Source: Alphaproteobacteria bacterium
Lineage (GTDB): Bacteria; Pseudomonadota; Alphaproteobacteria; Caulobacterales; Maricaulaceae
Direction: 5' to 3'
NCBI GenBank assembly: GCA_016124675.1
Contig: WGNG01000002.1
Span: 124,001-188,000, forward strand
Length of the DNA stretch: 64,000 bases
Shown here: positions 1 to 64,000 of the stretch, in pieces
Position numbering within the stretch: the stretch's first letter is position 1
Layout of the letters: every line of letters starts with the position of its first letter
The notes under the pieces: model-generated
What the model saw: the letters and a program-made list of their open reading frames with translations, nothing else
Databases searched by the model: none
What the model was told of the DNA's origin: nothing
Made by a program: the position numbers and the translations under genes

Positions 1-1424
1 AGCTGCAGGAATACCGCAGCTTCCCCGCCGGGACATCGCTCGCAGATGGCCTCAACGATAATCCCGCCTCGCGCACCTCGCGCTACCCGCCCGGGCTCTA
101 TCACGCCTACGCCAATTCAGGCGCGGGCGTCATGGGACGCGTGATCGAGATCGAAACCGGGCTCGCCTTCGAAGACGCCGCCGAGGCGCTGGTTTTTGGC
201 CCGCTGGGCCTGTTGACGGCGAGTTTTGACCAGGACGGGCCGCGATCCGGGCTGGCGACCTACGGAGCCGACGGCGCGCGCGCCCCCTTCACCCGTATTT
301 GGGCCGCACCCTCGGGGGGCCTGTCCATCGGCGCAGCCGATCTCGCCGCCATCGGACGCATGCTCCTGAATGGCGGCGAAACCGGGCAGGGGCGGTTTCT
401 CTCGCCGGCGTCCATCGCGCGCATGGAGACCGGCGTGGAGAGCGTGGCGGGACGCTCCGGGTTGGCCCATTACGGGCTGGGCCTCTATCCCGGCCGGGAC
501 GAGACGGGCCTCTGGTATGGCCATGCGGGCGCCATCGATAGCGGGCAGGTCGAGCTCTTCTATAACCGTGAGACGGGGCGCGCCTATGCCCTGATGGTCA
601 ATACCGCCGGGGCCGGCATGCCGGAGATGCGCCAGGCGGTCCGCCGCCATCTGGGCGCGGGCGCTGAGGTCCCTGCCGTCGACGCGGGCTGGCGCATGCC
701 GGACGGCGTGTCCGGGACCTACCGCATCATCAACCCGCGCCAGGAGATGACCCGCGCCCTGATCGATCTGTTCGATCCGCTGCGCCTGAGCGATTGCGGC
801 GACGCGCTGTGCCTGTCGCGCGGTCTCGGGGCAGACGCCGTCCGCTACAGACCCATGGGCGGGGGCCGGTTCTTCCGCGAGGGCGAACCGCAGATCCGCC
901 TCGCGCTCATCGATGGCAGCCAGGGCGTCACCCTCGTTTACGAGGACGGCGAGGCGTTCGAGCAGACCAGCGCCCTGCGCCTTGGCGCGCCCGTCGCCCT
1001 GTGGATCGCCACGCTGACCGCACTCATGGCCGGGCTTGTGACCCTGCTCGTCTGGGCCGCCGCACGTCCGTTCGGCGTGTTCGCGGGCTCCAACCGCTGG
1101 CGGGTCTGGCTTCTGCCGAGCCTGTCGGCGCTGTCGCTGGCCCTCGGCATGGGGGCCCTGACGGCCCTGTCCATGGGCGACGTGCTGGCGAACTTCGCCG
1201 GGCCAAGCCTTGGCGGGCGCCTGATCCAGCTTGGCACCTTCGCCTTTGGTCCGCTGGCGATGGCCGGGCTGATCGTGACGGTGCGGGCGAAGGATGTGCG
1301 CCTGTTCGCGCGCCTCCAGGCGGGCCTGACCAGCGCCCTGCTCGCCCTCGCCTGGGGCTGGGTGTATGTCTATGGCTGGGCCGGGCTGACGCCGTGGAGC
1401 TATACGCCGACCCTGCTCGGCTGA
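1..1424 (+). CDS. Serine hydrolase, beta-lactamase/class C PBP family (5' partial)
   Basis: The frame is open from the left edge, so the start and the catalytic SxxK serine lie outside the window. The visible part reads through the family's YxN motif (YANSGAG, just before position 130) and a KTG-equivalent box HAGAIDSG near 520-545. The first two thirds is therefore the hydrolase domain of the penicillin-binding/class C beta-lactamase/esterase fold. The last ~150 codons (about 980-1420) encode several hydrophobic segments, so the catalytic domain is probably followed by a membrane-embedded C-terminus, as in many beta-lactamase-related hydrolases of alphaproteobacteria. The substrate cannot be read from sequence; peptide, peptidoglycan or ester are all possible. 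It converges on the atp operon across a shared terminator at 1481-1513. Confidence 0.85.
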   Translation, partial: LQEYRSFPAGTSLADGLNDNPASRTSRYPPGLYHAYANSGAGVMGRVIEIETGLAFEDAAEALVFGPLGLLTASFDQDGPRSGLATYGADGARAPFTRIWAAPSGGLSIGAADLAAIGRMLLNGGETGQGRFLSPASIARMETGVESVAGRSGLAHYGLGLYPGRDETGLWYGHAGAIDSGQVELFYNRETGRAYALMVNTAGAGMPEMRQAVRRHLGAGAEVPAVDAGWRMPDGVSGTYRIINPRQEMTRALIDLFDPLRLSDCGDALCLSRGLGADAVRYRPMGGGRFFREGEPQIRLALIDGSQGVTLVYEDGEAFEQTSALRLGAPVALWIATLTALMAGLVTLLVWAAARPFGVFAGSNRWRVWLLPSLSALSLALGMGALTALSMGDVLANFAGPSLGGRLIQLGTFAFGPLAMAGLIVTVRAKDVRLFARLQAGLTSALLALAWGWVYVYGWAGLTPWSYTPTLLG

Positions 1425-1480
1425 AGGCGGCGGCGGTTCGGCAAGGGAGAGCGCGGCGCCGCCTGGAGCCGCAAACAAGA

Positions 1481-1513
1481 AAAGGGCCGATCCTCGTGAA
1501 GGATCGGCCCTTT
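1481..1513. terminator. Strong bidirectional-looking intrinsic terminator between serine hydrolase and atpD
   Basis: A perfect 14-bp inverted repeat (1481-1494 with 1500-1513) encloses a 5-nt loop. Read on the minus strand, the stem ends in a T-rich run, which suits termination after atpD. On the plus strand the run is only three Ts, so it should be weaker for the hydrolase gene. Confidence 0.85.
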
Positions 1514-1541
1514 CCGTAAGTCGTTGGCCGCAACCGAAGGC

Positions 1542-3931
<2,390 letters not shown>

Positions 3932-3959
3932 GATTTCCGTGCCGCTCGTGTCAGTCGAT

Positions 3960-3983
3960 CGCCGGCGGCGCCAGCCGCCGGCG
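3960..3983 (-). other. Intercistronic hairpin between atpA and atpG
   Basis: A perfect 10-bp GC-only stem (3960-3969 with 3974-3983) has a 4-nt loop and sits between the atpA stop and the atpG start, with no T tract. Such stems can protect an upstream message or set translation ratios. That role is inferred; only the structure is visible. Confidence 0.55.
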
Positions 3984-3990
3984 CAGGGGA

Positions 3991-5526
<1,536 letters not shown>

Positions 5527-6087
5527 TCAGGCCTCTTTCAGCGTTTTGCGCAAGCCCTCGAGCTGCGTGCTCAGGGACGAATCAAACAGGCGCGAGCCGA
5601 CCTTGACGATCAGCCCGCCAATCATGTCCGGCCGAACCTCGGCGCGGATCTCCACATCCTTGCCCAGCGCCGTTTTCAGCGCCCGGGACAGGTCCTTCAA
5701 CTGGGCGGCGCTCAGCGCGTCAACGCTCGCCACGTCCGCCGTGATCGCGCCGCGGCGCTTCGCGGCGAGCGCCGCGAAGGCGCGCGCCATGTCGCGCAGC
5801 CCGCCGGCCCGGCCATTGCCGGCGGCGACTGCGACGAAGCGCCGCGTCAGGTCGTGAAAGTTCAGCGCGGCCGACAGCGCATCGAGCGCCGCCACCTTGT
5901 CGGCAGTCTTGTGCACCGGGCTCGCCATGGCCCGCGTCAGCTCGTGCGACCCCGTCAGGGCCGCGTCCAGCGCGGCCATATCGGCCTCGGCGGCGTCCAG
6001 CACGCCCGCCTCGTCCGCCAGATCGAACAGGGCGCGCGCATAGCGCCCGCCCGCCTCGCTCGTGATCGCATCCTGTCCGGTGGTCAC
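5527..6087 (-). CDS. atpH: ATP synthase F1 subunit delta (OSCP)
   Basis: Peripheral-stalk subunit joining F1 to the b subunits. Recognisable features are GGRYARALFDLADE at the N-terminus and the C-terminal DMIGGLIVKVGSRLFDSSLSTQL, the family's best-conserved block. The frame is open back to 6291, but that gives an Arg-rich leader absent from delta proteins. The GTG at 6087 gives 186 aa, the usual size, so I choose it. It is the first gene of the F1 operon; its promoter should lie between about 6090 and the parE end at 6288. Confidence 0.95.
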   Translation of the reverse strand: MTTGQDAITSEAGGRYARALFDLADEAGVLDAAEADMAALDAALTGSHELTRAMASPVHKTADKVAALDALSAALNFHDLTRRFVAVAAGNGRAGGLRDMARAFAALAAKRRGAITADVASVDALSAAQLKDLSRALKTALGKDVEIRAEVRPDMIGGLIVKVGSRLFDSSLSTQLEGLRKTLKEA

Positions 6088-6287
6088 CGTTAGCGCCGCT
6101 TTCTTCTCGTGATGCCGCCTGCGCGACGCGCCTTGCCGGCGGACGCAAACGTTTGAAGGACCGTAAGTTTTCAGTCGGCGCGACTGGCGTGTGCCCAAGC
6201 GCCCTCTTAAACCCGGCGCCGAACTAGCACAGGGGGATGCAGGCGGCAACACCACGCGCAGGAGCCGCGCAGGGGGAGAGGCGATCA

Positions 6288-6581
6288 TCAAGGCAGCGCG
6301 TCATCGCTGCGCTGGCGGACATGAAGCACGCGCAGAATTTCGATTCCCGCATCAACCGGGCGATACCAGACCACGTGACGGCCCGCAGGATAGCTGAATA
6401 CGCCGGGCCGAACATCCTCACGGCGACGGCCAAGGCCGGGCATAAGGACGAGACGATTGAAGGTGTCGTTGAGCCTGTCGAGATATCGCTCGCTCTGCTC
6501 CTCTCCCCATTCCTGCGACGTATACCGGCCTATCGCCAGCACATCCTCGCCCGCTTGAGGGCTGAGGCGCCAGCTAGGCAT
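6288..6581 (-). CDS. parE: Type II toxin, RelE/ParE superfamily
   Basis: A 97-aa basic protein with the ParE/RelE fold signature: an N-terminal MPSWRLSPQAGEDVLAIGRY helix, a central PGLGRRREDVRPG turn and a closing beta strand IEILRVLHVRQ. ParE toxins usually inhibit DNA gyrase; RelE relatives cleave mRNA at the ribosome, and sequence alone cannot separate these, although R(x)GVFSYPAGRHVVWYRP favours the ParE branch. It overlaps the 3' end of the upstream antitoxin gene by 8 bp, typical for co-translated toxin-antitoxin pairs. Confidence 0.9.
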   Translation of the reverse strand: MPSWRLSPQAGEDVLAIGRYTSQEWGEEQSERYLDRLNDTFNRLVLMPGLGRRREDVRPGVFSYPAGRHVVWYRPVDAGIEILRVLHVRQRSDDALP

Positions 6582-6828
6582 TGCGCTCTTGGCGCAGGCG
6601 GGACTTGATGTCGTCCATGCTCCAGTCGAGCAGTTCCCCGCGTTCGGCTTGCTGCAGGCCGATATCGATCTGTGCGCGCAAGGCCTCCAGGTCTTCGGCT
6701 TGCGTGCTCTCGGCGCGCATCTGGGTGCGCAGGGCCTCGCGGATCACTTCGCTGGCATTGTTGTAGAGCCCGCTCTCCACCTTGGCGCGGACCCAGGCTT
6801 CCAGACGGTCGGTGAGGGAGATGTGCAT
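6574..6828 (-). CDS. parD: Type II antitoxin, ParD family
   Basis: An 84-aa protein with an N-terminal ribbon-helix-helix DNA-binding segment (MHISLTDRLEAWVRAKVESG...NNASEVIREALR), which in ParD both represses the operon and dimerises. The acidic C-terminal tail (residues ~45-84) would wrap the toxin. It is immediately upstream of parE and overlaps it by 8 bp. A short palindrome at 6872-6884, upstream of the ATG, is a plausible autoregulatory operator. Confidence 0.92.
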   Translation of the reverse strand: MHISLTDRLEAWVRAKVESGLYNNASEVIREALRTQMRAESTQAEDLEALRAQIDIGLQQAERGELLDWSMDDIKSRLRQERNA

Positions 6829-6854
6829 GGCGGCCTCCGGGGCGATGGAACGGG

Positions 6855-6890
6855 GCGATCATACACACTTTGACAAAGCTTGTCGCCATA
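6855..6890 (-). promoter_or_regulatory. Putative parDE promoter with palindromic operator
   Basis: On the minus strand a TATGAT -10-like hexamer follows a GCGACA -35-like hexamer (4 of 6 consensus) with a 17-nt spacer. A hyphenated palindrome GACAA-AGC-TTGTC (6872-6884) fills most of the spacer. That is where a ribbon-helix-helix ParD would bind to autoregulate. The palindrome is seen directly; promoter and operator function are inferred. Confidence 0.45.
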
Positions 6891-6912
6891 TCGCCCGCCT
6901 GGTGGCGGCGCG

Positions 6913-8217
6913 CTACAGGATGAACTTGGACAGGTCCGCGTTTTTCGCCAGCGCTTCGACCCGCGCCGTCACATAGGCCGCATCGATGGAGAGCGATTCG
7001 CCCGACCGGTCCGACGCGGTGAAGCTCACCTCCTCCACCACTTTCTCCAGGATGGTCTGCAGCCGGCGCGCGCCGATATTCTCCACGCTCGCATTCACGG
7101 CTGCAGCGTAGTCGGCGACGGCGTCAATGGCGCTGTCGTCAAAGGCGAGGTCGAAGCCTTCGGTGGCCATCAGCGCGACATACTGGGTGATCAGGCTCGC
7201 TTCCGGTTCGGTGAGGATGCGCCGCAGATCGTCGCGCGACAGCGCCTTGAGCTCGACCCGGATCGGCAGCCGGCCCTGCAGCTCGGGCAGAAGATCGCTG
7301 GGCTTGCTCACATGAAACGCGCCCGACGCGATGAACAGGACGTGGTCTGTCTTCACCGGCCCGTACTTGGTCGCCACGGTCGCGCCCTCGATGAGGGGCA
7401 GGAGATCGCGCTGCACGCCTTCGCGCGAGACGTCCGCACCGCGATTGTCGGCGCGCCCGGCCACCTTGTCGATTTCATCAAGGAACACGATGCCTTCGTT
7501 TTCTGCCAGCTTGATGGCGTCGATCTGGATCTGGCTTTCGTCCAGCAGCTTGTCGGCCTCTTCATTGATCAGCGGCGCATAGGCGCCCTTCACGCTGGTG
7601 CGCACGGTCTTGGTGCGTCCGCCCAGACCCTTGCCCAGCATGTCCGACAGATTGATCATGCCCATGCCGCCGGGCATGCCGGGAATGTCGATATTGCTGA
7701 AGGGCGAGGTCTCGTCGGCGATCTGGATCTCGATCTCCCGGTCATCGAGCTCGCCGGCGATGAGCTTGCGGCGGAAGGAGGCGCGCGTGGCCGGCGAGGC
7801 ATCGGCGCCGACCAGTGCATCGAGCACCCGGTTCTCCGCCGCGTCATGGGCCCTGGCCTTGACCTCCTCGCGCCGGGATTCGCGCACCAGCAAGATGGCC
7901 ACCTCCACCAGGTCGCGGGCGATGGAATCCACATCCCGGCCGACATAGCCGACCTCGGTGAACTTGGTGGCTTCCACTTTGAGGAAGGGCGCCCCGGCCA
8001 GCCTGGCCAGCCGGCGCGAAATCTCGGTCTTGCCGACGCCCGTGGGGCCGATCATCAGAATGTTCTTGGGCGTGACCTCCTCGCGCAGCCCTTCGGGCAG
8101 GCGCTTGCGCCGCCAGCGATTGCGCAGGGCGATGGCGACCGCCTTCTTGGCGTCGGACTGGCCGACAATATGCCGGTCAAGCTCGGATACGATCTCGCGG
8201 GGAGAATATTCGGTCAT
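6913..8217 (-). CDS. hslU: HslU (ClpY) ATPase subunit of the HslUV protease
   Basis: AAA+ unfoldase that feeds substrates to the HslV peptidase. 434 aa. The N-terminal [16 protein letters not shown] is diagnostic. Walker A is GPTGVGKT at residues 57-64 and Walker B is IVFLDEIDK. The I domain lies between them, and the C-terminus ends in DLSKFIL, the tail that docks into HslV pockets. HslV is not adjacent: upstream is a divergent glyoxalase-fold gene and downstream is parDE. The intact tail implies a functional HslV exists elsewhere. Confidence 0.97.
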
Positions 8218-8384
8218 GGAAGACAGTCCGGAAAAGGGGCGGCGGCATGGCTCCGTTCATTTAGGCGCGCCTGGCCGCACGCACAAAGGCCAGGCTGCAT
8301 CATGCAGCGCGCAGGCTTGACTTGGCGCGAGCTGCGCCGCCGTCTGGGCGCAATGCAAGCCCCCTGAAACTCAAGGAGCCCGCC

Positions 8385-8822
8385 ATGGCCCGTCCGCGCT
8401 TCCACCTCGCCTTCCCGGTGCATGATCTGGGCGCCGCGCGCGCCTTCTATGCCGGTGTCCTGGGCTGCCCCACGGGCCGCGAGAGCGAGGCCTGGATCGA
8501 TTTCGACCTTATGGGCCACCAGATCGTCGCCCATCTTTCGCCTGCAGACTGTACGCCCGTGGGCGCGGGCGGGGTGGACGGGCACACCATCCCGGTGCGC
8601 CATTTCGGACTGATCGTCGACTGGGACGCCTTTGATGCGCTTGCGGCACGCCTCGAAGCGGCGTCGGCCACCTTTCTCGTGGAGCCCTATCTCCGGTTCG
8701 CCGGGTCGCCGGGCGAGCAGAAGACCCTGTTCGTCGCCGACCCCAGCGGCAATGCGCTTGAGTTCAAGGCGTTCCGCGACGAGGCCATGATCTTCGCCAC
8801 CGATGGCCGCCTCTTCGCCTGA
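8385..8822 (+). CDS. VOC/glyoxalase-fold protein
   Basis: 145 aa with the vicinal-oxygen-chelate pattern: RFHLAFPVHDLGAARAFYAGVLGCP at the N-terminus, a central HFGLIVDWDAFDALAARLE and a terminal FVADPSGNALEFKAF. Candidate metal ligands are the early His, the His of HFGL and the terminal Glu of NALEFK. These proteins include glyoxalases, dioxygenases and resistance proteins; the substrate is not readable here. The ATG at 8385 has an AAGGAG ribosome-binding site 6-11 nt upstream and is preferred over an in-frame start at 8322. Transcribed divergently from hslU. Confidence 0.9.
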   Translation: MARPRFHLAFPVHDLGAARAFYAGVLGCPTGRESEAWIDFDLMGHQIVAHLSPADCTPVGAGGVDGHTIPVRHFGLIVDWDAFDALAARLEAASATFLVEPYLRFAGSPGEQKTLFVADPSGNALEFKAFRDEAMIFATDGRLFA

Positions 8823-8917
8823 ATCCCGGCAGAACGGCGCGTGCTTTTGCGCGGGCGCGAAATCGTCTAAGACCGCCAGCCAATCCCTGCCGCTCCAGAC
8901 ATCACGGTCCTGCGCCC

Positions 8918-11491
8918 ATGAAACCGTTTCCTGATTCCTATGACGCCAAGGCCAATGAGGCGGCGCTGCGTGCGCGCTGGGCGCAGGATGACGCCTTCCG
9001 CTGGGATCCGGCGCGGCCCGCAGATACCGATTATGTGATCGATACCCCGCCGCCCACCGTGTCCGGCCTGCTGCATGTGGGCCATGTCTATTCCTATACC
9101 CAGGCCGACATCACGGCGCGCTACATGCGCATGAGCGGGCGCAACGTGCTCTATCCCATCGGCTGGGACGATAACGGCCTGCCCACCGAGCGGCTGGTGG
9201 AGAAGGTGCGCAAGGTGCGCGGCGGGACCATGTCGCGCGACGCATTCATCGCCCTGTGCCGCGAGGTCATCCCCGAATATCATCAGCAATTTCGCGACCT
9301 GTTCTCGCGCCTGGCGCTCAGCGTCGACTGGAGCCGTGAATACCAGACCATCTCCGACGAAAGCCGGGCGGTCTCGCAGATGTCCTTCCTCGACCTCTAC
9401 GCCAAGGGCCTGCTGGAGCGGCGCCTGGAGCCCACCTTGTGGGACCCGGCCGACCGCACCGCCATCGCCCAGGCCGAGGTGGACGAGATCGAGCGCGACG
9501 GCCTCCTGAACCATATCGCCTTCGAGGTGGAAGGCGGCGGCGAGCCGGTGGTGATCGCCACCACGCGGCCTGAACTCATTGGCGCCTGCGGCGGGCTGAT
9601 GATCCATCCCGACCATCCGCGCGCGGCCGAGCTCATCGGCAAGCGGGCTGTCAGCCCGCTCTACCGCGTCCCGGTGGAGATTTACGCCGAACCCAGTGTC
9701 GATCCTGAAAAGGGCACCGGCATCGTGATGTGCTGCACGTTCGGCGACGTCACCGACATTCAGTGGTGGCGCACCCACAAGCTGCCCCTGCGCATGGTGC
9801 TCGACCAGGCCGGCAAGATGATCGCGGACCTGCCCATCGGCAGCGCGGATTGGCCGAGCCTCGACCCCGACAGCGCCAGGGCGGTGACCGGCGCGCTGGC
9901 CGGCCTCAGGGCGCTGCAGGCCAAGGAGGCGATCCTTGAGCTCCTGAAAGCGCAAGGCGTAGTGCTCAAGCAGGACCCCACCCGCCAGATCATCCCGGCG
10001 GCCGAGCGCTCCGGCGCGCCGCTGGAGATCATTGTCACGCCGCAATGGTTCATCCGCACGCTTGATTTCAAGGAGCAGATTCTCGCCAAAGGCCGGGAGA
10101 TCACCTGGCGGCCCGCCTATATGCGCCAGCGCCTGGAAAGCTGGGTGGAGGGCCTCAAATGGGACTGGTCGATCTCGCGCCAGCGCCATTTCGGCGTGCC
10201 CTTGCCGGTCTGGTACTCAAAGCGCGCGGGCGAGGAAGGCAAGATCATCGTCGCGTCGAAAGACGAGCTGCCCGTGGACCCCACCGTGCAGGCCCCGCGC
10301 GGCTATGAGCCTCATGAGGTGGAGGGCGAGCGCGACGTGATGGACACCTGGGCGACCTCGTCTGTCTCGCCCCAGCTCGTCACCCGCTCGATCAATGAGG
10401 ATTTCGCCTTCGATATCGCCGCCCACCGGCGCCAGTTTCCCATGGCCCTGCGCCCGCAGGCGCACGAGATCATCCGCACCTGGGCGTTTTACACCATCGT
10501 CAAGGCGCTCCACCACGAGAACACGATCCCCTGGAAAGACATCGCCATTTCCGGCTGGTGCCTGGCGGGCGACGGCACGAAAATGTCCAAGGCCAAGGGC
10601 AATGTGATCGACCCGGTCAAGCTGCTCGACGAATACGGCACAGACCCGGTGCGCTACTGGACAGGCACCTCGCGGCTGGGCCAGGACACCTCGCTCTCGG
10701 TCAACACGCTCAAGCAGGGCAAGCGCCTGGTCACCAAGCTGTGGAACGCCGCCAAGCTCGCTCACATGGCGATCGATGCGGCGCGCGCCCACGGCGCGCT
10801 GGCGCCGTCCACCCCGCGCGCCGACATCGAGGGCGGCCGCATAAGCCATCCCTTGGATGTCTGGCTGATGGGCAAGCTCGCAGAAACCGTGCGAAAGGCC
10901 ACCGAAGCCTTCGAATCCTATGAATACGCCGCCGCCCAGCGCGCCATAGAGAGCTTCTTCTGGAATGATTACTGCGACAATTACCTGGAGATCGTGAAAC
11001 GCCGCACCCGGTTCGAAGGCGCGCCGGACGAGGAAGAGCGCTCGGCTGTCCACACGCTCTGGCACGCCAATGATGCGCTGATCCGGCTGTTTGCGCCCTT
11101 CATTCCCTACGTGACCGACGCGCTGCACGCCATCTTCCACGGCGACGCGGCCGGCACGGTGCACGCCTGCGGGACCTGGCCCAGACAGGCCGGCCAGGCC
11201 GATGAAGCCGCCTTGCGCGATCAGGGCGAAGCCTTCCTGGCCGTACTGAGCGCCGCGCGCAAGGTGAAGTCCGAAGCCCAGCTCTCCATGAAAGCGCCGG
11301 TGAGCGTGCTCACCGTGATCGGCGAGGGCGCGCTGACTGATCTGATCGGCGATACGGTCGAGGACCTCAAGGCGGTCACCAGCGCCGAGCGCGCCGAGAT
11401 GGCGCCGGCCGCGCCGGAGGGCGCGCGTCAGGCCGCAAGCCCGGACGAGCGCCTCACCGTGGCGCTGGTGCTGGCGCCTCAGGAGGAGTGA
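8918..11491 (+). CDS. valS: Valyl-tRNA synthetase, archaeal-type
   Basis: Class I aminoacyl-tRNA synthetase charging tRNA-Val. 857 aa. The HIGH motif is HVGH (in GLLHVGHVYSYTQ) and the KMSKS motif appears as KMSKA in GTKMSKAKGNVIDP. The editing domain follows, with TTRPELIGACGG. The block after HIGH reads GWDDNGLPTE, the form of archaeal and actinobacterial enzymes; standard bacterial ValRS has a TDHAGIATQ-type block and is about 950 aa with a C-terminal coiled-coil arm, which is reduced or lacking here. Rickettsia are known to carry an archaeal-type ValRS. The DUF1330 gene follows after 1 bp, so they are probably co-transcribed. Confidence 0.95.
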   Translation: MKPFPDSYDAKANEAALRARWAQDDAFRWDPARPADTDYVIDTPPPTVSGLLHVGHVYSYTQADITARYMRMSGRNVLYPIGWDDNGLPTERLVEKVRKVRGGTMSRDAFIALCREVIPEYHQQFRDLFSRLALSVDWSREYQTISDESRAVSQMSFLDLYAKGLLERRLEPTLWDPADRTAIAQAEVDEIERDGLLNHIAFEVEGGGEPVVIATTRPELIGACGGLMIHPDHPRAAELIGKRAVSPLYRVPVEIYAEPSVDPEKGTGIVMCCTFGDVTDIQWWRTHKLPLRMVLDQAGKMIADLPIGSADWPSLDPDSARAVTGALAGLRALQAKEAILELLKAQGVVLKQDPTRQIIPAAERSGAPLEIIVTPQWFIRTLDFKEQILAKGREITWRPAYMRQRLESWVEGLKWDWSISRQRHFGVPLPVWYSKRAGEEGKIIVASKDELPVDPTVQAPRGYEPHEVEGERDVMDTWATSSVSPQLVTRSINEDFAFDIAAHRRQFPMALRPQAHEIIRTWAFYTIVKALHHENTIPWKDIAISGWCLAGDGTKMSKAKGNVIDPVKLLDEYGTDPVRYWTGTSRLGQDTSLSVNTLKQGKRLVTKLWNAAKLAHMAIDAARAHGALAPSTPRADIEGGRISHPLDVWLMGKLAETVRKATEAFESYEYAAAQRAIESFFWNDYCDNYLEIVKRRTRFEGAPDEEERSAVHTLWHANDALIRLFAPFIPYVTDALHAIFHGDAAGTVHACGTWPRQAGQADEAALRDQGEAFLAVLSAARKVKSEAQLSMKAPVSVLTVIGEGALTDLIGDTVEDLKAVTSAERAEMAPAAPEGARQAASPDERLTVALVLAPQEE

Positions 11492-11492
11492 G

Positions 11493-11909
11493 ATGAGTCA
11501 TATCGATCCCGAACGCGCCGCCTTCGAGGCGTTCAAGGCCCTGCCGCGCGACGAGCCGGTGGAAATGCTCAATCTCATCGCCCTGCATGACCGCGCCGCC
11601 TATCCCGACGGGCGCGACATCAGCGGGGCGCAGGCCTATCGCCTCTATGGCGAGGCCTCGGCGCCCATATTCCAGCGCGTGGGCGGGCGGATCCTCTGGC
11701 GCGGCGCGCCGCGCTGTGTCCTGATCGGCCCCGCGGACGAACGCTGGGACCTCGCCTTCATCGCCGCCTATCCCAGCGCGGGCGCCTTCCTGGCCATGGT
11801 CACCGACCCGGTCTATCAGAGCGAGGCCGTGCCCCACCGCCGCGCCGCCGTGCGCGACAGCCGGCTGATCCGCCATGCGCCGGCGGGCGCCGGGTCAGCT
11901 TTTGGCTGA
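11493..11909 (+). CDS. DUF1330-like small protein
   Basis: 138 aa with the ferredoxin-like dimeric alpha/beta-barrel pattern of DUF1330: VEMLNLIALHDRAAYPDGRDISGAQAYRLYGEASAPIFQRVGGRILWRG, then WDLAFIAAYPSAGAFLAMVTDPVYQSEAVPHRRAAVRDSRL. The family has no firmly assigned reaction. The start has an AGGAGGAG ribosome-binding site within the end of valS, which it follows by 1 bp, suggesting translational coupling. Its 3' end overlaps the convergent Na/Pi transporter gene by 15 bp. Confidence 0.82.
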   Translation: MSHIDPERAAFEAFKALPRDEPVEMLNLIALHDRAAYPDGRDISGAQAYRLYGEASAPIFQRVGGRILWRGAPRCVLIGPADERWDLAFIAAYPSAGAFLAMVTDPVYQSEAVPHRRAAVRDSRLIRHAPAGAGSAFG

Positions 11910-13550
11910 AGCGGGCTCGGCCTGGGTTGGCCCGGTTTCCGCCACCGCCAGGGCGGGCCGCCAGGGATGCAGGCGGCGGTGGGTCTTGATCACCGTGTCG
12001 CAGATCTGGCGGATGCGGCGCGCATGCATCAGAGCCGCGTCCACCGCGCCCACCGCCAGCTCCCCCGACGCCACGCCCTTGAGCAATTCAGTCTTCACCG
12101 CGCTGTAGCCGCTCTGAAAATCCCGCTCCAGACGCGCGGCCTCACGTTCGAAGCCGACCTCGTCCAGACCCGGGACATGGAGCGCCAGCACGCCATCCAG
12201 CGCGTCCTGAAGGCCCGTCCACGCCTCGCTCTGGCCAAACCGGCCGGGCGGCGCGGTGTCCGGCGCGATCTCGGCCGACAGCATGGCGAGTTCTTCCAGA
12301 TGCTGCAGCGCGCGCACCAGATCGGGCACGGCGGCGGTGACGCTGCCGGGCAGGGCGGACGCATTCATGCGGGCCAGAAACGTCCGGACTTCCTCGCCCA
12401 GCTGCATCAGCCCGTCCCGGCGCAGTTTCAGGCGCGCTTTGGCCATGGGCTTGGGCGCCGCCGCCTCGCGCACCAGGTCGAGCGTCAGGCCGGTCATGCG
12501 CACCAGCTCCTGGGACAGCGCGTTCAGCGCCAGGCTGGGCACGGGCAGGCTGGTGGGATCGAGATGAACCGGGCGCGCCAGCGTCTCGTCCTCGGTGACG
12601 AAGCGGGTCGACAACCAGGCCACGGTGCGTCCCACCAGCGGCCAGGCCAGCGCCACGCCTGCGACATTGAATAGGGTGTGGAACAAGGCGAGCGTCGCGG
12701 GCACGTCTCCGGAGCCCAGCACCAGCCCGGCCAGTTCACGCGCCAGAGGCAGAAAGAGCGGCATGGCCGCCAGCGCCACGGCGGCAGCGAACAGGTTGAA
12801 GGCGATATGGGCGCTGGCCACGCGCCGGGCCGGTGCGCCGGCGCCGATCACCGCGAAGGCCGCGGTGGAGGTGGTGCCCAGATTGGCGCCGATCACCGCC
12901 GCGGCGGCCAGCTCCAGCGGGAAGGCGCCGCCCGTACTGGCGGTCAGAATAATGGCGATGGCGGCGCTGGACGACTGGGTCAGCACCGTGACCAGCGCGC
13001 CGATCACCACGAAGACGAGGATGGACACGATGCCGGCGGTCTCCGGCGTGATGGCGGCCAGGGCCGGCGCCAGCCCGCCAAATCCTTCCTGCAGCACCCC
13101 GACGCCCAGAAAGAACAGCCCGAACCCGGCGAGCGCCCGCCCGGAGCCGGCAAGGCGCGCCCGCTCGCCCGCGCCCAGCGCCAGCGCCATCCCGATCCCG
13201 ATCAGGGGCAGGGCCAGCGCGCCTACATCCACCTTCACCCCGACCAGCGCCACCAGCCAGCCGGTCATGGTGGTGCCCACATTGGTGCCCAGGATCACCC
13301 ACACCGCCCGGCGCAGGCTCAACAGGCGCGCATTGACAAAGCCCACCGTGGCCACGGTCACCGCGCTGGACGATTGCACCACAGCCGTGATCAGAACGCC
13401 CAGCGCGAACCCGCGCACGCTCGACTTCGTCCATGTTTGCAAAAGCGTGCGCAGCGCCCCGCCGGCGGCGATCTTCAACCCGTCGGTCAGCAGCCCCATG
13501 CCCAAGAGGAACAGCCCGATCCCGCCGGCAAGGGTCAATATTGCCATCAT
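11895..13550 (-). CDS. Na/Pi cotransporter family protein with PhoU-like C-terminal domain
   Basis: 551 aa. The N-terminal ~310 residues hold two inverted transmembrane repeats, each with the PNaS signature QSSSA (residues 59-63 and about 190) and a GTNVGTT / GANLGTTST partner motif. The remaining ~220 residues are soluble and helical, rich in LxxLxxL patterns, matching the PhoU-like module fused to bacterial NptA/YjbB-type transporters. The likely role is sodium-coupled phosphate movement across the inner membrane; YjbB relatives can export phosphate. No pst or pho genes are nearby. Convergent with the DUF1330 gene. Confidence 0.9.
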   Translation of the reverse strand: MMAILTLAGGIGLFLLGMGLLTDGLKIAAGGALRTLLQTWTKSSVRGFALGVLITAVVQSSSAVTVATVGFVNARLLSLRRAVWVILGTNVGTTMTGWLVALVGVKVDVGALALPLIGIGMALALGAGERARLAGSGRALAGFGLFFLGVGVLQEGFGGLAPALAAITPETAGIVSILVFVVIGALVTVLTQSSSAAIAIILTASTGGAFPLELAAAAVIGANLGTTSTAAFAVIGAGAPARRVASAHIAFNLFAAAVALAAMPLFLPLARELAGLVLGSGDVPATLALFHTLFNVAGVALAWPLVGRTVAWLSTRFVTEDETLARPVHLDPTSLPVPSLALNALSQELVRMTGLTLDLVREAAAPKPMAKARLKLRRDGLMQLGEEVRTFLARMNASALPGSVTAAVPDLVRALQHLEELAMLSAEIAPDTAPPGRFGQSEAWTGLQDALDGVLALHVPGLDEVGFEREAARLERDFQSGYSAVKTELLKGVASGELAVGAVDAALMHARRIRQICDTVIKTHRRLHPWRPALAVAETGPTQAEPASAKS

Positions 13551-13657
13551 CGACGCCCGCTCCGCAGGTTGCTCCGGGTTCGGACATTAGAGCGGTTTGA
13601 TCGCGCAGGGCAGGGGGCGCGGGCAGGAGGGTTGCCCGCATGGACGGGAGCATGGAA

Positions 13658-13939
13658 TCACAAGTCGCCGCTCTCTCGTAGTTTTTCTTCGTATCTTTTC
13701 CGGCTTAGCGGGCATTCAATGAGCTGATGGAAATCAGCTTTCGTTAGCTTGCACTGCTTCGCCATCAAAGATATTAGCGCCTCACCCAGGTCCTTCTTGC
13801 CTGTGCCGTGAGAAGTCTTCGTTCTGACCGATGTCTTTGAGCCAGCCTCAGTGTAATAAATAAAAAATGCGTGGTCTCCCTCTTTCCGGGAGAAGCCCTT
13901 TCGCTCTAGTGAAGCTTCCACGTCTCGGCGCTTAAGCAT
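13658..13939 (-). CDS. HicA-like small protein (putative mRNA interferase fold)
   Basis: 93 aa. The first 45 residues resemble the double-stranded-RNA-binding-like HicA fold: MLKRRDVEASLERKGF, then KEGDHAFFIYYT with a His at residue 23, where HicA toxins carry their catalytic His, then a basic KTSVRTKTSHGTGKKDLGEALISLM segment. The C-terminal QCKLTKADFHQLIECPLSRKRYEEKL tail goes beyond a minimal HicA. No HicB follows; instead it overlaps the upstream 366-aa gene by 8 bp and would be co-translated with it. The base composition is far more AT-rich than the flanks, suggesting acquisition by transfer. Toxin activity is inference from the fold only. Confidence 0.6.
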   Translation of the reverse strand: MLKRRDVEASLERKGFSRKEGDHAFFIYYTEAGSKTSVRTKTSHGTGKKDLGEALISLMAKQCKLTKADFHQLIECPLSRKRYEEKLRESGDL

Positions 13940-15011
13940 TATTCACCTTCTGGAATTGCTTACGCAACGTTTCTGCTAACTGTTGGGCTTTGGGAGAGAG
14001 CTCATCATCGCGAGCACATCCATATTCACGCCACAAAAGTTCGATCTCAGCTTCTAGTGCTTCTTCAAGTTCCGAGCGAGTCTCGCTGGCCAGTAAGATG
14101 TCGTGCGGACCCTCTAATTGATAGAGGCCATCCGCCTCATCAAAAATAACGGTGAAATGCCATTCATCCGACAAATTATATTTCTCACCGTCAACAGAAA
14201 ATTCATTTATTTGTATATCGGAAACATCAACCTCCAAAATATCGCTTACGTCAACGATGGATTTGACTTTTCCTTGATCATCGTAGGTAACATTTCCAAA
14301 AACTTGGATTAAGTCCCTGGGGTGGTCGGTCAATATGTTTTCATAATGCTCTGCATAGATAGCTTGAATTTGCCTGCCGCTAGCAAGCTTAAGGCCAAAT
14401 TGCCTATCTTCGAACTTCATTTCTACTAACGTGCCAGCTACGTATCCCGGCACATAGCCATGATCTTTTGAAGGTTGTGCCTCAAGGCTGGCAAAGGCGA
14501 TTCGCGCTTCTGGTCCTCTTACAAACGGCGCACCCGCTACGTCTTCTAGAGAGAGGTTTAGTCCGGAGCGTGCAGGCGGTTGGCTCTCTTTCAAAGCTTT
14601 CAACAAGCCAGCGCGGTAGTTACGGTCAGGTATCAAAGATCTAAATTGATCTCCGTCACCACTGCCAGCGGCTGTTGCAATCTCTTTAAACTTCGTAGCT
14701 ACGGAATGCATTATTGCAGGATCAAATAAGCGTTCTTTGGGGTTGCCGATTTCTGCAGGAATCGTATAGCCGCCTCGCTCAGGCAATTTGCACATGAGTG
14801 CAAATAGGTGCTCGTCCTCATGGCTCACCCGAGTGCGCAGACCCAGCTCGCGTCCATGTTCCATCTTTGCAATCAGGAATATTGCTCGTTGGATATGACT
14901 CAACGCTCGCACCAGTGCCTGAGCAGGAACGGTGTGCTCTTTGGCCGCTGGGCCAGCGAAATGCAGCCTTATAAAGCGAGGATCCAATTCGTCAGCCAAG
15001 TGGTTCCCCAT
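13932..15011 (-). CDS. Unrecognised protein, first gene of the AT-rich islet
   Basis: About 359 aa from the ATG at 15011; a TTG at 15032 would give 366 aa, and neither has a clear ribosome-binding site. I recognise no family. Visible features: no signal peptide or membrane segment; an N-terminal helical stretch (VPAQALVRALSHIQRAIFLIAK); a central region rich in beta strands (VPGYVAGTLVEMKFEDRQFGLKL...RQIQAIYAEHYENIL); two DVSDI/EVDVSDI repeats; and an acidic helical C-terminus (SELEEALEAEIELLWREYG) ending in basic residues. It overlaps the HicA-like gene by 8 bp, so the two probably act together, as partner and effector or as a two-part defence or addiction module. Composition is AT-rich and foreign-looking. 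Confidence 0.6.
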   Translation of the reverse strand: MGNHLADELDPRFIRLHFAGPAAKEHTVPAQALVRALSHIQRAIFLIAKMEHGRELGLRTRVSHEDEHLFALMCKLPERGGYTIPAEIGNPKERLFDPAIMHSVATKFKEIATAAGSGDGDQFRSLIPDRNYRAGLLKALKESQPPARSGLNLSLEDVAGAPFVRGPEARIAFASLEAQPSKDHGYVPGYVAGTLVEMKFEDRQFGLKLASGRQIQAIYAEHYENILTDHPRDLIQVFGNVTYDDQGKVKSIVDVSDILEVDVSDIQINEFSVDGEKYNLSDEWHFTVIFDEADGLYQLEGPHDILLASETRSELEEALEAEIELLWREYGCARDDELSPKAQQLAETLRKQFQKVNNA

Positions 15012-15118
15012 TTCGTGCTGGCATAAGGCCAAGTCAGATTGTGCAAAGCCGGTAAACTGCTGATCAAAATCGACAGCTCCAAAAATCGCAACATGATATT
15101 AGATAATCATTCAAATAA

Positions 15119-15194
<76 letters not shown>

Positions 15195-15199
15195 TTGCG

Positions 15200-15219
15200 A
15201 CCGGGCTGGAAAGCCCGGT
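15200..15219 (-). other. Small hairpin just upstream of tRNA-Thr
   Basis: An 8-bp perfect stem (15200-15207 with 15212-15219) has a GGAA/TTCC loop five bases 5' of the tRNA on the minus strand. It could be a leader structure of the tRNA precursor or a terminator of udk transcription reading toward the tRNA. There is no T tract. Confidence 0.35.
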
Positions 15220-15376
15220 TCAGCGGGGGCGGACACTAGCGGCGAACGCGGGCGCGGGCAAGCGGGCTTGTGTTCTGCGTCGGCGTCCGGGATCAGCGTG
15301 TCGCGCGCTGTGTCACGGCGCGCCCCTTCTCCTGGCCGCAGGCCCGGTCAGCGCCCGCGTCCCCGCAGCCTTCGCC

Positions 15377-16051
15377 TCACCCCCGCTCATCGCGAAACCG
15401 CGCGATGGCGTCGCAGACGGGGCGTGAGAGCGCTTCAAAGAAGGCGGTGAGGTGATCGCTCGGGCGGGCTGCGGCGGCGTCGTTGCGGATGACGAGATGG
15501 GCGTGCTCGCGCCCCGGCGCGGTCCATTCATGGTGCATGGGGCGCACGGTGCGCAGATACTGGCCGACCACCGACTGGGGCGTGCGGCCGCGCTCATTGA
15601 CGTCGCGCAAAAGGCGGCGCGCCAGGCGGATATCGTCGGGCGCATCCACATAGACGCGCAGATCGAACAGGTCGCGCACCTGCGCATCGCAGAACAGGTG
15701 AATGCCTTCCACGATGATCACATCGGCCGGTTCGATGCGGCGGGTGTCGGCCCTGCGCCGGTGGATGGTGAAGTCATAGATCGGCGCCTTGACCGCCTTG
15801 CCGTCCTTGAGCGCCGCCAGCTGGCGCGCCAGCAGGGCATGGTCGCGCGAGGCCGGGTGGTCGAAATTGAACTCCGCCGGTTCGAAGTCCGGTTTCGCGC
15901 CATGGTCGCCGTAATAATCATCCTCGGCCATGACCAGCGCCGATAGCGGCGCGGCGGAGCGGGCGGCGGCGCGCGCGATCTCGGTCTTGCCCGAGGCAGA
16001 CCCGCCGGTGACGCCGATCAGCAGGCGCTTTTTCGGTGCAAGCAGGCTCAT
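15377..16051 (-). CDS. udk: Uridine kinase / P-loop nucleoside kinase
   Basis: 224 aa. The Walker A motif GVTGGSASGKTEIA lies at residues ~13-26. It is followed by the family's substrate region DDYYGDHG and FNFDHPASRDHALLARQL, then APIYDFTIHRRR and a Walker B-like VIIVEGIHLF. The lid region RRLLRDVNERGRTPQSVVGQYLRTVRPMH is diagnostic for uridine kinases, which phosphorylate uridine or cytidine in pyrimidine salvage. It follows hemY by 9 bp and appears to be the last gene of the hem run. Confidence 0.93.
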   Translation of the reverse strand: MSLLAPKKRLLIGVTGGSASGKTEIARAAARSAAPLSALVMAEDDYYGDHGAKPDFEPAEFNFDHPASRDHALLARQLAALKDGKAVKAPIYDFTIHRRRADTRRIEPADVIIVEGIHLFCDAQVRDLFDLRVYVDAPDDIRLARRLLRDVNERGRTPQSVVGQYLRTVRPMHHEWTAPGREHAHLVIRNDAAAARPSDHLTAFFEALSRPVCDAIARFRDERG

Positions 16052-16060
16052 GGGGCGGCA

Positions 16061-17518
16061 TCAGTCCTTGCGGGCGTCATCCTCAACGCCGGGATCATCC
16101 GGCGCGCGCGGGGCCTGATAGCTGTCCGTGGCGGCGCTGTCGCCCGGTTTTGCAGCGCGCGGCTTCACCGGCGCTTCCAGAAGGGCGCTGTCGGGCGCGG
16201 CCGCAGCCGCGATCTCAAAGCGCTCATGGCGCGGATGGATCAGCCGGGCTTCGCGGCCCCAGGCGTCCACCATGCGCTTCCAGTCCTCATCGGTGTAGGG
16301 GAAGGCGGCGCCGTTTTCGTCGATGTCCGACCAGTCGGCCTCGCCCGGTGCGTGGGCGGCGCGCGTCATCCAGCGCCGCGCCCCCGCCGCGTCGGCGTCC
16401 AGCTGGGCGGCGCGGGCGGCCAGCACGCAGACCCGCGCCGACACGGGCGGCTGGGCGGTGAGGCTGGCCAGCGCCTCGCGCGCCGCGTCGCGGTTTTCCT
16501 GGTCCAGCGCCGTCTCGGCCAACAGGACGCGGCTTTCGCGATGCTCCGGATTGAGCGCGGCCAGCGCGCGCAGGCGCTCGGCGCGTTTGAGGCGGGTGTC
16601 GGAGCGGCGCAAGGCGCCATAGGCGCGCGCCAGCGCCGGGTGGGGCGCCCGCGTCCAGGCCGCTTCGAGGATTTCCGCCGCCCGGCGGTGACGGCGCAAA
16701 TCGGCCAGCAGGCGTCCGGCGAGCTCCGCGGCGGGGGCGAAATCGGGCGACGCCGCCGCGGCGCGCTCGGCCAGGCGCGCGGCGCCGTCCGGATCGGACG
16801 CCTCCATGCGGCGCGCCTCGGCGGTCAAGAGGACGGCGCGGGTGCGCGCCGCGCGCACCCGGTCCACCAGACTGCGCTTTTCGCCTTCTGACAGGGTTGT
16901 CTCCGCCTCGCGCCAGCGCGCGGCGTTCACCTGGGCGGCGAACAGCGAGTCATATGCCCAGCGCGCCGGGCCGGCGGTCTCGAACGCCTCGCTGGCATGA
17001 GTGATGACGCCGATCGCGTCGCCGCGCGCCTCGGCGATGGCGGCCAGGCCCCGCAGCGCCACCAGCCGGGTGCGCGAATCCTCCAGCATGGCCTCATACT
17101 GGCTCTGGGCGCTGGCGAGATCGCCATCGGCTTCGGCGGCCCGCGCTGACAACAGGCGCGACAGGGCGGGCCGGTCCAGCAGCGCTTCGGCGCGCGCCGC
17201 CTGACGCACGGCCAGCGCCCCCTGACCGGCGGCCGAGGCGATCAGCGCACGTTCCAGCGCGTCAAAGCCCTGATCGCGCTTGCGGCGCAGGCGGAACTGG
17301 CGGAACGCGTCCGGCGCGCCCCAGATCTTGGCGATCAGCCACCAGGCGACCACCAGAAGAAAGGTGACGAGCAGCAAGACGCCCATGGCCAGCGCGAACG
17401 GCGCTTCGGCTTCGACGTCCAGAAACTCCACCCGGACAAGGCCCGGATTGAGGGTGAGGAATACCGCGAGCGCCGCCGTGATGACGCACAGGATGATCGT
17501 TGCGATGAGGCGGATCAT
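16061..17518 (-). CDS. hemY: HemY N-terminal domain / TPR protein of the hem cluster
   Basis: 485 aa. Two N-terminal transmembrane helices (residues ~1-22 and ~42-65) flank DVEAEAPFALA, the HemY_N pattern. A long Ala-rich helical region of tetratricopeptide-type repeats follows, and then a C-terminal APGEADWSDIDENGAAFPYTDEDWKRMVDAWG block typical of alphaproteobacterial HemY. In E. coli, HemY sits in the hemCDXY operon; its role in haem synthesis is structural or assembly-related and not fully settled. The start overlaps the stop of the upstream Mic60-like gene by 4 bp. The disordered C-terminal tail is rich in Ala, Asp and Pro. Confidence 0.88.
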   Translation of the reverse strand: MIRLIATIILCVITAALAVFLTLNPGLVRVEFLDVEAEAPFALAMGVLLLVTFLLVVAWWLIAKIWGAPDAFRQFRLRRKRDQGFDALERALIASAAGQGALAVRQAARAEALLDRPALSRLLSARAAEADGDLASAQSQYEAMLEDSRTRLVALRGLAAIAEARGDAIGVITHASEAFETAGPARWAYDSLFAAQVNAARWREAETTLSEGEKRSLVDRVRAARTRAVLLTAEARRMEASDPDGAARLAERAAAASPDFAPAAELAGRLLADLRRHRRAAEILEAAWTRAPHPALARAYGALRRSDTRLKRAERLRALAALNPEHRESRVLLAETALDQENRDAAREALASLTAQPPVSARVCVLAARAAQLDADAAGARRWMTRAAHAPGEADWSDIDENGAAFPYTDEDWKRMVDAWGREARLIHPRHERFEIAAAAAPDSALLEAPVKPRAAKPGDSAATDSYQAPRAPDDPGVEDDARKD

Positions 17519-18711
17519 GGTTGTGCTCCCTCATCGAGCGCCGCGCGCATGTCGCGCAGCGCCGCGTCCACCTGCAGGCGCGCCTCGGCGTCCTGAAGCC
17601 AGGGGTCGATAACCGTGCGCGCCGGACCCTCCAGCGCGCGGGCGCTCGTGACTGCAGCCTCCAGATCGCCCGCATCCAGAGCCGCGCGCAGCGCGTCGCC
17701 GGGGCCCGGGTCCTCGCCCGTGCGCGCAATGCGCAAGACGCCGAACCAGACCTGCGTCTCGCCGCTGACGGCGTCAAGTTCGTCTACAGGCAGTTGCGCC
17801 GACAGCCGCTCGCGCGAGGGCGCGCCATTGCGGGCGTGGGCGCGCAGGGCCTCAAGGCCCGGCGCGTCCGGCCACGCCCGGCGCAACTCTGCAAGCTCCA
17901 GGGCAAACGCGCCCGACCCGCCCGCCGCCGCCGCCAGGTCGGCATAGGCGAGCGCCTGCTCTGCCCGGTCGGGCGAGGAGGCCGGCTCCGGCGCTGGCTG
18001 CGCCGGCCCGGCCTGCATATCGGCAAGGCTGGCCTCCAGCGCGTTCAGGCGCTGCGCGATCAGGTCCAGGCGGGGATCGGTCCCGCTGGCGCTGCCCGCT
18101 ACCCCTTCCACTGCCGCGATCCGGTCGTTCAGGGCATTGATCCGGGACAGCACCGGCTCCAGCGCGCCGGACAGATCGGCCCCCTCTCCCGGACCGGCCG
18201 CCGCCAGCGCGCCGGCCCGGACCTCCAGATCATCAAGGCGCCGGTCCGCGTCTCGGGCCACATCCTCGATCCTTGAATTCACTTCGGCCAGATCCGGGGC
18301 GCCGGCCGGCTCGGCGGCTTCCAGCGCCTCGACCCGCTCGCGCACCGAAGCGGTATCGCGCACCAGCTGCTCGACCGCCTGGGCGCGCAGCGCATCGCCC
18401 GGATTATCCGCTTCAAGCGCGCTCAGGCGCGCTTCAATGCGCGACAGGTCCGGTTCGGGCGCCGCTCGTGTCTCAAGCGCGGCCAGTCTTGTCTCCAGCG
18501 GGGTCATATCCGGTCCCGCTGCGGGCATGGTTTGTACCCATACCCACCCCGCCGCACCGCCGATCAGGGCCGCCGCGACGACAAACCCGGTGATCCGCGC
18601 AATGGCCAGAATCCGGGGCCAGGTCTTGCGGGGTTGAGGTTCGCTGTCCACGGGTTTGAACTCGGCGTCCACCGGTTCATGATCGCTTCCAGGCTTGGTC
18701 TGACCGCTCAT
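17515..18711 (-). CDS. Mitofilin/Mic60-like inner-membrane protein
   Basis: 398 aa. A cytoplasmic basic stretch precedes one transmembrane helix (residues ~33-55, IARITGFVVAAALIGGAAGWVWV). A long predicted coiled coil follows (~70-230, repeated LxxRLxALE heptads), and then a helical C-terminal domain with FALELAELRRAWPDAPGLEALRAHA and RTGEDPGPGDALRAALDAGDLEAAV. This is the layout of alphaproteobacterial Mic60, the relative of the mitochondrial crista-junction protein, which is encoded beside hemD/hemY in many members of the class. It probably shapes the inner membrane or bridges it to the outer membrane. It overlaps hemY by 4 bp. Confidence 0.82.
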   Translation of the reverse strand: MSGQTKPGSDHEPVDAEFKPVDSEPQPRKTWPRILAIARITGFVVAAALIGGAAGWVWVQTMPAAGPDMTPLETRLAALETRAAPEPDLSRIEARLSALEADNPGDALRAQAVEQLVRDTASVRERVEALEAAEPAGAPDLAEVNSRIEDVARDADRRLDDLEVRAGALAAAGPGEGADLSGALEPVLSRINALNDRIAAVEGVAGSASGTDPRLDLIAQRLNALEASLADMQAGPAQPAPEPASSPDRAEQALAYADLAAAAGGSGAFALELAELRRAWPDAPGLEALRAHARNGAPSRERLSAQLPVDELDAVSGETQVWFGVLRIARTGEDPGPGDALRAALDAGDLEAAVTSARALEGPARTVIDPWLQDAEARLQVDAALRDMRAALDEGAQP

Positions 18712-18791
18712 CGCGCCTGCCTCGTGCGCCGCCCGTTATCCATGACCGGCACGTTCTAAGCCGCGCCGCGCCTGCGCGCCACCGCCCGTTG

Positions 18792-19511
18792 TCAGGTTTC
18801 TCCCGGCGTAACGAGGCTGCGCAGCGCCTCGATCATCCCCGCCTCGTCCGGACGGCCCGCAATCGTCACCCCGGCGCCCGTATGCCGCAACGGCGCCCAC
18901 GCCGCTTCGGAGATGGCGAGAAGGCGCGTCCGGGCCAGCAAGGACAGCCGTCCCGCTGCTGCGGCCAGGGCGGCAAACCGTTCCGCGCCCAGCGGAGAAT
19001 GTACAAGCACCACCGCGCCCGGCCCCAGCGCCTCAAGCGCCGCCGCAGGCAGGGCGTCCACAGCGCGCGCCTCATAGGCGATATGGCTGTGCGCATCCTG
19101 GCCGACGGCTCTGAGAGCGTCAACAAGATCAAAGGCCTGGTCGCGGCCGCGCACGTGGAGGAGGCGCCCGGGATCGGGCGCGCTCAGAATGATGTCGAGC
19201 AGACCAGCAGCGTCGCCCGAGCCCGTCACCACAGCCTCGTGGCCGGCGGCGCGCGCGGCGTCAGCGCTGGCGGCGCCGACTGCGAACACTTTCAGATCAG
19301 CCGGCGCGCCGAGCGGCCTGAGCCTTGCGGCCCCGTTGGGACTGGTGACGATGATGGCGCGCACGCCTGTCCAGTCCGGAATGCCGGATGTGTCGGCGAT
19401 CCGCGCTGTCGCTGCGTTCACAGCGTGATAGCCCAGCTCTGTCAGCCGCTGGCAGGTCCGCGTGGCGCCAGGCTCGGCGCGCGTGACCAGCACCGGGCGC
19501 CGCGCCGCCAT
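18792..19511 (-). CDS. hemD: Uroporphyrinogen-III synthase
   Basis: 239 aa. It cyclises hydroxymethylbilane to uroporphyrinogen III, inverting ring D. The family is poorly conserved in sequence, but PVLVTRAEPGATRTCQRLTELGY at the start, IIVTSPNGAARL, VGAASADAARAAGH, LHVRGRDQ and the C-terminal LLAISEAAWAPLRHTGAG are all in order. The ATG at 19511 gives MAARRPVLVTRAEPGA and sits 1 bp after hemC, so translational coupling is likely. A longer open frame back to 19655 is only read-through inside hemC. Confidence 0.93.
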   Translation of the reverse strand: MAARRPVLVTRAEPGATRTCQRLTELGYHAVNAATARIADTSGIPDWTGVRAIIVTSPNGAARLRPLGAPADLKVFAVGAASADAARAAGHEAVVTGSGDAAGLLDIILSAPDPGRLLHVRGRDQAFDLVDALRAVGQDAHSHIAYEARAVDALPAAALEALGPGAVVLVHSPLGAERFAALAAAAGRLSLLARTRLLAISEAAWAPLRHTGAGVTIAGRPDEAGMIEALRSLVTPGET

Positions 19512-19512
19512 G

Positions 19513-20469
19513 TCACCCGGTTCCGGAGATGATCGCCGCCAGCGCTGCGCCTCCGGCCTGGCGTATATGCTCGCCCACCCGCCGGCCCAGCGCGGCGGCC
19601 TCGGCCAGACTGGACGCCGGCGCCGAGCCCGACCCGGCCCAGCGCTGTTTTCCATCCTCGGAGAGGGCCTCTGCGCTCAGCAGGATTTCACCGTTTGCAA
19701 TCAGGGCATAAGCGGCGATGGGCGTGCGGCAGGACCCGTCCAGGGCTTCCAGAACGCCACGCTCGGCGGCGGCGGCCAGCGCGCTTTCATGGTGCTGGAT
19801 GGCATCGCACAGGGCCTGGGCGGCGTCATCGCCGATGCGGATCTCCACCCCGACACAGCCCTGGGCCGGGGCCGGCAGCATGTCAGCGGTTTCAATCGGG
19901 GTGAGCCTGGCTTCAGACCGGCCCAGCCGGCGCAGGCCGGCGCGCGCCAGGAAGGTCGCACCGATCGCGCCTTCGCGCACCCGGGCAAGGCGTGTGTCGA
20001 CATTGCCGCGCAGCAGCGTCACCTCAAGGTCTGGCCGCGCGGCCAGCGCCTGGGCCTGGCGCCGGATCGAGGCCGTGCCGAGCACCGCGCCCTGCGGCAG
20101 GTCAGCCAGCTGCGCCGACCCGTTGGCGACGAGCAGCACATCGCGCGGGTCCTCTCGCTCCAGGATCGCCGCGATCTTCAATCCTTCAGGCAGGCGGGTG
20201 GGCACGTCCTTCATGGAGTGCACCGCGAACCGCGCCTCGCCGGCCAGAAGCGCTGTCTCAAGCTCCTTGGTGAAAAGGCCCTTTCCGCCCGCCGCCAGCA
20301 GGGCGCGATCGGTGATGCGGTCCCCTGCCGTGGACAGGCCCAGGATCGGAAACGCCGCCGCGCAATCATCCACCCGGGCCGCCTGGCCCAGAATGAACTG
20401 CAGATTATGGGCCTGGGCGAGCGCCAGCGGCGAGGTGCGCGTGGCGATAGGCATGGGTTCAAAACGCAT
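19513..20469 (-). CDS. hemC: Hydroxymethylbilane synthase (porphobilinogen deaminase)
   Basis: 318 aa. It condenses four porphobilinogens to hydroxymethylbilane. The catalytic Asp lies in HSMKDVPTRLPEGL, and the dipyrromethane cofactor is attached to the Cys in DGSCRTPIAAYA. RGNVDTRLARVREG and GLRRLGR are the other conserved blocks. It is the first gene of the minus-strand run hemC-hemD-Mic60-hemY-udk. It is divergent from tsaD with only 60 bp between starts, which must hold both promoters. A second Met (residue 6, MPIATR) could be the true start. Confidence 0.96.
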   Translation of the reverse strand: MRFEPMPIATRTSPLALAQAHNLQFILGQAARVDDCAAAFPILGLSTAGDRITDRALLAAGGKGLFTKELETALLAGEARFAVHSMKDVPTRLPEGLKIAAILEREDPRDVLLVANGSAQLADLPQGAVLGTASIRRQAQALAARPDLEVTLLRGNVDTRLARVREGAIGATFLARAGLRRLGRSEARLTPIETADMLPAPAQGCVGVEIRIGDDAAQALCDAIQHHESALAAAAERGVLEALDGSCRTPIAAYALIANGEILLSAEALSEDGKQRWAGSGSAPASSLAEAAALGRRVGEHIRQAGGAALAAIISGTG

Positions 20470-20529
20470 GGCCGCTCCTGGACGGCGCGGCCCATTGTGC
20501 CCGGGCGCGCGCAGCGCTAACGATCTCCT

Positions 20530-21675
20530 ATGGCGTTATCCCATGCTTTCCCCTCCGGGCAACCCGTCGCGGCGCCGCCAAAGGCGCTGATCGTGCTCGG
20601 TCTGGAATCAAGCTGCGACGATACCGCAGCCGCCATCGTACGGCGCGGCGCCGACGGCGCGATCACGGTGCTGGCCGAGGCGGTGATCAATCAGAACGCT
20701 GCGCATGCGCCTTTTGGCGGGGTCGTGCCGGAGATCGCCGCGCGCGCCCATGCCGAACGCATGGATGGCCTGGCCGCGCAGGTGCTGGCGGACGCCGGGC
20801 TCTCGCCGGGCGATCTTGACGCTGTGGCCGCCACCGCCGGACCGGGCCTGATCGGCGGGGTGATGGCGGCGCTGATGACCGCCAAGGGCATTGCGCTGGG
20901 CGCCGGGATTGCGCTGGTGGCGGTCAATCATCTGGAAGGCCACGCTCTGTCGCCACGCCTGACGGGGCGGCTGGACTTCCCCTATCTCCTGCTCCTGGTC
21001 TCCGGCGGGCATACCCAGCTCCTGATCGTTGAAGGCATCGGGGCGATGACGCGGCTGGGCTCCACCATTGATGACGCGGCGGGCGAAGCCTTCGACAAGA
21101 CTGCCAAGATCATGGGCCTTGGCTTTCCCGGCGGCCCCGCCATCGAGCGCGCGGCCCGCGCTGCTGCGGACCCGGCCCGCTTCGCCCTTCCGCGCATGCT
21201 CGCGGGCAAGCAAGGATGCGATTTCTCGTTCGCCGGCCTCAAGACCGCCGCGCGCCGGGCCTGGGACGGGCTGGAGACGCCAGACGAATCTAACCGCGCC
21301 GACCTCGCCCACGCCGTCCAGGGCGCGATTGCCGCCCATCTGGCCGAGCGCACGGGCCGTGCGATGGACGTCTTTATGGACCGCCTGCCGGCCGCATCGC
21401 GCACGCTGGTGGCGGCGGGCGGCGTGGCGGCAAACCAGACGGTGCGCAGCGCGCTGACCGCTGAGGCCGGGGCGCGCGGCTTCAACCTCGTGGCGCCGCC
21501 GCTGAAATACTGCACAGATAATGCGGCGATGATCGCACTGGCGGGGGCCGAGCGTCTGGCGCTGGGGCTGACAGACGGGCTGGATGCACCCGCCCGGGCG
21601 CGCTGGCCGCTCGATGCCGATGCGGCGGCGCTGGCCCCTGCGGCGGGCTCGGGCCGCAAGGGTCCCAAGGCGTGA
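20530..21675 (+). CDS. tsaD: tRNA threonylcarbamoyladenosine transferase subunit TsaD
   Basis: Transfers the threonylcarbamoyl group onto A37 of ANN-decoding tRNAs together with TsaB and TsaE. 381 aa. It shows [14 protein letters not shown], the metal-binding [39 protein letters not shown] and the C-terminal [10 protein letters not shown] and [10 protein letters not shown] blocks of the Kae1/Qri7 ASKHA fold. The N-terminus has about 20 residues ahead of the core strand. The HEGH-type metal site is intact. It is divergent from hemC and followed by gpsA after 11 bp. Confidence 0.97.
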
Positions 21676-21686
21676 CGGGAGAGGGC

Positions 21687-22688
21687 ATGAGCAGGTTTCA
21701 ATCCATTGGCGTGATCGGCGCGGGCGCCTGGGGCACGGCGCTGGCCCAGGCCGCCGCCAGCGCCGGGCGCGACGTGACGCTCTGGGCATTCGAGCCGGAG
21801 GTGACCGAGGCGATCCGCACCACCGGCGAGAACACTGCTTTCCTCAAGGGCGTGAAACTGAATCCCGCCATCCGCGCGACCTCCGATCCAGAGGCGCTGG
21901 CCCGGTGCGACGCCTTCCTGCTGGTCACCCCGGCTCAGCATGCGCGCCGCACGCTCGCCGCCTTCGCGCGCCATATCCCGGACCGCGCCCCGGTCCTGCT
22001 GTGCGCCAAGGGGATCGAGCAGGGTTCGCTCGCCCTGATGACGCAGGTGCTGGCGCAAACCGTCCCCCATGCCATCCCCGCTGTACTGTCCGGCCCAAGC
22101 TTCGCCATTGACGTGGCGCGCGGCCTGCCCACGGCGGTGACGCTGGCGTGCGAAGACGCTGTGCTCGGCCAGCAATTGATGGACGCCACCGGCTCGCCGG
22201 CTTTCCGGCCCTACTGGAGCTCGGACCTCATCGGCGCCGAGGCGGGCGGGGCGGTGAAGAACGTGCTCGCCATCGCCTGTGGCATCAGCGAGGGCAAGGG
22301 GCTTGGCCGGTCAGCCCATGCCGCCCTGATCGCCCGTGGTTTTGCCGAGATGACGCGCCTGGGCGTGGCGCTGGGCGCCCGGCGCGAGACGCTGGCGGGG
22401 CTGTGCGGCCTCGGTGACCTGGTGCTGACCTGCTCCTCGCCCCAGTCGCGCAACATGTCCTGCGGTCTGGCGCTCGGCCGGGGCGAGGCGCTGGCCGACA
22501 TCATGGCGGCGCGCACCGCCGTCACCGAAGGCGTGGCCACCGCGCCCGCCGTCACGGCGCTGGCCCGGCGCGAAGGCGTGGAGATGCCGATCTGCGCCGC
22601 CGTCGATGCCGTGCTGTCCGGCGCACTGGATGTGGACAGCGCGATCGAGGCCCTGCTGTCGCGCCCGTTCGGGCCGGAAAACGCCTGA
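21687..22688 (+). CDS. gpsA: Glycerol-3-phosphate dehydrogenase [NAD(P)+]
   Basis: Reduces dihydroxyacetone phosphate to sn-glycerol 3-phosphate for phospholipid synthesis. 333 aa. The N-terminal Rossmann motif is [21 protein letters not shown] and [14 protein letters not shown] follow, with catalytic Lys/Asp in [16 protein letters not shown] and [12 protein letters not shown] further on. The ATG at 21687 has a GGGAGAG ribosome-binding site; an upstream GTG at 21672 overlaps the tsaD stop and is less likely. Co-transcribed with tsaD, a common pairing. Confidence 0.96.
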
Positions 22689-22738
22689 GATGGAAGGCAT
22701 GAGGCGAGCCGGCGCTGCGGGATGCTGGCGCCAGGGTG

Positions 22739-23137
22739 TCAGTGGGCGTCAGCTGCGTGCGCGGCAAGCGCCGCCAGAGGCACAAGAGCGAGCGTGCGCG
22801 CATGAGTCGCCGACAGCACGACACGCGGCGCGCAGCCAGCCTCGAACGCTTCCAGCCAGCGCGCGGCGCACAGGCACCAGCGGTCGCCGGGGCGCAGGCC
22901 GGGGAAGTCGTATTCGGGCCGCGGCGTCGACAGGTCATTGCCCCGGCTCATGGAAAACTTGAGGAACTCGTCCGTCAGCACGGCGCACACCGTATGCACG
23001 CCGCGATCCTCCGGGCCGGTGTGGCAGCAGCCATCGCGGTAGAAGCCGGTCTTGGGGTCGTGGCTGCAATCAGCTAGCGGCCCGCCGAGCACACTGCGAG
23101 GCGCGCCGCCCGAACCGGATGCGTGATCGAAGGGCAT
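22739..23137 (-). CDS. DUF2237 family protein
   Basis: 132 aa. It matches the conserved DUF2237 pattern nearly end to end: SVLGGPLADCSHDPKTGFYRDGCCHTGPEDRGVHTVCAVLTDEFL, then SRGNDLSTPRPEYDFPGLRPGDRWCLCAARWLEAFEAG. The several conserved Cys (DGCC, WCLC) suggest metal or redox chemistry, but no function is established. The start at 23137 gives MPFDHASGSG and has an AGGA upstream; a longer frame to 23224 lacks family similarity. It converges with gpsA. Confidence 0.88.
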   Translation of the reverse strand: MPFDHASGSGGAPRSVLGGPLADCSHDPKTGFYRDGCCHTGPEDRGVHTVCAVLTDEFLKFSMSRGNDLSTPRPEYDFPGLRPGDRWCLCAARWLEAFEAGCAPRVVLSATHARTLALVPLAALAAHAADAH

Positions 23138-23324
23138 GGGGTGCGTTCCTGCTGTCCATCCGTTGCAAAACTGGCCCGGCAGTTCCGCGGCGGCAAGGGG
23201 CAGGCGCGCAATGTCCGGCGCCAATCACACCGGCTTCACAACTCGCTGAGGCGCCTTTTTCACGCCCAGACCCGGCGCCAGAGTGCGCGCCACCGACACA
23301 CACACCGGCTGGAGGCCCCCTCAC

Positions 23325-23945
23325 ATGATCACCCGCACTGTCATCTGCCTGCTCACGGGCGCGCTCGGCCTGGCGCCCACGGCGCCCGCCGCCTTCGCCG
23401 CCGCCGATCCTGATCCGGCCACGCTCGCCCGCGAGGCAGCAGCGGCGTTCGGCCCGGCAGTCGGCGCGCAGGCGCCTGAATTCGCCCTGCCGGATGCAGA
23501 TGGCGCGACGCGGACTCTCGCCGATATCGCCGGGCCGAACGGCGCGGTGATCTATTTCAACCGGTCGCTGGACTGGTGCCCGATCTGCATCGCCCAGACG
23601 ATCGAGCTGCAGGCCTCCGCCGGGGCGTTCGCGGCCGCCGGCTGGGGTCTGGCGGTGCTGACCTACGACAATGCCGCGACTTTGGCCGCCGCCGCCGAGC
23701 GGCGCGAGCTGACGATCACCTTGTTGTCGGACGAAGACAGCGCCGTAATCAATGCGTTCGGCGTGCGCGATCCCATCTATTCCGAGCCACGCCACCGCGC
23801 CCATGGCGTGCCCTATCCGGTCGCTATCGCCATACGCAGGGACGGCAGCGTCGCCGGCAAGTTCTGGCATGAAGGCGGGCTGGGCGCCGAGCGCGGCTTT
23901 GCTGTGCGGGTGAGCGCGCAGGAGGTGCTGGCCGCCCTCGACTAG
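23325..23945 (+). CDS. Exported redoxin-domain (AhpC/TSA-like) protein
   Basis: 206 aa. An N-terminal signal peptide (MITRTVICLLTGALGLAPTA, cleavage probably after the AFA near residue 25) precedes a thioredoxin-fold domain. The active region is FNRSLDWCPICIAQTIELQ, a CxxC in place of the single-Cys PxxxT/SxxC peroxiredoxin site, so a thiol-disulfide role is possible. GAQAPEFALPDADG and PYPVAIAIRRDGSVAGKFWHEG complete the family pattern. It probably acts in the periplasm; the substrate is unknown. The ATG has a CTGGAGG ribosome-binding site. Confidence 0.85.
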   Translation: MITRTVICLLTGALGLAPTAPAAFAAADPDPATLAREAAAAFGPAVGAQAPEFALPDADGATRTLADIAGPNGAVIYFNRSLDWCPICIAQTIELQASAGAFAAAGWGLAVLTYDNAATLAAAAERRELTITLLSDEDSAVINAFGVRDPIYSEPRHRAHGVPYPVAIAIRRDGSVAGKFWHEGGLGAERGFAVRVSAQEVLAALD

Positions 23946-24013
23946 GCGCTTGCGTCCGGCGGCGTGCGGGGCGATTCTGGCCGGTGACACGCACCGCCGG
24001 GGAGGATGGCGCC

Positions 24014-24577
24014 ATGCTGGACGGACCGGTTCTGGAGACCGCGCGCCTGCGCCTGCGTCCGCCGCAAGAGGCGGATTTTGCAGGGCTTTGCGCCCTGATG
24101 GGCGATGAGCAAACGGCCCGGCACATTGGCGGCGTGACCGAGCCGGCGCTGACCTGGCGCTCCATGGCCATGGTGATGGGTCACTGGATGATCCGCGGCT
24201 ATGGCTTCTTCACCGTGGAGGAGAAATCCACCGGCGACTGGGTCGGCCGGGTCGGGCCCTGGAACCCGCATGAATGGCCCGCGCCGGAGGTCGGCTGGTC
24301 GATCCTGCGCAGCCAATGGGGCAAGGGCTATGGACCGGAAGCCGCTGGCGCAGCACTGGATTTTGTCTTTGACCGGCTGGGCTGGGAGCGGGTGATCCAC
24401 CTGATCGCGCCGGAAAATGCCAATTCCGCCGCCGTGGCGCGCAAGCTGGGCTCGGTCAATACCGGCGAAACTGCGCAAATACCGGGCTTTCCTGGCAGTC
24501 TGACGGATGTCTGGGCGCAGTCAAAGGCGGACTGGGCGGTCAATCGTGCGCGGCTTGTCCACGCCCTGACGCCCTGA
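24014..24577 (+). CDS. GNAT family N-acetyltransferase (RimJ/RimL-like)
   Basis: 187 aa. The layout is that of RimJ/RimL acetyltransferases: LETARLRLRPPQEADF at the N-terminus, a central GWVGRVGPWNP strand, the acetyl-CoA loop RSQWGKGYGPEAAGAALDFVFDRLG, and NANSAAVARKLGSVNTG near the end. The acceptor may be a protein N-terminus or a small amine. The ATG at 24014 has a GGGGAGGA ribosome-binding site; a GTG at 23984 is an alternative. Confidence 0.88.
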   Translation: MLDGPVLETARLRLRPPQEADFAGLCALMGDEQTARHIGGVTEPALTWRSMAMVMGHWMIRGYGFFTVEEKSTGDWVGRVGPWNPHEWPAPEVGWSILRSQWGKGYGPEAAGAALDFVFDRLGWERVIHLIAPENANSAAVARKLGSVNTGETAQIPGFPGSLTDVWAQSKADWAVNRARLVHALTP

Positions 24578-24650
24578 GCGGGGAGGGGACAGGCCCGAGA
24601 TGATGCGCGGGGCCGGGGACGAGGCGCCGTGCGAGCCAAAGGAGGTGAAC

Positions 24651-25304
24651 ATGGCGCGCCCTTTGATCAACATGGCCTCTCGTACGGTCACAACCGCCGG
24701 CTTTACAGCTCTGGCGCTCCTCAGCCTTGTCATCGCCTTGGCCAGCTTGCGTTACGCCTTGCCCGGCGCGCCAGGTGCGCCGGTGGATGTGGTCAACAAC
24801 GCCTTCGCCGATCCCTTCCTGACGGTCCACGCCCTGTTCGGCGCGGCGGCGCTGCTGATCGGCCCGTTCCAGTTCCTGCCCCGCCTGCGCCAGACCCGGC
24901 GCCGGCTCCATATGGCGCTCGGCGTGATCTATGCGGCAAGCTGCTTCATCGCTGGCAGCGCCGGGTTGATCCTCGCGTTTGGCAATACGCACGGACCTGT
25001 GGCGGCGGCCGGGTTCGGCCTTTTGGGCGCGGGCTGGCTCGCGACCACGGGCACGGCGGTCGCCTCCATCGCACGCGGGCGCTATGCGGAGCACCGGCGC
25101 TGGATGATCCGCAGCTTCGCCCTGACCTTCTCGGCGGTGACCCTGCGCCTGCAGCTGGCGGTGGTGGGGATCGCCGCCCTGCCGTTCAGCCCGTCCTATA
25201 TCGCCATCAGCTTTCTGTGCTGGGTCCCCAACCTCATCGCCGCCGAGATCTGGATCGCGGTGACGCGGCGTCAAAACCACCCTGCCTCCTTCAGCGCCGG
25301 GTAG
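24651..25304 (+). CDS. DUF2306 membrane protein
   Basis: 217 aa with about six transmembrane helices, starting TTAGFTALALLSLVIALASL. It has DUF2306 hallmarks: a conserved His in TVHALFGAAALLIGPFQFLPRLRQ, RRLHMALGVIYAASCFIAG, and RYAEHRRWMIRSFALTFSAVTLRLQL. The spaced His/Arg residues resemble haem- or quinone-type membrane proteins, but no function is established. The start is fixed by an unusually good ribosome-binding site, AAAGGAGGTGA, at 24638-24648. Its 3' end overlaps the convergent LytTR gene by 34 bp. A second, shorter DUF2306 gene lies at 26691. Confidence 0.85.
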   Translation: MARPLINMASRTVTTAGFTALALLSLVIALASLRYALPGAPGAPVDVVNNAFADPFLTVHALFGAAALLIGPFQFLPRLRQTRRRLHMALGVIYAASCFIAGSAGLILAFGNTHGPVAAAGFGLLGAGWLATTGTAVASIARGRYAEHRRWMIRSFALTFSAVTLRLQLAVVGIAALPFSPSYIAISFLCWVPNLIAAEIWIAVTRRQNHPASFSAG

Positions 25305-26047
25305 TAGCTGCGGCTGACCGGGACTTCGCTTCCGTCAGTGAGGATCAGCACCCCGCGGCCATCGCCTTTCCTCGCATCGGCCACGGCCGCGCGCGCCACC
25401 CACCAGGAGCGGTGGGTGCGGGCGCCGTCGAGGGCGGCGCAGGCGGCGGCCGCGTCCGAAAGGCGCATCAGGATCAGGGCTTCGCCCGCATCGGTGCGCA
25501 CGCGCAGATAATGATCCTCGGCGCTCATCGACACGATCGCGGCGCGGCGCAGGCGCACGGGCAGCTTGTCGAGAAGTGCGGGGGAGGCGCCGGCCGCGGC
25601 GGCTGCCCCGGCGTCCGCCCCGGTCTGCGCGCGCGCCACAGCGCGGCTCGTCTCTAGCAAGTCCAGCGCGTAGCCCAGCGCGCTGACAGCGGCCGCGACG
25701 ACGAACACCAGGGCGGTGGTGAGCGGCAGTTCGCTCCAGTTGGCGCGGCCGCCATAGGCGGTATTGATGGCGAAAACGGCGGCGGTGACCGGAATTGTCA
25801 GGACCAGCGCCCCGGCGACATACCAGCTCCAGCGCGGCCAGTCAGGACGCAGGGCGCGCAGCGAGCGCCCGCCCAGGTGCCCGAACACCGCGCCCAGAAG
25901 GATCAGACCGGTCCAGTAGATCCAGACCTGGGGCCATCCATAGGCGCTGGAGCCATAGGGGCCGAGAATCGCCAGAAAGGTGCCTACAGCCACCATCACC
26001 GCGCCATTGCGCGCGATGCTGACGAGCGTTTCCTGCCTGTCGTTCAT
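25271..26047 (-). CDS. Membrane-anchored LytTR-family transcriptional regulator
   Basis: 258 aa. The N-terminal half has four predicted transmembrane helices (residues ~12-160). The C-terminal ~100 residues form a LytTR DNA-binding domain: LPVRLRRAAIVSMSAEDHYLRVRTDAGEALILMRLSDA, then THRSWWVARAAV and the closing LTDGSEVPVSRSYYPALKEAGWF. There is no receiver domain, so the membrane part is the likely sensor. It lies between two DUF2306 genes and may regulate them or the divergent DUF2141 gene. The ATG at 26047 gives MNDRQETLVSI; a longer frame to 26200 is unlikely. Confidence 0.88.
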   Translation of the reverse strand: MNDRQETLVSIARNGAVMVAVGTFLAILGPYGSSAYGWPQVWIYWTGLILLGAVFGHLGGRSLRALRPDWPRWSWYVAGALVLTIPVTAAVFAINTAYGGRANWSELPLTTALVFVVAAAVSALGYALDLLETSRAVARAQTGADAGAAAAAGASPALLDKLPVRLRRAAIVSMSAEDHYLRVRTDAGEALILMRLSDAAAACAALDGARTHRSWWVARAAVADARKGDGRGVLILTDGSEVPVSRSYYPALKEAGWF

Positions 26048-26212
26048 GACCGTGTCCGTTCCGTTGGCGAAGCGTGAATGACAGCCATAGCGCCATTCGC
26101 GACGCCATTCAGCCCTTTCGCGTATTGACGGTTTTCGCGCCCCGCAGCGGCTGGCAGGTCTGATGGGGCCCGCCGCAATCGTGCGCCGGCACGACTGCAT
26201 CAGGAGCCGACC

Positions 26213-26689
26213 ATGACAACCCGCCTGTTCCCCGCCCGCACCCGCTTCGCCGCCCTTCTGGCCGCGCCGCTCATCGCCTTTGCCGCGCCCGTCTTTGCGG
26301 ATGACGCCGCCAGCCCGTCCGGGCGTGTCAGCCTGGAGATATCCGGCATTGTGAGCGCCGGGGGCGAGATCGCCGTCGCGCTGTATGCCCAGGACGGCGC
26401 CTGGCTCGGCTCAAGCCCGGTGGCGGTACAGCGCCTGCCGGCTGAAGGCGGCGTGATGACGATTGTGTTAGAGGACATCGCGCCGGGCCGGTACGCCGCG
26501 TCCGTCTATCAGGACATCAATGCCAATGGCGCGCTGGACACGGGCTTCATGGGCATTCCGACCGAGCCGTACGGCTTTTCCGCCGGCGCGGCCGCCCGGT
26601 TCGGCCCGCCCGCCTTCGACGCGGCGGCGTTTGACGTCGCGTCCGGCGAGGATGCCGACCAGCCCGTCACGCTGCGCGGAGGGCGCTGA
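26213..26689 (+). CDS. Exported DUF2141 family protein
   Basis: 158 aa with a signal peptide (residues 1-29, ending AAPVFA). DUF2141 features follow: SLEISGIVSAGGEIAVALYAQDGAWLG, then LEDIAPGRYAASVYQDINANGALDTGFMGIPTEPYGFS. The DxNxNGxLD segment resembles a calcium-binding loop, conserved in this family. Likely a periplasmic or outer-membrane-associated beta-sandwich protein of unknown role. Divergent from the LytTR gene (165 bp) and 1 bp upstream of a DUF2306 gene. Confidence 0.87.
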   Translation: MTTRLFPARTRFAALLAAPLIAFAAPVFADDAASPSGRVSLEISGIVSAGGEIAVALYAQDGAWLGSSPVAVQRLPAEGGVMTIVLEDIAPGRYAASVYQDINANGALDTGFMGIPTEPYGFSAGAAARFGPPAFDAAAFDVASGEDADQPVTLRGGR

Positions 26690-26690
26690 G

Positions 26691-27077
26691 ATGAATATCG
26701 ACGCTTTCTTCGCCGCCCCCTGGCATATCCAGCTGCACGCCGGGTCCGCCATCGCCGCGGTTCTGCTGGGCGCGGTGCAGCTGATCGCGCCCAAGGGCAC
26801 GCTGCCGCACCGCCAGCTCGGCTATGTCTGGGTGGGGCTGATGCTGACGGTGGCGATCACGGCCATCTTCATCCGGTCGTCGGGCGGGTTCAGCTGGATA
26901 CACATATTCGTGCCTCTGACCTTAATCTTGGTCGCGGTGCTCGTTCTGGAGGCCCGCAAGGGACTCGTTACCGCACACCGCAACAGCGTTCTGGGCACCT
27001 ATCTGGGCGCCCTGTTGATCCCCGGCGCGTTCAGCTTCCTGCCCGGACGCCTGATGTGGGACGTGGTGGCGGGGTGA
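26691..27077 (+). CDS. Short DUF2306 membrane protein
   Basis: 128 aa, about four transmembrane helices. Features are HIQLHAGSAIAAVLLGAVQLIAPKGTLPHRQLGYVWVGLMLTVAI and a later SWIHIFVPLTLILVAVLVLEARKG...AHRNSVLGTYLGAL. The regularly spaced His residues within membrane segments match the DUF2306 core, in half the length of the upstream paralogue at 24651. The start follows the DUF2141 stop by 1 bp (TGAGATG), so translation is coupled. No reaction is known for the family. Confidence 0.83.
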   Translation: MNIDAFFAAPWHIQLHAGSAIAAVLLGAVQLIAPKGTLPHRQLGYVWVGLMLTVAITAIFIRSSGGFSWIHIFVPLTLILVAVLVLEARKGLVTAHRNSVLGTYLGALLIPGAFSFLPGRLMWDVVAG

Positions 27078-27165
27078 GGGCTGGGGTGCAGGGCGAGGTC
27101 GTCATTGACCTGACGCAGGCTTGGCGTATCAGGGACGGGTCACGCGTGTAACAGGAGCACCGCCC

Positions 27166-28401
27166 ATGTCCCGCCCGCTCACCCGTCTCGCCCGCCTGGC
27201 CGGTTTCGCCGCGCCGCTGGCGCTCGCCCTGGCCGCGTGCAGCGAGCCGGTGGCGCTGGACCCGGCGCGCGAGACGCCGCCGCCATCGGTGGATCTTCTG
27301 CGTCAGGCCGGGCTGATCGAGCAGCCAGAAACGCCCTGGGCGGCGCTGGAGCCCTTCTATGGCCAGCTTGAGTATGACGCGCCGCGCGCACCCGCCGGGC
27401 CGACCCTGCCGGGCGCTGATCGCGCGCTGACCTCCATCGCTTTCGGGTCCTGCAATACGGCCGAGCGCGAAATCCCCATCCTCAACGTCATCGCGGATGC
27501 GGGCCATGAGCTGTTCATCTATGCTGGCGACAATGTGTATGGCGATGCGCGCGCCTACGACGCGACGCTGCCCGAATTGCGCACCGCCTATCACCAGCTC
27601 GCCGCACGGCCCGAGTTTCAGCGCCTGCGCGCCGCGGTCCCGATGCTCGCAGTCTGGGACGATCATGATTACGGCATGAACGATATGGGGCGCGACTTTG
27701 CGTTCAAGGGTTTTGCCGAACGCCTCTTCCTCGATTTCTGGGGCGCGGGCGAGGACGATGTGCGCCGCACCCGTGAGGGCATTTACGACGCCCATGTGTT
27801 CGGCCCCGAAGGCCAGCGCGTGCAGGTGATCCTGCTCGATACGCGCTGGTTCCGCTCCGACCTCACCCCCACGGACGAGCGCGGCGCGGTGGGGCGCGAG
27901 CGCTATATCCCCAGCCCAGACCCCGATCAGGATATGCTGGGCGCGGCGCAATGGGCCTGGCTGGAAGCCCAGCTTCAGGTCCCGGCGCAGGTGCGTCTGA
28001 TCGTGTCCTCCATCCAGGTCCACGCCGACGGGCATGGCTGGGAAGCCTGGCGCACCATGCCGCGCGAGCGTGACCGGCTCTACGGGCTAATCCGCGAGAC
28101 CGGGGCCAATGGCGTGGTCCTCGTCTCGGGCGACCGGCATTCGGCGGGGCTTTATGTGCGCGAGGACGTCATCGGCTATCCGCTTTACGAGATCACCTCG
28201 TCCTCGCTCAACATGTCCTACCGCGATGTAAACGACGAGCCGGGCCCGCACCGGATCGGCGACATGTTCGCGCCTGAAAATTATGGCGTGATCGGCATTG
28301 ACTGGGAGGCGGGCGCCCTCAACCTGGAAATCCGCGACAATACGGGCGCGGTGGTGCGCGAGCAGGCCGTGGCGCTGAGCCAGATCGGGGCGCTGCGCTG
28401 A
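27166..28401 (+). CDS. PhoD-like metallophosphatase, probable lipoprotein
   Basis: 411 aa. The signal sequence ends in a lipobox, LALAAC (Cys near residue 25), so it is likely anchored as a lipoprotein. The catalytic domain has the PhoD/calcineurin-like motifs FGSCNTAER, YAGDNVYGDARAYD, WDDHDYGMND and VLVSGDRHSAGL, with the metal-binding Asp/His residues intact. It ends in YEITSSSLN, typical of PhoD. Likely an extracytoplasmic alkaline phosphatase or phosphodiesterase. The start at 27166 has an ACAGGAG ribosome-binding site; the frame opens earlier at 27121 without support. Confidence 0.92.
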   Translation: MSRPLTRLARLAGFAAPLALALAACSEPVALDPARETPPPSVDLLRQAGLIEQPETPWAALEPFYGQLEYDAPRAPAGPTLPGADRALTSIAFGSCNTAEREIPILNVIADAGHELFIYAGDNVYGDARAYDATLPELRTAYHQLAARPEFQRLRAAVPMLAVWDDHDYGMNDMGRDFAFKGFAERLFLDFWGAGEDDVRRTREGIYDAHVFGPEGQRVQVILLDTRWFRSDLTPTDERGAVGRERYIPSPDPDQDMLGAAQWAWLEAQLQVPAQVRLIVSSIQVHADGHGWEAWRTMPRERDRLYGLIRETGANGVVLVSGDRHSAGLYVREDVIGYPLYEITSSSLNMSYRDVNDEPGPHRIGDMFAPENYGVIGIDWEAGALNLEIRDNTGAVVREQAVALSQIGALR

Positions 28402-28523
28402 ACCGGGGTCATGCCGTCAGGATCGCGTTGACGCAAGCGCGGGGGTGAGTAGGGTGCGGCCAAACCGCGCCCGGCCCCTCCCTGCCCGCTTCGCCTGGCG
28501 CCCTCGACGAAAGGCGCGACACC

Positions 28524-29927
28524 ATGGCTGACCAGTTCGACGTGATCATCATCGGCGGCGGCCCCGGCGGCTATAACTGCGCCATCCGCGCCGGCCAGCT
28601 GGGCCTCAAGGCCGCGCTCATCGAAAAGCGCAAGACGCTGGGCGGCACCTGCCTCAATGTCGGCTGCATCCCGTCGAAAGCCCTGCTGCACGCCTCTGAA
28701 ATGTACGAGGAGGCGGGCCTGAACTTCGCCGACATGGGCATTGGCGTGGGCGCGCTGTCGCTGGATCTCAAAAAGATGATGGCGCGCAAGGACGAGGCGG
28801 TGAAGGGCCTCACCGATGGCGTCGCCTTCCTGATGAAGAAGAACAAGGTCAAGGTGTTCCACGGCGCCGGCGCGATCGCGGGCAAGGGCAAGGTCACTGT
28901 CACGCCCGAAGATGGCGAGGCGCAGACGCTGGAGACCCGCCACATCGTCATCGCCACCGGCTCCGAGGTGACGCCGCTGCCGGGCGTGGAGATTGACGAG
29001 GACCGCATCGTTTCGTCCACCGGCGCGCTGGAGCTTCAATCAGTGCCCAAAAAGCTCACCGTGATCGGGGCGGGGGTGATCGGGCTGGAGCTGGGCTCGG
29101 TCTGGCGCCGGCTGGGGTCGGACGTGACGGTGGTGGAATATCTCGACCGTGTGTTGCCGGGCATGGACGGGGCGGTGTCCAAAGCCGCGCGCAAGATTTT
29201 CGAAAAGCAGGGGATCAAGTTCCAGCTGGCGCGCAAAGTGATTGGCGTGGAGACCGGCCAGGACGGCCTGACGGTGAAGACCGAAGCTGCGGCCGGCGGC
29301 GACGCGCAGAGCCACGCGGCCGATGTGGTGCTGGTGAGCATTGGCCGGCGGCCCTACACTCACGGGCTGGGCCTCGATACAGTCGGCCTGGAAACGGATA
29401 AACGCGGCTTCATCCCCAATGAGCATTTCCAGACGTCTGCCGAGGGCGTCTGGGTGATTGGCGACGCCACCCACGGGCCCATGCTGGCCCACAAGGCCGA
29501 GGACGATGGCGCGGCCTGCGCCGAGCTGATCGCGGGCAAGGCAGGGCATGTGAATTATCTGGCCACCCCCAACGTGGTCTACACCTATCCGGAGATCGCC
29601 GCAGTCGGGTACACCGAGGAACAACTCAAAGAGCAGGGCCGTGCATACAAGACCGGCCAGTTTCCCTTCATGGCCAATTCGCGCGCGCGCACCGTCCACC
29701 AGACCGACGGCATGGTGAAAATCCTCGCCGATGCGAAGAGCGACGAGATTCTCGGCGCCCATATCATTGGCCCCCACGCGGGCGAGATGATCGCCGAGCT
29801 GGCGCTGGCGATGGAGTTCCGCGCTTCGTCCGAGGACGTGGCGCGCACCTCCCACCCCCACCCGACCCTGTCGGAAGCGATCCGGCAGGCGGCCATGGGC
29901 GTGGAAGGCTGGACCATGCAGATGTAG
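28524..29927 (+). CDS. lpd: Dihydrolipoyl dehydrogenase (E3)
   Basis: 467 aa FAD flavoprotein that reoxidises dihydrolipoamide in the pyruvate or 2-oxoglutarate dehydrogenase complexes. It shows the FAD motif IIGGGPGGYNCAIRAG, the redox disulfide GGTCLNVGCIPSK, the NAD motif VIGAGVIGLELGSVW, the second FAD motif GVWVIGDATHGPMLAHKAEDDG, and the C-terminal active-site HPHPTLSEAI with the catalytic His/Glu. It stands alone: no sucAB or pdhABC genes flank it here, so its partner complex is encoded elsewhere. Confidence 0.97.
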   Translation: MADQFDVIIIGGGPGGYNCAIRAGQLGLKAALIEKRKTLGGTCLNVGCIPSKALLHASEMYEEAGLNFADMGIGVGALSLDLKKMMARKDEAVKGLTDGVAFLMKKNKVKVFHGAGAIAGKGKVTVTPEDGEAQTLETRHIVIATGSEVTPLPGVEIDEDRIVSSTGALELQSVPKKLTVIGAGVIGLELGSVWRRLGSDVTVVEYLDRVLPGMDGAVSKAARKIFEKQGIKFQLARKVIGVETGQDGLTVKTEAAAGGDAQSHAADVVLVSIGRRPYTHGLGLDTVGLETDKRGFIPNEHFQTSAEGVWVIGDATHGPMLAHKAEDDGAACAELIAGKAGHVNYLATPNVVYTYPEIAAVGYTEEQLKEQGRAYKTGQFPFMANSRARTVHQTDGMVKILADAKSDEILGAHIIGPHAGEMIAELALAMEFRASSEDVARTSHPHPTLSEAIRQAAMGVEGWTMQM

Positions 29928-30073
29928 CGCCAGCCCTTCGGCGACGCAGACAGGCATTGACGGCGACACGGGCGCAGGGCCGGCGTCCGGCTGAAGGTCA
30001 CAAAAGATTTGGATGACGATGCCGTGCGGCGCTGCTCTATATGGCTGCATGGGTGCGGGGCGGAGTGGCGAGC

Positions 30074-30628
30074 ATGAGCGGGTCTGGAACACGGATCGAG
30101 GTGCGTACGGCGCGCCTGCGCCTGGTGGCGCTGGACGCGCGGCTGGCGCGCCTGCAATTGCATGACCGCGACGCCTTTTTCACCACGCTGGATGCACGCC
30201 GCGAGCCGGCCTGGCCACCCGAGCTCAAGGCCTTTTTCTCCATGGACCGCGCGCTCGCCGCGCTGGATGGAGCGCCGGACGAAGCAGGCTGGCATGGCTG
30301 GGTGTTCCTGATGCCGGTGCAGGGCGGGCCGGACCGGGCCGTGGGCGCGGGCGGATTTCATGGCGCGCCGGGCTCCGGCGGGACCATCGAGATCAGCTAC
30401 GCCATGCTGCCGAGCTTCCGTGAGCAGGGCCTCGCCACCGAAGCGGTGGAGGGCTTGCTGGACTGGGCCTTCACCCATGACGATGTGACATCGGTGCGCG
30501 CGCGCACGCCCGCTCATCTGGCGGCCTCGCGCCGGGTGCTGGAAAAGACCGGTTTCCGCCAGACCGGCGAGACGTGCGTGGACGGCGAACAGGTCGCTGA
30601 CTATGTGCGGGCGGCGCCGCAGCGCTAG
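30074..30628 (+). CDS. GNAT family N-acetyltransferase
   Basis: 184 aa. RTARLRLVALDARLARLQL at the N-terminus, GGTIEISYAMLPSFREQGLATEAVEGLLDWAF as the acetyl-CoA-binding loop, and VRARTPAHLAASRRVLEKTGFRQTGE at the C-terminus are RimJ-like GNAT features. The acceptor is unknown. The ATG at 30074 is preceded by GGAGTGGCG, a usable ribosome-binding site; an in-frame ATG at 30041 is possible. The last 4 bp overlap the convergent xth gene. Confidence 0.88.
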   Translation: MSGSGTRIEVRTARLRLVALDARLARLQLHDRDAFFTTLDARREPAWPPELKAFFSMDRALAALDGAPDEAGWHGWVFLMPVQGGPDRAVGAGGFHGAPGSGGTIEISYAMLPSFREQGLATEAVEGLLDWAFTHDDVTSVRARTPAHLAASRRVLEKTGFRQTGETCVDGEQVADYVRAAPQR

Positions 30629-31434
30629 CGCAGGTCCAGCGTCACCGGGGCGTGGTCTGAGGGCTTGTCCCAGTCGCGGCAGCCTTCCCAGACCTTGAAT
30701 CCTGCGCGGCCCGGCGACATCGCCGCAGCGGTGAGATCGCCATTCACCCATATATGATCGAGCCGCCGGCCGCGATTGGACGCGCGCCAGTCGCGATTGC
30801 GGTAGCTCCACCAGGTGAACAGCTTTTCCGGCTCCGGGATCAGCGCGCGCGGCGCGTCGGTCCAGCCGCCGGCGGCGCGGATGCGCTCCAGCGCCTCGGT
30901 CTCCACCGGTGTGTGGGAGATCACGTTCAGGAGCTGTTTGTGCGACCAGACATCATGCTCCAGCGGGGCGATGTTGAGATCGCCGACCAGAACGCGCGCG
31001 CCGGGCTCGTCACGCCGGGCGGCGAGATAGGTTTCCAGCGCGCCGAGGAAATCGAGCTTGTGGCGGAAGCGCGGATTGATCTCCGGGTCCGGCTCGTCGC
31101 CGCCGGCGGGGATGTAGAAATTGAGGATTTCCATCCCGTCTATGCTGACCCGCTGGTAGCGCGCCTCGGACCGGGGGCAGACTTTATGGGGCTCCAGCGC
31201 TTCGATCGGCAGGCGCGAGACGGTCGCGACGCCATGCATGCCCTTCTGGCCGGCGACGGCGGCGTGGGGATAGCCCATTTCGGCAAAGGCGGCGTAGGGG
31301 AATTGATCCTCCAGGCATTTGATTTCCTGCAGGCAGATGATGTCGGGGTTGGCGTCCGCGGCGAAGCGGGCGATCTGGGGCGCGCGCAGGCGCACCGAAT
31401 TGATGTTCCACGTCGCCAGTCTCAGCGCCCGCAT
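30625..31434 (-). CDS. xth: Exodeoxyribonuclease III / AP endonuclease
   Basis: 269 aa. An EEP-fold nuclease of base-excision repair, cutting at abasic sites and degrading 3' ends. Motifs in order: ATWNINSVRLR, ICLQEIKCLEDQFP, YQRVSIDGMEILNFYIPAGGDEPD, VLVGDLNIAPLEHDVW, WRASNRGRRLDHIWVN and a terminal KPSDHAPVTLDL with the catalytic Asp-His. The ATG at 31434 has a GGGAAGGGG ribosome-binding site; an upstream in-frame start at 31458 exists. The conserved hypothetical gene at 31455-32069 ends just upstream on the same strand, so the two may be co-transcribed. Confidence 0.96.
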   Translation of the reverse strand: MRALRLATWNINSVRLRAPQIARFAADANPDIICLQEIKCLEDQFPYAAFAEMGYPHAAVAGQKGMHGVATVSRLPIEALEPHKVCPRSEARYQRVSIDGMEILNFYIPAGGDEPDPEINPRFRHKLDFLGALETYLAARRDEPGARVLVGDLNIAPLEHDVWSHKQLLNVISHTPVETEALERIRAAGGWTDAPRALIPEPEKLFTWWSYRNRDWRASNRGRRLDHIWVNGDLTAAAMSPGRAGFKVWEGCRDWDKPSDHAPVTLDLR

Positions 31435-31454
31435 GGGTCCGTCCCCTTCCCGGT

Positions 31455-32069
31455 TCACAGAATGTTATAGCTCGCGCCCGATACGGCCACCGGCCAGCGG
31501 CCGCGCACATAGAGCCGCCAGCGGGCGAGAAAGGGATGGGGCGGCTGGTCGTCTTCAGCTTCGGCCAGCAGCACCAGCACGGCGCCATGGGCGGCCTGGA
31601 TCAGCCCGCCAGCGGCGGCGTTCACCACATCCTCGTCATAGACGTCGTCCATCGCCGCGCTGGCCTCGGCGGCCTCGCGCGCATGGTCGGCGATGCGCGC
31701 CTGGACCAGGGAGAAGGCGGCGCTGAGCGCCTCTTCGTCGAGGCGTTCGAGCACCCGGTCGGTCAGCGCCGCGCGCAGCATCTCCTCGGCCTCCCAGGCG
31801 GCCGGATTCTGGTCGAGCGTTTCGGCGACGCCCGCCGCATCCGCCCAGTCGCCCAGAACGGCGGCCTCGGCTTCAGGAAAGCCCAGCCCGTCGAGATAGG
31901 CGCGCGCCAGCGCCTGCTCGCGGCTGTCGAGCCGCTCGCCGAGGCGCGAAAAGAAGGCCGGATCGCCCAGCGATTCGGCAAACGCGCGCGCCTTGAACAG
32001 AAGCGGAATTTCTTCCAGCAGGCGGGCGATGTCGTCCTCGCCGCCGCTATTTGCATAAGGATCGGTCAT
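31455..32069 (-). CDS. Conserved hypothetical, helical acidic protein
   Basis: 204 aa, not recognised. The start at 32069 gives MTDPYANSGGEDDIARLLEE. The protein is almost wholly alpha-helical and very acidic, with no signal peptide or transmembrane segment and no cysteine. One visible pattern is SREQALARAYLDGLGFPEAEAAVLGDWADA. The last ~25 residues turn basic (PFLARWRLYVRGRWPVAV). A longer frame to 32342 runs into the structured intergenic region and is not convincing. The xth gene follows on the same strand, 20 bp downstream. Confidence 0.65.
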   Translation of the reverse strand: MTDPYANSGGEDDIARLLEEIPLLFKARAFAESLGDPAFFSRLGERLDSREQALARAYLDGLGFPEAEAAVLGDWADAAGVAETLDQNPAAWEAEEMLRAALTDRVLERLDEEALSAAFSLVQARIADHAREAAEASAAMDDVYDEDVVNAAAGGLIQAAHGAVLVLLAEAEDDQPPHPFLARWRLYVRGRWPVAVSGASYNIL

Positions 32070-32159
32070 GGGCGGTGTTCTAGCGCGTTTGCATGCGCGC
32101 CGGGAACCGGTTTGGCAGGCTGTTTGCCGCCGCGCGTCCGCCGGATGGCCAGACGTGGC

Positions 32160-32305
32160 GCGCCCGGCGGCTTGGGGGGGACCGCCGGGCGCTGCTCGTC
32201 GCACCCCGGGGAAGGGTGCGAGGTCGTCGCCGGGAGGGGTGCCGGCTTTGCCTGGCGACGCGCGCGGGGGGACGGTTGGCGCCAGGCGCGGCTCAACGGA
32301 GCCGC
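32160..32305. other. Cluster of consecutive strong stem-loops in a 367-bp intergenic region
   Basis: Between the 204-aa gene (start 32069) and the GGDEF-EAL gene (stop 32437) there is no credible gene. Four perfect inverted repeats follow one another: 32160-32170 with 32182-32192 (11 bp, G-run/C-run loop), 32200-32206 with 32214-32220 (7 bp), 32225-32231 with 32254-32260 (7 bp), and 32288-32294 with 32299-32305 (7 bp, 4-nt loop). On the minus strand this is the trailer of the EAL gene and the leader of the next gene. It may be an sRNA, a leader element or a compound terminator. The rest of the gap, 32306-32436, is more AT-rich with no clear signal. Confidence 0.45.
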
Positions 32306-32436
32306 ACTTGCAAATGTGCCACATTCCGGGGGGTTTGTTCAATTAAATTCAAGAAAGAATTTGGGCGTTGCCAATATATCGCGCTCGGCTGGCGTGAAAG
32401 CACAGCCCGAGCACGCCAGTCAGACCGGCGATCGGG

Positions 32437-34527
32437 TTACCCGGCGATGCGTGCGGCCCTGGCGCCAGGCGCGGCGAAGCGCTCGAACTCGTCCAGCGGC
32501 ATGGGGCGCGCAAACAGATAGCCCTGGGCCAGCGTGGCGCCGAGATCACGCAGGGCGGCGTACTGCTCGGCGGTTTCCACGCCCTCAGCGACCGTCTTGA
32601 GCTTGAGCGAGCGGGCCATGGCCAGAATCGTCTCGACCACAATGCGCGCATGCTCGTCGTCGATCATGTTGCGCACGAAGCTCTGGTCGATCTTGAACAC
32701 GTCAAACGGCATGCGGGTCAGATAGGACAGGCTGGAATGGCCGGTGCCGAAATCGTCGATGGCGAAGGTCACGCCCATCTTGCGCAGCGGCGCAATCTGG
32801 GAGATGACGCGTTCGGGATCGCGCATGGCGGTGGACTCGGTCAGTTCGAGTTCCAGCAGTGTCGGCGGCAGGCCTGACTCTTCCAGCGCGCGTATCACGC
32901 CGCGGGCGAAGTCCTCGCTTTCGAACTGCATGGCCGAGACATTGACCGCCACCGGCATCGAGATGCCGCTGGCGCGCAGGACCTCCGCGTCGCGGCAGGC
33001 GCGGCGCAGCACCCAGTCGCCGATCTCGCCGATGAGGCCGCATTCCTCGGCGGCCTGGATGAATGCGCCTGGCGCCAGCATGCCGGCAGTGGGGTGACGC
33101 CAGCGCACCAGCGCTTCGGACCCGGCGATGGAGCCGTCCTTGAAGCTGATCTTTGGCTGGTAGAACACCACCAGCTGGTCGTCGCGCACGGCCTCGCGCA
33201 GTTCGTTCTCCAGCACCAGGCGCTCGAACGCGCTGCGGTTCATGGAGGCTTCGAAGTATTCGTAGGCGTTGCCGCCGCTGCGCTTGGCTGCGGCCATGGC
33301 GAGGTCGGCGTGGCGCAGAAGCGTTTCGGGATCGTCGCCGTCGCGCGGAAACAGGGCGATGCCTGCCGACAGGCCCAGGAAGACCTGATGGCCTGAAATC
33401 TCGAACGGGCGGCGCACTGAATCGATGATCCGGCGCGCGAGGCGCGCCGCGTCGGCGGAATCGCGCACCTTGGGCAGCAGAACGGTGAATTCGTCGCCGC
33501 CGAGGCGCGCCACCATGGACGGTTCGGCCCCGCCTTCGCCATGGGCGAGGTCCCAGCCCCGCGCGGCTTCGCGCAGGCGCCGCGCCACGGCGTCGAGCAG
33601 GCGGTCGCCCTCGCCAATGCCCAGCGAATCATTGACACGCTTGAACCGGTCGAGGTCGAGGAACAGAACCGCGCCCTCCTGACCTTCGGAGGCCTCGCGG
33701 GTCACGCGCTCGACTTCCTTGCGGAAGCGTTCGCGGTTGGGCAGCTCGGTGATCATGTCCACATAGGCGAGGCGATGGACCCGTTTCACGCTGGCTTCGA
33801 GGCGCGCGAACATGCGGTTGAAGGCGTTGGCCAGCAATTCCAGCTCATCGCCGGTGCGGATGTCGATGCGGATGTCGAGATTGCGCGAGGAGGCGGCGCG
33901 GGCGGCCTCAATGAGCTTGCGCATCGGGCTCAGCGCCCGGCGCACGACCAGCGCCACCAGCGGCAGGAAGACCAGCAATGCGGTCATTGCGATCAGCAAT
34001 TGCCGGCGCAGGATCTCGCCGGCGGGCCGGGCGACGGCGTAGATCGGCACCCTGGCCACGACCGCGCCCACCAGGCGCCCGTCATGGAAGGCGGGGGCTG
34101 CGACATGGATGTTCTGGCCAATGGTCTCGACGCGCGTGTCCACAGCGCCCAGCGCTGACTGGATCAATGCATCCGCGTCGCGCATGCCCGGGGCGACCGG
34201 CACATCGCCCTGCGCGGCCAGCACCGTGCGGCTGACATTGACGGCGTAGAGACCGCTGACATCCGGGCGCTCGGCGAACTGGCCGACGCGCGCGACCAGA
34301 AACCCGCCATCATTGTTGGCGATCGCCGGTGCGAGGGTGGTGGCGAACAATTCGGTGATGATCTGCGCATGGGCGAGACCGGTTTCGGTGTTCTCGGCGC
34401 GCTTGAGATGAAACTCCACGCTCATCAGCGCGGCGGTCGCAAGGATCAGGATCAGTCCGCACAGCAGCGTGAACTTGATGACCAGAGAACGCATGACGCG
34501 TGAAATCGCATGTCTGATCGGCGCCAT
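32437..34527 (-). CDS. Membrane-bound GGDEF-EAL c-di-GMP signalling protein
   Basis: 696 aa. Transmembrane helix 1 (VIKFTLLCGLILILATAALMS) is followed by a ~130-residue periplasmic sensor and transmembrane helix 2 (LLIAMTALLVFLPLVALVV). A HAMP-like linker comes next, then a GGDEF domain with an intact GGDEF in ARLGGDEFTVLL, and an EAL domain with an intact EALVRW signature plus DDFGTGHSSL and AEGVET. Both domains look catalytically competent, so it could make and break c-di-GMP, with net direction set by the sensor. The ATG at 34527 has a strong GGGAGGGG ribosome-binding site; a GTG at 34557 is an alternative. Confidence 0.94.
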   Translation of the reverse strand: MAPIRHAISRVMRSLVIKFTLLCGLILILATAALMSVEFHLKRAENTETGLAHAQIITELFATTLAPAIANNDGGFLVARVGQFAERPDVSGLYAVNVSRTVLAAQGDVPVAPGMRDADALIQSALGAVDTRVETIGQNIHVAAPAFHDGRLVGAVVARVPIYAVARPAGEILRRQLLIAMTALLVFLPLVALVVRRALSPMRKLIEAARAASSRNLDIRIDIRTGDELELLANAFNRMFARLEASVKRVHRLAYVDMITELPNRERFRKEVERVTREASEGQEGAVLFLDLDRFKRVNDSLGIGEGDRLLDAVARRLREAARGWDLAHGEGGAEPSMVARLGGDEFTVLLPKVRDSADAARLARRIIDSVRRPFEISGHQVFLGLSAGIALFPRDGDDPETLLRHADLAMAAAKRSGGNAYEYFEASMNRSAFERLVLENELREAVRDDQLVVFYQPKISFKDGSIAGSEALVRWRHPTAGMLAPGAFIQAAEECGLIGEIGDWVLRRACRDAEVLRASGISMPVAVNVSAMQFESEDFARGVIRALEESGLPPTLLELELTESTAMRDPERVISQIAPLRKMGVTFAIDDFGTGHSSLSYLTRMPFDVFKIDQSFVRNMIDDEHARIVVETILAMARSLKLKTVAEGVETAEQYAALRDLGATLAQGYLFARPMPLDEFERFAAPGARAARIAG

Positions 34528-34680
34528 AACCCCTCCCTGCCTGGGGGCAGGGCGCACGCAGTCGCGATCCTGCCTCTCAGGACACCATGGCGCGTTGTGC
34601 TGAATATTGAGTTAAGCGGCTGAAACCGTTCATTGAGCCGCCTGCACTGAACGAAAAGCCATCCGCAGGCGCGCCTGCGT

Positions 34681-35679
34681 TTAAAGCGGCAACCCCGCGT
34701 TTGCGGCGAGAACCTTGAGGTTGGCGTGCGGGCGGGCGCCGAAATGGGTGATCACCTCGCCTGCGGCTATAACGCCCAGGCGCCCGCAGGTTTCAAGGTC
34801 CTTTCCCAGCGCATGGCCAGTGAGGAAACCGGCGGCGAACTGGTCGCCCGCGCCGGTGGTGTCGACCAGGCGCTCGATCCTTGTGGCGGGTACGCGGGCC
34901 TCTTCGGCTCCGGACACGATCACGGCCCCTTTTTCAGATCGGGTGACGGCGGCGATGCGCGTCTCGGCGCGCACGGCGGCCAGCGCCTCGTCGAAATTAT
35001 CGGTCTCGTAGAGGGATTTCAGCTCGGCCTCGTTGGCGAAAAGCACGTCCACATGGTGGCGAACCAGGTGGCGGAAGCTCGCCCGGTGGCGCTCCACGCA
35101 GAACACGTCAGACAGGGTCAGGGCCACAGCGCGCCCGGCGGCGGCGGCCAGCTCGGACGCGCGCACATAGGCGGCCTTGGCCTCCTCGCGGTCAAACAGA
35201 TAGCCTTCCAGGAACACCACCCGGGCGGCAGCGACCAGATCGGCGTCGATGTCGCCCGGTTCGAGCAGGGTGGAGGCGCCCAGATAGGTGTTCATCGCCC
35301 GGCGCGCATCGGGCGGCACGGCGATCAGGCAGCGCGCCGTGGACGGCCCGCCGCTCAAGGGCGCGGTATCGAAATGCACGCCCGCTGCGCGCAGGTCGCG
35401 GGCGAAGGTCTGGCCCAGCCCGTCATCGGCCACCTTGCCGATATAGGCGCCGCGCGCGCCGAAGCTGGCCACGCCGGCCAGCGTGTTGGCCGCCGAGCCG
35501 CCGGAGATCTCCTCGCCCTGTGGGAAGGCGGCATAGAGCGCGTCGGCGCGGGCCTCGTCGATGAGGATCATCGCGTCCTTGACCAGGCCATGGGCCTCCA
35601 GGAACACCTCGTCCACCGGCGCGAGGACATCAACAATGGCGTTGCCGACGCCAAGGACGTCGAAGCGTGTCTGGGACAT
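34681..35679 (-). CDS. PfkB-family kinase, adenosine kinase-like
   Basis: 332 aa ribokinase-fold kinase. Features are GVGNAIVDVLAPVDEVFLEAHGL, the sugar-binding GGSAANTLAGVASFGARGAYIGKVADDGLG, and the catalytic anion-hole motif DTTGAGDQFAAGFLTGHA with its Asp base. The N-terminal sequence and the lid match the alphaproteobacterial adenosine kinase branch, which phosphorylates adenosine to AMP in purine salvage, although other PfkB sugars cannot be excluded. Monocistronic on the minus strand, with a 150-bp gap to the divergent EcsC-like gene. Confidence 0.88.
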   Translation of the reverse strand: MSQTRFDVLGVGNAIVDVLAPVDEVFLEAHGLVKDAMILIDEARADALYAAFPQGEEISGGSAANTLAGVASFGARGAYIGKVADDGLGQTFARDLRAAGVHFDTAPLSGGPSTARCLIAVPPDARRAMNTYLGASTLLEPGDIDADLVAAARVVFLEGYLFDREEAKAAYVRASELAAAAGRAVALTLSDVFCVERHRASFRHLVRHHVDVLFANEAELKSLYETDNFDEALAAVRAETRIAAVTRSEKGAVIVSGAEEARVPATRIERLVDTTGAGDQFAAGFLTGHALGKDLETCGRLGVIAAGEVITHFGARPHANLKVLAANAGLPL

Positions 35680-35829
35680 GCGGGATCCGGTTCTGTTGTG
35701 AAGGACAATGGAGGTGTGTCTCGATTACCGCGTCCGCAGAGCGATCTCAAGGGCGGGGGCTTCAAGCCTTGCTCAAACTGCGCCCCGCTCGCTAACGTCA
35801 GACCCGGTCTGACCGGGGGAGGGGGCGGC

Positions 35830-36873
35830 ATGTTGCGGGCGCGGTTTCGCACGGCGAACAGGTTTTTTGACGAGCTCCAAGCGGTGGCGCCGCATCGGTT
35901 TGATCCGGCGACCTGCCGCAATCTGGCGGGGCTGAGCCGGATGGAGGACCGTGCGGCGTCGGCGCGGCTGCATGCGGCGCGCAAACGCTACGCCACGGCG
36001 TCCGAAGTGATACGATTTGCCGACGGCGAGGAGGTCTACGATCCGAAGCGTCTTTGGACAGCCAGTGTCGCTGCCGAGCTTGCGGCGCATGGAGCCGAAG
36101 CAGATCCCTCAGGCGCGGTAGGGCTCTCTCAGGCGCGGCGAGCAGTGCAAAGAGCGCACGATTATTTCGCCGCTCCGCCGTTCACGACGCATCCGGTCAC
36201 CACGTACGACTTTGACGACGTGGTGAAGAAGATCGCCGAGGGTATTATGGACGCTTTCGACGATCTGGGCTCCTCGTTAGATGAAATTCGTATGCTGGCG
36301 CGCGGCCACAGTCTGCAGAGCTGGCGCGAGGAGCGCATGCTTAAGGCGGCGGCCCTCGCTGCCCCGTCAGCGATCGGCGGCCCGATGGCGCTGGCCTACC
36401 TGCCAGTGGAGGTCGCCGCACTCATGCGCTTCACGTTCAATGCTGTGATCGGGGTGGGTTTCATCCGGAATGGCGCGGCGTGGCGGGATGACTTTCTGAA
36501 CACGTTCTACGTACTGTCCAATGAGAATATTGATTTTGACGCCCGTCTTCGCAGCCAGGTGGTTGCTAAGCTTAGCGCCATGGGCGCAGCGCACGCCGCA
36601 GTGGCAGTGTCGACGCAGGCCGGGGCCCAGCTGCTCTCGACCGCCATTGTGAATACGCTGTTGCTCAAGGCCGGCTCGAAGATCGCGCCGCCCGTTCTAG
36701 CGAAGATATCTGCGAAACTGGCGGCTTGGCTCTCAGGACCCACGGTGGCGAAATGGATCCCGCTTGTGGGCGCTGCGGTGAGCGCGGGCATAAACAGTTG
36801 GGTCACCAGCACGCTCATTGACGGGGCGGACCGGTATTACGCCTTCTTGCGCCGGGTCGCCGACGACGTTTAA
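35830..36873 (+). CDS. EcsC-like protein of unknown function
   Basis: 347 aa. The C-terminal ~200 residues resemble the EcsC family: LAAPSAIGGPMALAYLPVEVAALMRFTFNAVIGVGF, a helical middle, and the characteristic ending KWIPLVGAAVSAGINSWVTSTLIDGADRYYAFLRRV. The N-terminal ~130 residues are basic and unassigned (VAPHRFDPATCRNLAGLSRMEDRAASARLHAARKRYATASE). EcsC proteins are amphipathic, probably peripheral membrane proteins whose role is unclear. The ATG at 35830 follows a purine-rich GGGGGAGGGGG tract. The frame stays open far upstream, antisense to the kinase gene, but that part is not coding. Codon use from ~36100 on is slightly less GC-rich than its neighbours. Confidence 0.7.
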   Translation: MLRARFRTANRFFDELQAVAPHRFDPATCRNLAGLSRMEDRAASARLHAARKRYATASEVIRFADGEEVYDPKRLWTASVAAELAAHGAEADPSGAVGLSQARRAVQRAHDYFAAPPFTTHPVTTYDFDDVVKKIAEGIMDAFDDLGSSLDEIRMLARGHSLQSWREERMLKAAALAAPSAIGGPMALAYLPVEVAALMRFTFNAVIGVGFIRNGAAWRDDFLNTFYVLSNENIDFDARLRSQVVAKLSAMGAAHAAVAVSTQAGAQLLSTAIVNTLLLKAGSKIAPPVLAKISAKLAAWLSGPTVAKWIPLVGAAVSAGINSWVTSTLIDGADRYYAFLRRVADDV

Positions 36874-36897
36874 GAGCTGCGGTGTTCTTCCCATTGC

Positions 36898-37833
36898 GTG
36901 CGCGGCGCGACCTTGACCCCTGTCTGTTTCCTCACCTCCGCCGACATGATGAAGGACCGCCCGGGCGCGCGGACCGACTGGATCGAGTTCGATCTGGAGT
37001 TCGACGCCCTGGCGGGCGCCTGCAAGGATATCGGCATCAGTCTGGAGCACCGTGTCTGGGACGAGGCGTTCGACGCGTCCGGGTTTGACGGCTTCATGAT
37101 CGGCACGGTGTGGGACTATCCGCCCAAGCTGGTGCGGTTCCTCGAAACCATCGACCGGCTGGCCGCCCACGGGCCTGTGTGGAACCCGCCTTCTGTCGTG
37201 CGCTGGAATATCGAGAAGACGTATCTCAAGGCGCTGGAAACCGCCGGCGCGCCCTCCATACCCACCCTGTGGCGCGCGCGCGCCGATGAGGGGGCGATCC
37301 GCGACGGGTTCATGGTCTTCGAGACGGACCGTCTGGTGGTCAAGCCGCTGGTGGGCGGCGGCGCCTGGCGCCAGGCGCTGATCCGGCGCGGCGAGGCGCT
37401 GCCCGGCGCGGACGCCCTGCCGCCGGGCGCCTGCCTGATCCAGCCCTTCCTGCCCAGCGTGCCGGATGAGGGCGAGTATTCCCTGATGTTCTTCGGCGGC
37501 GAATTTTCCCACGCTCTGGTCAAGCGCCCAAAGGCGGGCGATTACCGCGTCCAGTCCATGTTCGGCGCGCGTGAAGAGGTCTGGACGCCCGGCGAGAGCG
37601 ATCTGGCGCTGGCGCGCAGCGTTCTCGACGCCGCGGCGCAGATCACCGGCGAGGCGGACCTGCTCTATGCGCGCGTGGACATGGTGCGCGGCCTCGACGG
37701 CCAGCTGGCGTTGATGGAGCTTGAAGTGATCGAGCCGTATTTCTATCCCGAGCAGGGTCCCGGCATGGGCGAGGTGTTCGCCCGCGCGCTGGAGGCCAAG
37801 CTCACCGGCGGGGCTATCTCACCGAAGCGGTGA
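36898..37833 (+). CDS. ATP-grasp family protein (glutathione synthetase-like)
   Basis: About 311 aa from the GTG at 36898, with other weak starts nearby. Visible ATP-grasp features are WNPPSVVRWNIEKTYLKALETAGAPSIPTLW, the phosphate-binding lysine in DRLVVKPLVGGGAWRQ, LIQPFLPSVPDEGEYSLMFFGGEFSHALVKRPKAGDYRVQS, and the metal-binding LYARVDMVRGLDGQLALMELEVIEP. The arrangement is that of RimK/glutathione-synthetase-like ligases, which join a carboxylate to an amine with ATP. The substrate is unknown. It overlaps the convergent isoaspartyl peptidase gene by 20 bp. Confidence 0.85.
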   Translation: MRGATLTPVCFLTSADMMKDRPGARTDWIEFDLEFDALAGACKDIGISLEHRVWDEAFDASGFDGFMIGTVWDYPPKLVRFLETIDRLAAHGPVWNPPSVVRWNIEKTYLKALETAGAPSIPTLWRARADEGAIRDGFMVFETDRLVVKPLVGGGAWRQALIRRGEALPGADALPPGACLIQPFLPSVPDEGEYSLMFFGGEFSHALVKRPKAGDYRVQSMFGAREEVWTPGESDLALARSVLDAAAQITGEADLLYARVDMVRGLDGQLALMELEVIEPYFYPEQGPGMGEVFARALEAKLTGGAISPKR

Positions 37834-38680
37834 TGCGCCCGTCGGGATGGACGATGGCGTGCTTCATGCCGGGCGAGTTGTATTGCGCGCTGACGGCGCC
37901 CGACGCGTCCACCGCGATGATGCCGCCTTCGCCGCCGAGCCGCCCCACATCGTCCAGCGCGCCCTTGACCGCCGCCTCCAGGTTAGCGCCGGCATAGCGC
38001 ACCCGCGCGGACACATCGGCGGCGGCGTTGGCGCGCATGAAGAACTCGCCCTGGCCGGTGCACGACACGGCCACGCGCTCATCGGCCCAGGTGCCAGACC
38101 CGATGATCGGCGTGTCGCCGACCCGGCCCCAGACCTTGCGCAGCGTGCCGCCCGTGGACGTCGCCGCCGCCAGCGCGCCGGACGCATCCAGCGCCACCGC
38201 GCCCACCGTGCCGGTGGGGATCGCGCGATTGTCGGGCGCGGCAGCCGAGATGTAATAGCCTTCAGGATCGCGCACCGGCGCCAGACCATGCTCGCGTGCA
38301 AAATGCGCCGCGCCGGCGCCCGCCAGCAGGACATGGGGCGTGTGCTCCATCACGGCGCGCGCAGCATCCACCGGCGACAGGAAGCCTTCGAGCGCCGAGA
38401 CCGCGCCGGCCCTGCGGGCGCGCCCGTCCATGACGGCGGCGTCGAGCTCATAGCGACCGGCCTGGTTGGGGGCGCTGCCCTTGCCCGCCACATATAGTCC
38501 GGAGAGTTCCATGGCGCGCACCATGTCGCACACGACATCGAGCGCATCGGCGCCGGCCTCCAGCGCCGCGCGGCCTTCCTCGGCGAGATTGCGCAAGTGC
38601 GCGATCTCCACCTCATAGGACCGCTCGGCCAGCACGCCAGCGCCGCCATGCAGGACGAGGGCGGCCAATTTGTGGCTCAT
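37814..38680 (-). CDS. Isoaspartyl peptidase / plant-type L-asparaginase (Ntn hydrolase)
   Basis: 288 aa. Features are the N-terminal LVLHGGAGVLA, KGSAPNQAGRYELDAAVMDG, and the autocleavage site GTVGAVALDASGALAAATSTGG, in which the Thr of GTVG becomes the new N-terminal nucleophile of the beta subunit. GDTPIIGSGTWAD and a later GEGGIIAVDASGAVS close the fold. The family removes isoaspartyl residues from damaged proteins and dipeptides and can hydrolyse asparagine. The start at 38680 gives MSHKLAALVLHGGAG. Confidence 0.94.
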   Translation of the reverse strand: MSHKLAALVLHGGAGVLAERSYEVEIAHLRNLAEEGRAALEAGADALDVVCDMVRAMELSGLYVAGKGSAPNQAGRYELDAAVMDGRARRAGAVSALEGFLSPVDAARAVMEHTPHVLLAGAGAAHFAREHGLAPVRDPEGYYISAAAPDNRAIPTGTVGAVALDASGALAAATSTGGTLRKVWGRVGDTPIIGSGTWADERVAVSCTGQGEFFMRANAAADVSARVRYAGANLEAAVKGALDDVGRLGGEGGIIAVDASGAVSAQYNSPGMKHAIVHPDGRITASVR

Positions 38681-38741
38681 GGGACACTCCGGCGCGCGGC
38701 GAAGAAATGGGCCTGATCGGTATCTGGCCTGGCAGGCGCGA

Positions 38742-40346
38742 TCAAGTGCTTACCTGCCGCGCCCGCCAAGCGGCAAAGCCCGCCCCGCCGGCGGCCAGTG
38801 CGATCACCAGCAGCAGCCAGATCAGCCAGCCCCCTGAATTGCGCCGACGGGTCTCGATGGCCGCAATCTCGGCAAGGCGTGCTTCAAGGTCGCCCGCTTC
38901 CGGCGTTTCGAGGAAATGCACATCGCTCAAGGCAGATATCGCGGCCAACTGGTCGCGCACGGCTGCGTCAATCTCCAGCCCGACGAGATAGACCGATCCA
39001 TTGGTTGACTGGCCGCGCGATGTCGCCGTCAGCGTTATCGTTGTGTCCGCATCCTGCCTGTCACAGCTCAGGGCCACGGGCAGGCTGGCGTCCGGCGTGA
39101 TATCAATAGGCCCGAAGATCAGCCGAAGGCCGTCCGCATGACGGGGAGCTGCAGTGAAGCCGCCGTTTCCGTCTTCAAAGGTGATCCACAACTGCTCGCA
39201 ATGAGTATCGGCCCGGTCGGCGACGAGGAACACCTGCCCGCCGCGCGGGGCCCTGAGCGCATACCAGTTTACGGGTGCAGCGGCTGGCAGGCGGAATGTC
39301 ACCGGCGCGTCCAGGTTCAGAGGTGTTGCGTCGCCCGGGAAATCGTTTGGCTCGCCTGCCTCGGTCACCGGTTCGCGGTGAAGGGTGAGGAAGATCGGAA
39401 GCCCGCTTCCGTAAACCGCCTCCAGCTTCAGTGTGATCTCTCCCGGTCCCAAATGCACCGCCCGCGACCGGCGTCCGTAGCCTGACGCGTGTGTGAACTG
39501 CGTCATCGCCCCATCGGCGGCATTCGACAGGGAGACCGTGAAGAGGCCCGCCTCATCCACCGTGAAGCCGAATTCGGCCCTTCCGAACACGTCGGGCGTC
39601 ACCAGAACAGGGTGTCCGGGCGAGAGGCGCGGCGCCGGTTGCGGGCTCGCTTCCGGGACGGGAGGGCTTCCCGTCACCACCATCAGGAAGGGTTCAGCGC
39701 TTCCGGCCTCTGCCTGTCGGGCGCGCACTTCGAGAATGAGATCCCCGGCTGGCAGGTCGGCGTTCGGCCCTTCCGCAACCAGATTGCCGCTGGCGGCCTC
39801 CAGAAAGCGCATGGCGAGCGGGAAAGGCGCCTGCGACATCACCTGAACGCGCCGACCCTGGTCGAGCGTCAAGGCGAAATGGTCCACATCGCCAGGCGGG
39901 TGGATCACGACGGGCGCCGGAACGCCCAGATCCACCGGCCAGGCCAGGAGCGGGTCGTCATTGGGCTCACTGATATCGGTTTCGCCCTCGAAGTGCACGG
40001 TGATGAGCGCATCGCCCGCCCCGTCAATGGCAAGGCTCGCGCCTTGCGCCACGCCGATACGGGCGATGCTGGCATTGATGCTGCGCCCGGCGCCGTCAGT
40101 GAACACAGTGCGCCCCGCTCCGGCGCCGGTCACGCTGACATAGCCAGGTCCGGGAAGGTTCAGCATGAGGGTGACCGGGCCGGCTTCGGCGGCGCCTTCG
40201 AGTGTGAAACTGGCTGACAGGCGCGTGTCGCCAGCCGCCTGCCAGTCCGGACGATCGCCAGCGCCGAGGCGCTCCTGCGCGCTGGCGACCGGCAGGCTGA
40301 CAAGGATCACGATGATGCCAGCCAGCCAGCGGCCAAGCGCGCTCAT
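38742..40346 (-). CDS. Exported, membrane-anchored protein with PPC-like domains
   Basis: 534 aa, not recognised as a named family. The signal peptide (1-23, LPVASA) is followed by beta-rich domains. Two segments resemble pre-peptidase C-terminal (PPC-like) domains, each opening with EPND (SEPNDDPLLAWPVDLG with PGDVDHFALTLDQGRRVQV, and GEPNDFPGDATPLNLD with PVNWYALRAPRGGQVFLV). A single transmembrane helix near the C-terminus (GGWLIWLLLVIALAAGGAGFA) ends in RARQVST, so the bulk is periplasmic with a short cytoplasmic tail. Its ATG overlaps the stop of the upstream VWA gene by 4 bp (ATGA), so the two proteins are co-translated and probably act together at the envelope. Confidence 0.75.
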   Translation of the reverse strand: MSALGRWLAGIIVILVSLPVASAQERLGAGDRPDWQAAGDTRLSASFTLEGAAEAGPVTLMLNLPGPGYVSVTGAGAGRTVFTDGAGRSINASIARIGVAQGASLAIDGAGDALITVHFEGETDISEPNDDPLLAWPVDLGVPAPVVIHPPGDVDHFALTLDQGRRVQVMSQAPFPLAMRFLEAASGNLVAEGPNADLPAGDLILEVRARQAEAGSAEPFLMVVTGSPPVPEASPQPAPRLSPGHPVLVTPDVFGRAEFGFTVDEAGLFTVSLSNAADGAMTQFTHASGYGRRSRAVHLGPGEITLKLEAVYGSGLPIFLTLHREPVTEAGEPNDFPGDATPLNLDAPVTFRLPAAAPVNWYALRAPRGGQVFLVADRADTHCEQLWITFEDGNGGFTAAPRHADGLRLIFGPIDITPDASLPVALSCDRQDADTTITLTATSRGQSTNGSVYLVGLEIDAAVRDQLAAISALSDVHFLETPEAGDLEARLAEIAAIETRRRNSGGWLIWLLLVIALAAGGAGFAAWRARQVST

Positions 40347-42859
40347 TGGACGCTCCTCATCCGGATTGCGTCGGTCTGTCTGCGTGCACGGTTGAGCGCA
40401 TCGCCGACTGCGCCCTCACATGTGTCCGACCCGTCGGTCACGACCACCAGGACCGCATGGTCGACATTGAGGGGCTGAAGCGAATCGGCCGCAACGGCGA
40501 TGCTCTCCGCGAGCGGGGTAGCTCCATTGGCCACTGCAGCCATCACCGCGCTGCGCGCCAGGTCCGCACTGCCGGGGAAAGCCACGGCCTGGGTTACCGA
40601 GCAGCCCGAAAAGGTGAATAGTGCGATCTGGTCGTCAGCCGTGATCCGTCCGGTGTCGAAGAGGGACAGCACCGCTTCCTGAGCCCGCACCATCCGCCCC
40701 TGCTCCTCCATCGAGCCGGATGTGTCCAGCACGATGGCGTAGGCAGTGCCGCTCGGCACGGCAAGACGCAAGCTGTGGTGGCGGTCCGGGCCGGGCTCGT
40801 AATTGTTGAAGCGGCGGTCGAGCGAAGACCAGCTTGCAACGGTGGAGGGACTGTCCAGCCCCCTGTCCTCAAGTGCGGCGTGGCGGGCGGTCACGCTCAG
40901 AACCGCCGCGCCGTCGGAGAAATCAGACGGCGAAAATCGCACGCTCCAGCGCTCATCGCTTCCCGCAGCTTCCAGCACGCGGTCACCGATGCGCACCTCC
41001 TCAACCCTGACTGGCCGGGTGAAGACAAGCTGGATTTCGGCTCGGCGTCCGGTAATCGCCGCGTCGCGCGTGACCTCTAGCCTGCGGGTTTCGCGCATCG
41101 ATTCCAGTTCGCGGGTCAGGGCGGGAATGATCTCGGCGCCAAGGACAGTGCGCGCGCGTTCATCAAGGCGGCGGATGCGGCCTTCATTGCGCAGTGAGGC
41201 TACCGAAATCTGTACCTCCAGATCAGCTTCCAGATACGCGTTCCATGCGGTGAGCCGCTCCACTTCCAGCCGTTCCAGGAGACCGTCACGGACAGCGGAC
41301 TGCAAGGTGTCGAGAAACACTGCGCGGACATTGCGCCGGTTAGCCCGGTCATTGAACGCGGCTTCCTTGAGCAGCGTCTTCATCACGCTCGTGCCTTGGG
41401 TCAGCTGGGCAAAGGCCCACAGATGCAGGGGCTGGCCGAGCAGCGCACGCTCGGAAATGCCAAGATCGGGCACGCTTCCGAAGAACGCCGCCTCCGAGAA
41501 GGCTGCCGCCAGCGTGAGCTCGCCATGGCGGGCGGGCAGGCTCTGCAGGAAGTCCTCGCCTTGCAGCTCGGCGCTGACCTGGCCGCGCATCTGCTCGAGC
41601 GCGGCGCGCAGGCGCGCGGCTGTGATCGAGGCGATCATGGCCTGTTCATCGGCAGGCGTGACTGGCGCAGTGGAGGCCTGTACCGCCTGACTGGCAAACG
41701 GCATGGATTCGAGGTCCCAGCCTTGATTGGCCGGACCGCTGCGCGACAGGGATGCCGCCAGTTGCGCGATGGTTTCGGCCAGCAGCGCGGCGTGCAGCGG
41801 TACGCCGCCATAGACATCCCTGCCGACTGTCAGGGCCGCGTCAGCAACTTCGATGCCGATCTTGCGCCAGGTCAGCGAACCGGCTGTCACAATCGCGCCG
41901 GCATAGCCAAAGCTGACCGCATCGAGCCCGCGTTCAACATAGCCTAGAATGCCGTCAGACGATCCGCCCATCAGCCCGGCATAATTGGCCAGTGCAGCGT
42001 TGGCTGCAGCCTGATCCTCGGTTACGGCCGCGATCCAATGGTCTATATTGCGGCGGCGCACCGCGATGGTGCGCCCGAGATCGGCATGCAGGTACTCGGC
42101 AAGGCGCAGCAATTCTTCCACCTCGCGTGCGGGCTCGATCCAGCCTGCCTCATAGGGCGTGTCATTGCCGGCGCGTACGACCACGCGCTGAAGAAAGGGC
42201 GGCGCATCATCATTGAGCTCGAAGCGGGCCAGAGCACGGGTGCGCGCAAGCTCCTCTCTTGCCCGCGCCAGAGCCTCAGCGGCGGCTTCGATACCGGTGC
42301 GGGCCAGGAACGCGGGCGATTCCAGGCTGGTGATCTCGCGGTCGATTTCGGAGCGCTGCGCCTGAAGTGCTTCAAGGCGGCCGGAGAGCGAGCGGAGGCG
42401 GATGTTGGCCGGCCCCTGGCCCGCCTCGAACGCGGCAATCCTGGCCTGCACCTCGGCCAGCTGGCGCTCGCGCGCCCTGATTTCGTCGGCCGGCGCGCCC
42501 CGCTGGATTAGACGGGTCAGCACATCATAAAGCGCGCTCTCTTGAGATGTCAGGACCACGGGCGTGCGTTCTGCCTGGTCTCGCAGTGCGGTGACTTCGG
42601 CAATCAATGAGCGTATCTCGCCGGACAGCGCATCGCGCCGCTCGATGGCGTCCTGATGACGCGCAATGTCGGCGTCGCCATCGCGATGAGCCTGGGTCAG
42701 CGCCAGCTCGGCGCGTCGGACTGCCCCTTCGGCCTGTGACACGCGCTCTATCAACACGCGTTCATTTTCTGGCTGCGCCTGGGCGGAGGAAATGCACGCC
42801 GCCATCACGAGAAGGCCGGACAGCCATACTAACGTGCGCAACCGGATGCATCCGGACAT
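40343..42859 (-). CDS. Exported coiled-coil protein with C-terminal von Willebrand A domain
   Basis: 838 aa. The signal sequence (CISSAQA) may be cut after AQA; a VMAAC lipobox-like alternative exists. Residues ~28-210 are long helices with coiled-coil character, and the middle ~450 residues are unassigned. The VWA domain at the C-terminus keeps a full MIDAS: DTSGS at 712-716, a Thr in ANGATPLAES and an Asp in VVVTDGSD. It stops about one strand short of a canonical VWA, so the fold may be completed in another way, perhaps by the PPC-like partner. It is upstream of that gene with a 4-bp overlap. Likely a periplasmic metal-dependent adhesion or assembly factor. Confidence 0.78.
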   Translation of the reverse strand: MSGCIRLRTLVWLSGLLVMAACISSAQAQPENERVLIERVSQAEGAVRRAELALTQAHRDGDADIARHQDAIERRDALSGEIRSLIAEVTALRDQAERTPVVLTSQESALYDVLTRLIQRGAPADEIRARERQLAEVQARIAAFEAGQGPANIRLRSLSGRLEALQAQRSEIDREITSLESPAFLARTGIEAAAEALARAREELARTRALARFELNDDAPPFLQRVVVRAGNDTPYEAGWIEPAREVEELLRLAEYLHADLGRTIAVRRRNIDHWIAAVTEDQAAANAALANYAGLMGGSSDGILGYVERGLDAVSFGYAGAIVTAGSLTWRKIGIEVADAALTVGRDVYGGVPLHAALLAETIAQLAASLSRSGPANQGWDLESMPFASQAVQASTAPVTPADEQAMIASITAARLRAALEQMRGQVSAELQGEDFLQSLPARHGELTLAAAFSEAAFFGSVPDLGISERALLGQPLHLWAFAQLTQGTSVMKTLLKEAAFNDRANRRNVRAVFLDTLQSAVRDGLLERLEVERLTAWNAYLEADLEVQISVASLRNEGRIRRLDERARTVLGAEIIPALTRELESMRETRRLEVTRDAAITGRRAEIQLVFTRPVRVEEVRIGDRVLEAAGSDERWSVRFSPSDFSDGAAVLSVTARHAALEDRGLDSPSTVASWSSLDRRFNNYEPGPDRHHSLRLAVPSGTAYAIVLDTSGSMEEQGRMVRAQEAVLSLFDTGRITADDQIALFTFSGCSVTQAVAFPGSADLARSAVMAAVANGATPLAESIAVAADSLQPLNVDHAVLVVVTDGSDTCEGAVGDALNRARRQTDAIRMRSVQ

Positions 42860-43007
42860 GGCCCAACCCCAAACCCATGGTTAATCCTCTTTAGCGCTTT
42901 TGCGGCCCAGCGTCACCTGCTTGCTTTTCTTGGAAGGGTCAAATGGGTATGCAAGGCGGTCACCAGGCGTCCGCGAGGGACGCAGGAAGTGGTTGCGGGA
43001 GCATTTC

Positions 43008-43781
43008 ATGGACATCAAGGGCAAGGCAGCGATCGTCACTGGCGGGGCCTCGGGCCTGGGTGAGGGCACGGCCCGCCGCCTGGCCGCCGAGGGCGCGAAA
43101 GTCGCCATCTTCGATCTCAACGAGGCGCGCGGCCAGACCGTGGCCGCCGAGATCGGCGGCGTGTTCGCCAAGGTCAATGTCGCCGATGTGGAGAGCGTGA
43201 AGGCCGGGTTCGAGATCGCCCGCGCCGCCCACGGGCAGGAGCGGATATTGGTCAATTGCGCCGGGATCGGCTGGGCGGAGAAGACTGCGCGGCGCTCGTC
43301 CGCCGGCGATATCGTCATGCACCAGCTCGACAAGTTCGCCCTGGTCGTCAGCATCAATCTCGTGGGTTCGTTCAATTGTGCGGCGATCTCGGCGACGGGC
43401 ATGCTCACCCTGGACCCTGACGCGTCCGGGCGCGGCGTGATCATCAACACGGCGTCTGTCGCCGCCCAGGACGGGCAGATCGGCCAGGTGGCGTATTCAG
43501 CCTCCAAGGGTGGGATTTACGGCATGACCCTGCCCATGGCGCGCGATCTGGCGCGCGAGGGCGTGCGCGTGAACACCATCCTGCCGGGCTTTTTCGAAAC
43601 CCCGATCTATGAGCAGATGCCGCCCGAGGTGAAAACCAACCTGGCCAGCCATCTGCAATTCCCCCAGCGCTTCGGCACGCCGGCCGAGTTCGCTGATCTG
43701 GTCGCCTTCATGGCGAAGAACGACTATATCAACGCCGAATGCGTGCGCCTGGATGCCGGTGCGCGCATGCCGCCGAAATAG
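43008..43781 (+). CDS. Short-chain dehydrogenase, 3-hydroxyacyl-CoA dehydrogenase type 2-like
   Basis: 257 aa. Rossmann NAD motif TGGASGLGEGTARRLA, then NCAGIGWAEKT, the catalytic Ser in INTASVAAQDGQ, and Tyr/Lys in YSASKGG. The sequence and the long LDKFALVVSINLVGSFN loop fit the type-II 3-hydroxyacyl-CoA dehydrogenase branch (HSD17B10-like), which oxidises short hydroxyacyl-CoAs in beta-oxidation or branched amino-acid breakdown. The ATG at 43008 has a GGGAG ribosome-binding site. Divergent from the VWA gene; no other fatty-acid genes are nearby. Confidence 0.9.
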   Translation: MDIKGKAAIVTGGASGLGEGTARRLAAEGAKVAIFDLNEARGQTVAAEIGGVFAKVNVADVESVKAGFEIARAAHGQERILVNCAGIGWAEKTARRSSAGDIVMHQLDKFALVVSINLVGSFNCAAISATGMLTLDPDASGRGVIINTASVAAQDGQIGQVAYSASKGGIYGMTLPMARDLAREGVRVNTILPGFFETPIYEQMPPEVKTNLASHLQFPQRFGTPAEFADLVAFMAKNDYINAECVRLDAGARMPPK

Positions 43782-43784
43782 CGG

Positions 43785-44267
43785 TCAGTCTTCGGACGGT
43801 TTGGGACGGCGGCGCGCGCGGAAGAAATCCTTCAGCAGCGCCGCCGCTTCTTCGCTGCGCACGCCGGAGGTCACCTCCGGGCGCCAGTGGCAGGTGGGCT
43901 GGGTGAAGAAGCGGGGACCGTGCGCCACCGCGCCGCCCTTCACATCATCCGCGCCATAGACGAGGCGCCCGATGCGGGCGTGACTGATGGCGCCGGCGCA
44001 CATGGCGCAGGGCTCCAGCGTCACATAGAGGGTGAGGCCCGTCAGCCGGTAATTGCCGATCGCCTGCGCTGCGGCGCGCAGGGCGAGGATCTCGGCATGG
44101 CCGGTGGGATCGAGCCCGGAAATCGGGGCATTGCCGGCCTCGGCGATCACCTCGCCTGTGGCCGGATCGACGATCACGGCGCCCACGGGCGTCTCGCCCG
44201 CAGATGCTGCGGCTTGCGCCTGGGCCAGCGCCCGTCCCATAAACGCGTGATCGTGCGCATCGCTCAT
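43785..44267 (-). CDS. tadA: tRNA-specific adenosine deaminase
   Basis: 160 aa zinc deaminase that converts the wobble adenosine of tRNA-Arg(ACG) to inosine. The zinc/catalytic motif HAE lies in DPTGHAEILALRAAAQ and the Cys pair in TLEPCAMCAGAISHARIGRLVYGADD. The C-terminal AAALLKDFFRARRRPKP is the basic tRNA-binding tail. It is convergent with the SDR (stops 3 bp apart) and divergent from the rluB-like gene, with start codons potentially only 2 bp apart. Confidence 0.94.
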   Translation of the reverse strand: MSDAHDHAFMGRALAQAQAAASAGETPVGAVIVDPATGEVIAEAGNAPISGLDPTGHAEILALRAAAQAIGNYRLTGLTLYVTLEPCAMCAGAISHARIGRLVYGADDVKGGAVAHGPRFFTQPTCHWRPEVTSGVRSEEAAALLKDFFRARRRPKPSED

Positions 44268-44305
44268 GGATGCGCCATAGCCTTGGCCCGGAGGCCAGTA
44301 AAGCC

Positions 44306-45190
44306 TTGAGCGAGACAGACGACGATCAGGCCGGTCCCGGCGAGCGCATCGCCAAGGCGCTGGCCCATGCGGGCGTCGCCTCGCGGCGCGAGGTGGAGCG
44401 GCTGATCGCGGCGGGCCGCGTGGCGGTCAATGGCAAGGTGCTCGACACCCCGGCCTTCAAGGTCACGCCCGACGACATCATCACCGTGGACGGCAAGGTG
44501 GCGGGGCCGCGACCGCCCACGCGGCTGTGGCGCTATCACAAGCCGGCGGGCCTGGTAACCACCCACGCCGATCCGCAGGGGCGCGAGACGGTGTTCGCCG
44601 CCCTGCCCAAGGAGCTTGGCCGGGTGATCTCGGTGGGGCGGCTCGATCTGACGTCCGAAGGCCTGATGCTCCTGACCAATGATGGCGAGCTGGCGCGGGT
44701 GCTGGAGCTGCCGGCCACCGCCTGGACGCGCCGCTACCGCGTCCGTGCGTTTGGCGATGTGAATGACGCGGCGCTGGCGCAGCTCGCCGCCGGCGTGACG
44801 GTGGAGGGGGTGAGCTATGGCCCGGTGGAAGTGGCGGTGGACCGCCATACCGGGTCAAATGTCTGGCTCACGGTCGGCCTGAAAGAGGGCAAGAACCGCG
44901 AGGTGCGCAAGGTGCTCGCCCATGTCGGGCTCACCGTGAACCGGCTCTTGCGCACCGCCTACGGCCCGTTCCAGCTCGGCGCCCTGGAGCGCGGCAAGGT
45001 GGAGGAGGTGCGCCTGAGCGTGCTGCGCGAGCAAATGGGCCGGCTCTACCGTCTCGGCCCTGACGGCCATCCGCTGAAAGCCGGGCAGGAAAGCCCGCCC
45101 CCGCTGGCCGAAGGCGTGCGCGGACCGGGCCGGGCGCAGCGGCGCGAACCCAGGGGGCCGGTGCATGCGGATCGTCGCCGGCGTCCATAA
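44306..45190 (+). CDS. Pseudouridine synthase, RluB/RsuA family
   Basis: About 294 aa. An N-terminal S4 RNA-binding domain (ERIAKALAHAGVASRREVERLIAAGRVAVNGKVL) precedes the catalytic domain with the active Asp in GRLDLTSEGLMLLTNDGE and the RsuA-type GKNREVRKVLAHVGLTVNRLLRTAYGPF. It probably modifies 23S rRNA (RluB-like) or 16S rRNA. A TTG at 44306 is preceded by GGAGG and gives LSETDDDQAGPGER; the alternative ATG at 44270 would leave only 2 bp to the divergent tadA start. The basic disordered tail overlaps rsmD by 26 bp. Confidence 0.9.
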   Translation: MSETDDDQAGPGERIAKALAHAGVASRREVERLIAAGRVAVNGKVLDTPAFKVTPDDIITVDGKVAGPRPPTRLWRYHKPAGLVTTHADPQGRETVFAALPKELGRVISVGRLDLTSEGLMLLTNDGELARVLELPATAWTRRYRVRAFGDVNDAALAQLAAGVTVEGVSYGPVEVAVDRHTGSNVWLTVGLKEGKNREVRKVLAHVGLTVNRLLRTAYGPFQLGALERGKVEEVRLSVLREQMGRLYRLGPDGHPLKAGQESPPPLAEGVRGPGRAQRREPRGPVHADRRRRP

Positions 45191-45725
45191 GGGCCGCCCG
45201 ATCGCCGCCCCGCGCGGCATGACCACGCGCCCGACGTCCGACCGGGCGCGCGAGTCGCTGTTCAACAAGCTCGTCCACGCGCCCTGGGGGCCGGACCTTG
45301 CCGGCGCGCGGGTAATCGACGTGTTCGCGGGCTCCGGCGCCCTGGGCTTCGAGGCCCTGTCGCGCGGGGCGGGGTTCGTCCTGTTCGTGGAGACGGACCC
45401 TGGCGCGCGCGGCGCCATCCGCACCAATGTCGAGGCGTTCCAGGCCTTTGGCGTGACCAAGTTGCACAAGGGCGACGCGGTGGCGCTGGGTCCCAAGCCC
45501 GACAAGCTGGGGCCGCCCTTTGCGCTGGCCCTTCTGGACCCGCCCTATGGCAAGGGCCTGGGCGAGCGGGCGCTGGGCAAGCTGAACGCCGGCGGCTGGC
45601 TGGCGCAGGGGGCGCTGGCGGTGCTGGAGACGGGCGCGGACGAGGAGCCTGACCTGACGGGCTGGGAGGTATTGGACACCCAGGACAGCGGCGCGGCGCG
45701 CTTCTGGTTTGTGACGCGCAGCTGA
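45165..45725 (+). CDS. rsmD: 16S rRNA (guanine-966-N2)-methyltransferase
   Basis: 186 aa SAM-dependent methyltransferase. MRIVAGVHKGRPIAAPRGMTTRPTSDRARESLFNKL is the diagnostic N-terminus. The SAM motif is VIDVFAGSGALGFEALSRGA and the catalytic motif is LLDPPYGKG. It methylates G966 near the ribosomal P site. The start lies within the end of the rluB-like gene (26-bp overlap), so the two rRNA modification genes form one operon. Confidence 0.95.
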   Translation: MRIVAGVHKGRPIAAPRGMTTRPTSDRARESLFNKLVHAPWGPDLAGARVIDVFAGSGALGFEALSRGAGFVLFVETDPGARGAIRTNVEAFQAFGVTKLHKGDAVALGPKPDKLGPPFALALLDPPYGKGLGERALGKLNAGGWLAQGALAVLETGADEEPDLTGWEVLDTQDSGAARFWFVTRS

Positions 45726-45738
45726 GGCGCGCCGCGCC

Positions 45739-46551
45739 CTACTTCCCATCCATCGTCTTTTCCTGACGCGCCATAAGCGCGCGCGCGGCCGGGTCGGGCA
45801 GGATTCGGGCCAGGCCCGTCATGAACTTGTAGAAGGCGCCCGGCACGCGCAGCGGCACGCCGCGCTCCACGGCGTCATATCCTGACGCGGCAACGTCTTC
45901 GGCCTTGAGCATCCAGTATCCCGGCACGTTGGACACGGTCTCGCGCGCGCCGTTCACGTCGTGGAACTCCGACCAGGTATAGCCCGGCGCGACCGCCGTG
46001 ACGTGGACGCCCTGATCGCGAAGCTCCGCGCCGAGCGCCTCGGACGCCTTGATCAGCAGCGCCTTGATGCCAGGATACATGGTGCCTGAATAGCGCGTAT
46101 GCGCCTTGGCGATGGGGACCAGCGCCGAGACGGACGAGATGTTGATGATGCGCCCGAAGCCGCGCTGCGCCATGCCGGGCGCTGTGAGGTGCATGAGTTT
46201 GAGATAGCTCGTCACCATCAGCTGCATGAACCGCGCCTGATCATCCCATTCTGTCTTGCAGAAATGGCCCGGCTGGCCGGCCCCGGCATTGTTGACGAGG
46301 CCGTCAATCTGGCGCCCGGCTTGCGCCACGGCGTCGACGATCTGTTGCGGGGCCTGCGGATCGGCGAGATCGGCGGTGATGACCAGCGTGTCCACGCCGT
46401 GCTGCGCCTTCATCTCGGCGGCCAGCGCCTGCAGCTTGTCCTCACGGCGCGCAACGACGGCGAGGTCCCAGCCATGGCGGGCGAATTCGCGCGCGAACGC
46501 GGCGCCAATGCCGGACGAGGCGCCGGTGACGAGAACCAGTTTGCAGGCCAT
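45739..46551 (-). CDS. Short-chain dehydrogenase/reductase
   Basis: 270 aa classical SDR. The NAD(P) motif is TGASSGIGAAFAREFARHGW, followed by VNNAGAGQPGHF, the catalytic Ser in INISSVSALVPIAKA, and a Tyr/Lys pair in YPGIKALLIKASEAL. The C-terminus is extended (AFYKFMTGLARILPDPAARALMARQEKTM), typical of the DltE-like SDRs that act on lipids or steroids. The basic residues after the first beta strand (ARRED) favour NADPH. No operon partner; it converges with rsmD. Confidence 0.88.
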   Translation of the reverse strand: MACKLVLVTGASSGIGAAFAREFARHGWDLAVVARREDKLQALAAEMKAQHGVDTLVITADLADPQAPQQIVDAVAQAGRQIDGLVNNAGAGQPGHFCKTEWDDQARFMQLMVTSYLKLMHLTAPGMAQRGFGRIINISSVSALVPIAKAHTRYSGTMYPGIKALLIKASEALGAELRDQGVHVTAVAPGYTWSEFHDVNGARETVSNVPGYWMLKAEDVAASGYDAVERGVPLRVPGAFYKFMTGLARILPDPAARALMARQEKTMDGK

Positions 46552-46628
46552 GGGTCAGTCTCCTGGGGTGGTGTGAAATTCGGGCGGGACGGTGGGATGG
46601 GCGGCAGGCAAAGTCCAGACGGCGCGGC

Positions 46629-47543
46629 TCAGCCCGCCAGTTCCTTGCGGATGGCGTCGGCCAGGGTGCGGCTTTCATCGGCGCGGGCCGAGCCCTTGCG
46701 CCAGACAAGGCCGATCTCCCGGCCCACCACGGGCGGATCGAAGGGACGGATGGTGAGGTCCATCTGGTCGGCTAGCCCGGCGTCCACCGCCATGCGCGGC
46801 AGGAGCGTGGCGCCCAGCCCGCTGCGCACCATCTGGATCAGCGTGTGCAGGCTGGTGGCGGCGAAGTCCGAGCGGCCTGCGCCGCGCCGCTCGGGGCTGG
46901 CGGCGCACACCGTCAGGGCGTGATCGCGCAGGCAGTGGCCGTCTTCCAGCAGCAGAAGCTGCACCCCGGTCAGCATGCCGGTGGTGAGCCTGTCCACCTG
47001 CGACAGGGGGTGATCGGGCGGGGCGGCGAACAGGAATTCATCGGCCATCAGCACACGCGTCTCCAGCCCGTCCGCCTCGTAGGGCAGGGCGATGACGGCG
47101 GCGTCCAGCCGGCGGTCTTTCAGCGCATCGACCAGGCGATGGGTCAGATCCTCGCGCAGGAACAGCTCCAGCGCCGGAAAGCGCCGCCGCAGATCGGGCA
47201 GGGTGCGCGGCAGGAGGAAGGGCGCGATGGTGGGAATGACACCGAGCCGGAATGGACCGGTCAGCGGCTGGCCGGCGGCGCGGGCGGCGTGGACGAGGTC
47301 CTCTGCTTCGGTGAGCACGACGCGCGCCCGCGCCACGGCGGCTTCGCCCGCCGGGGTCAGCGCGGCTCCGCGCGCGCTGCGCTCGACCAGGGTGGCGTTG
47401 AGGATGCCCTCCAGCTCCTTGATCGCGGCCGACAGGCTCGGCTGGGTGACGTGGCTGACCTCAGCGGCGCGCGAAAACGTGCCGTGATCGGCAAGCGCGA
47501 CGAGGAAGCGAAGTTGGCGCAGGGTGGGAAGCAGCGTGCTCAT
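46629..47543 (-). CDS. oxyR: OxyR, hydrogen peroxide-sensing LysR-type regulator
   Basis: 304 aa. The N-terminal LysR helix-turn-helix is LRQLRFLVALADHGTFSRAAEVSHVTQPSLSAAIKELEG. The sensing segment LLLEDGHCLRDHALTVC carries both redox cysteines at OxyR spacing (C199/C208 in E. coli), so disulfide switching by peroxide is expected. It is divergent from ahpC, its likely target, across 176 bp with three short palindromes. This is the sensor of the local peroxide-defence locus. Confidence 0.94.
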   Translation of the reverse strand: MSTLLPTLRQLRFLVALADHGTFSRAAEVSHVTQPSLSAAIKELEGILNATLVERSARGAALTPAGEAAVARARVVLTEAEDLVHAARAAGQPLTGPFRLGVIPTIAPFLLPRTLPDLRRRFPALELFLREDLTHRLVDALKDRRLDAAVIALPYEADGLETRVLMADEFLFAAPPDHPLSQVDRLTTGMLTGVQLLLLEDGHCLRDHALTVCAASPERRGAGRSDFAATSLHTLIQMVRSGLGATLLPRMAVDAGLADQMDLTIRPFDPPVVGREIGLVWRKGSARADESRTLADAIRKELAG

Positions 47544-47545
47544 GG

Positions 47546-47591
47546 CTATTGAGATAGGCTATGGCAGTCACAGTGACAATCCATTGGATTG
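47546..47591. promoter_or_regulatory. Palindrome-rich oxyR-ahpC intergenic control region
   Basis: Three motifs lie in 46 bp: CTAT-N4-ATAG-N1-CTAT (47546-47562), built of the ATAG/CTAT half-sites known for OxyR operators; GTCAC-A-GTGAC (47567-47577); and CAATCCA-T-TGGATTG (47577-47591), a perfect 7-1-7 repeat. The first overlaps the region just 5' of oxyR, consistent with autorepression. OxyR binding is inferred from half-site similarity and context. Confidence 0.5.
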
Positions 47592-47719
47592 ATCGCCCGG
47601 GCGTGCCATATGGAAAGGCTGACGTTGCGCTGCAGCAAGCCCTGCTGCGGCGCAACCACGCTGACGCGGCCCCGCCGCGCCGGCGTTTGTGCAGGTTCAA
47701 GATCCATCAGGAGAGACAC

Positions 47720-48271
47720 ATGCTCGGCATTGGCGACAAGCTGCCCGAATTCGAAGTCACCGGCGTGAAGCCGAAATTCAACGCGCACGAGGAAAACGGC
47801 GAGTCGGCCTTTGAGCCGATCACCCACAAGAGCTTTCCCGGCCAGTGGAAAGTCATCGTGTTCTACCCGAAGGATTTCACCTTCGTGTGCCCGACCGAGA
47901 TCGTGGCCTTCGCCAAGCTGAACGGCGAGTTCGCTGACCGCGACGCGGTGGTGATGACGGGCTCGACCGATAACGAATTCTGCAAGCTGGCGTGGCGGCG
48001 CGAGCATCCGGACCTGAAATCGCTCGGCCAGTGGCAGTTCGCCGACCCGACCGGTTCGCTGGTCGACGCGCTGGGCGTGCGCTCGCCCGCCGGCGTGGCG
48101 TACCGCTACACCTACATCGTCGATCCCGATGGCGTGATCCAGCACGTCTACGCGACCAATCTGAATGTCGGCCGCAATCCGGAAGACACGCTGCGCGTCC
48201 TTGACGCGCTGCAGACCGACGATCTGTGCCCGTGCAACCGCCAGGTCGGCGGCGAAACGCTCGCGGCCTGA
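47720..48271 (+). CDS. ahpC: Alkyl hydroperoxide reductase AhpC-type peroxiredoxin
   Basis: 183 aa 2-Cys peroxiredoxin. The peroxidatic Cys is in [17 protein letters not shown]; the C-terminal region ends [15 protein letters not shown] with the resolving cysteines. It reduces H2O2 and organic peroxides. The start at 47720 gives [15 protein letters not shown] with a GGAGAG ribosome-binding site; a longer frame from 47561 runs through the promoter. The next gene is ahpD, its likely electron donor in place of AhpF. A strong hairpin between the two may limit ahpD expression. Confidence 0.96.
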
Positions 48272-48288
48272 GACCCTCGCCTTGCGCC

Positions 48289-48318
48289 GGGGCCGGACGG
48301 GCGCTCCCGTCCGGCCCC
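48289..48318 (+). other. GC-rich hairpin between ahpC and ahpD
   Basis: A perfect 13-bp stem (48289-48301 with 48306-48318) with a CGCT tetraloop lies 18 bp after the ahpC stop, without a T tract. It looks like a partial terminator or RNA-stabilising element that would make ahpC mRNA more abundant than ahpD. The function is inferred. Confidence 0.6.
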
Positions 48319-48369
48319 CTTGCGCCTGCCCTTACCGTCTCCTCCCCAGACATATCCAGGAACGCCCCG

Positions 48370-48903
48370 ATGAGCCTCGACGCGCTGAAAGATTCCCTTC
48401 CCGACTACGCCAAGGACATCAAGCTGAACCTGTCCACGCTGGCGCGCGAAACCGGGCTTGATGACCAGAAGAAGTTCGGCTGCTTCTTGGCGAGCGCCTA
48501 TGCCTGCGGCGAACCGTCGGTGATGCGTGCGATCAAGGCCGAGTTTGAGCATAGGCTGTCGCCCGAAGCGGCCGGCGCGGCCAAGGCGGCGGCGGCGATC
48601 ATGGGCATGAACAATGTGTATTACCGCTTCGTCCACCTGTCTTCGGCCAAGGATTACAAGACCCTGCCCGCACGCCTGCGGATGAACGTCATCGCCAGTC
48701 CCGGCGTCGAGAAGGCTGATTTCGAGCTGTGGTCGCTGGCGGTGTCGGCGATCAATGGCTGCGGCATGTGCATCGACGCGCATGAGCACGAACTGCGCAA
48801 GGCGGGTCTGACCACCGAGCAGATCCAGGCCGCCGTGCGCATCGCCTCGGTGGTGAACGCCGCCAGCGCGATCGTGCGCGCGGAAAGCGCTGCGGCGGGC
48901 TGA
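48370..48903 (+). CDS. ahpD: Alkylhydroperoxidase AhpD
   Basis: 177 aa. The active-site CxxC lies in [19 protein letters not shown], with the conserved Glu/His proton relay of AhpD. In mycobacteria AhpD reduces AhpC using lipoamide as the electron source; the same circuit is likely here, and lpd is encoded 19 kb away in this window. The ATG at 48370 gives [20 protein letters not shown]. The family is otherwise marked by [14 protein letters not shown] and VYYRFVHLS. It is followed by a clear terminator. Confidence 0.95.
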
Positions 48904-48931
48904 CGCCGGCTACTTGCGACGGCTAAGAATG

Positions 48932-48968
48932 AAACCCCGCAGCGGCGCCCCCGTTGCGGGGTTTTCGT
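48932..48968 (+). terminator. Intrinsic terminator after ahpD
   Basis: A 10-bp perfect stem AAACCCCGCA/TGCGGGGTTT (48932-48941 with 48955-48964), with possible extra pairing in the loop, is followed by a T-rich run TTTTCGTTT. This is a textbook rho-independent terminator for the ahpC-ahpD unit. Confidence 0.85.
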
Positions 48969-49031
48969 TTGCGGGCTGCGCCCGGTGCAGCCCATCGGGC
49001 GTTCTCGCTCTCCCGCACCGAACCCAATGGC

Positions 49032-49090
49032 GTCAAAGCCATTGTAGAGCAGGCTTTGACACTCGGCTCATTAATCCGTATAGTGAGCAA
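49032..49090 (+). promoter_or_regulatory. Near-consensus promoter with overlapping 9-bp inverted repeat
   Basis: A -35 TTGACA (49056-49061), a 17-nt spacer and a -10 TATAGT (49079-49084) give an almost perfect housekeeping promoter. Only 6 nt separate the -10 from the ATG at 49091. A perfect 9-bp inverted repeat, GTCAAAGCC-N11-GGCTTTGAC (49032-49060), overlaps the -35 and is a likely repressor site. All elements are visible in the sequence; function is inferred. Confidence 0.7.
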
Positions 49091-49369
49091 ATGACCCGCG
49101 CCCTTGACCAGTCTGAACACAGCCGCCGCGCCCTCGACCGGGGCCGGGCGGCGCGGGCGTGGAATTGGTTTTCGCGCCGCACCATCGAAGCGGGCAGCCA
49201 TTACCGCGATCTGAGCTGGCGCACGGTGTGGGTTCAGGCCCTCATGGCCTCAGGCCTCGTCCTGGCGTCGCGCATTGATCCCGCCTTCGCCCTGTCGCCC
49301 TGGGCGCTGCTCGCGGGTGTGGTCTGGGCGCTGCTCATCGCGCGCATCGCCATCCTGAAGGCGACCTGA
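49091..49369 (+). CDS. Small two-helix membrane protein, probably translated from a leaderless mRNA
   Basis: 92 aa, not recognised. A charged N-terminal half (LDQSEHSRRALDRGRAARAWNWFSRRTIEAGSHYRDLSW) is followed by two transmembrane helices (VWVQALMASGLVLASRI and LSPWALLAGVVWALLIARIAIL) with a short loop between them. The predicted transcription start coincides with the A of the ATG at 49091, so there is no ribosome-binding site and translation would be leaderless. The frame is open upstream to 48914 but would run through the ahpD terminator. The tight operator-like repeat suggests inducible expression. Confidence 0.65.
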   Translation: MTRALDQSEHSRRALDRGRAARAWNWFSRRTIEAGSHYRDLSWRTVWVQALMASGLVLASRIDPAFALSPWALLAGVVWALLIARIAILKAT

Positions 49370-49467
49370 CCGCGGGCTGACCCCTTGCGCCGCAGCGTTG
49401 ACCTTCTGCGCGGGCGGCTTAGGCTGCGGCAGCATCGAACGCGGGCGGTCAATCAAGAGGGATTTTC

Positions 49468-50793
49468 ATGAACTGGTGGTTCGGGACCGCGCTGTGGAAG
49501 CGTGTGCTGGGCGCGCTCGCGCTGGGCGTGGTGTTTGCGCTGGGTCTCGCCCAGATCATGGGCCAGGAGGCGGCGGCAGGGTTCATTGACGGCGCCGTGC
49601 GGCCTGTGGGCGATCTGTTCTTCAACCTCATCCGGATGCTTATCATCCCGCTCATCCTGACCACGCTGGTGGCCGGGATTGTGAGCCTCGGCGATCCCAA
49701 GAAGCTCGGCTCCATCGGCGGCAAGGCGGTGGCGCTGTATCTGGCCACCACATTTTTCGCCGTCTGGATCGGCATCGGCTTCGGGCTGGCCTTCCAGCCC
49801 GGCGCCGGGGTCAATCTGGGCGGCGCCGAACCGATCCCGGTGAATACCGACCAGCCCGGCATTATCGAGCGCCTGATCGCCATCGTGCCTACCAACCCGG
49901 TGGCGGCGATGGCCGATACCGACGTGCTGGCGGTGATCTTCTTCGCCATCCTCCTGGGCATCGGCATCATCATGGCCGGAAAGGCTGGCAGGCCGGTGGG
50001 CGATCTGTTCAGCTCGGCCGCCGACGTGGTGCTCAAAATCACGCACATCGTGATGGAAGTGGCGCCGTTCGGCGTGTTCGCCCTGGTGGCCCATACCGTC
50101 GCGACGCAAGGCATCGAGGCGCTGGCCTCGGTGGCGGTGCTGATCGTCACCGTGTATCTGGCGCTGATCGCCCATGCCGTGATCGTTTATGGCGGCTTCA
50201 TCCGCTTTGTGCTGAACCTGCCCGTGTTCAACTTCCTGCGCGGTATCGCCGATGCCCAGGCGGTGGCGTATTCCACGGCGTCAAGCTCGGGCACCCTGCC
50301 GGTGACCATCGCGAACGTGGTGGATAATCTCGGCGTCAAGCGGTCGGTCGCCGGGTCGGTGCTGCCGCTGGGCGCCACCATCAACATGGACGGCACCGGC
50401 ATTTATCTGGGGATTCTGGCGCTCTTCACGGCCCAGGCCTTCGGCTACGACCTCGATCTGATGCAATATACGATGATTGCGCTGACGGCGGCGCTCGCCT
50501 CTATCGGCGCGGCGGGCATTCCCAGCGCCGGCCTGTTCCTGCTGGCCATCGTGCTGGGCACGTTCGACGTGCCGCCCGAGCAGATCGCCATCATCGTGGG
50601 CTTCATCCTGCCGGTGGACCGGATCATGGACATGGCGCGCACCACGCTGAACGTGACCGGCGACGCCATGGTCGCCACGGCGGTGGCCAAGTGGGAGGGC
50701 GAGCTTGATGAAGACCGCTACCGCGCGCCCGCCGACAAGCCTCATGAGCCCGGACCGCGTGCGCCGGAAATGGCCGACGCCGACCGGGACTGA
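49468..50793 (+). CDS. Dicarboxylate/amino acid:cation symporter (DAACS family)
   Basis: 441 aa with the glutamate-transporter (GltPh-like) fold: early helices ending NLIRMLIIPLILTTLVAGIVSLGD, the re-entrant loop 1 serine-rich motif AYSTASSSGTLPVTI, the NMDGTG sodium-binding motif in TM7, and the loop 2 AALASIGAAGIPSAGLFLL, with VDRIMDMARTTLNVTGD in TM8. The Asp and Arg of TM8 (DRIMDMARTTLN) set substrate choice between glutamate/aspartate and C4-dicarboxylates; which applies is not certain. The C-terminal tail is hydrophilic. Monocistronic. Confidence 0.93.
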   Translation: MNWWFGTALWKRVLGALALGVVFALGLAQIMGQEAAAGFIDGAVRPVGDLFFNLIRMLIIPLILTTLVAGIVSLGDPKKLGSIGGKAVALYLATTFFAVWIGIGFGLAFQPGAGVNLGGAEPIPVNTDQPGIIERLIAIVPTNPVAAMADTDVLAVIFFAILLGIGIIMAGKAGRPVGDLFSSAADVVLKITHIVMEVAPFGVFALVAHTVATQGIEALASVAVLIVTVYLALIAHAVIVYGGFIRFVLNLPVFNFLRGIADAQAVAYSTASSSGTLPVTIANVVDNLGVKRSVAGSVLPLGATINMDGTGIYLGILALFTAQAFGYDLDLMQYTMIALTAALASIGAAGIPSAGLFLLAIVLGTFDVPPEQIAIIVGFILPVDRIMDMARTTLNVTGDAMVATAVAKWEGELDEDRYRAPADKPHEPGPRAPEMADADRD

Positions 50794-50855
50794 GGCCGGC
50801 CCCGCAGTCCGGTATGGCCAGGCAGGCCTGAGCGCGGGCTCGGGCGGGGCGGGCT

Positions 50856-51320
50856 TCAGGCGGCGTTGGAGCGGGCGCTGCCGGTGAGGACCGCAGCGAT
50901 GGCGTCCGCATCCGGGGCCGCGCGCACGGCCCGGCGCACATCCTCACGCCGGAACAGGCGGGCGATCTGGGCGAGCGCCTTCAAATGCTCCGCGCCGGCG
51001 TCTTCCGGCGCCAGCAGCAAGAACACCAGATCGGCGGGCTGCCCGTCCACGGCGTCAAAGTCGACGCCCTGCCTGAGGCGTGCGAACACGCCGCACACCC
51101 GGTCCACCAGATCGGTGCGCGCGTGCGGGATCGCCACGCCGTCGCCGACGCCGGTGGAGCCCAGGCGCTCACGCTCGATGACGGCGTCCAGCACCGGGCG
51201 GCAGGGCGTGTTCAGCGTGCGCTGGGCGAGCTCAGCCAGCCCGTGCAGGGCCTGCTTGCGGCTGGTGGCGTTCATATCCGCCACGATGCCGCCTTGCGGA
51301 ATCAAGTCGATCAAGGTCAT
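50856..51320 (-). CDS. ptsN: PTS IIA-like nitrogen-regulatory protein PtsN (EIIA-Ntr)
   Basis: 154 aa PTS EIIA type-2 domain. The phosphorylated His lies in GVAIPHARTDLV. GLAELAQRTLNTP, REDVRRAVRAAPDADAIAAVL and LLLAPEDAGAEHLKALAQIA complete the family. It is the terminal receiver of the nitrogen phosphotransfer system, regulating potassium transport, kinases and stringent responses in proteobacteria. It follows hpf on the minus strand after a 36-bp gap, the usual hpf-ptsN pairing. Here the pair is separated from rpoN by about 5 kb. Confidence 0.95.
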   Translation of the reverse strand: MTLIDLIPQGGIVADMNATSRKQALHGLAELAQRTLNTPCRPVLDAVIERERLGSTGVGDGVAIPHARTDLVDRVCGVFARLRQGVDFDAVDGQPADLVFLLLAPEDAGAEHLKALAQIARLFRREDVRRAVRAAPDADAIAAVLTGSARSNAA

Positions 51321-51356
51321 GTCCTGCTCAGCCAGACTGCCGCGAGGATCGCACCG

Positions 51357-52019
51357 TCAGGCGGAAGCGCTTGCGCCCGCCGCCAGCTTCGCGCTGTCTT
51401 TAGCGCTTCGCGCCGGATCAATCCAGCCCACATGTCCGTCCGGGCGCCGGTAGACGATATTCACCGCGCTGTTGGCGGCATTGCGGAACATCACAAAGGG
51501 CGCGTTGGCGAGATCCATCTCCAGCACCGCCATGGAGACGGTGAGGGTGCGCAGCTCGCCTGCGGTTTCGGCGATGATCACCGGCTCGTCGCCGCCCACC
51601 GCGCCGCCGTCATCCTCTTCATCGAGATCATCGTCCACATCGGCGTCGGCGGCGCCATTGCGCCGGCCCGATTGAAGCACCGAGATAGTGGCGCGCTCGG
51701 CGGGCAACGGCGATTTGTTGTCGGCTTGGTGATCCTTCAGCCGGCGCTTGTAACGGCGCAGGCGCTTTTCCAGCCGCTGGGCTGCGGCTTCAGCCGCCGC
51801 ATAGGCATCCTCGCCGGAGCCCGATGACTGCAAGAAAGCCCCCGAGGGCAGATGCAGCGAACAGTCGACCTTGAACCCGAACCCCTCCTTGGCGGCCACG
51901 ACGAAGGCTTCCGCAGGGCGGCTGAAATACTTCGCCGCCGCGTCGGATACGCGCAGCTCGATGCGCTCGCGCAAGGCTGGCGACACGTCAATGCCTTTGG
52001 AGACGAACTGGATTTGCAT
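51357..52019 (-). CDS. hpf: Ribosome hibernation-promoting factor, long form
   Basis: 220 aa. The N-terminal S30AE domain (MQIQFVSKGIDVSPALRERIELRVSDAAAKYFSR...) binds the decoding centre. A long acidic linker (AADADVDDDLDEEDD) leads to a C-terminal dimerisation domain (RTLTVSMAVLEMDLANAPFVMFRNAANSAVNIVYRRPDGHVGWIDP), which lets long HPF form 100S ribosome dimers in stationary phase. The ATG at 52019 gives MQIQFVSKGIDV and replaces the short HPF plus RMF system of enterics. Upstream of ptsN on the same strand. Confidence 0.95.
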   Translation of the reverse strand: MQIQFVSKGIDVSPALRERIELRVSDAAAKYFSRPAEAFVVAAKEGFGFKVDCSLHLPSGAFLQSSGSGEDAYAAAEAAAQRLEKRLRRYKRRLKDHQADNKSPLPAERATISVLQSGRRNGAADADVDDDLDEEDDGGAVGGDEPVIIAETAGELRTLTVSMAVLEMDLANAPFVMFRNAANSAVNIVYRRPDGHVGWIDPARSAKDSAKLAAGASASA

Positions 52020-52171
52020 GGGAACTCCCTTTGCAGCCTGTGGCCGCACACGGCAATTGGCGCGTTCGGGCTCTCCCGCCGCGCCGGTGCGCGGCCCGCT
52101 CCCGGTCAGGGGCGGGTTGATACGGTATCGGTCCGCGACAGGGCGCGTCAATGCGCCAGGCTCAGGCGCCC

Positions 52172-53068
52172 TCAGGTGCGCCAGCGCAAGGTCGCCGGGC
52201 GTACAGGGTTTTCAAACGCCTGTCCTGAGGCGCGCGCGCGGGCCCATTCGGCCTTCATGCGCCGGTACCAGATGAACAGCTGATCGCCGTCGCGGATCAG
52301 CATTTCACGCAAGCGCCACGGCGCGGCGCGCTGGCGCAGCGTCATGATGTGCACGTCCTGCTGCAGGAAACCGCGGGTGAAGGGCCGCACGAACGGGCTG
52401 ACCAGGCTCAGAAGGGGCGATTGCCAGTAGAAGATCTGACGGATGCGCGTGGAGTTGGCGTCCACCGGCGTCAGCGTGGTCAGGCCCAGCACCTTGTTGG
52501 CGGTGTTGGAGATCCATTCGCTGCGCAGGGCGGGCAGCTGGAAGCCGATCTCCACCTGCACCCCGCCGCCGATCAGCTTGTAGGCGGCCGAGTTCTTCGG
52601 CTCATGGGCCAGCATGGTGAAGCCCAGAGGGCTCGGCACATAGTCCTTGGCCTTTTCGCGCAGGGTCCGGCTGGAGCGCCAGAGCGGGCTGGCGTGCACA
52701 TAGGGCCCGTGGGCCGGATCGAGCAGGCCGTAGACTGCATCGTCATAGGGACCGGGCAGCAGCGCCTCCTCGACAAAGCGGACCTTGCCGCCCGGGCCAT
52801 TGAACACGGGCGGGCCGCAGGGCGGGGCCTCACCTTCTGGACCGGCCAGCCAGGCCCAGATCAGGCCCTCGCTTTCGCGCACGGCAATGGGATCTGAGCT
52901 CGCGTCGATGGCAACGCCTTGCCCGTCACGCGTCAGGCGCAGCGTGCGCCCGAACACAGGCTCGGCGTGCTCGGACCCGGCGCGCACCTGGCGGGCGATG
53001 GCGGCGACATACCACAGTCCCTCTGGCGCGGCGGTGGAGGCGTCGGTCGGGGCGGCGGCGTCTGGCAT
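52172..53068 (-). CDS. Ring-hydroxylating oxygenase-like protein lacking the Rieske domain
   Basis: 298 aa. The N-terminal GLWYVAAIARQVRAGSEHAEPVFGRTLRLTRDG matches the start of a Rieske oxygenase alpha subunit, and PIAVRESEGLIWAWLAG matches the strand that normally follows the Rieske cluster. The ~65 residues with CxH...CxxH between them are absent and replaced by GVAIDASSD. The mononuclear iron motif is kept (LLDPAHGPYVHAS, D-x2-H-x4-H), and the helix-grip domain is complete. So it keeps an iron site but cannot receive electrons through its own [2Fe-2S] cluster. It may borrow a partner cluster or have another chemistry. It is upstream of hpf-ptsN on the same strand, a position not usual for that operon. 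Confidence 0.75.
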   Translation of the reverse strand: MPDAAAPTDASTAAPEGLWYVAAIARQVRAGSEHAEPVFGRTLRLTRDGQGVAIDASSDPIAVRESEGLIWAWLAGPEGEAPPCGPPVFNGPGGKVRFVEEALLPGPYDDAVYGLLDPAHGPYVHASPLWRSSRTLREKAKDYVPSPLGFTMLAHEPKNSAAYKLIGGGVQVEIGFQLPALRSEWISNTANKVLGLTTLTPVDANSTRIRQIFYWQSPLLSLVSPFVRPFTRGFLQQDVHIMTLRQRAAPWRLREMLIRDGDQLFIWYRRMKAEWARARASGQAFENPVRPATLRWRT

Positions 53069-53272
53069 GGCGGAACCCGTGTTTCAGTGAGCGCCCAGCG
53101 CAAGGTGAAGGCCTCCTAGCATGGCTTGCCGTGCAGCGGAAAGCGGGCGGCATCCCGCATGATGGCTGGCTGGTGCATTAGAACGATTTTGCTGCGCAGC
53201 CGCCTTGTGCGCTGCACCTGGCGTCCACACCTTCCCGGAAGCGGCGGCCAGTCGCCTCGGGAGGGTGCTCAA

Positions 53273-54193
53273 TTGGACTATATTTTTGTTGCAGGCGGCC
53301 TGATCGGGCTGTTTTTCGGGGGTGAGGCGCTGGTGCGCGGCAGCGTGGGCATTGCGCGCCGTCTGGCCATTCCGCCCCTGCTGATCGGCCTGACCGTGGT
53401 GGGCTTCGGCACGTCCATGCCCGAGATGATGGTGTCAGTGGGCGCCGCCCTGCGCGGCGTGCCCGACATCGCCATTGGCAATGTCGTCGGCTCCAACATC
53501 GCCAATATCCTCCTGATCGTGGGCGTCTCTGCGCTGATCTGGCCGATCAGGGTCATGGGCGCCACCCTGCGCCGCGATACGCTGTTGATGCTGGCAGCCG
53601 CGCTCATCCTGTTGCCCCTGTTCGCGCTGGGCGAGCTGGGGCGGGTGGCCGGCCTTGTCCTGGTTCTGGCGCTGGCCGGCTATCTGTACTGGGCCTATCG
53701 CCAGCCAGGTGAGGCGGTGAGCGAGGATACGGATGCGCCGGCGCCGCGCTCTGCCGTGATCTCGGCCCTTTGGGTGATCGCCGGCCTGATCGCGCTGGTG
53801 GCCGGGGCGCGCTTCCTGGTCGACGGATCGGTGTCCATTGCGCGCGCGTTCGGCATATCGGAAGCCTTTATCGGCCTCACCATCGTGGCGGTGGGCACGT
53901 CGCTGCCCGAGCTTGCCACCTCGCTGATCGCCGCCCTGCGCCGTCAGTCTGAAATCGCCATCGGCAATATCGTCGGGTCGAACATCTTCAACGTGCTGGG
54001 CATTCTGGGCGTCACCGCGCTGATTTCGCCCATCCCGGTGGCGCAGCGCTTTCTCATGCTCGACCTGCCGGTGATGATCGCCGTGTCTGTGGTTTTCACC
54101 CTCCTTCTGCTCACCCGCAAGGTGATCGGGCGGGCCGCCGGCGTGGTGCTGCTGGCCGCATATGCGGTCTATATCTGGTCCGCGCAGGGCTGA
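53273..54193 (+). CDS. Calcium/sodium antiporter, CaCA family (YrbG-like)
   Basis: 306 aa with about ten transmembrane helices and two inverted alpha repeats: GLTVVGFGTSMPEMMVSVGAALRG...AIGNVVGSNIANILLIVG, and GLTIVAVGTSLPELATSLIAALRR...AIGNIVGSNIFNVLGILG. The paired GTSxPE and GNxxGSN motifs form the ion sites of NCX-type exchangers. The start is a TTG at 53273 with a CGGGAGGG ribosome-binding site; the longer frame from 53126 is not supported. Monocistronic on the plus strand. Confidence 0.92.
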   Translation: MDYIFVAGGLIGLFFGGEALVRGSVGIARRLAIPPLLIGLTVVGFGTSMPEMMVSVGAALRGVPDIAIGNVVGSNIANILLIVGVSALIWPIRVMGATLRRDTLLMLAAALILLPLFALGELGRVAGLVLVLALAGYLYWAYRQPGEAVSEDTDAPAPRSAVISALWVIAGLIALVAGARFLVDGSVSIARAFGISEAFIGLTIVAVGTSLPELATSLIAALRRQSEIAIGNIVGSNIFNVLGILGVTALISPIPVAQRFLMLDLPVMIAVSVVFTLLLLTRKVIGRAAGVVLLAAYAVYIWSAQG

Positions 54194-54272
54194 TCCCGGC
54201 CGCCGCCCTTGCGACGGCAGAGTTACCGCATTTGCCTCCGGTTTGACGGGTTCAGGTGAGACGGCGATGTCA

Positions 54273-54398
54273 GCCCTCCCTCCCCCACCGGGTGAGGGCC
54301 GGGGTGGGGGGCGCGCCGTCTCGGCCCTCGTCACGTCACCCGTCACCGCCGCACGCCCCACCCCAACCCTCCCCTCCCCTCAAGGGGAGGGAGAAGGC
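54273..54398. repeat. MITE-like palindromic intergenic element
   Basis: Within the 300-bp gap 54194-54493, two G/C-run arms face each other. The left arm (from 54273) ends in GGGGTGGGG (54301-54309); the right arm begins with CCCCACCCC (54356-54364) and contains its own stem CCCTCCCCT/AGGGGAGGG (54372-54391). The arms are imperfect inverted copies of ~40 bp around a ~46-bp core. Elements of this look are common between alphaproteobacterial genes. The rest of the gap holds no gene. Confidence 0.6.
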
Positions 54399-54493
54399 GT
54401 GCATGCCTCAAATGCAACTGCCCTGCTTGCGACGGAACGGCGCGCGCAGGCGCGTACAGTATACCAAGGCGCACGGCCCGGAGAGGACAGACC

Positions 54494-55861
54494 ATGAGCG
54501 CACGCCACGCCGCCATCGCCGTCAACCGGTTCGGCCTGGGCGCGCGCCCGGGCGACATCGATACGGCCGCCTCCGATCCGCACGGCTGGCTCGCCGCGCA
54601 GATTGATCCGTCGGCCATTCCCGGCCCGGCGCAGGGCCCGACGGCCCGCGAGGGTCTGGTCTATCTGCAAACCGAATATCCCCGGCTTCGTCAGAGCATC
54701 GAGCGCTCGGGCGCGGATCCTGAAGATATCCAGCGCCAGGTGCGCGAGTTTCTGCGCGAGCCGCGTCTGGCCCATATCGCCTGGCGCACCGGCGCGGCGG
54801 TGACCACGCAGCACGGCTTTGCCGAGCGCTGGGTGCGGTTCTGGTCCAATCATTTTTCGGTGTCGTCCACCTCGCTGCAGACGGCGGTGGCCGCGCCCAC
54901 CCTTGAAGCCGAAGTGATCCGGCCCAACGCGTTTGGCGCCTTCTCCGATCTGTTGCGCGCGGCGCAGCTGCATCCGGCCATGCTGTTCTATCTCGATCAG
55001 GCCGTGTCGGTGGGGCCGAACTCGATGGCTGGCCGGTTCATGGACCGGGGCATCAATGAGAATCTCGCCCGCGAGACCCTGGAGCTGCACACGCTGGGCG
55101 CCGGCGGCGGCTATACGCAAGGGGATGTGGAAGCGCTGGCGCGCCTGTTGACCGGCTGGACCGTGGGCGGGCCCCGCCTGCGTTCTGCGCAGGACGATTA
55201 TGGCCGGGCCGTGTTTGATGAACGCCTGCAGGAGCCCGGCGCGCAGCAGCTTCTGGGCCAGCGTTTCGCCGGCGAGGGGCAGCAGCGCGCTTACGAGGCG
55301 CTCGACTTCATCGCCGCCCGGCCGCAGACGGCGCGCCATCTGTCGTACAAGCTCGCCCGGCATTTTCTGGCGGATGAGCCGGCGCCGCGCGACATCGACC
55401 ATATTGAAGCGGCCTGGCTGCAAACGGGCGGCGACCTTGCCGCAGTGGCGCGCGCCGTGATAACCGCCCCGTCGGCGTTCGATCCGGCGCTGAACAAGTT
55501 CAAGACGCCCGAGGAATTCCTGATCTCCTCCCTGCGCGCGGTGGGCGCGCCCGCGCCCAACCCGCGCCAGCTCTATGGCGGGTATATGGCGCTGGGCCAG
55601 GCGCCGTTCTCCGCGCCCTCGCCGGCGGGATGGCCCGATCATGCCGAAGCCTGGGCGAGCCCGGACGCCGTCCTGAAGCGGCTCGACTACGCCGCTGCCC
55701 TCGCCGCCCGTGTGGGCCGCGAGTCCCGCCCGCGCGAACGCGCCATTGCCGTGCTCGGGCCGGCCTTGAGCGAGGCTACGGCTCTCGCGATCGCCCGCGC
55801 CGAAACGCCCGAGCAGGGGCTGACGCTGCTGCTGATGAGCCCCGAATTTCAACGCCGCTAG
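54494..55861 (+). CDS. DUF1800 family protein
   Basis: 455 aa. DUF1800 pattern: AAIAVNRFGLGARPGDID at the N-terminus, LAHIAWRTGAAVTTQHGFAERWVRFWSNHFSVS, VIRPNAFGAFSDLLRAAQLHPAMLFYLDQ, NENLARETLELHTLGAGGGYTQGDVEALARLLTGWTV and HLSYKLARHFLAD. The HTLG...Y and QRRR-type signatures are intact. No reaction is known. DUF1800 genes are usually followed by a DUF1501 gene, as here 21 bp downstream, and the pair is thought to act outside the cytoplasm, but I see no clear signal peptide in this one. Confidence 0.92.
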   Translation: MSARHAAIAVNRFGLGARPGDIDTAASDPHGWLAAQIDPSAIPGPAQGPTAREGLVYLQTEYPRLRQSIERSGADPEDIQRQVREFLREPRLAHIAWRTGAAVTTQHGFAERWVRFWSNHFSVSSTSLQTAVAAPTLEAEVIRPNAFGAFSDLLRAAQLHPAMLFYLDQAVSVGPNSMAGRFMDRGINENLARETLELHTLGAGGGYTQGDVEALARLLTGWTVGGPRLRSAQDDYGRAVFDERLQEPGAQQLLGQRFAGEGQQRAYEALDFIAARPQTARHLSYKLARHFLADEPAPRDIDHIEAAWLQTGGDLAAVARAVITAPSAFDPALNKFKTPEEFLISSLRAVGAPAPNPRQLYGGYMALGQAPFSAPSPAGWPDHAEAWASPDAVLKRLDYAAALAARVGRESRPRERAIAVLGPALSEATALAIARAETPEQGLTLLLMSPEFQRR

Positions 55862-55882
55862 GCGCAAGAGGAGAGCCCTGTC

Positions 55883-57082
55883 ATGACCGGCATGATCACC
55901 ACCCGCCGCCGCCTCCTGGTCTGCGGCCTCGCGGGCGCCGGCCTCGTCCTCCCGGGCGCTGCCGCCACCTTCGCCCAGGCGCCGCGCGCCGCCGGACGCA
56001 AGCTTGTGGTGATCATTCTGCGCGGTGCGCTCGACGGGCTCGCCGCCCTCGCTCCGGTCGGCGAGCGCCGCTATGGCGAACTGCGCGGCGATCTGGCTCT
56101 GGCAGGCGGCCTTCCGGCGCCCGGCCCCTTCGTCTTCCATCCAGCGCTGGAGACCCTGGCCGGCCTGTTCGCATCCGGTGAGGCGCTGGCCGCGCACGCC
56201 ATCGCCACCGATTACCGCGAGCGCTCGCATTTTGAAGCCCAGGACCGGCTGGAGGCGGCGACGCCCGCCATCCGCGACGGCTGGATGAACCGGGCGCTCG
56301 CCCTCATGGGTTCTGACGCGCCCGGCGCCGTGGGGGTGGGCCAGTCCATGCCGCTTTTGCTGCGCGGGTCCGCGCCGGCCTCCACCTGGGCGCCGGCGGT
56401 GCTGCCGGGCGCCGATGACGATACGATCTCGCGGCTCATGGATCTCTACGCCCTGGACCCAATGCTCGGCCCGGCCCTGGCCCGGGCGCTGGAGACCGAT
56501 GCGGCGGCCTCGGCCATGTCCGACATGTCCGGCGAACCGGGCATGGCCGGTCTGGGGGCCCGCGGGGCGGGACCGCAGGCCTATGGCCTGATTGCTGATG
56601 CAGCGGGCAATATCCTCACCGCGCCGGGCGGTCCGGATGCGGCGGTGCTGAGCTTTGATGGCTGGGACACCCATGTGCGCCAGGGCGCGCGCGATGGCCA
56701 GCTCGCCGTGCGTCTCGGCGCGCTGGACGGCGCCATTGCCGCCTTGCGCCAGAGATTGTCACAGGACTGGGACCGAACCGCCATTCTGGTGGTGACCGAG
56801 TTCGGCCGCACCGTGCGCATCAATGGCGCGGGCGGCACCGATCACGGCACGGGCGGGGCGGCCTTCCTCATGGGCGGGGCCGTGCGTGGCGGCCGCATCA
56901 TTGGCGACTGGCCGGGGCTGGACCGCCTGCACGAAGACCGTGATCTTGTTCCCGCCAATGACCTGCGCAGCCTGTTCAAGGCCGTGCTCGCCGAGCACTG
57001 GGGCCTCAATCGCGCGGATCTGGAGCGCGCCGTATTCCCGGGCGCCGGCGCAGCGCGCCCGTTTGAGGGTCTGATCGCCTAG
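55883..57082 (+). CDS. DUF1501 family protein with twin-arginine signal
   Basis: 399 aa. The N-terminus MTGMITTRRRLLVCGLAGAGLVLPGAAATFAQA carries an RR motif and hydrophobic core, so Tat export is likely, with cleavage after FAQA. The sulfatase/alkaline-phosphatase-like DUF1501 domain follows: KLVVIILRGALDGLAALAPVG, DYRERSHFEAQDRLEA, LSFDGWDTHVRQGARDGQLA, ILVVTEFGRTVRINGAGGTDHGTGGAAFLMGG. Family members are exported and of unknown activity, though the fold and conserved Asp/His suggest a metal hydrolase. Encoded directly after the DUF1800 gene. Confidence 0.92.
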   Translation: MTGMITTRRRLLVCGLAGAGLVLPGAAATFAQAPRAAGRKLVVIILRGALDGLAALAPVGERRYGELRGDLALAGGLPAPGPFVFHPALETLAGLFASGEALAAHAIATDYRERSHFEAQDRLEAATPAIRDGWMNRALALMGSDAPGAVGVGQSMPLLLRGSAPASTWAPAVLPGADDDTISRLMDLYALDPMLGPALARALETDAAASAMSDMSGEPGMAGLGARGAGPQAYGLIADAAGNILTAPGGPDAAVLSFDGWDTHVRQGARDGQLAVRLGALDGAIAALRQRLSQDWDRTAILVVTEFGRTVRINGAGGTDHGTGGAAFLMGGAVRGGRIIGDWPGLDRLHEDRDLVPANDLRSLFKAVLAEHWGLNRADLERAVFPGAGAARPFEGLIA

Positions 57083-57104
57083 CGGGACAAAGGGAAGGGG
57101 GAGT

Positions 57105-58613
57105 CTAGCCCGCGCCCTTCATGATGCGGCGGCGCTGCACCGAGGAGGGGATGTTCATCGCCTCGCGGTATTTGGCCACGGTGCGCCGCGCGATATCCAC
57201 CCCGTCCGCCAGCAGGCGCTCGACAATGGCGTCGTCGCTCATCACTTGGTCCGGCGTCTCGCTGTCGATCATCGCCTTGATGCGGAAGCGCACCGCTTCG
57301 GCGGAATAGGCTTCGCCGCCATCAGCCGACGCGATGGATGAGGTGAAGAAGTATTTCAGCTCGAACAGGCCACGCGGGGTCGCGATGTATTTGTTCGAGG
57401 TGACGCGGCTCACCGTGCTTTCGTGCATGCCCACCGCATCGGCGACGGTCTTCAGATTGAGCGGGCGCAGCCAGGCCACGCCCTTGACCAGGAACGCATC
57501 CTGCTGGCGCACGATCTCGCTGGCGACCTTCAGGATGGTGCGGGCGCGCTGGTCGAGGCTTTTGACAAGCCAGGAGGCGTTCTGGGCGCACTCGGTGATG
57601 AACTGCTTTTCCTGCTCGGAGCGCGCGCCGCGGCTGATCTGCGCCGCATAGCGATTATTCATCAGGACGCGCGGCAGGGTGTCGGTGTTGAGCTCCACCG
57701 CCCAGCCGCCATCGGGACGCTCGCGCACGGTGACGTCGGGCTCCACCGAGCGCGCCCCGTCCGCGCCGAAGCCCAGGCCCGGCTTCGGGGTGAGGCGCTT
57801 GAGCTCGGCGATCATGTCTTCAAGATCTTCGCCGTCCACGCCGCAGGCGGCTTTCAGCGCCCCGTAGGCGTGCTTGGCCAGAAGCGGCAGATTATCCACC
57901 AGAGCCGCCATGGCGGGGTCCAGCCGGTCACGCTCTTTCAGCTGAAGCGCGAGGCATTCCTGCAGCGAGCGCGCCATCACGCCGCACGGCTCGAACTGCT
58001 GCAGCCGGTCAAGCATGGCTTCGGTCTCGGAGCGTGTGACGCCCAGGCGCTGGGCGGTCTCGTCGAGATCGGCGCGGAAATATCCGTCTTCATCCGCCAG
58101 ATCGATGAGATGGGCGGCGATCATGCGGTCGGATGCTGTCAGCACCAGGTCGGCGAGCTGATCATGCAGGTGCTCGCGCAGGGTTTTTTCGCGCGCGCTG
58201 TTGGCCGCCGCGTCATAATCCTCGCCATCAAAGCGTCCGCCGCCACCGGCGCCGGCGCGCGACCAGTCAATGGCGCCGCCGGCCGGTTCGGCGCCCGCCA
58301 TGTCGGCGCTGGAATCGGAATACATCGCCTCGGTATCGGCGTCGATCGCCTCGGTGGCGCGTTCGGGCGTGTCAAAGTCCAGCTCGGCGCCGGGCGCGGC
58401 ATCCGCCGCTTCGGCGGGGCGCTCCTCGCCCGCGACCGTATCGCTGCGCTCCTCGCGTTCCAGCAGGGGATTGCGCTCGAGCTCGGCCTCGACGAATTCA
58501 GCCAGCTCCATATTGTTGAGCTGCAGCAGCTTGATCGCCTGCTGGAGCTGGGGCGTCATGACGAGGCCCTGCCCCTGGCGCGCCTCGAGTCTGTGTCCGA
58601 GCCCCGCCATCAT
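57105..58613 (-). CDS. rpoN: RNA polymerase sigma-54 factor
   Basis: 502 aa. Region I is Q/L-rich (GLVMTPQLQQAIKLLQLNNMELAEFVEAELERNPLLE) and binds the activator. An acidic region II and a core-binding domain follow. The helix-turn-helix is at AVGMHESTVSRVTSNKYIATPRGLFELKYFF, and the RpoN box is ARRTVAKYREAMN, recognising -24/-12 promoters. It lies 5 bp after lptB, the usual lptB-rpoN order. The customary next genes hpf-ptsN are missing downstream, displaced to 51-52 kb. Confidence 0.97.
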   Translation of the reverse strand: MMAGLGHRLEARQGQGLVMTPQLQQAIKLLQLNNMELAEFVEAELERNPLLEREERSDTVAGEERPAEAADAAPGAELDFDTPERATEAIDADTEAMYSDSSADMAGAEPAGGAIDWSRAGAGGGGRFDGEDYDAAANSAREKTLREHLHDQLADLVLTASDRMIAAHLIDLADEDGYFRADLDETAQRLGVTRSETEAMLDRLQQFEPCGVMARSLQECLALQLKERDRLDPAMAALVDNLPLLAKHAYGALKAACGVDGEDLEDMIAELKRLTPKPGLGFGADGARSVEPDVTVRERPDGGWAVELNTDTLPRVLMNNRYAAQISRGARSEQEKQFITECAQNASWLVKSLDQRARTILKVASEIVRQQDAFLVKGVAWLRPLNLKTVADAVGMHESTVSRVTSNKYIATPRGLFELKYFFTSSIASADGGEAYSAEAVRFRIKAMIDSETPDQVMSDDAIVERLLADGVDIARRTVAKYREAMNIPSSVQRRRIMKGAG

Positions 58614-58618
58614 TCCCC

Positions 58619-59386
58619 CTAGTTGAACTGTTCGCCGAGATAGTGACGGCGCACATTTGCATCGCGGCGCACGTCCTCGGGCGCGCCCTCAAACAGCACT
58701 TCGCCGTCATAGATGATCGTGGCGCGGTCGGTGATCTCGAGCGTTTCGCGCACATTATGGTCGGTGATCAGGATGCCGATCCCGCGCTGCCTGAGATAGG
58801 AGATCAGATCGCGAATGTCGGAAATGGCCAGCGGGTCAATGCCGGCGAAAGGCTCGTCGAGCAGGATGAAGCTCGGCTGGGCGGCCAGGGCGCGGGCGAT
58901 CTCCACCCGGCGGCGCTCGCCGCCGGACAGGGCCACGGCCGGGCTCTTGCGCAAATGGCTGATATTGAGCTCTTCGAGCAACTCGTCCACCACCGCCTTG
59001 CGCCGCTGGCGGTCCGGCTCGGCAAGCTCGGCCACCGCGGTGACATTGTCCTCGACCGACAGGCCGCGGAAGATCGACGCTTCCTGCGGCAGATAGCCGA
59101 TGCCCAGGCGTGCGCGCTGGTACATGGGCAGGTTCGTGATGTCGGCCCCGTCGAGCATGATGGTCCCGCTATCGGCCCGGATAAGGCCGGTGATCATGTA
59201 AAAGCAGGTGGTCTTGCCCGCGCCGTTCGGACCCAGAAGCCCCGCCACCTCTCCGCGCTGGAGATTGAGCGAGACATTTCGGACCACTGTCCGCCGGCCA
59301 TAGGTTTTCGCCAACCCCCTGACCGAAAGCCCCGAACCGCTCGCGCCGGAGGCTTTCGCCTCCGCCTGCTTCGCCGTCTCCATCAT
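58619..59386 (-). CDS. lptB: LPS export ABC transporter ATPase LptB
   Basis: 255 aa ABC ATPase that powers LPS extraction from the inner membrane with LptF/G. Walker A is GLLGPNGAGKTTCFYMITGL, the signature is LSGGERRRVEIARALA, Walker B is FILLDEPFAGIDP, and a switch His sits in ILITDHNVRETL. The sequence MISHL-like linker and GIGYLPQEASIFRGLSVEDN are LptB-specific. The ATG at 59386 has a CTGGAG ribosome-binding site; an upstream GTG at 59401 is possible. Between lptA and rpoN. Confidence 0.96.
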   Translation of the reverse strand: MMETAKQAEAKASGASGSGLSVRGLAKTYGRRTVVRNVSLNLQRGEVAGLLGPNGAGKTTCFYMITGLIRADSGTIMLDGADITNLPMYQRARLGIGYLPQEASIFRGLSVEDNVTAVAELAEPDRQRRKAVVDELLEELNISHLRKSPAVALSGGERRRVEIARALAAQPSFILLDEPFAGIDPLAISDIRDLISYLRQRGIGILITDHNVRETLEITDRATIIYDGEVLFEGAPEDVRRDANVRRHYLGEQFN

Positions 59387-59474
59387 GATTAGCTCCAGCA
59401 CGCCTAAGAATTGGTGAAGCCGCGCAAGGCGCGCGGCCTGATGTCAGCTGTGACGCGCGCAGCGCGGGTCCGGC

Positions 59475-60026
59475 TCAGCGCCCGTCCGGGAAGGGGCGGG
59501 GTCCGTCGCCGGGCACGGCGGGAAGCGGGCAATCGGACCCTTGTTCGGCCTCGGGTCCGGTGAAGAAGATCGAGCGCACACGGCCGCCCTCGCCACTGCT
59601 CAGCCGCGCGACGCCGCCTTCCAGATCGGCCTCCAGCCGGTCGCCGGTGGAGACATTGCACCCCTGGGTGAGCACCACCGATCCGACCAGCGTGATCGTG
59701 CCGGCCTCAAGATCGTAAACGCCGCTATCGCCGCGCGCGACCTCTCCGGGGCGCACATAATAGACATCGCCAGTGGCGGTGACGCGCAGCAGCGCGCCCA
59801 TGCCGCCGCCCGGACGCCGGTCGAACTGCGCTTCGACCCGGTCGGCGCGCAGACGCTCATCCCCGCGGATGAGGTTGACATCGCCCCAGTAGACGAGGCG
59901 CCCCTGGGGGTCGAGCATTTCGCTATTGCGCGCGCTGATGTCGAGCGGCCCCTCCCGGGCGGGCGCCTGCGCAAGGGCGGCCGGCGCGGCGCAAATCATA
60001 GCGGCGCAGAGCAATGGGCGGATCAT
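59475..60026 (-). CDS. lptA: LPS transport periplasmic protein LptA
   Basis: 183 aa. The signal peptide (AAPAALAQA) is followed by the OstA/LptA beta-jellyroll: DISARNSEMLDPQGRLVYWGDVNLIRGDERLRADRVEAQFDRRPG, then DVYYVRPGEVARGDSGVYDLEAGTITLVGSVVLTQGCNVSTGDRLEADLEGG. LptA forms the periplasmic bridge carrying LPS from LptC to LptD. The C-terminus is short and acidic/proline-rich. Its start overlaps the lptC stop by 4 bp. LptD is encoded at the right edge of the window. Confidence 0.93.
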   Translation of the reverse strand: MIRPLLCAAMICAAPAALAQAPAREGPLDISARNSEMLDPQGRLVYWGDVNLIRGDERLRADRVEAQFDRRPGGGMGALLRVTATGDVYYVRPGEVARGDSGVYDLEAGTITLVGSVVLTQGCNVSTGDRLEADLEGGVARLSSGEGGRVRSIFFTGPEAEQGSDCPLPAVPGDGPRPFPDGR

Positions 60027-60700
60027 GGTCGGATCTCCTGATCATCTGGCGTCCTGCCGCCAGGATAGATGCGGGTGCGCACGTCGCCGGTGAGGATAAC
60101 CCGATCGGCGCCGTCTTGCACCTCGAACGCGTCGGCGCGCACAGCGCCCCACGGCGCCTCGCCCGACACGCCCTCATCGCCGCTCACCACGCCGTCGCGC
60201 AGGCTGATGCGCGCGGACGGCGCGGCGAACCGGTAGCCGGCCGGGGTGGCGAAGCGCACATCGGTGCGCAAGGTGAGCACCTGGGCGGTCTCGTCAAACA
60301 CGCCGCTCTCCGCCAGCGCCTGGGACGCCTCGCGCAGGCCCTCAATCCAGGCGTAGTCCAGCGCCGGGCGCTCCAGATCGGTCAGCGGATTGACCCCGCC
60401 CAGGCGGCGCACGGCCGCCTCGGCGGTGACCACAAAGGACGTGCCGCCGCGGTCGCGGCCCGTAAAGCGCGGATTGGTGATGCGCTCGGCGTCGCCGGCC
60501 GGCGTGAAGGCCGGCTCGGCGGGACCCGATGCGCCTGACATCAGCGCCTGCATCAGGGCATTGGCCGCCACCAGCGCCATGGCGGCCAGCAGCACGGCGC
60601 GCAGCACCCGCACGCGCCCGGTTCGCGCGCGCGCGCTGGCCAGGGATCGCGCACGGCGCTCCCCGAGCAGGCTGTCTGGCGCAAAGGCGGCGGTCGTCAT
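60023..60700 (-). CDS. lptC: LPS export protein LptC
   Basis: 225 aa. A basic cytoplasmic stretch and one N-terminal transmembrane helix (VLRAVLLAAMALVAANALMQAL) are followed by an LptC jellyroll with ITNPRFTGRDRGGTSFVVTAEAA and a C-terminal WGAVRADAFEVQDGADRVILTGDVRTRIYPG. It accepts LPS from LptB2FG and passes it to LptA. The ATG at 60700 gives MTTAAFAPDSLLGE; the frame is open far upstream but that part is antisense to other genes. First gene of lptC-lptA-lptB-rpoN. Confidence 0.9.
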   Translation of the reverse strand: MTTAAFAPDSLLGERRARSLASARARTGRVRVLRAVLLAAMALVAANALMQALMSGASGPAEPAFTPAGDAERITNPRFTGRDRGGTSFVVTAEAAVRRLGGVNPLTDLERPALDYAWIEGLREASQALAESGVFDETAQVLTLRTDVRFATPAGYRFAAPSARISLRDGVVSGDEGVSGEAPWGAVRADAFEVQDGADRVILTGDVRTRIYPGGRTPDDQEIRP

Positions 60701-60737
60701 GCTGTCGTCTCCGGGCCGGCTCGAAGCGGGCCGCCCA

Positions 60738-61352
60738 TCATGAGTGGGAAAAAATGTCGATTTCAGGCCAGCCGCCGAGGTCGAGGCGGGCGCGGGCAGG
60801 GAGGAAATCGAAACAGGCTTGCGCCAGCGCCATCCGGCCCTCGCGCTCCAGCATGGCGGCGAGCCCGTCGCGCACCTGGTGCAGATACAGAACGTCAGAG
60901 GCGGCGTATTCGAGCTGGGCTGCGGTGAGGTCCGGCGCGGCCCAGTCGGAGCTCTGCTGCTGCTTGGACAATTCAATCCCCGCCATGTCGCGCACCACGT
61001 CCTTGAGCCCGTGCCGGTCGGTGTAGGTGCGGGTGAGCTTGGAGGCGATCTTGGTGCAGAAGACCGGCCCGGTCTCCACGCCCAGATCGCGCAGCAGCAT
61101 GGCGACGTCAAAGCGGGCGAAGTGGAAGATTTTCTCCACCGTCCTGTCGCCCAGCAGGGCCTTGAGATTGGGGCTGTCCCCGGCGCCGGGCGCCAGCTGA
61201 ACGATGTGGGCGTGGCCGTCTCCGGCGGAGAGCTGGACAAGGCATACGCGGTCCCGCACCAGCGACAGGCCCTGGGTTTCGGTGTCGACAGCAACGCGCG
61301 ATCCGAAGTCCAGCCCGTGCGGCAAGTCCCCGGTATGGAAGTGAATCGCCAT
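60738..61352 (-). CDS. Ribonuclease D-like 3'-5' exonuclease (single domain)
   Basis: 204 aa. DEDDy exonuclease motifs: VAVDTETQGLSLV (Exo I), FHFARFDVAMLLRDLGV (Exo II) and LEYAASDVLYLHQVRDGL (Exo III, with Tyr and Asp). It is about half the length of E. coli RNase D (375 aa) because the HRDC domains are absent; short forms like this are common in alphaproteobacteria. Likely role is tRNA or small-RNA 3' trimming. It lies 37 bp upstream of lptC on the same strand, so the two may be co-transcribed. A palindrome at 61376-61391 sits just upstream. Confidence 0.9.
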   Translation of the reverse strand: MAIHFHTGDLPHGLDFGSRVAVDTETQGLSLVRDRVCLVQLSAGDGHAHIVQLAPGAGDSPNLKALLGDRTVEKIFHFARFDVAMLLRDLGVETGPVFCTKIASKLTRTYTDRHGLKDVVRDMAGIELSKQQQSSDWAAPDLTAAQLEYAASDVLYLHQVRDGLAAMLEREGRMALAQACFDFLPARARLDLGGWPEIDIFSHS

Positions 61353-61375
61353 GACTTCGCCTGTGCACGCTTGTG

Positions 61376-61391
61376 TGATAAGATATTATCA
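61376..61391. promoter_or_regulatory. AT-rich palindrome upstream of the RNase D-like gene
   Basis: TGATAA-GATA-TTATCA, 6-bp arms, lies 24 bp upstream of the ATG at 61352 in an otherwise GC-rich gap. It includes TATAAT-like hexamers on the minus strand, so it may be both a -10 region and an operator. Only the palindrome is directly visible. Confidence 0.35.
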
Positions 61392-61552
61392 TCGGTATCG
61401 GACCTTCCGCCCGGCGCGTCAATGCGTACGCTGGCGCACGGCGGCCATGCGCGCGCGTCCTTGCCGGATGTGTTCAGGGCGCGCTTAGGCTTCGCGCGCC
61501 CGGGATCTCCCGGCCGTGCGCCTTGTGGCCAACCGCGATCGGACAAAACTCG

Positions 61553-61945
61553 ATGCTGAAGTTTCTCCAATCCCGCCCCGACAAGGACGCCATCGACGTC
61601 CGGCTCGAACCGGATGCCGGGCTGATCAGCTTTGTGTGCTCGGGCGTGGTGACGCAGGCCGACCTTGCGCACGCCCAGACAGAGGCCGACCGGCTCGCTG
61701 CCGGACGCAGCGTGCGGTCGATGATGATCGATGCGCGCCATTCCTCGCCCGGCTATCCGATCGAACAGCTGGCGGAGCCGATGTCGGCGGTGCTGGAAGA
61801 CCTCAGGATCAAGCGCTGCGCCTTTGTGAGCACGCGCGGGCGCGACGAGATCCTCGCCATGATCGAGACGCTGACCTTTCCGCTTGCTGTGCGGGTGCGG
61901 GCGTTCGACACCGATGCCGAGGCGCGCCGCTGGCTGCTGGGATGA
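61553..61945 (+). CDS. STAS/SpoIIAA-like small protein
   Basis: 130 aa, not firmly assigned. The pattern LEPDAGLISFVCSGVVTQADLAHAQTEADRL...SVRSMMIDARHSSP and a later RIKRCAFVSTRGRDEILAMIE resembles the SpoIIAA-like/STAS fold of alternating strands and helices. The last residues FDTDAEARRWLLG match the EALxWL ending of the SpoIIAA-like family. No signal peptide or membrane segment. The ATG at 61553 is the first good start after a frame open from 61523. Convergent with the FkbM gene. Confidence 0.7.
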   Translation: MLKFLQSRPDKDAIDVRLEPDAGLISFVCSGVVTQADLAHAQTEADRLAAGRSVRSMMIDARHSSPGYPIEQLAEPMSAVLEDLRIKRCAFVSTRGRDEILAMIETLTFPLAVRVRAFDTDAEARRWLLG

Positions 61946-61961
61946 CGGCGGCTGGCTCAGG

Positions 61962-62672
61962 TCAGCCGAACAGCGACCACGAGCCTTTGCGGAACGTCTC
62001 GTAAAGCGCCGGGTCGGCTTCGCCGTCAATGCGCGCAAAATGGGCGCGGTGAAGGTCCTCGCGCAGGAACACCGCGTCGCACTGCCAGATCGCCCCGTCA
62101 TAATAGCAAGGCTCGGCCAGATCGAAGAGGCGGAAACCGGCGTCGCGCACGGCGGCTGTGCGTTCGGGCAGGGTGTCGGCCGTGCATTCGATGATCACCA
62201 CCGAGCAGCGCTTCAGGGTCTCGCGGGCGCCGGCGAGCACTTTCAGCTCATGGCCGTCAATGTCGATCTTGAGCACAAAGGGCTCGGGCAGATTGCGCCC
62301 CGCCAGAAACCCGTCCAGCGTCACCGCCTGCACCGAGCGCACCGCGCCGCCCCGCTCGGCGCCGCCCGAGACCATGCCGGCATGGGTGAGCGCGCCGGTG
62401 TCGCGCTGGGTGTGAACCTCAAGCTCCACCTCGCCTTCGACATCGCTCACGGCGGCGATGACAATCTGATGCGCCAGGGTCCGGTAGGTTGCGGCGATGG
62501 CGTCGTGCAGCTCGGCCACAGGCTCGAACAGGATATGAGGCACGTCCGGATAGGCGCGGATCAGCTCGGGCGTGCCATTGAGCGCGCCGACATCCAGCAC
62601 GCAGCCGGCCGGCACGCCGCGGCGGACCAGCATGGCGAGGGCCTCCTGCTTGAGCGGCGCGCGGCGCGGCAT
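61962..62672 (-). CDS. FkbM family methyltransferase
   Basis: 236 aa SAM-dependent methyltransferase. The SAM motif is CVLDVGALNGTPELI, with an acidic ILFEPV strand, and the FkbM block DGFLAGRNLPEPFVLKIDIDGHELKVLAGARETL carries the KIDxxGxE signature. VVIIECTADTLPER follows. FkbM enzymes usually O-methylate sugars or polyketides; the acceptor is not readable here. The ATG at 62672 has an AGGGGACG ribosome-binding site; a longer start at 62741 is possible. Divergent from a sulfotransferase-like gene. Confidence 0.9.
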   Translation of the reverse strand: MPRRAPLKQEALAMLVRRGVPAGCVLDVGALNGTPELIRAYPDVPHILFEPVAELHDAIAATYRTLAHQIVIAAVSDVEGEVELEVHTQRDTGALTHAGMVSGGAERGGAVRSVQAVTLDGFLAGRNLPEPFVLKIDIDGHELKVLAGARETLKRCSVVIIECTADTLPERTAAVRDAGFRLFDLAEPCYYDGAIWQCDAVFLREDLHRAHFARIDGEADPALYETFRKGSWSLFG

Positions 62673-62817
62673 GGCGGTGTTCGTCCCCTGTGAAAAAGCG
62701 CGCGCATACAACTCTGCGCGTGGCGCGTTAGCAAGCGGCAAATGGCGCCTTGTGCGCCAGGTTGCTGCGGCACTATCGGTTATGGCCGTGCAGACAAGTG
62801 AAACTCAGGCTTGCCCC

Positions 62818-63465
62818 ATGGCTGTGATCAGCTTTCACCATCGCTTCGTGTTCATAAAGACCCAGAAGACGGCCGGCACCAGCATCGAGATTGATCTGGC
62901 TGCATGCCTGGGCTCAGACGCCGTCGTCACACCGGTCGAGCCGGCCGTGGCCGGGCATGCGCCGCGCAATCATGTGCAGGGCGCAAGGACGCTGACCGCG
63001 CATGCCAGCGCAAGCCAGATCCGTGAGTTCATAGGGGCCGGGGCGTTCGCGGGCATGGCGGTGATCTGCGTCGAGCGCGAGCCGGTGGACAAGTGCCTGA
63101 GCCATTTTCACATGAAGCGGAACTCGCCCTACCACAACCCGGACGGCGCCTATCGCAGCGACTGGGCGCAGTATTGCCAGGAGGGGGCGTTTCCGGTCGA
63201 CATCGCGCGCTACGCCGAGCGCGATGCGCAGGCCGGGCGATGGCGGCGGCGGGCCGATCATGTGATCGCCTATGAGCGTCTGAACGAGGATTTGCCCGGC
63301 CTGCTGGCCGCGCTGGGGGTGGAGGGCTTCCAGCTCACCTCCCGCGCCAAGTCGGACTATCGCACGCCCGTGCTCGTCCGGCCTGAAGACGTCACCCCGG
63401 CCCAGCGGCAACGGATCTATGAGGCCTTCGCCGGCAGTTGCGCGCTGACGGGCCTGTATCTGTGA
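62818..63465 (+). CDS. Sulfotransferase-like protein
   Basis: 215 aa. The start MAVISFHHRFVFIKTQKTAGTSIE has the 5'-phosphosulfate loop KTQKTAGTS of PAPS-dependent sulfotransferases. VICVEREPVDKCLSHFHMKR is the equivalent of the 3'-phosphate site, and HVIAYERLNEDLPGLLAALGV follows. The fold is that of short sulfotransferases acting on carbohydrates or surface glycans. An upstream ATG at 62782 is an alternative start. It is divergent from an FkbM methyltransferase gene; both may decorate the same surface glycan. Confidence 0.83.
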   Translation: MAVISFHHRFVFIKTQKTAGTSIEIDLAACLGSDAVVTPVEPAVAGHAPRNHVQGARTLTAHASASQIREFIGAGAFAGMAVICVEREPVDKCLSHFHMKRNSPYHNPDGAYRSDWAQYCQEGAFPVDIARYAERDAQAGRWRRRADHVIAYERLNEDLPGLLAALGVEGFQLTSRAKSDYRTPVLVRPEDVTPAQRQRIYEAFAGSCALTGLYL

Positions 63466-63471
63466 GGGGCG

Positions 63472-64000
63472 TCAGCGCCCGTCGACGCCGCCCAGCGTGA
63501 ACAGGACCAGCTCGAAGCGGATGGATTCACTCGGTCCCAACGTGCTCACGCGCTCATTGATACGCTGATAGTAGATACGCATCAGCGTGCACTCGTCACC
63601 ATAGGTGAAGCCGGCCTGGACGCGCCGCGCCTCGTCAGCCTCAAGGTCATGAAGCTGGCGATAGAAGACTGACCAGCGCGAGGTCAGCTCAAACTCACCC
63701 GCTGCGCTCAGTTCCCGAAGGCCTGCGCCGGTCGCCTGCAAAGCAACATCGGTGTAGCGGGCGGACAGGCTGGCGCGCCACAGCTGCACTGATCCGTTGG
63801 CGTCCAGCCGGTTGACCGAGCCCGTGTCGCCATCAAGGCGTGCGCGCGCGCCCAGCAGCAGCCAGTCATAATTGAGCTGGCCCTCGGCGACCCAGTCGGA
63901 CGCGTCATCCGCGACCCCGGAGGCGCCGGGGAAACGGTCATCGCCCGACAATCGGTAGCTGCGCCCGGCGAACAGCTCCAGTCCGCGCGGCCCGCCCGCC
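63472..64000 (-). CDS. lptD: LPS-assembly protein LptD, C-terminal part (5' partial)
   Basis: The frame is open to the right edge, so the start and most of the protein lie outside. The visible ~175 residues are alternating beta strands ending in the aromatic-rich closing strand RIYYQRINERV...IRFELVLFTLGGVDGR. The LFAGRSYRLSGDDRFPGASGV and LARYTDV-like repeats (SARYTDVAL) are typical of the LptD outer-membrane barrel. LptD inserts LPS in the outer leaflet with LptE. It is on the same strand as lptCAB but 2.8 kb upstream of lptC, separated by four unrelated genes. Confidence 0.85.
   Translation of the reverse strand, partial: AGGPRGLELFAGRSYRLSGDDRFPGASGVADDASDWVAEGQLNYDWLLLGARARLDGDTGSVNRLDANGSVQLWRASLSARYTDVALQATGAGLRELSAAGEFELTSRWSVFYRQLHDLEADEARRVQAGFTYGDECTLMRIYYQRINERVSTLGPSESIRFELVLFTLGGVDGR

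Follow-up and report, generated by a model that had tools for sequence, protein, structure and literature searches.

Gene layout and composition of the islet

The window, i.e., the whole 64-kb stretch of DNA analysed here, contains an AT-rich islet with two genes, which adjoins the 3' CCA end of a tRNA-Thr (CGT) gene (Table 1). The GC content of the islet is 0.480, versus a mean of 0.678 for the window, and none of 626 islet-sized windows (step of 100 across the 64 kb) was as GC-poor; outside the islet, such windows had a mean GC content of 0.682 (sd 0.022) and a minimum of 0.636. The left edge is placed with an uncertainty of about 35 bp (13599-13655). An earlier sequence-only reading had described an AT-rich two-gene islet at this tRNA end. 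This was confirmed (48% GC versus 68% around it), as was the sharp drop in GC that it reported; its figure of about 30% GC in places did not hold, the lowest 200-bp value within the islet being 0.39.

As that reading had also stated, the two genes run in one direction with a short overlap (ORFs 13658-13939 and 13932-15032). The downstream gene encodes a small protein and the upstream gene a long partner. The partner frame is open up to position 15098 and an alternative start at TTG 15032 would yield 366 aa; the ATG at 15011 is, from the sequence, most likely the start, because the alignment of homologues begins there. No promoter-like site was found ahead of the pair on the minus strand, and a promoter and terminator scan yielded nothing beyond shuffled sequences; therefore, expression of the pair in the genome of the window is not assured.

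Table 1. Positions of the islet, its genes and predicted domains, and of the pairs found on mobile carriers
Feature	Position	Strand	Remarks
AT-rich islet	13635..15118	.	about 1.48 kb; based on GC content and flank comparison with sister species
Putative Class 8 hicA-like toxin gene	13658..13939	-	93 aa; HicA fold with two additional helices at the C terminus
Codon of His23, presumed catalytic His of HicA	13871..13873	-	column conservation
Overlap of partner gene and toxin gene	13932..13939	-	8 bp
Putative Class 8 hicB-like antitoxin gene	13932..15011	-	359 aa from ATG 15011
C-terminal domain, aa 266-352	13956..14216	-	occurs alone upstream of the toxin elsewhere; presumed toxin-neutralising, HicB-like
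Middle OB-fold domain, aa 183-262	14226..14465	-	AlphaFold2 model, fold matches, PADLOC PDC-M32A match
N-terminal domain, aa 1-178	14478..15011	-	AlphaFold2 model; fold of no established kind
tRNA-Thr (CGT)	15119..15194	-	intact; variable-cargo site in the genus
Geminocystis plasmid pair	L067:1-562 + NZ_AP014827.1:2-769		adjoins a tyrosine recombinase gene
Methanocaldococcus fervens tailed virus 1 pair	L113:1489-2782		328 aa + 104 aa

The tRNA-Thr site in related genomes

In two sister species (G395 and G396), the matching left flank is separated from the same tRNA by only 115 and 127 bp, respectively, and the islet stands in place of this spacer. Other genomes carried different material at the site: an AT-rich gene whose product contains HPFVDGNGR and is, in our reading, a Fic protein (G389, locus L056); a 174-aa gene and an HTH fragment between two copies of the tRNA-Thr, identical at 76 of 76 bases (G392, locus L057); and a stretch of lower GC content, about 0.5, with two other genes (G385). 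Since the cargo differs among members of the genus, the 3' flank of the tRNA-Thr is a variable site in this genus.

Of 369 sampled genomes from the phylum, only the window's own was matched by the toxin profile and by the partner profile, and a search with the single toxin sequence against 299 genomes from the phylum likewise matched that genome only. Among 41 genomes comprising the window's own and 40 relatives, the toxin profile matched none of the relatives, so the locus is not one that all relatives share with normal composition. The islet is of foreign origin and was probably acquired horizontally; the foreign composition and the tRNA boundary noted from the sequence were thus upheld, at a locus that varies within the genus.

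No integrase ORF was present within the islet and no second copy of the tRNA was found in the 64-kb window. An att-like copy of the tRNA was likewise absent from the far end of the islet, where the best match was equalled by 206 and 263 of 300 shuffles for the two strands. The ORF list and the repeat search therefore agree with the sequence-only reading, which had seen neither an integrase nor an att duplication, and an integrative element with att sites was rejected, as both of its hallmarks are missing. That reading's mobile two-part unit survives in part: the pair is conserved and its locus foreign and variable, but mobility as a unit is not borne out, given the lack of integrase and att repeat.

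The two proteins and the conservation of the pair

The AlphaFold2 model of the small protein (28 sequences; pLDDT 90.4) exhibited a helix-strand-strand-strand-helix order, followed by two more helices (H4-13 E16-19 E22-29 E35-41 H53-62 H67-75 H80-90). Its best match among solved folds was 1whz (Z 7.3, rmsd 2.4, 65 aligned), which we take to be a HicA, followed by 5yrz_B (Z 5.4) and 6g26_E (Z 4.8), whose entries are titled toxin-antitoxin or HicAB complexes; the remaining matches listed scored 3.5 or less. The Pfam HicA model (PF07927) matched the window protein with an E-value of 7.6e-4 and 20 bits, versus a curated cut-off of 27 bits; at E <= 1 it matched 29 of the family's 30 members, with 2.8e-6 as the best value. 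The HicA histidine, in the region of the second strand, occupied the expected column in 27 of the 30 members and was shifted by one residue in the other three. The HicA-like fold with its key His, as proposed from the sequence, is thus borne out by the model, the fold matches and the conservation of the His column across homologues, and the protein is probably a HicA-type toxin, predicted to cut RNA.

Other searches were negative. Neither window protein had a match above cut-off in Pfam or NCBIfam, nor a match in the PDB by sequence; profile searches of the PDB yielded chance-level matches only (MecI, IF-3). The toxin matched none of the PADLOC models, its profile gave 43 pattern matches on viral contigs, none of which was confirmed, and its model matched no viral structure at E <= 0.001. 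Close copies of the partner were also absent from viral contigs.

The partner was modelled by AlphaFold2 as three domains. Of these, the middle domain adopts an OB fold, which matched PriB/SSB/RPA-type domains with Z-scores up to 9.3 and for which lysyl-tRNA synthetases were among the best Foldseek matches. The C-terminal domain was modelled as strands followed by two helices; the fold list of the whole partner was filled by the OB domain. Comparison of the C-terminal domain by hhalign with 13 HicB proteins of the order (a set including three from the window's own genome) gave probabilities of 0.3-0.4%; the score was matched or exceeded by 8 of 60 column shuffles and was not significant either with or without the archaeal-virus sequence described below. 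Three canonical HicB genes lie elsewhere in the genome of the window (G000: C11, C19, and C22). Despite the non-significant hhalign result, the C-terminal domain is presumed to be HicB-like, because it stands alone beside the toxin at other loci and because Gerdes (2024, mBio, PMC10865869), in the part of the article available, ascribes a HicB fold to the C-terminal domain of Class 8 HicB. As far as this part describes them, the long, three-domain Class 8 HicB proteins fit the partner, which the sequence-only reading had left unrecognised, and its statement that there is no HicB is probably wrong.

To describe the distribution of the pair, the toxin alignment was used to scan one genome per species for 84,980 species. 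This toxin-only scan yielded 28 confirmed loci, assigned by title to Bacteroidota, Pseudomonadota, Planctomycetota, Lentisphaerota, Fibrobacterota, Cyanobacteriota, and Actinomycetota. A member of the partner family was found directly upstream of the toxin at all 28 loci (leave-one-out profiles, E 5e-7 to 1e-145), so the two genes co-occur across genomes and an orphan HicA without antitoxin was rejected. Partner and toxin genes overlapped at 23 loci, lay within 15 bp at four, and were 65 bp apart at one, in a masked record. The partner match extended over most of the protein at 22 of the 28 loci, and full-length relatives mostly measured 352-363 aa. Shorter forms comprised the partner of L085, which lacks part of the N-terminal domain; that of L091, which consists of the OB and C-terminal domains; and those of L077, L081, L087, and L095 (106-159 aa), which are essentially the C-terminal domain only. 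In the masked L073, only profile positions 57-267 were readable, and the toxin of L095 is cut short.

Two further arrangements were observed. At L005/L006 (G339, of alphaproteobacterial class) and at L087, C-domain-only partners and HicA-type toxins form a tandem array. At L089, the partner forms the end of a longer fused frame, the upstream part of which presumably represents a Tn3-type transposase. The main alignment (A3) contained 24 of the 28 partners, two rows from G339, and the window, and omitted L073 (masked), L082, L089 (fused frame), and L095 (broken toxin). The alignment used for structure prediction (A5) was A3 without L094 and the G339 rows, and a further alignment (A6) omitted L067 and the G339 row.

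The pair was also found on mobile carriers (Table 1). On a 10.4-kb plasmid of the cyanobacterium Geminocystis, the toxin was 50.5% identical and the partner spanned the start of the record. In Methanocaldococcus fervens tailed virus 1, the two genes overlap by 8 bp and both proteins are annotated as hypothetical; the larger matched the partner profile along its length (hhalign probability 97%, E 9e-11) and the smaller was 31.9% identical to the toxin of L069 (E 5e-8).

Neighbourhood, proposed role and relation to known systems

A restriction or PADLOC gene lay beside the pair at no fewer than 13 of the 28 loci (L068, L074, L075, L076, L080, L081, L082, L083, L084, L090, L092, L094, and L095). 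This count is a lower bound, since single-ORF scans covered 10 of the 123 neighbouring ORFs, 8 of which matched. Type I restriction models had many matches among these 123 ORFs. DISARM genes were found at two loci from Chromatiaceae, as judged by title, with DrmA downstream of the pair at L075 and DrmMI upstream at L082; LeoA was found near the pair at L081 and a weaker, IetA-like match at L076. As a control that was unmatched in taxon and size, the window's own 55 ORFs matched three PADLOC models, with one ORF each. These matches, to mad2, mad3, and mad8 (at most three ORFs in positions 1-64000, E 2e-12 to 7e-26), probably reflect general domains. The pair thus occurs near known defence genes, including restriction, DISARM and other defence-type genes, in line with the defence or addiction unit suggested from the sequence.

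Matched against the features described by Gerdes, as far as the available part of PMC10865869 gives them, the window pair very probably belongs to Class 8 hicBA and works as a toxin-antitoxin pair; its rarity in the phylum sample (1 of 369 genomes, its own) was counted against a toxin-antitoxin operon. A sensor-gated HicA toxin-antitoxin is the most likely reading. The upstream gene would encode a long antitoxin whose C-terminal domain keeps the HicA-type RNase encoded downstream silent, and the N-terminal and OB parts would detect an infection signal, in the simplest case a viral protein or some nucleic acid, a role to which we give an even chance. The toxin would be released upon this signal, or when antitoxin synthesis stops, and would then cut RNA, halting the cell ahead of virus multiplication by what may be termed abortive infection. 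The role of the pair is probably that of a virus-triggered growth brake.

The copies on a small plasmid and on a virus would also suit a plain addiction module, acting by post-segregational killing, in which the N-terminal and OB parts only regulate expression or stabilise the antitoxin; the partners that lack these parts indicate that they are dispensable for pairing. We regard this alternative as possible but doubtful, as it does not account well for the chromosomal loci beside defence-type genes, for the retention of the N-terminal and OB parts at 22 of 28 loci across several phyla, or for the distant resemblance of these parts to the defence candidate PDC-M32A. It is unlikely that the islet is a decaying passenger, in which the start of the antitoxin gene and the promoter were lost on landing at the tRNA and the pair is silent: the islet has no integrase, no minus-strand promoter-like site was found, and the frame is open upstream of ATG 15011 with no better ATG, but both frames are intact, the antitoxin aligns with its homologues over its full length, the gene overlap is kept, and read-through from the tRNA is possible. 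Quite improbable is an effector pair, in which the large protein would be a nucleic-acid binding subunit of the small nuclease rather than an antitoxin, as its OB fold, the non-significant HicB match and the colinear alignment with PDC-M32A, which has a partner unlike HicA, might suggest, because the C-terminal domain stands alone beside the toxin at 4 of 28 loci and in the G339 tandem array, as expected of an antitoxin.

For the sensor-gated toxin-antitoxin, the comparative set singles out the C-terminal domain as a candidate minimal antitoxin and the N-terminal and OB parts as a candidate sensor. Since one copy lies in a tailed virus of archaea and others lie near DISARM or type I restriction genes, involvement in virus-host conflict is open to direct testing.

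Among known systems, canonical HicAB (Classes 1-4) has the HicA fold and the His in common with the window toxin, but its gene order is opposite, the window partner is four times longer, and the HicB match was not significant. PDC-M32A was the sole PADLOC system listed for the partner (E 6e-8, over the OB part); its N-terminal and OB parts are colinear with those of the partner (hhalign probability 76%, E 2.3e-5, columns 12-316, from 4 sequences), whereas its C-terminal part differs and its small partner is M32B-like rather than HicA-like. Membership in PDC-M32 was therefore rejected, the M32A match being partial and M32B absent. Foldseek matched the partner to a DUF6575-type phage protein (Siphoviridae sp. 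ctoic9; E 5.6e-8, 270 columns) and to Q6NE06 of Leptospira phage LE1 (E 1.9e-9, 305 columns), with TM-scores of only 0.3-0.4 and 11-12% identity. According to the part of PMC9519451 available, one of the 21 defence systems of E. coli selected by experiment contains a DUF6575 domain, and PD-T4-10, which blocks T-even phages, consists of two overlapping genes, antitoxin then toxin. PD-T4-10 resembles the window pair only in the way the latter is presumed to work, and the PADLOC scan gave no match to it.

It is conceivable, and we propose it tentatively, that the N-terminal and OB part serves as a transferable sensor of infection, placed by evolution before different effectors, HicA in Class 8 and another small protein in PDC-M32, with related folds in phage proteins. 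If so, Class 8 hicBA would be a sensor-gated RNase alarm, often placed inside cellular restriction or DISARM clusters and carried by viruses and plasmids against rivals, and the C-domain-only partners would be the same switch without the sensor.

The closest relation is to Class 8 hicBA itself, a class predicted from genomes (Gerdes 2024, mBio, PMC10865869), for which literature searches found no experimental work. On the available part of that article, both have hicB upstream of hicA with overlapping genes; both HicB proteins combine an unknown N-terminal domain, a LysRS/OB-like middle, and a C-terminal domain, with no recognisable DNA-binding domain named; and the Class 8 HicA, of about 95 aa, carries two extra C-terminal helices, as does the window toxin. 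The window HicB is slightly longer (359 aa, or 366 aa from the TTG) than the 331-356 codons given for the class. Novelty is modest, because the class has already been described. Additions to it would be the copies in a virus and on a plasmid, the link with PDC-M32A, and the C-domain-only partners; no mention of any of these was found in the accessible part of PMC10865869. The islet provides a compact natural specimen of this predicted class.
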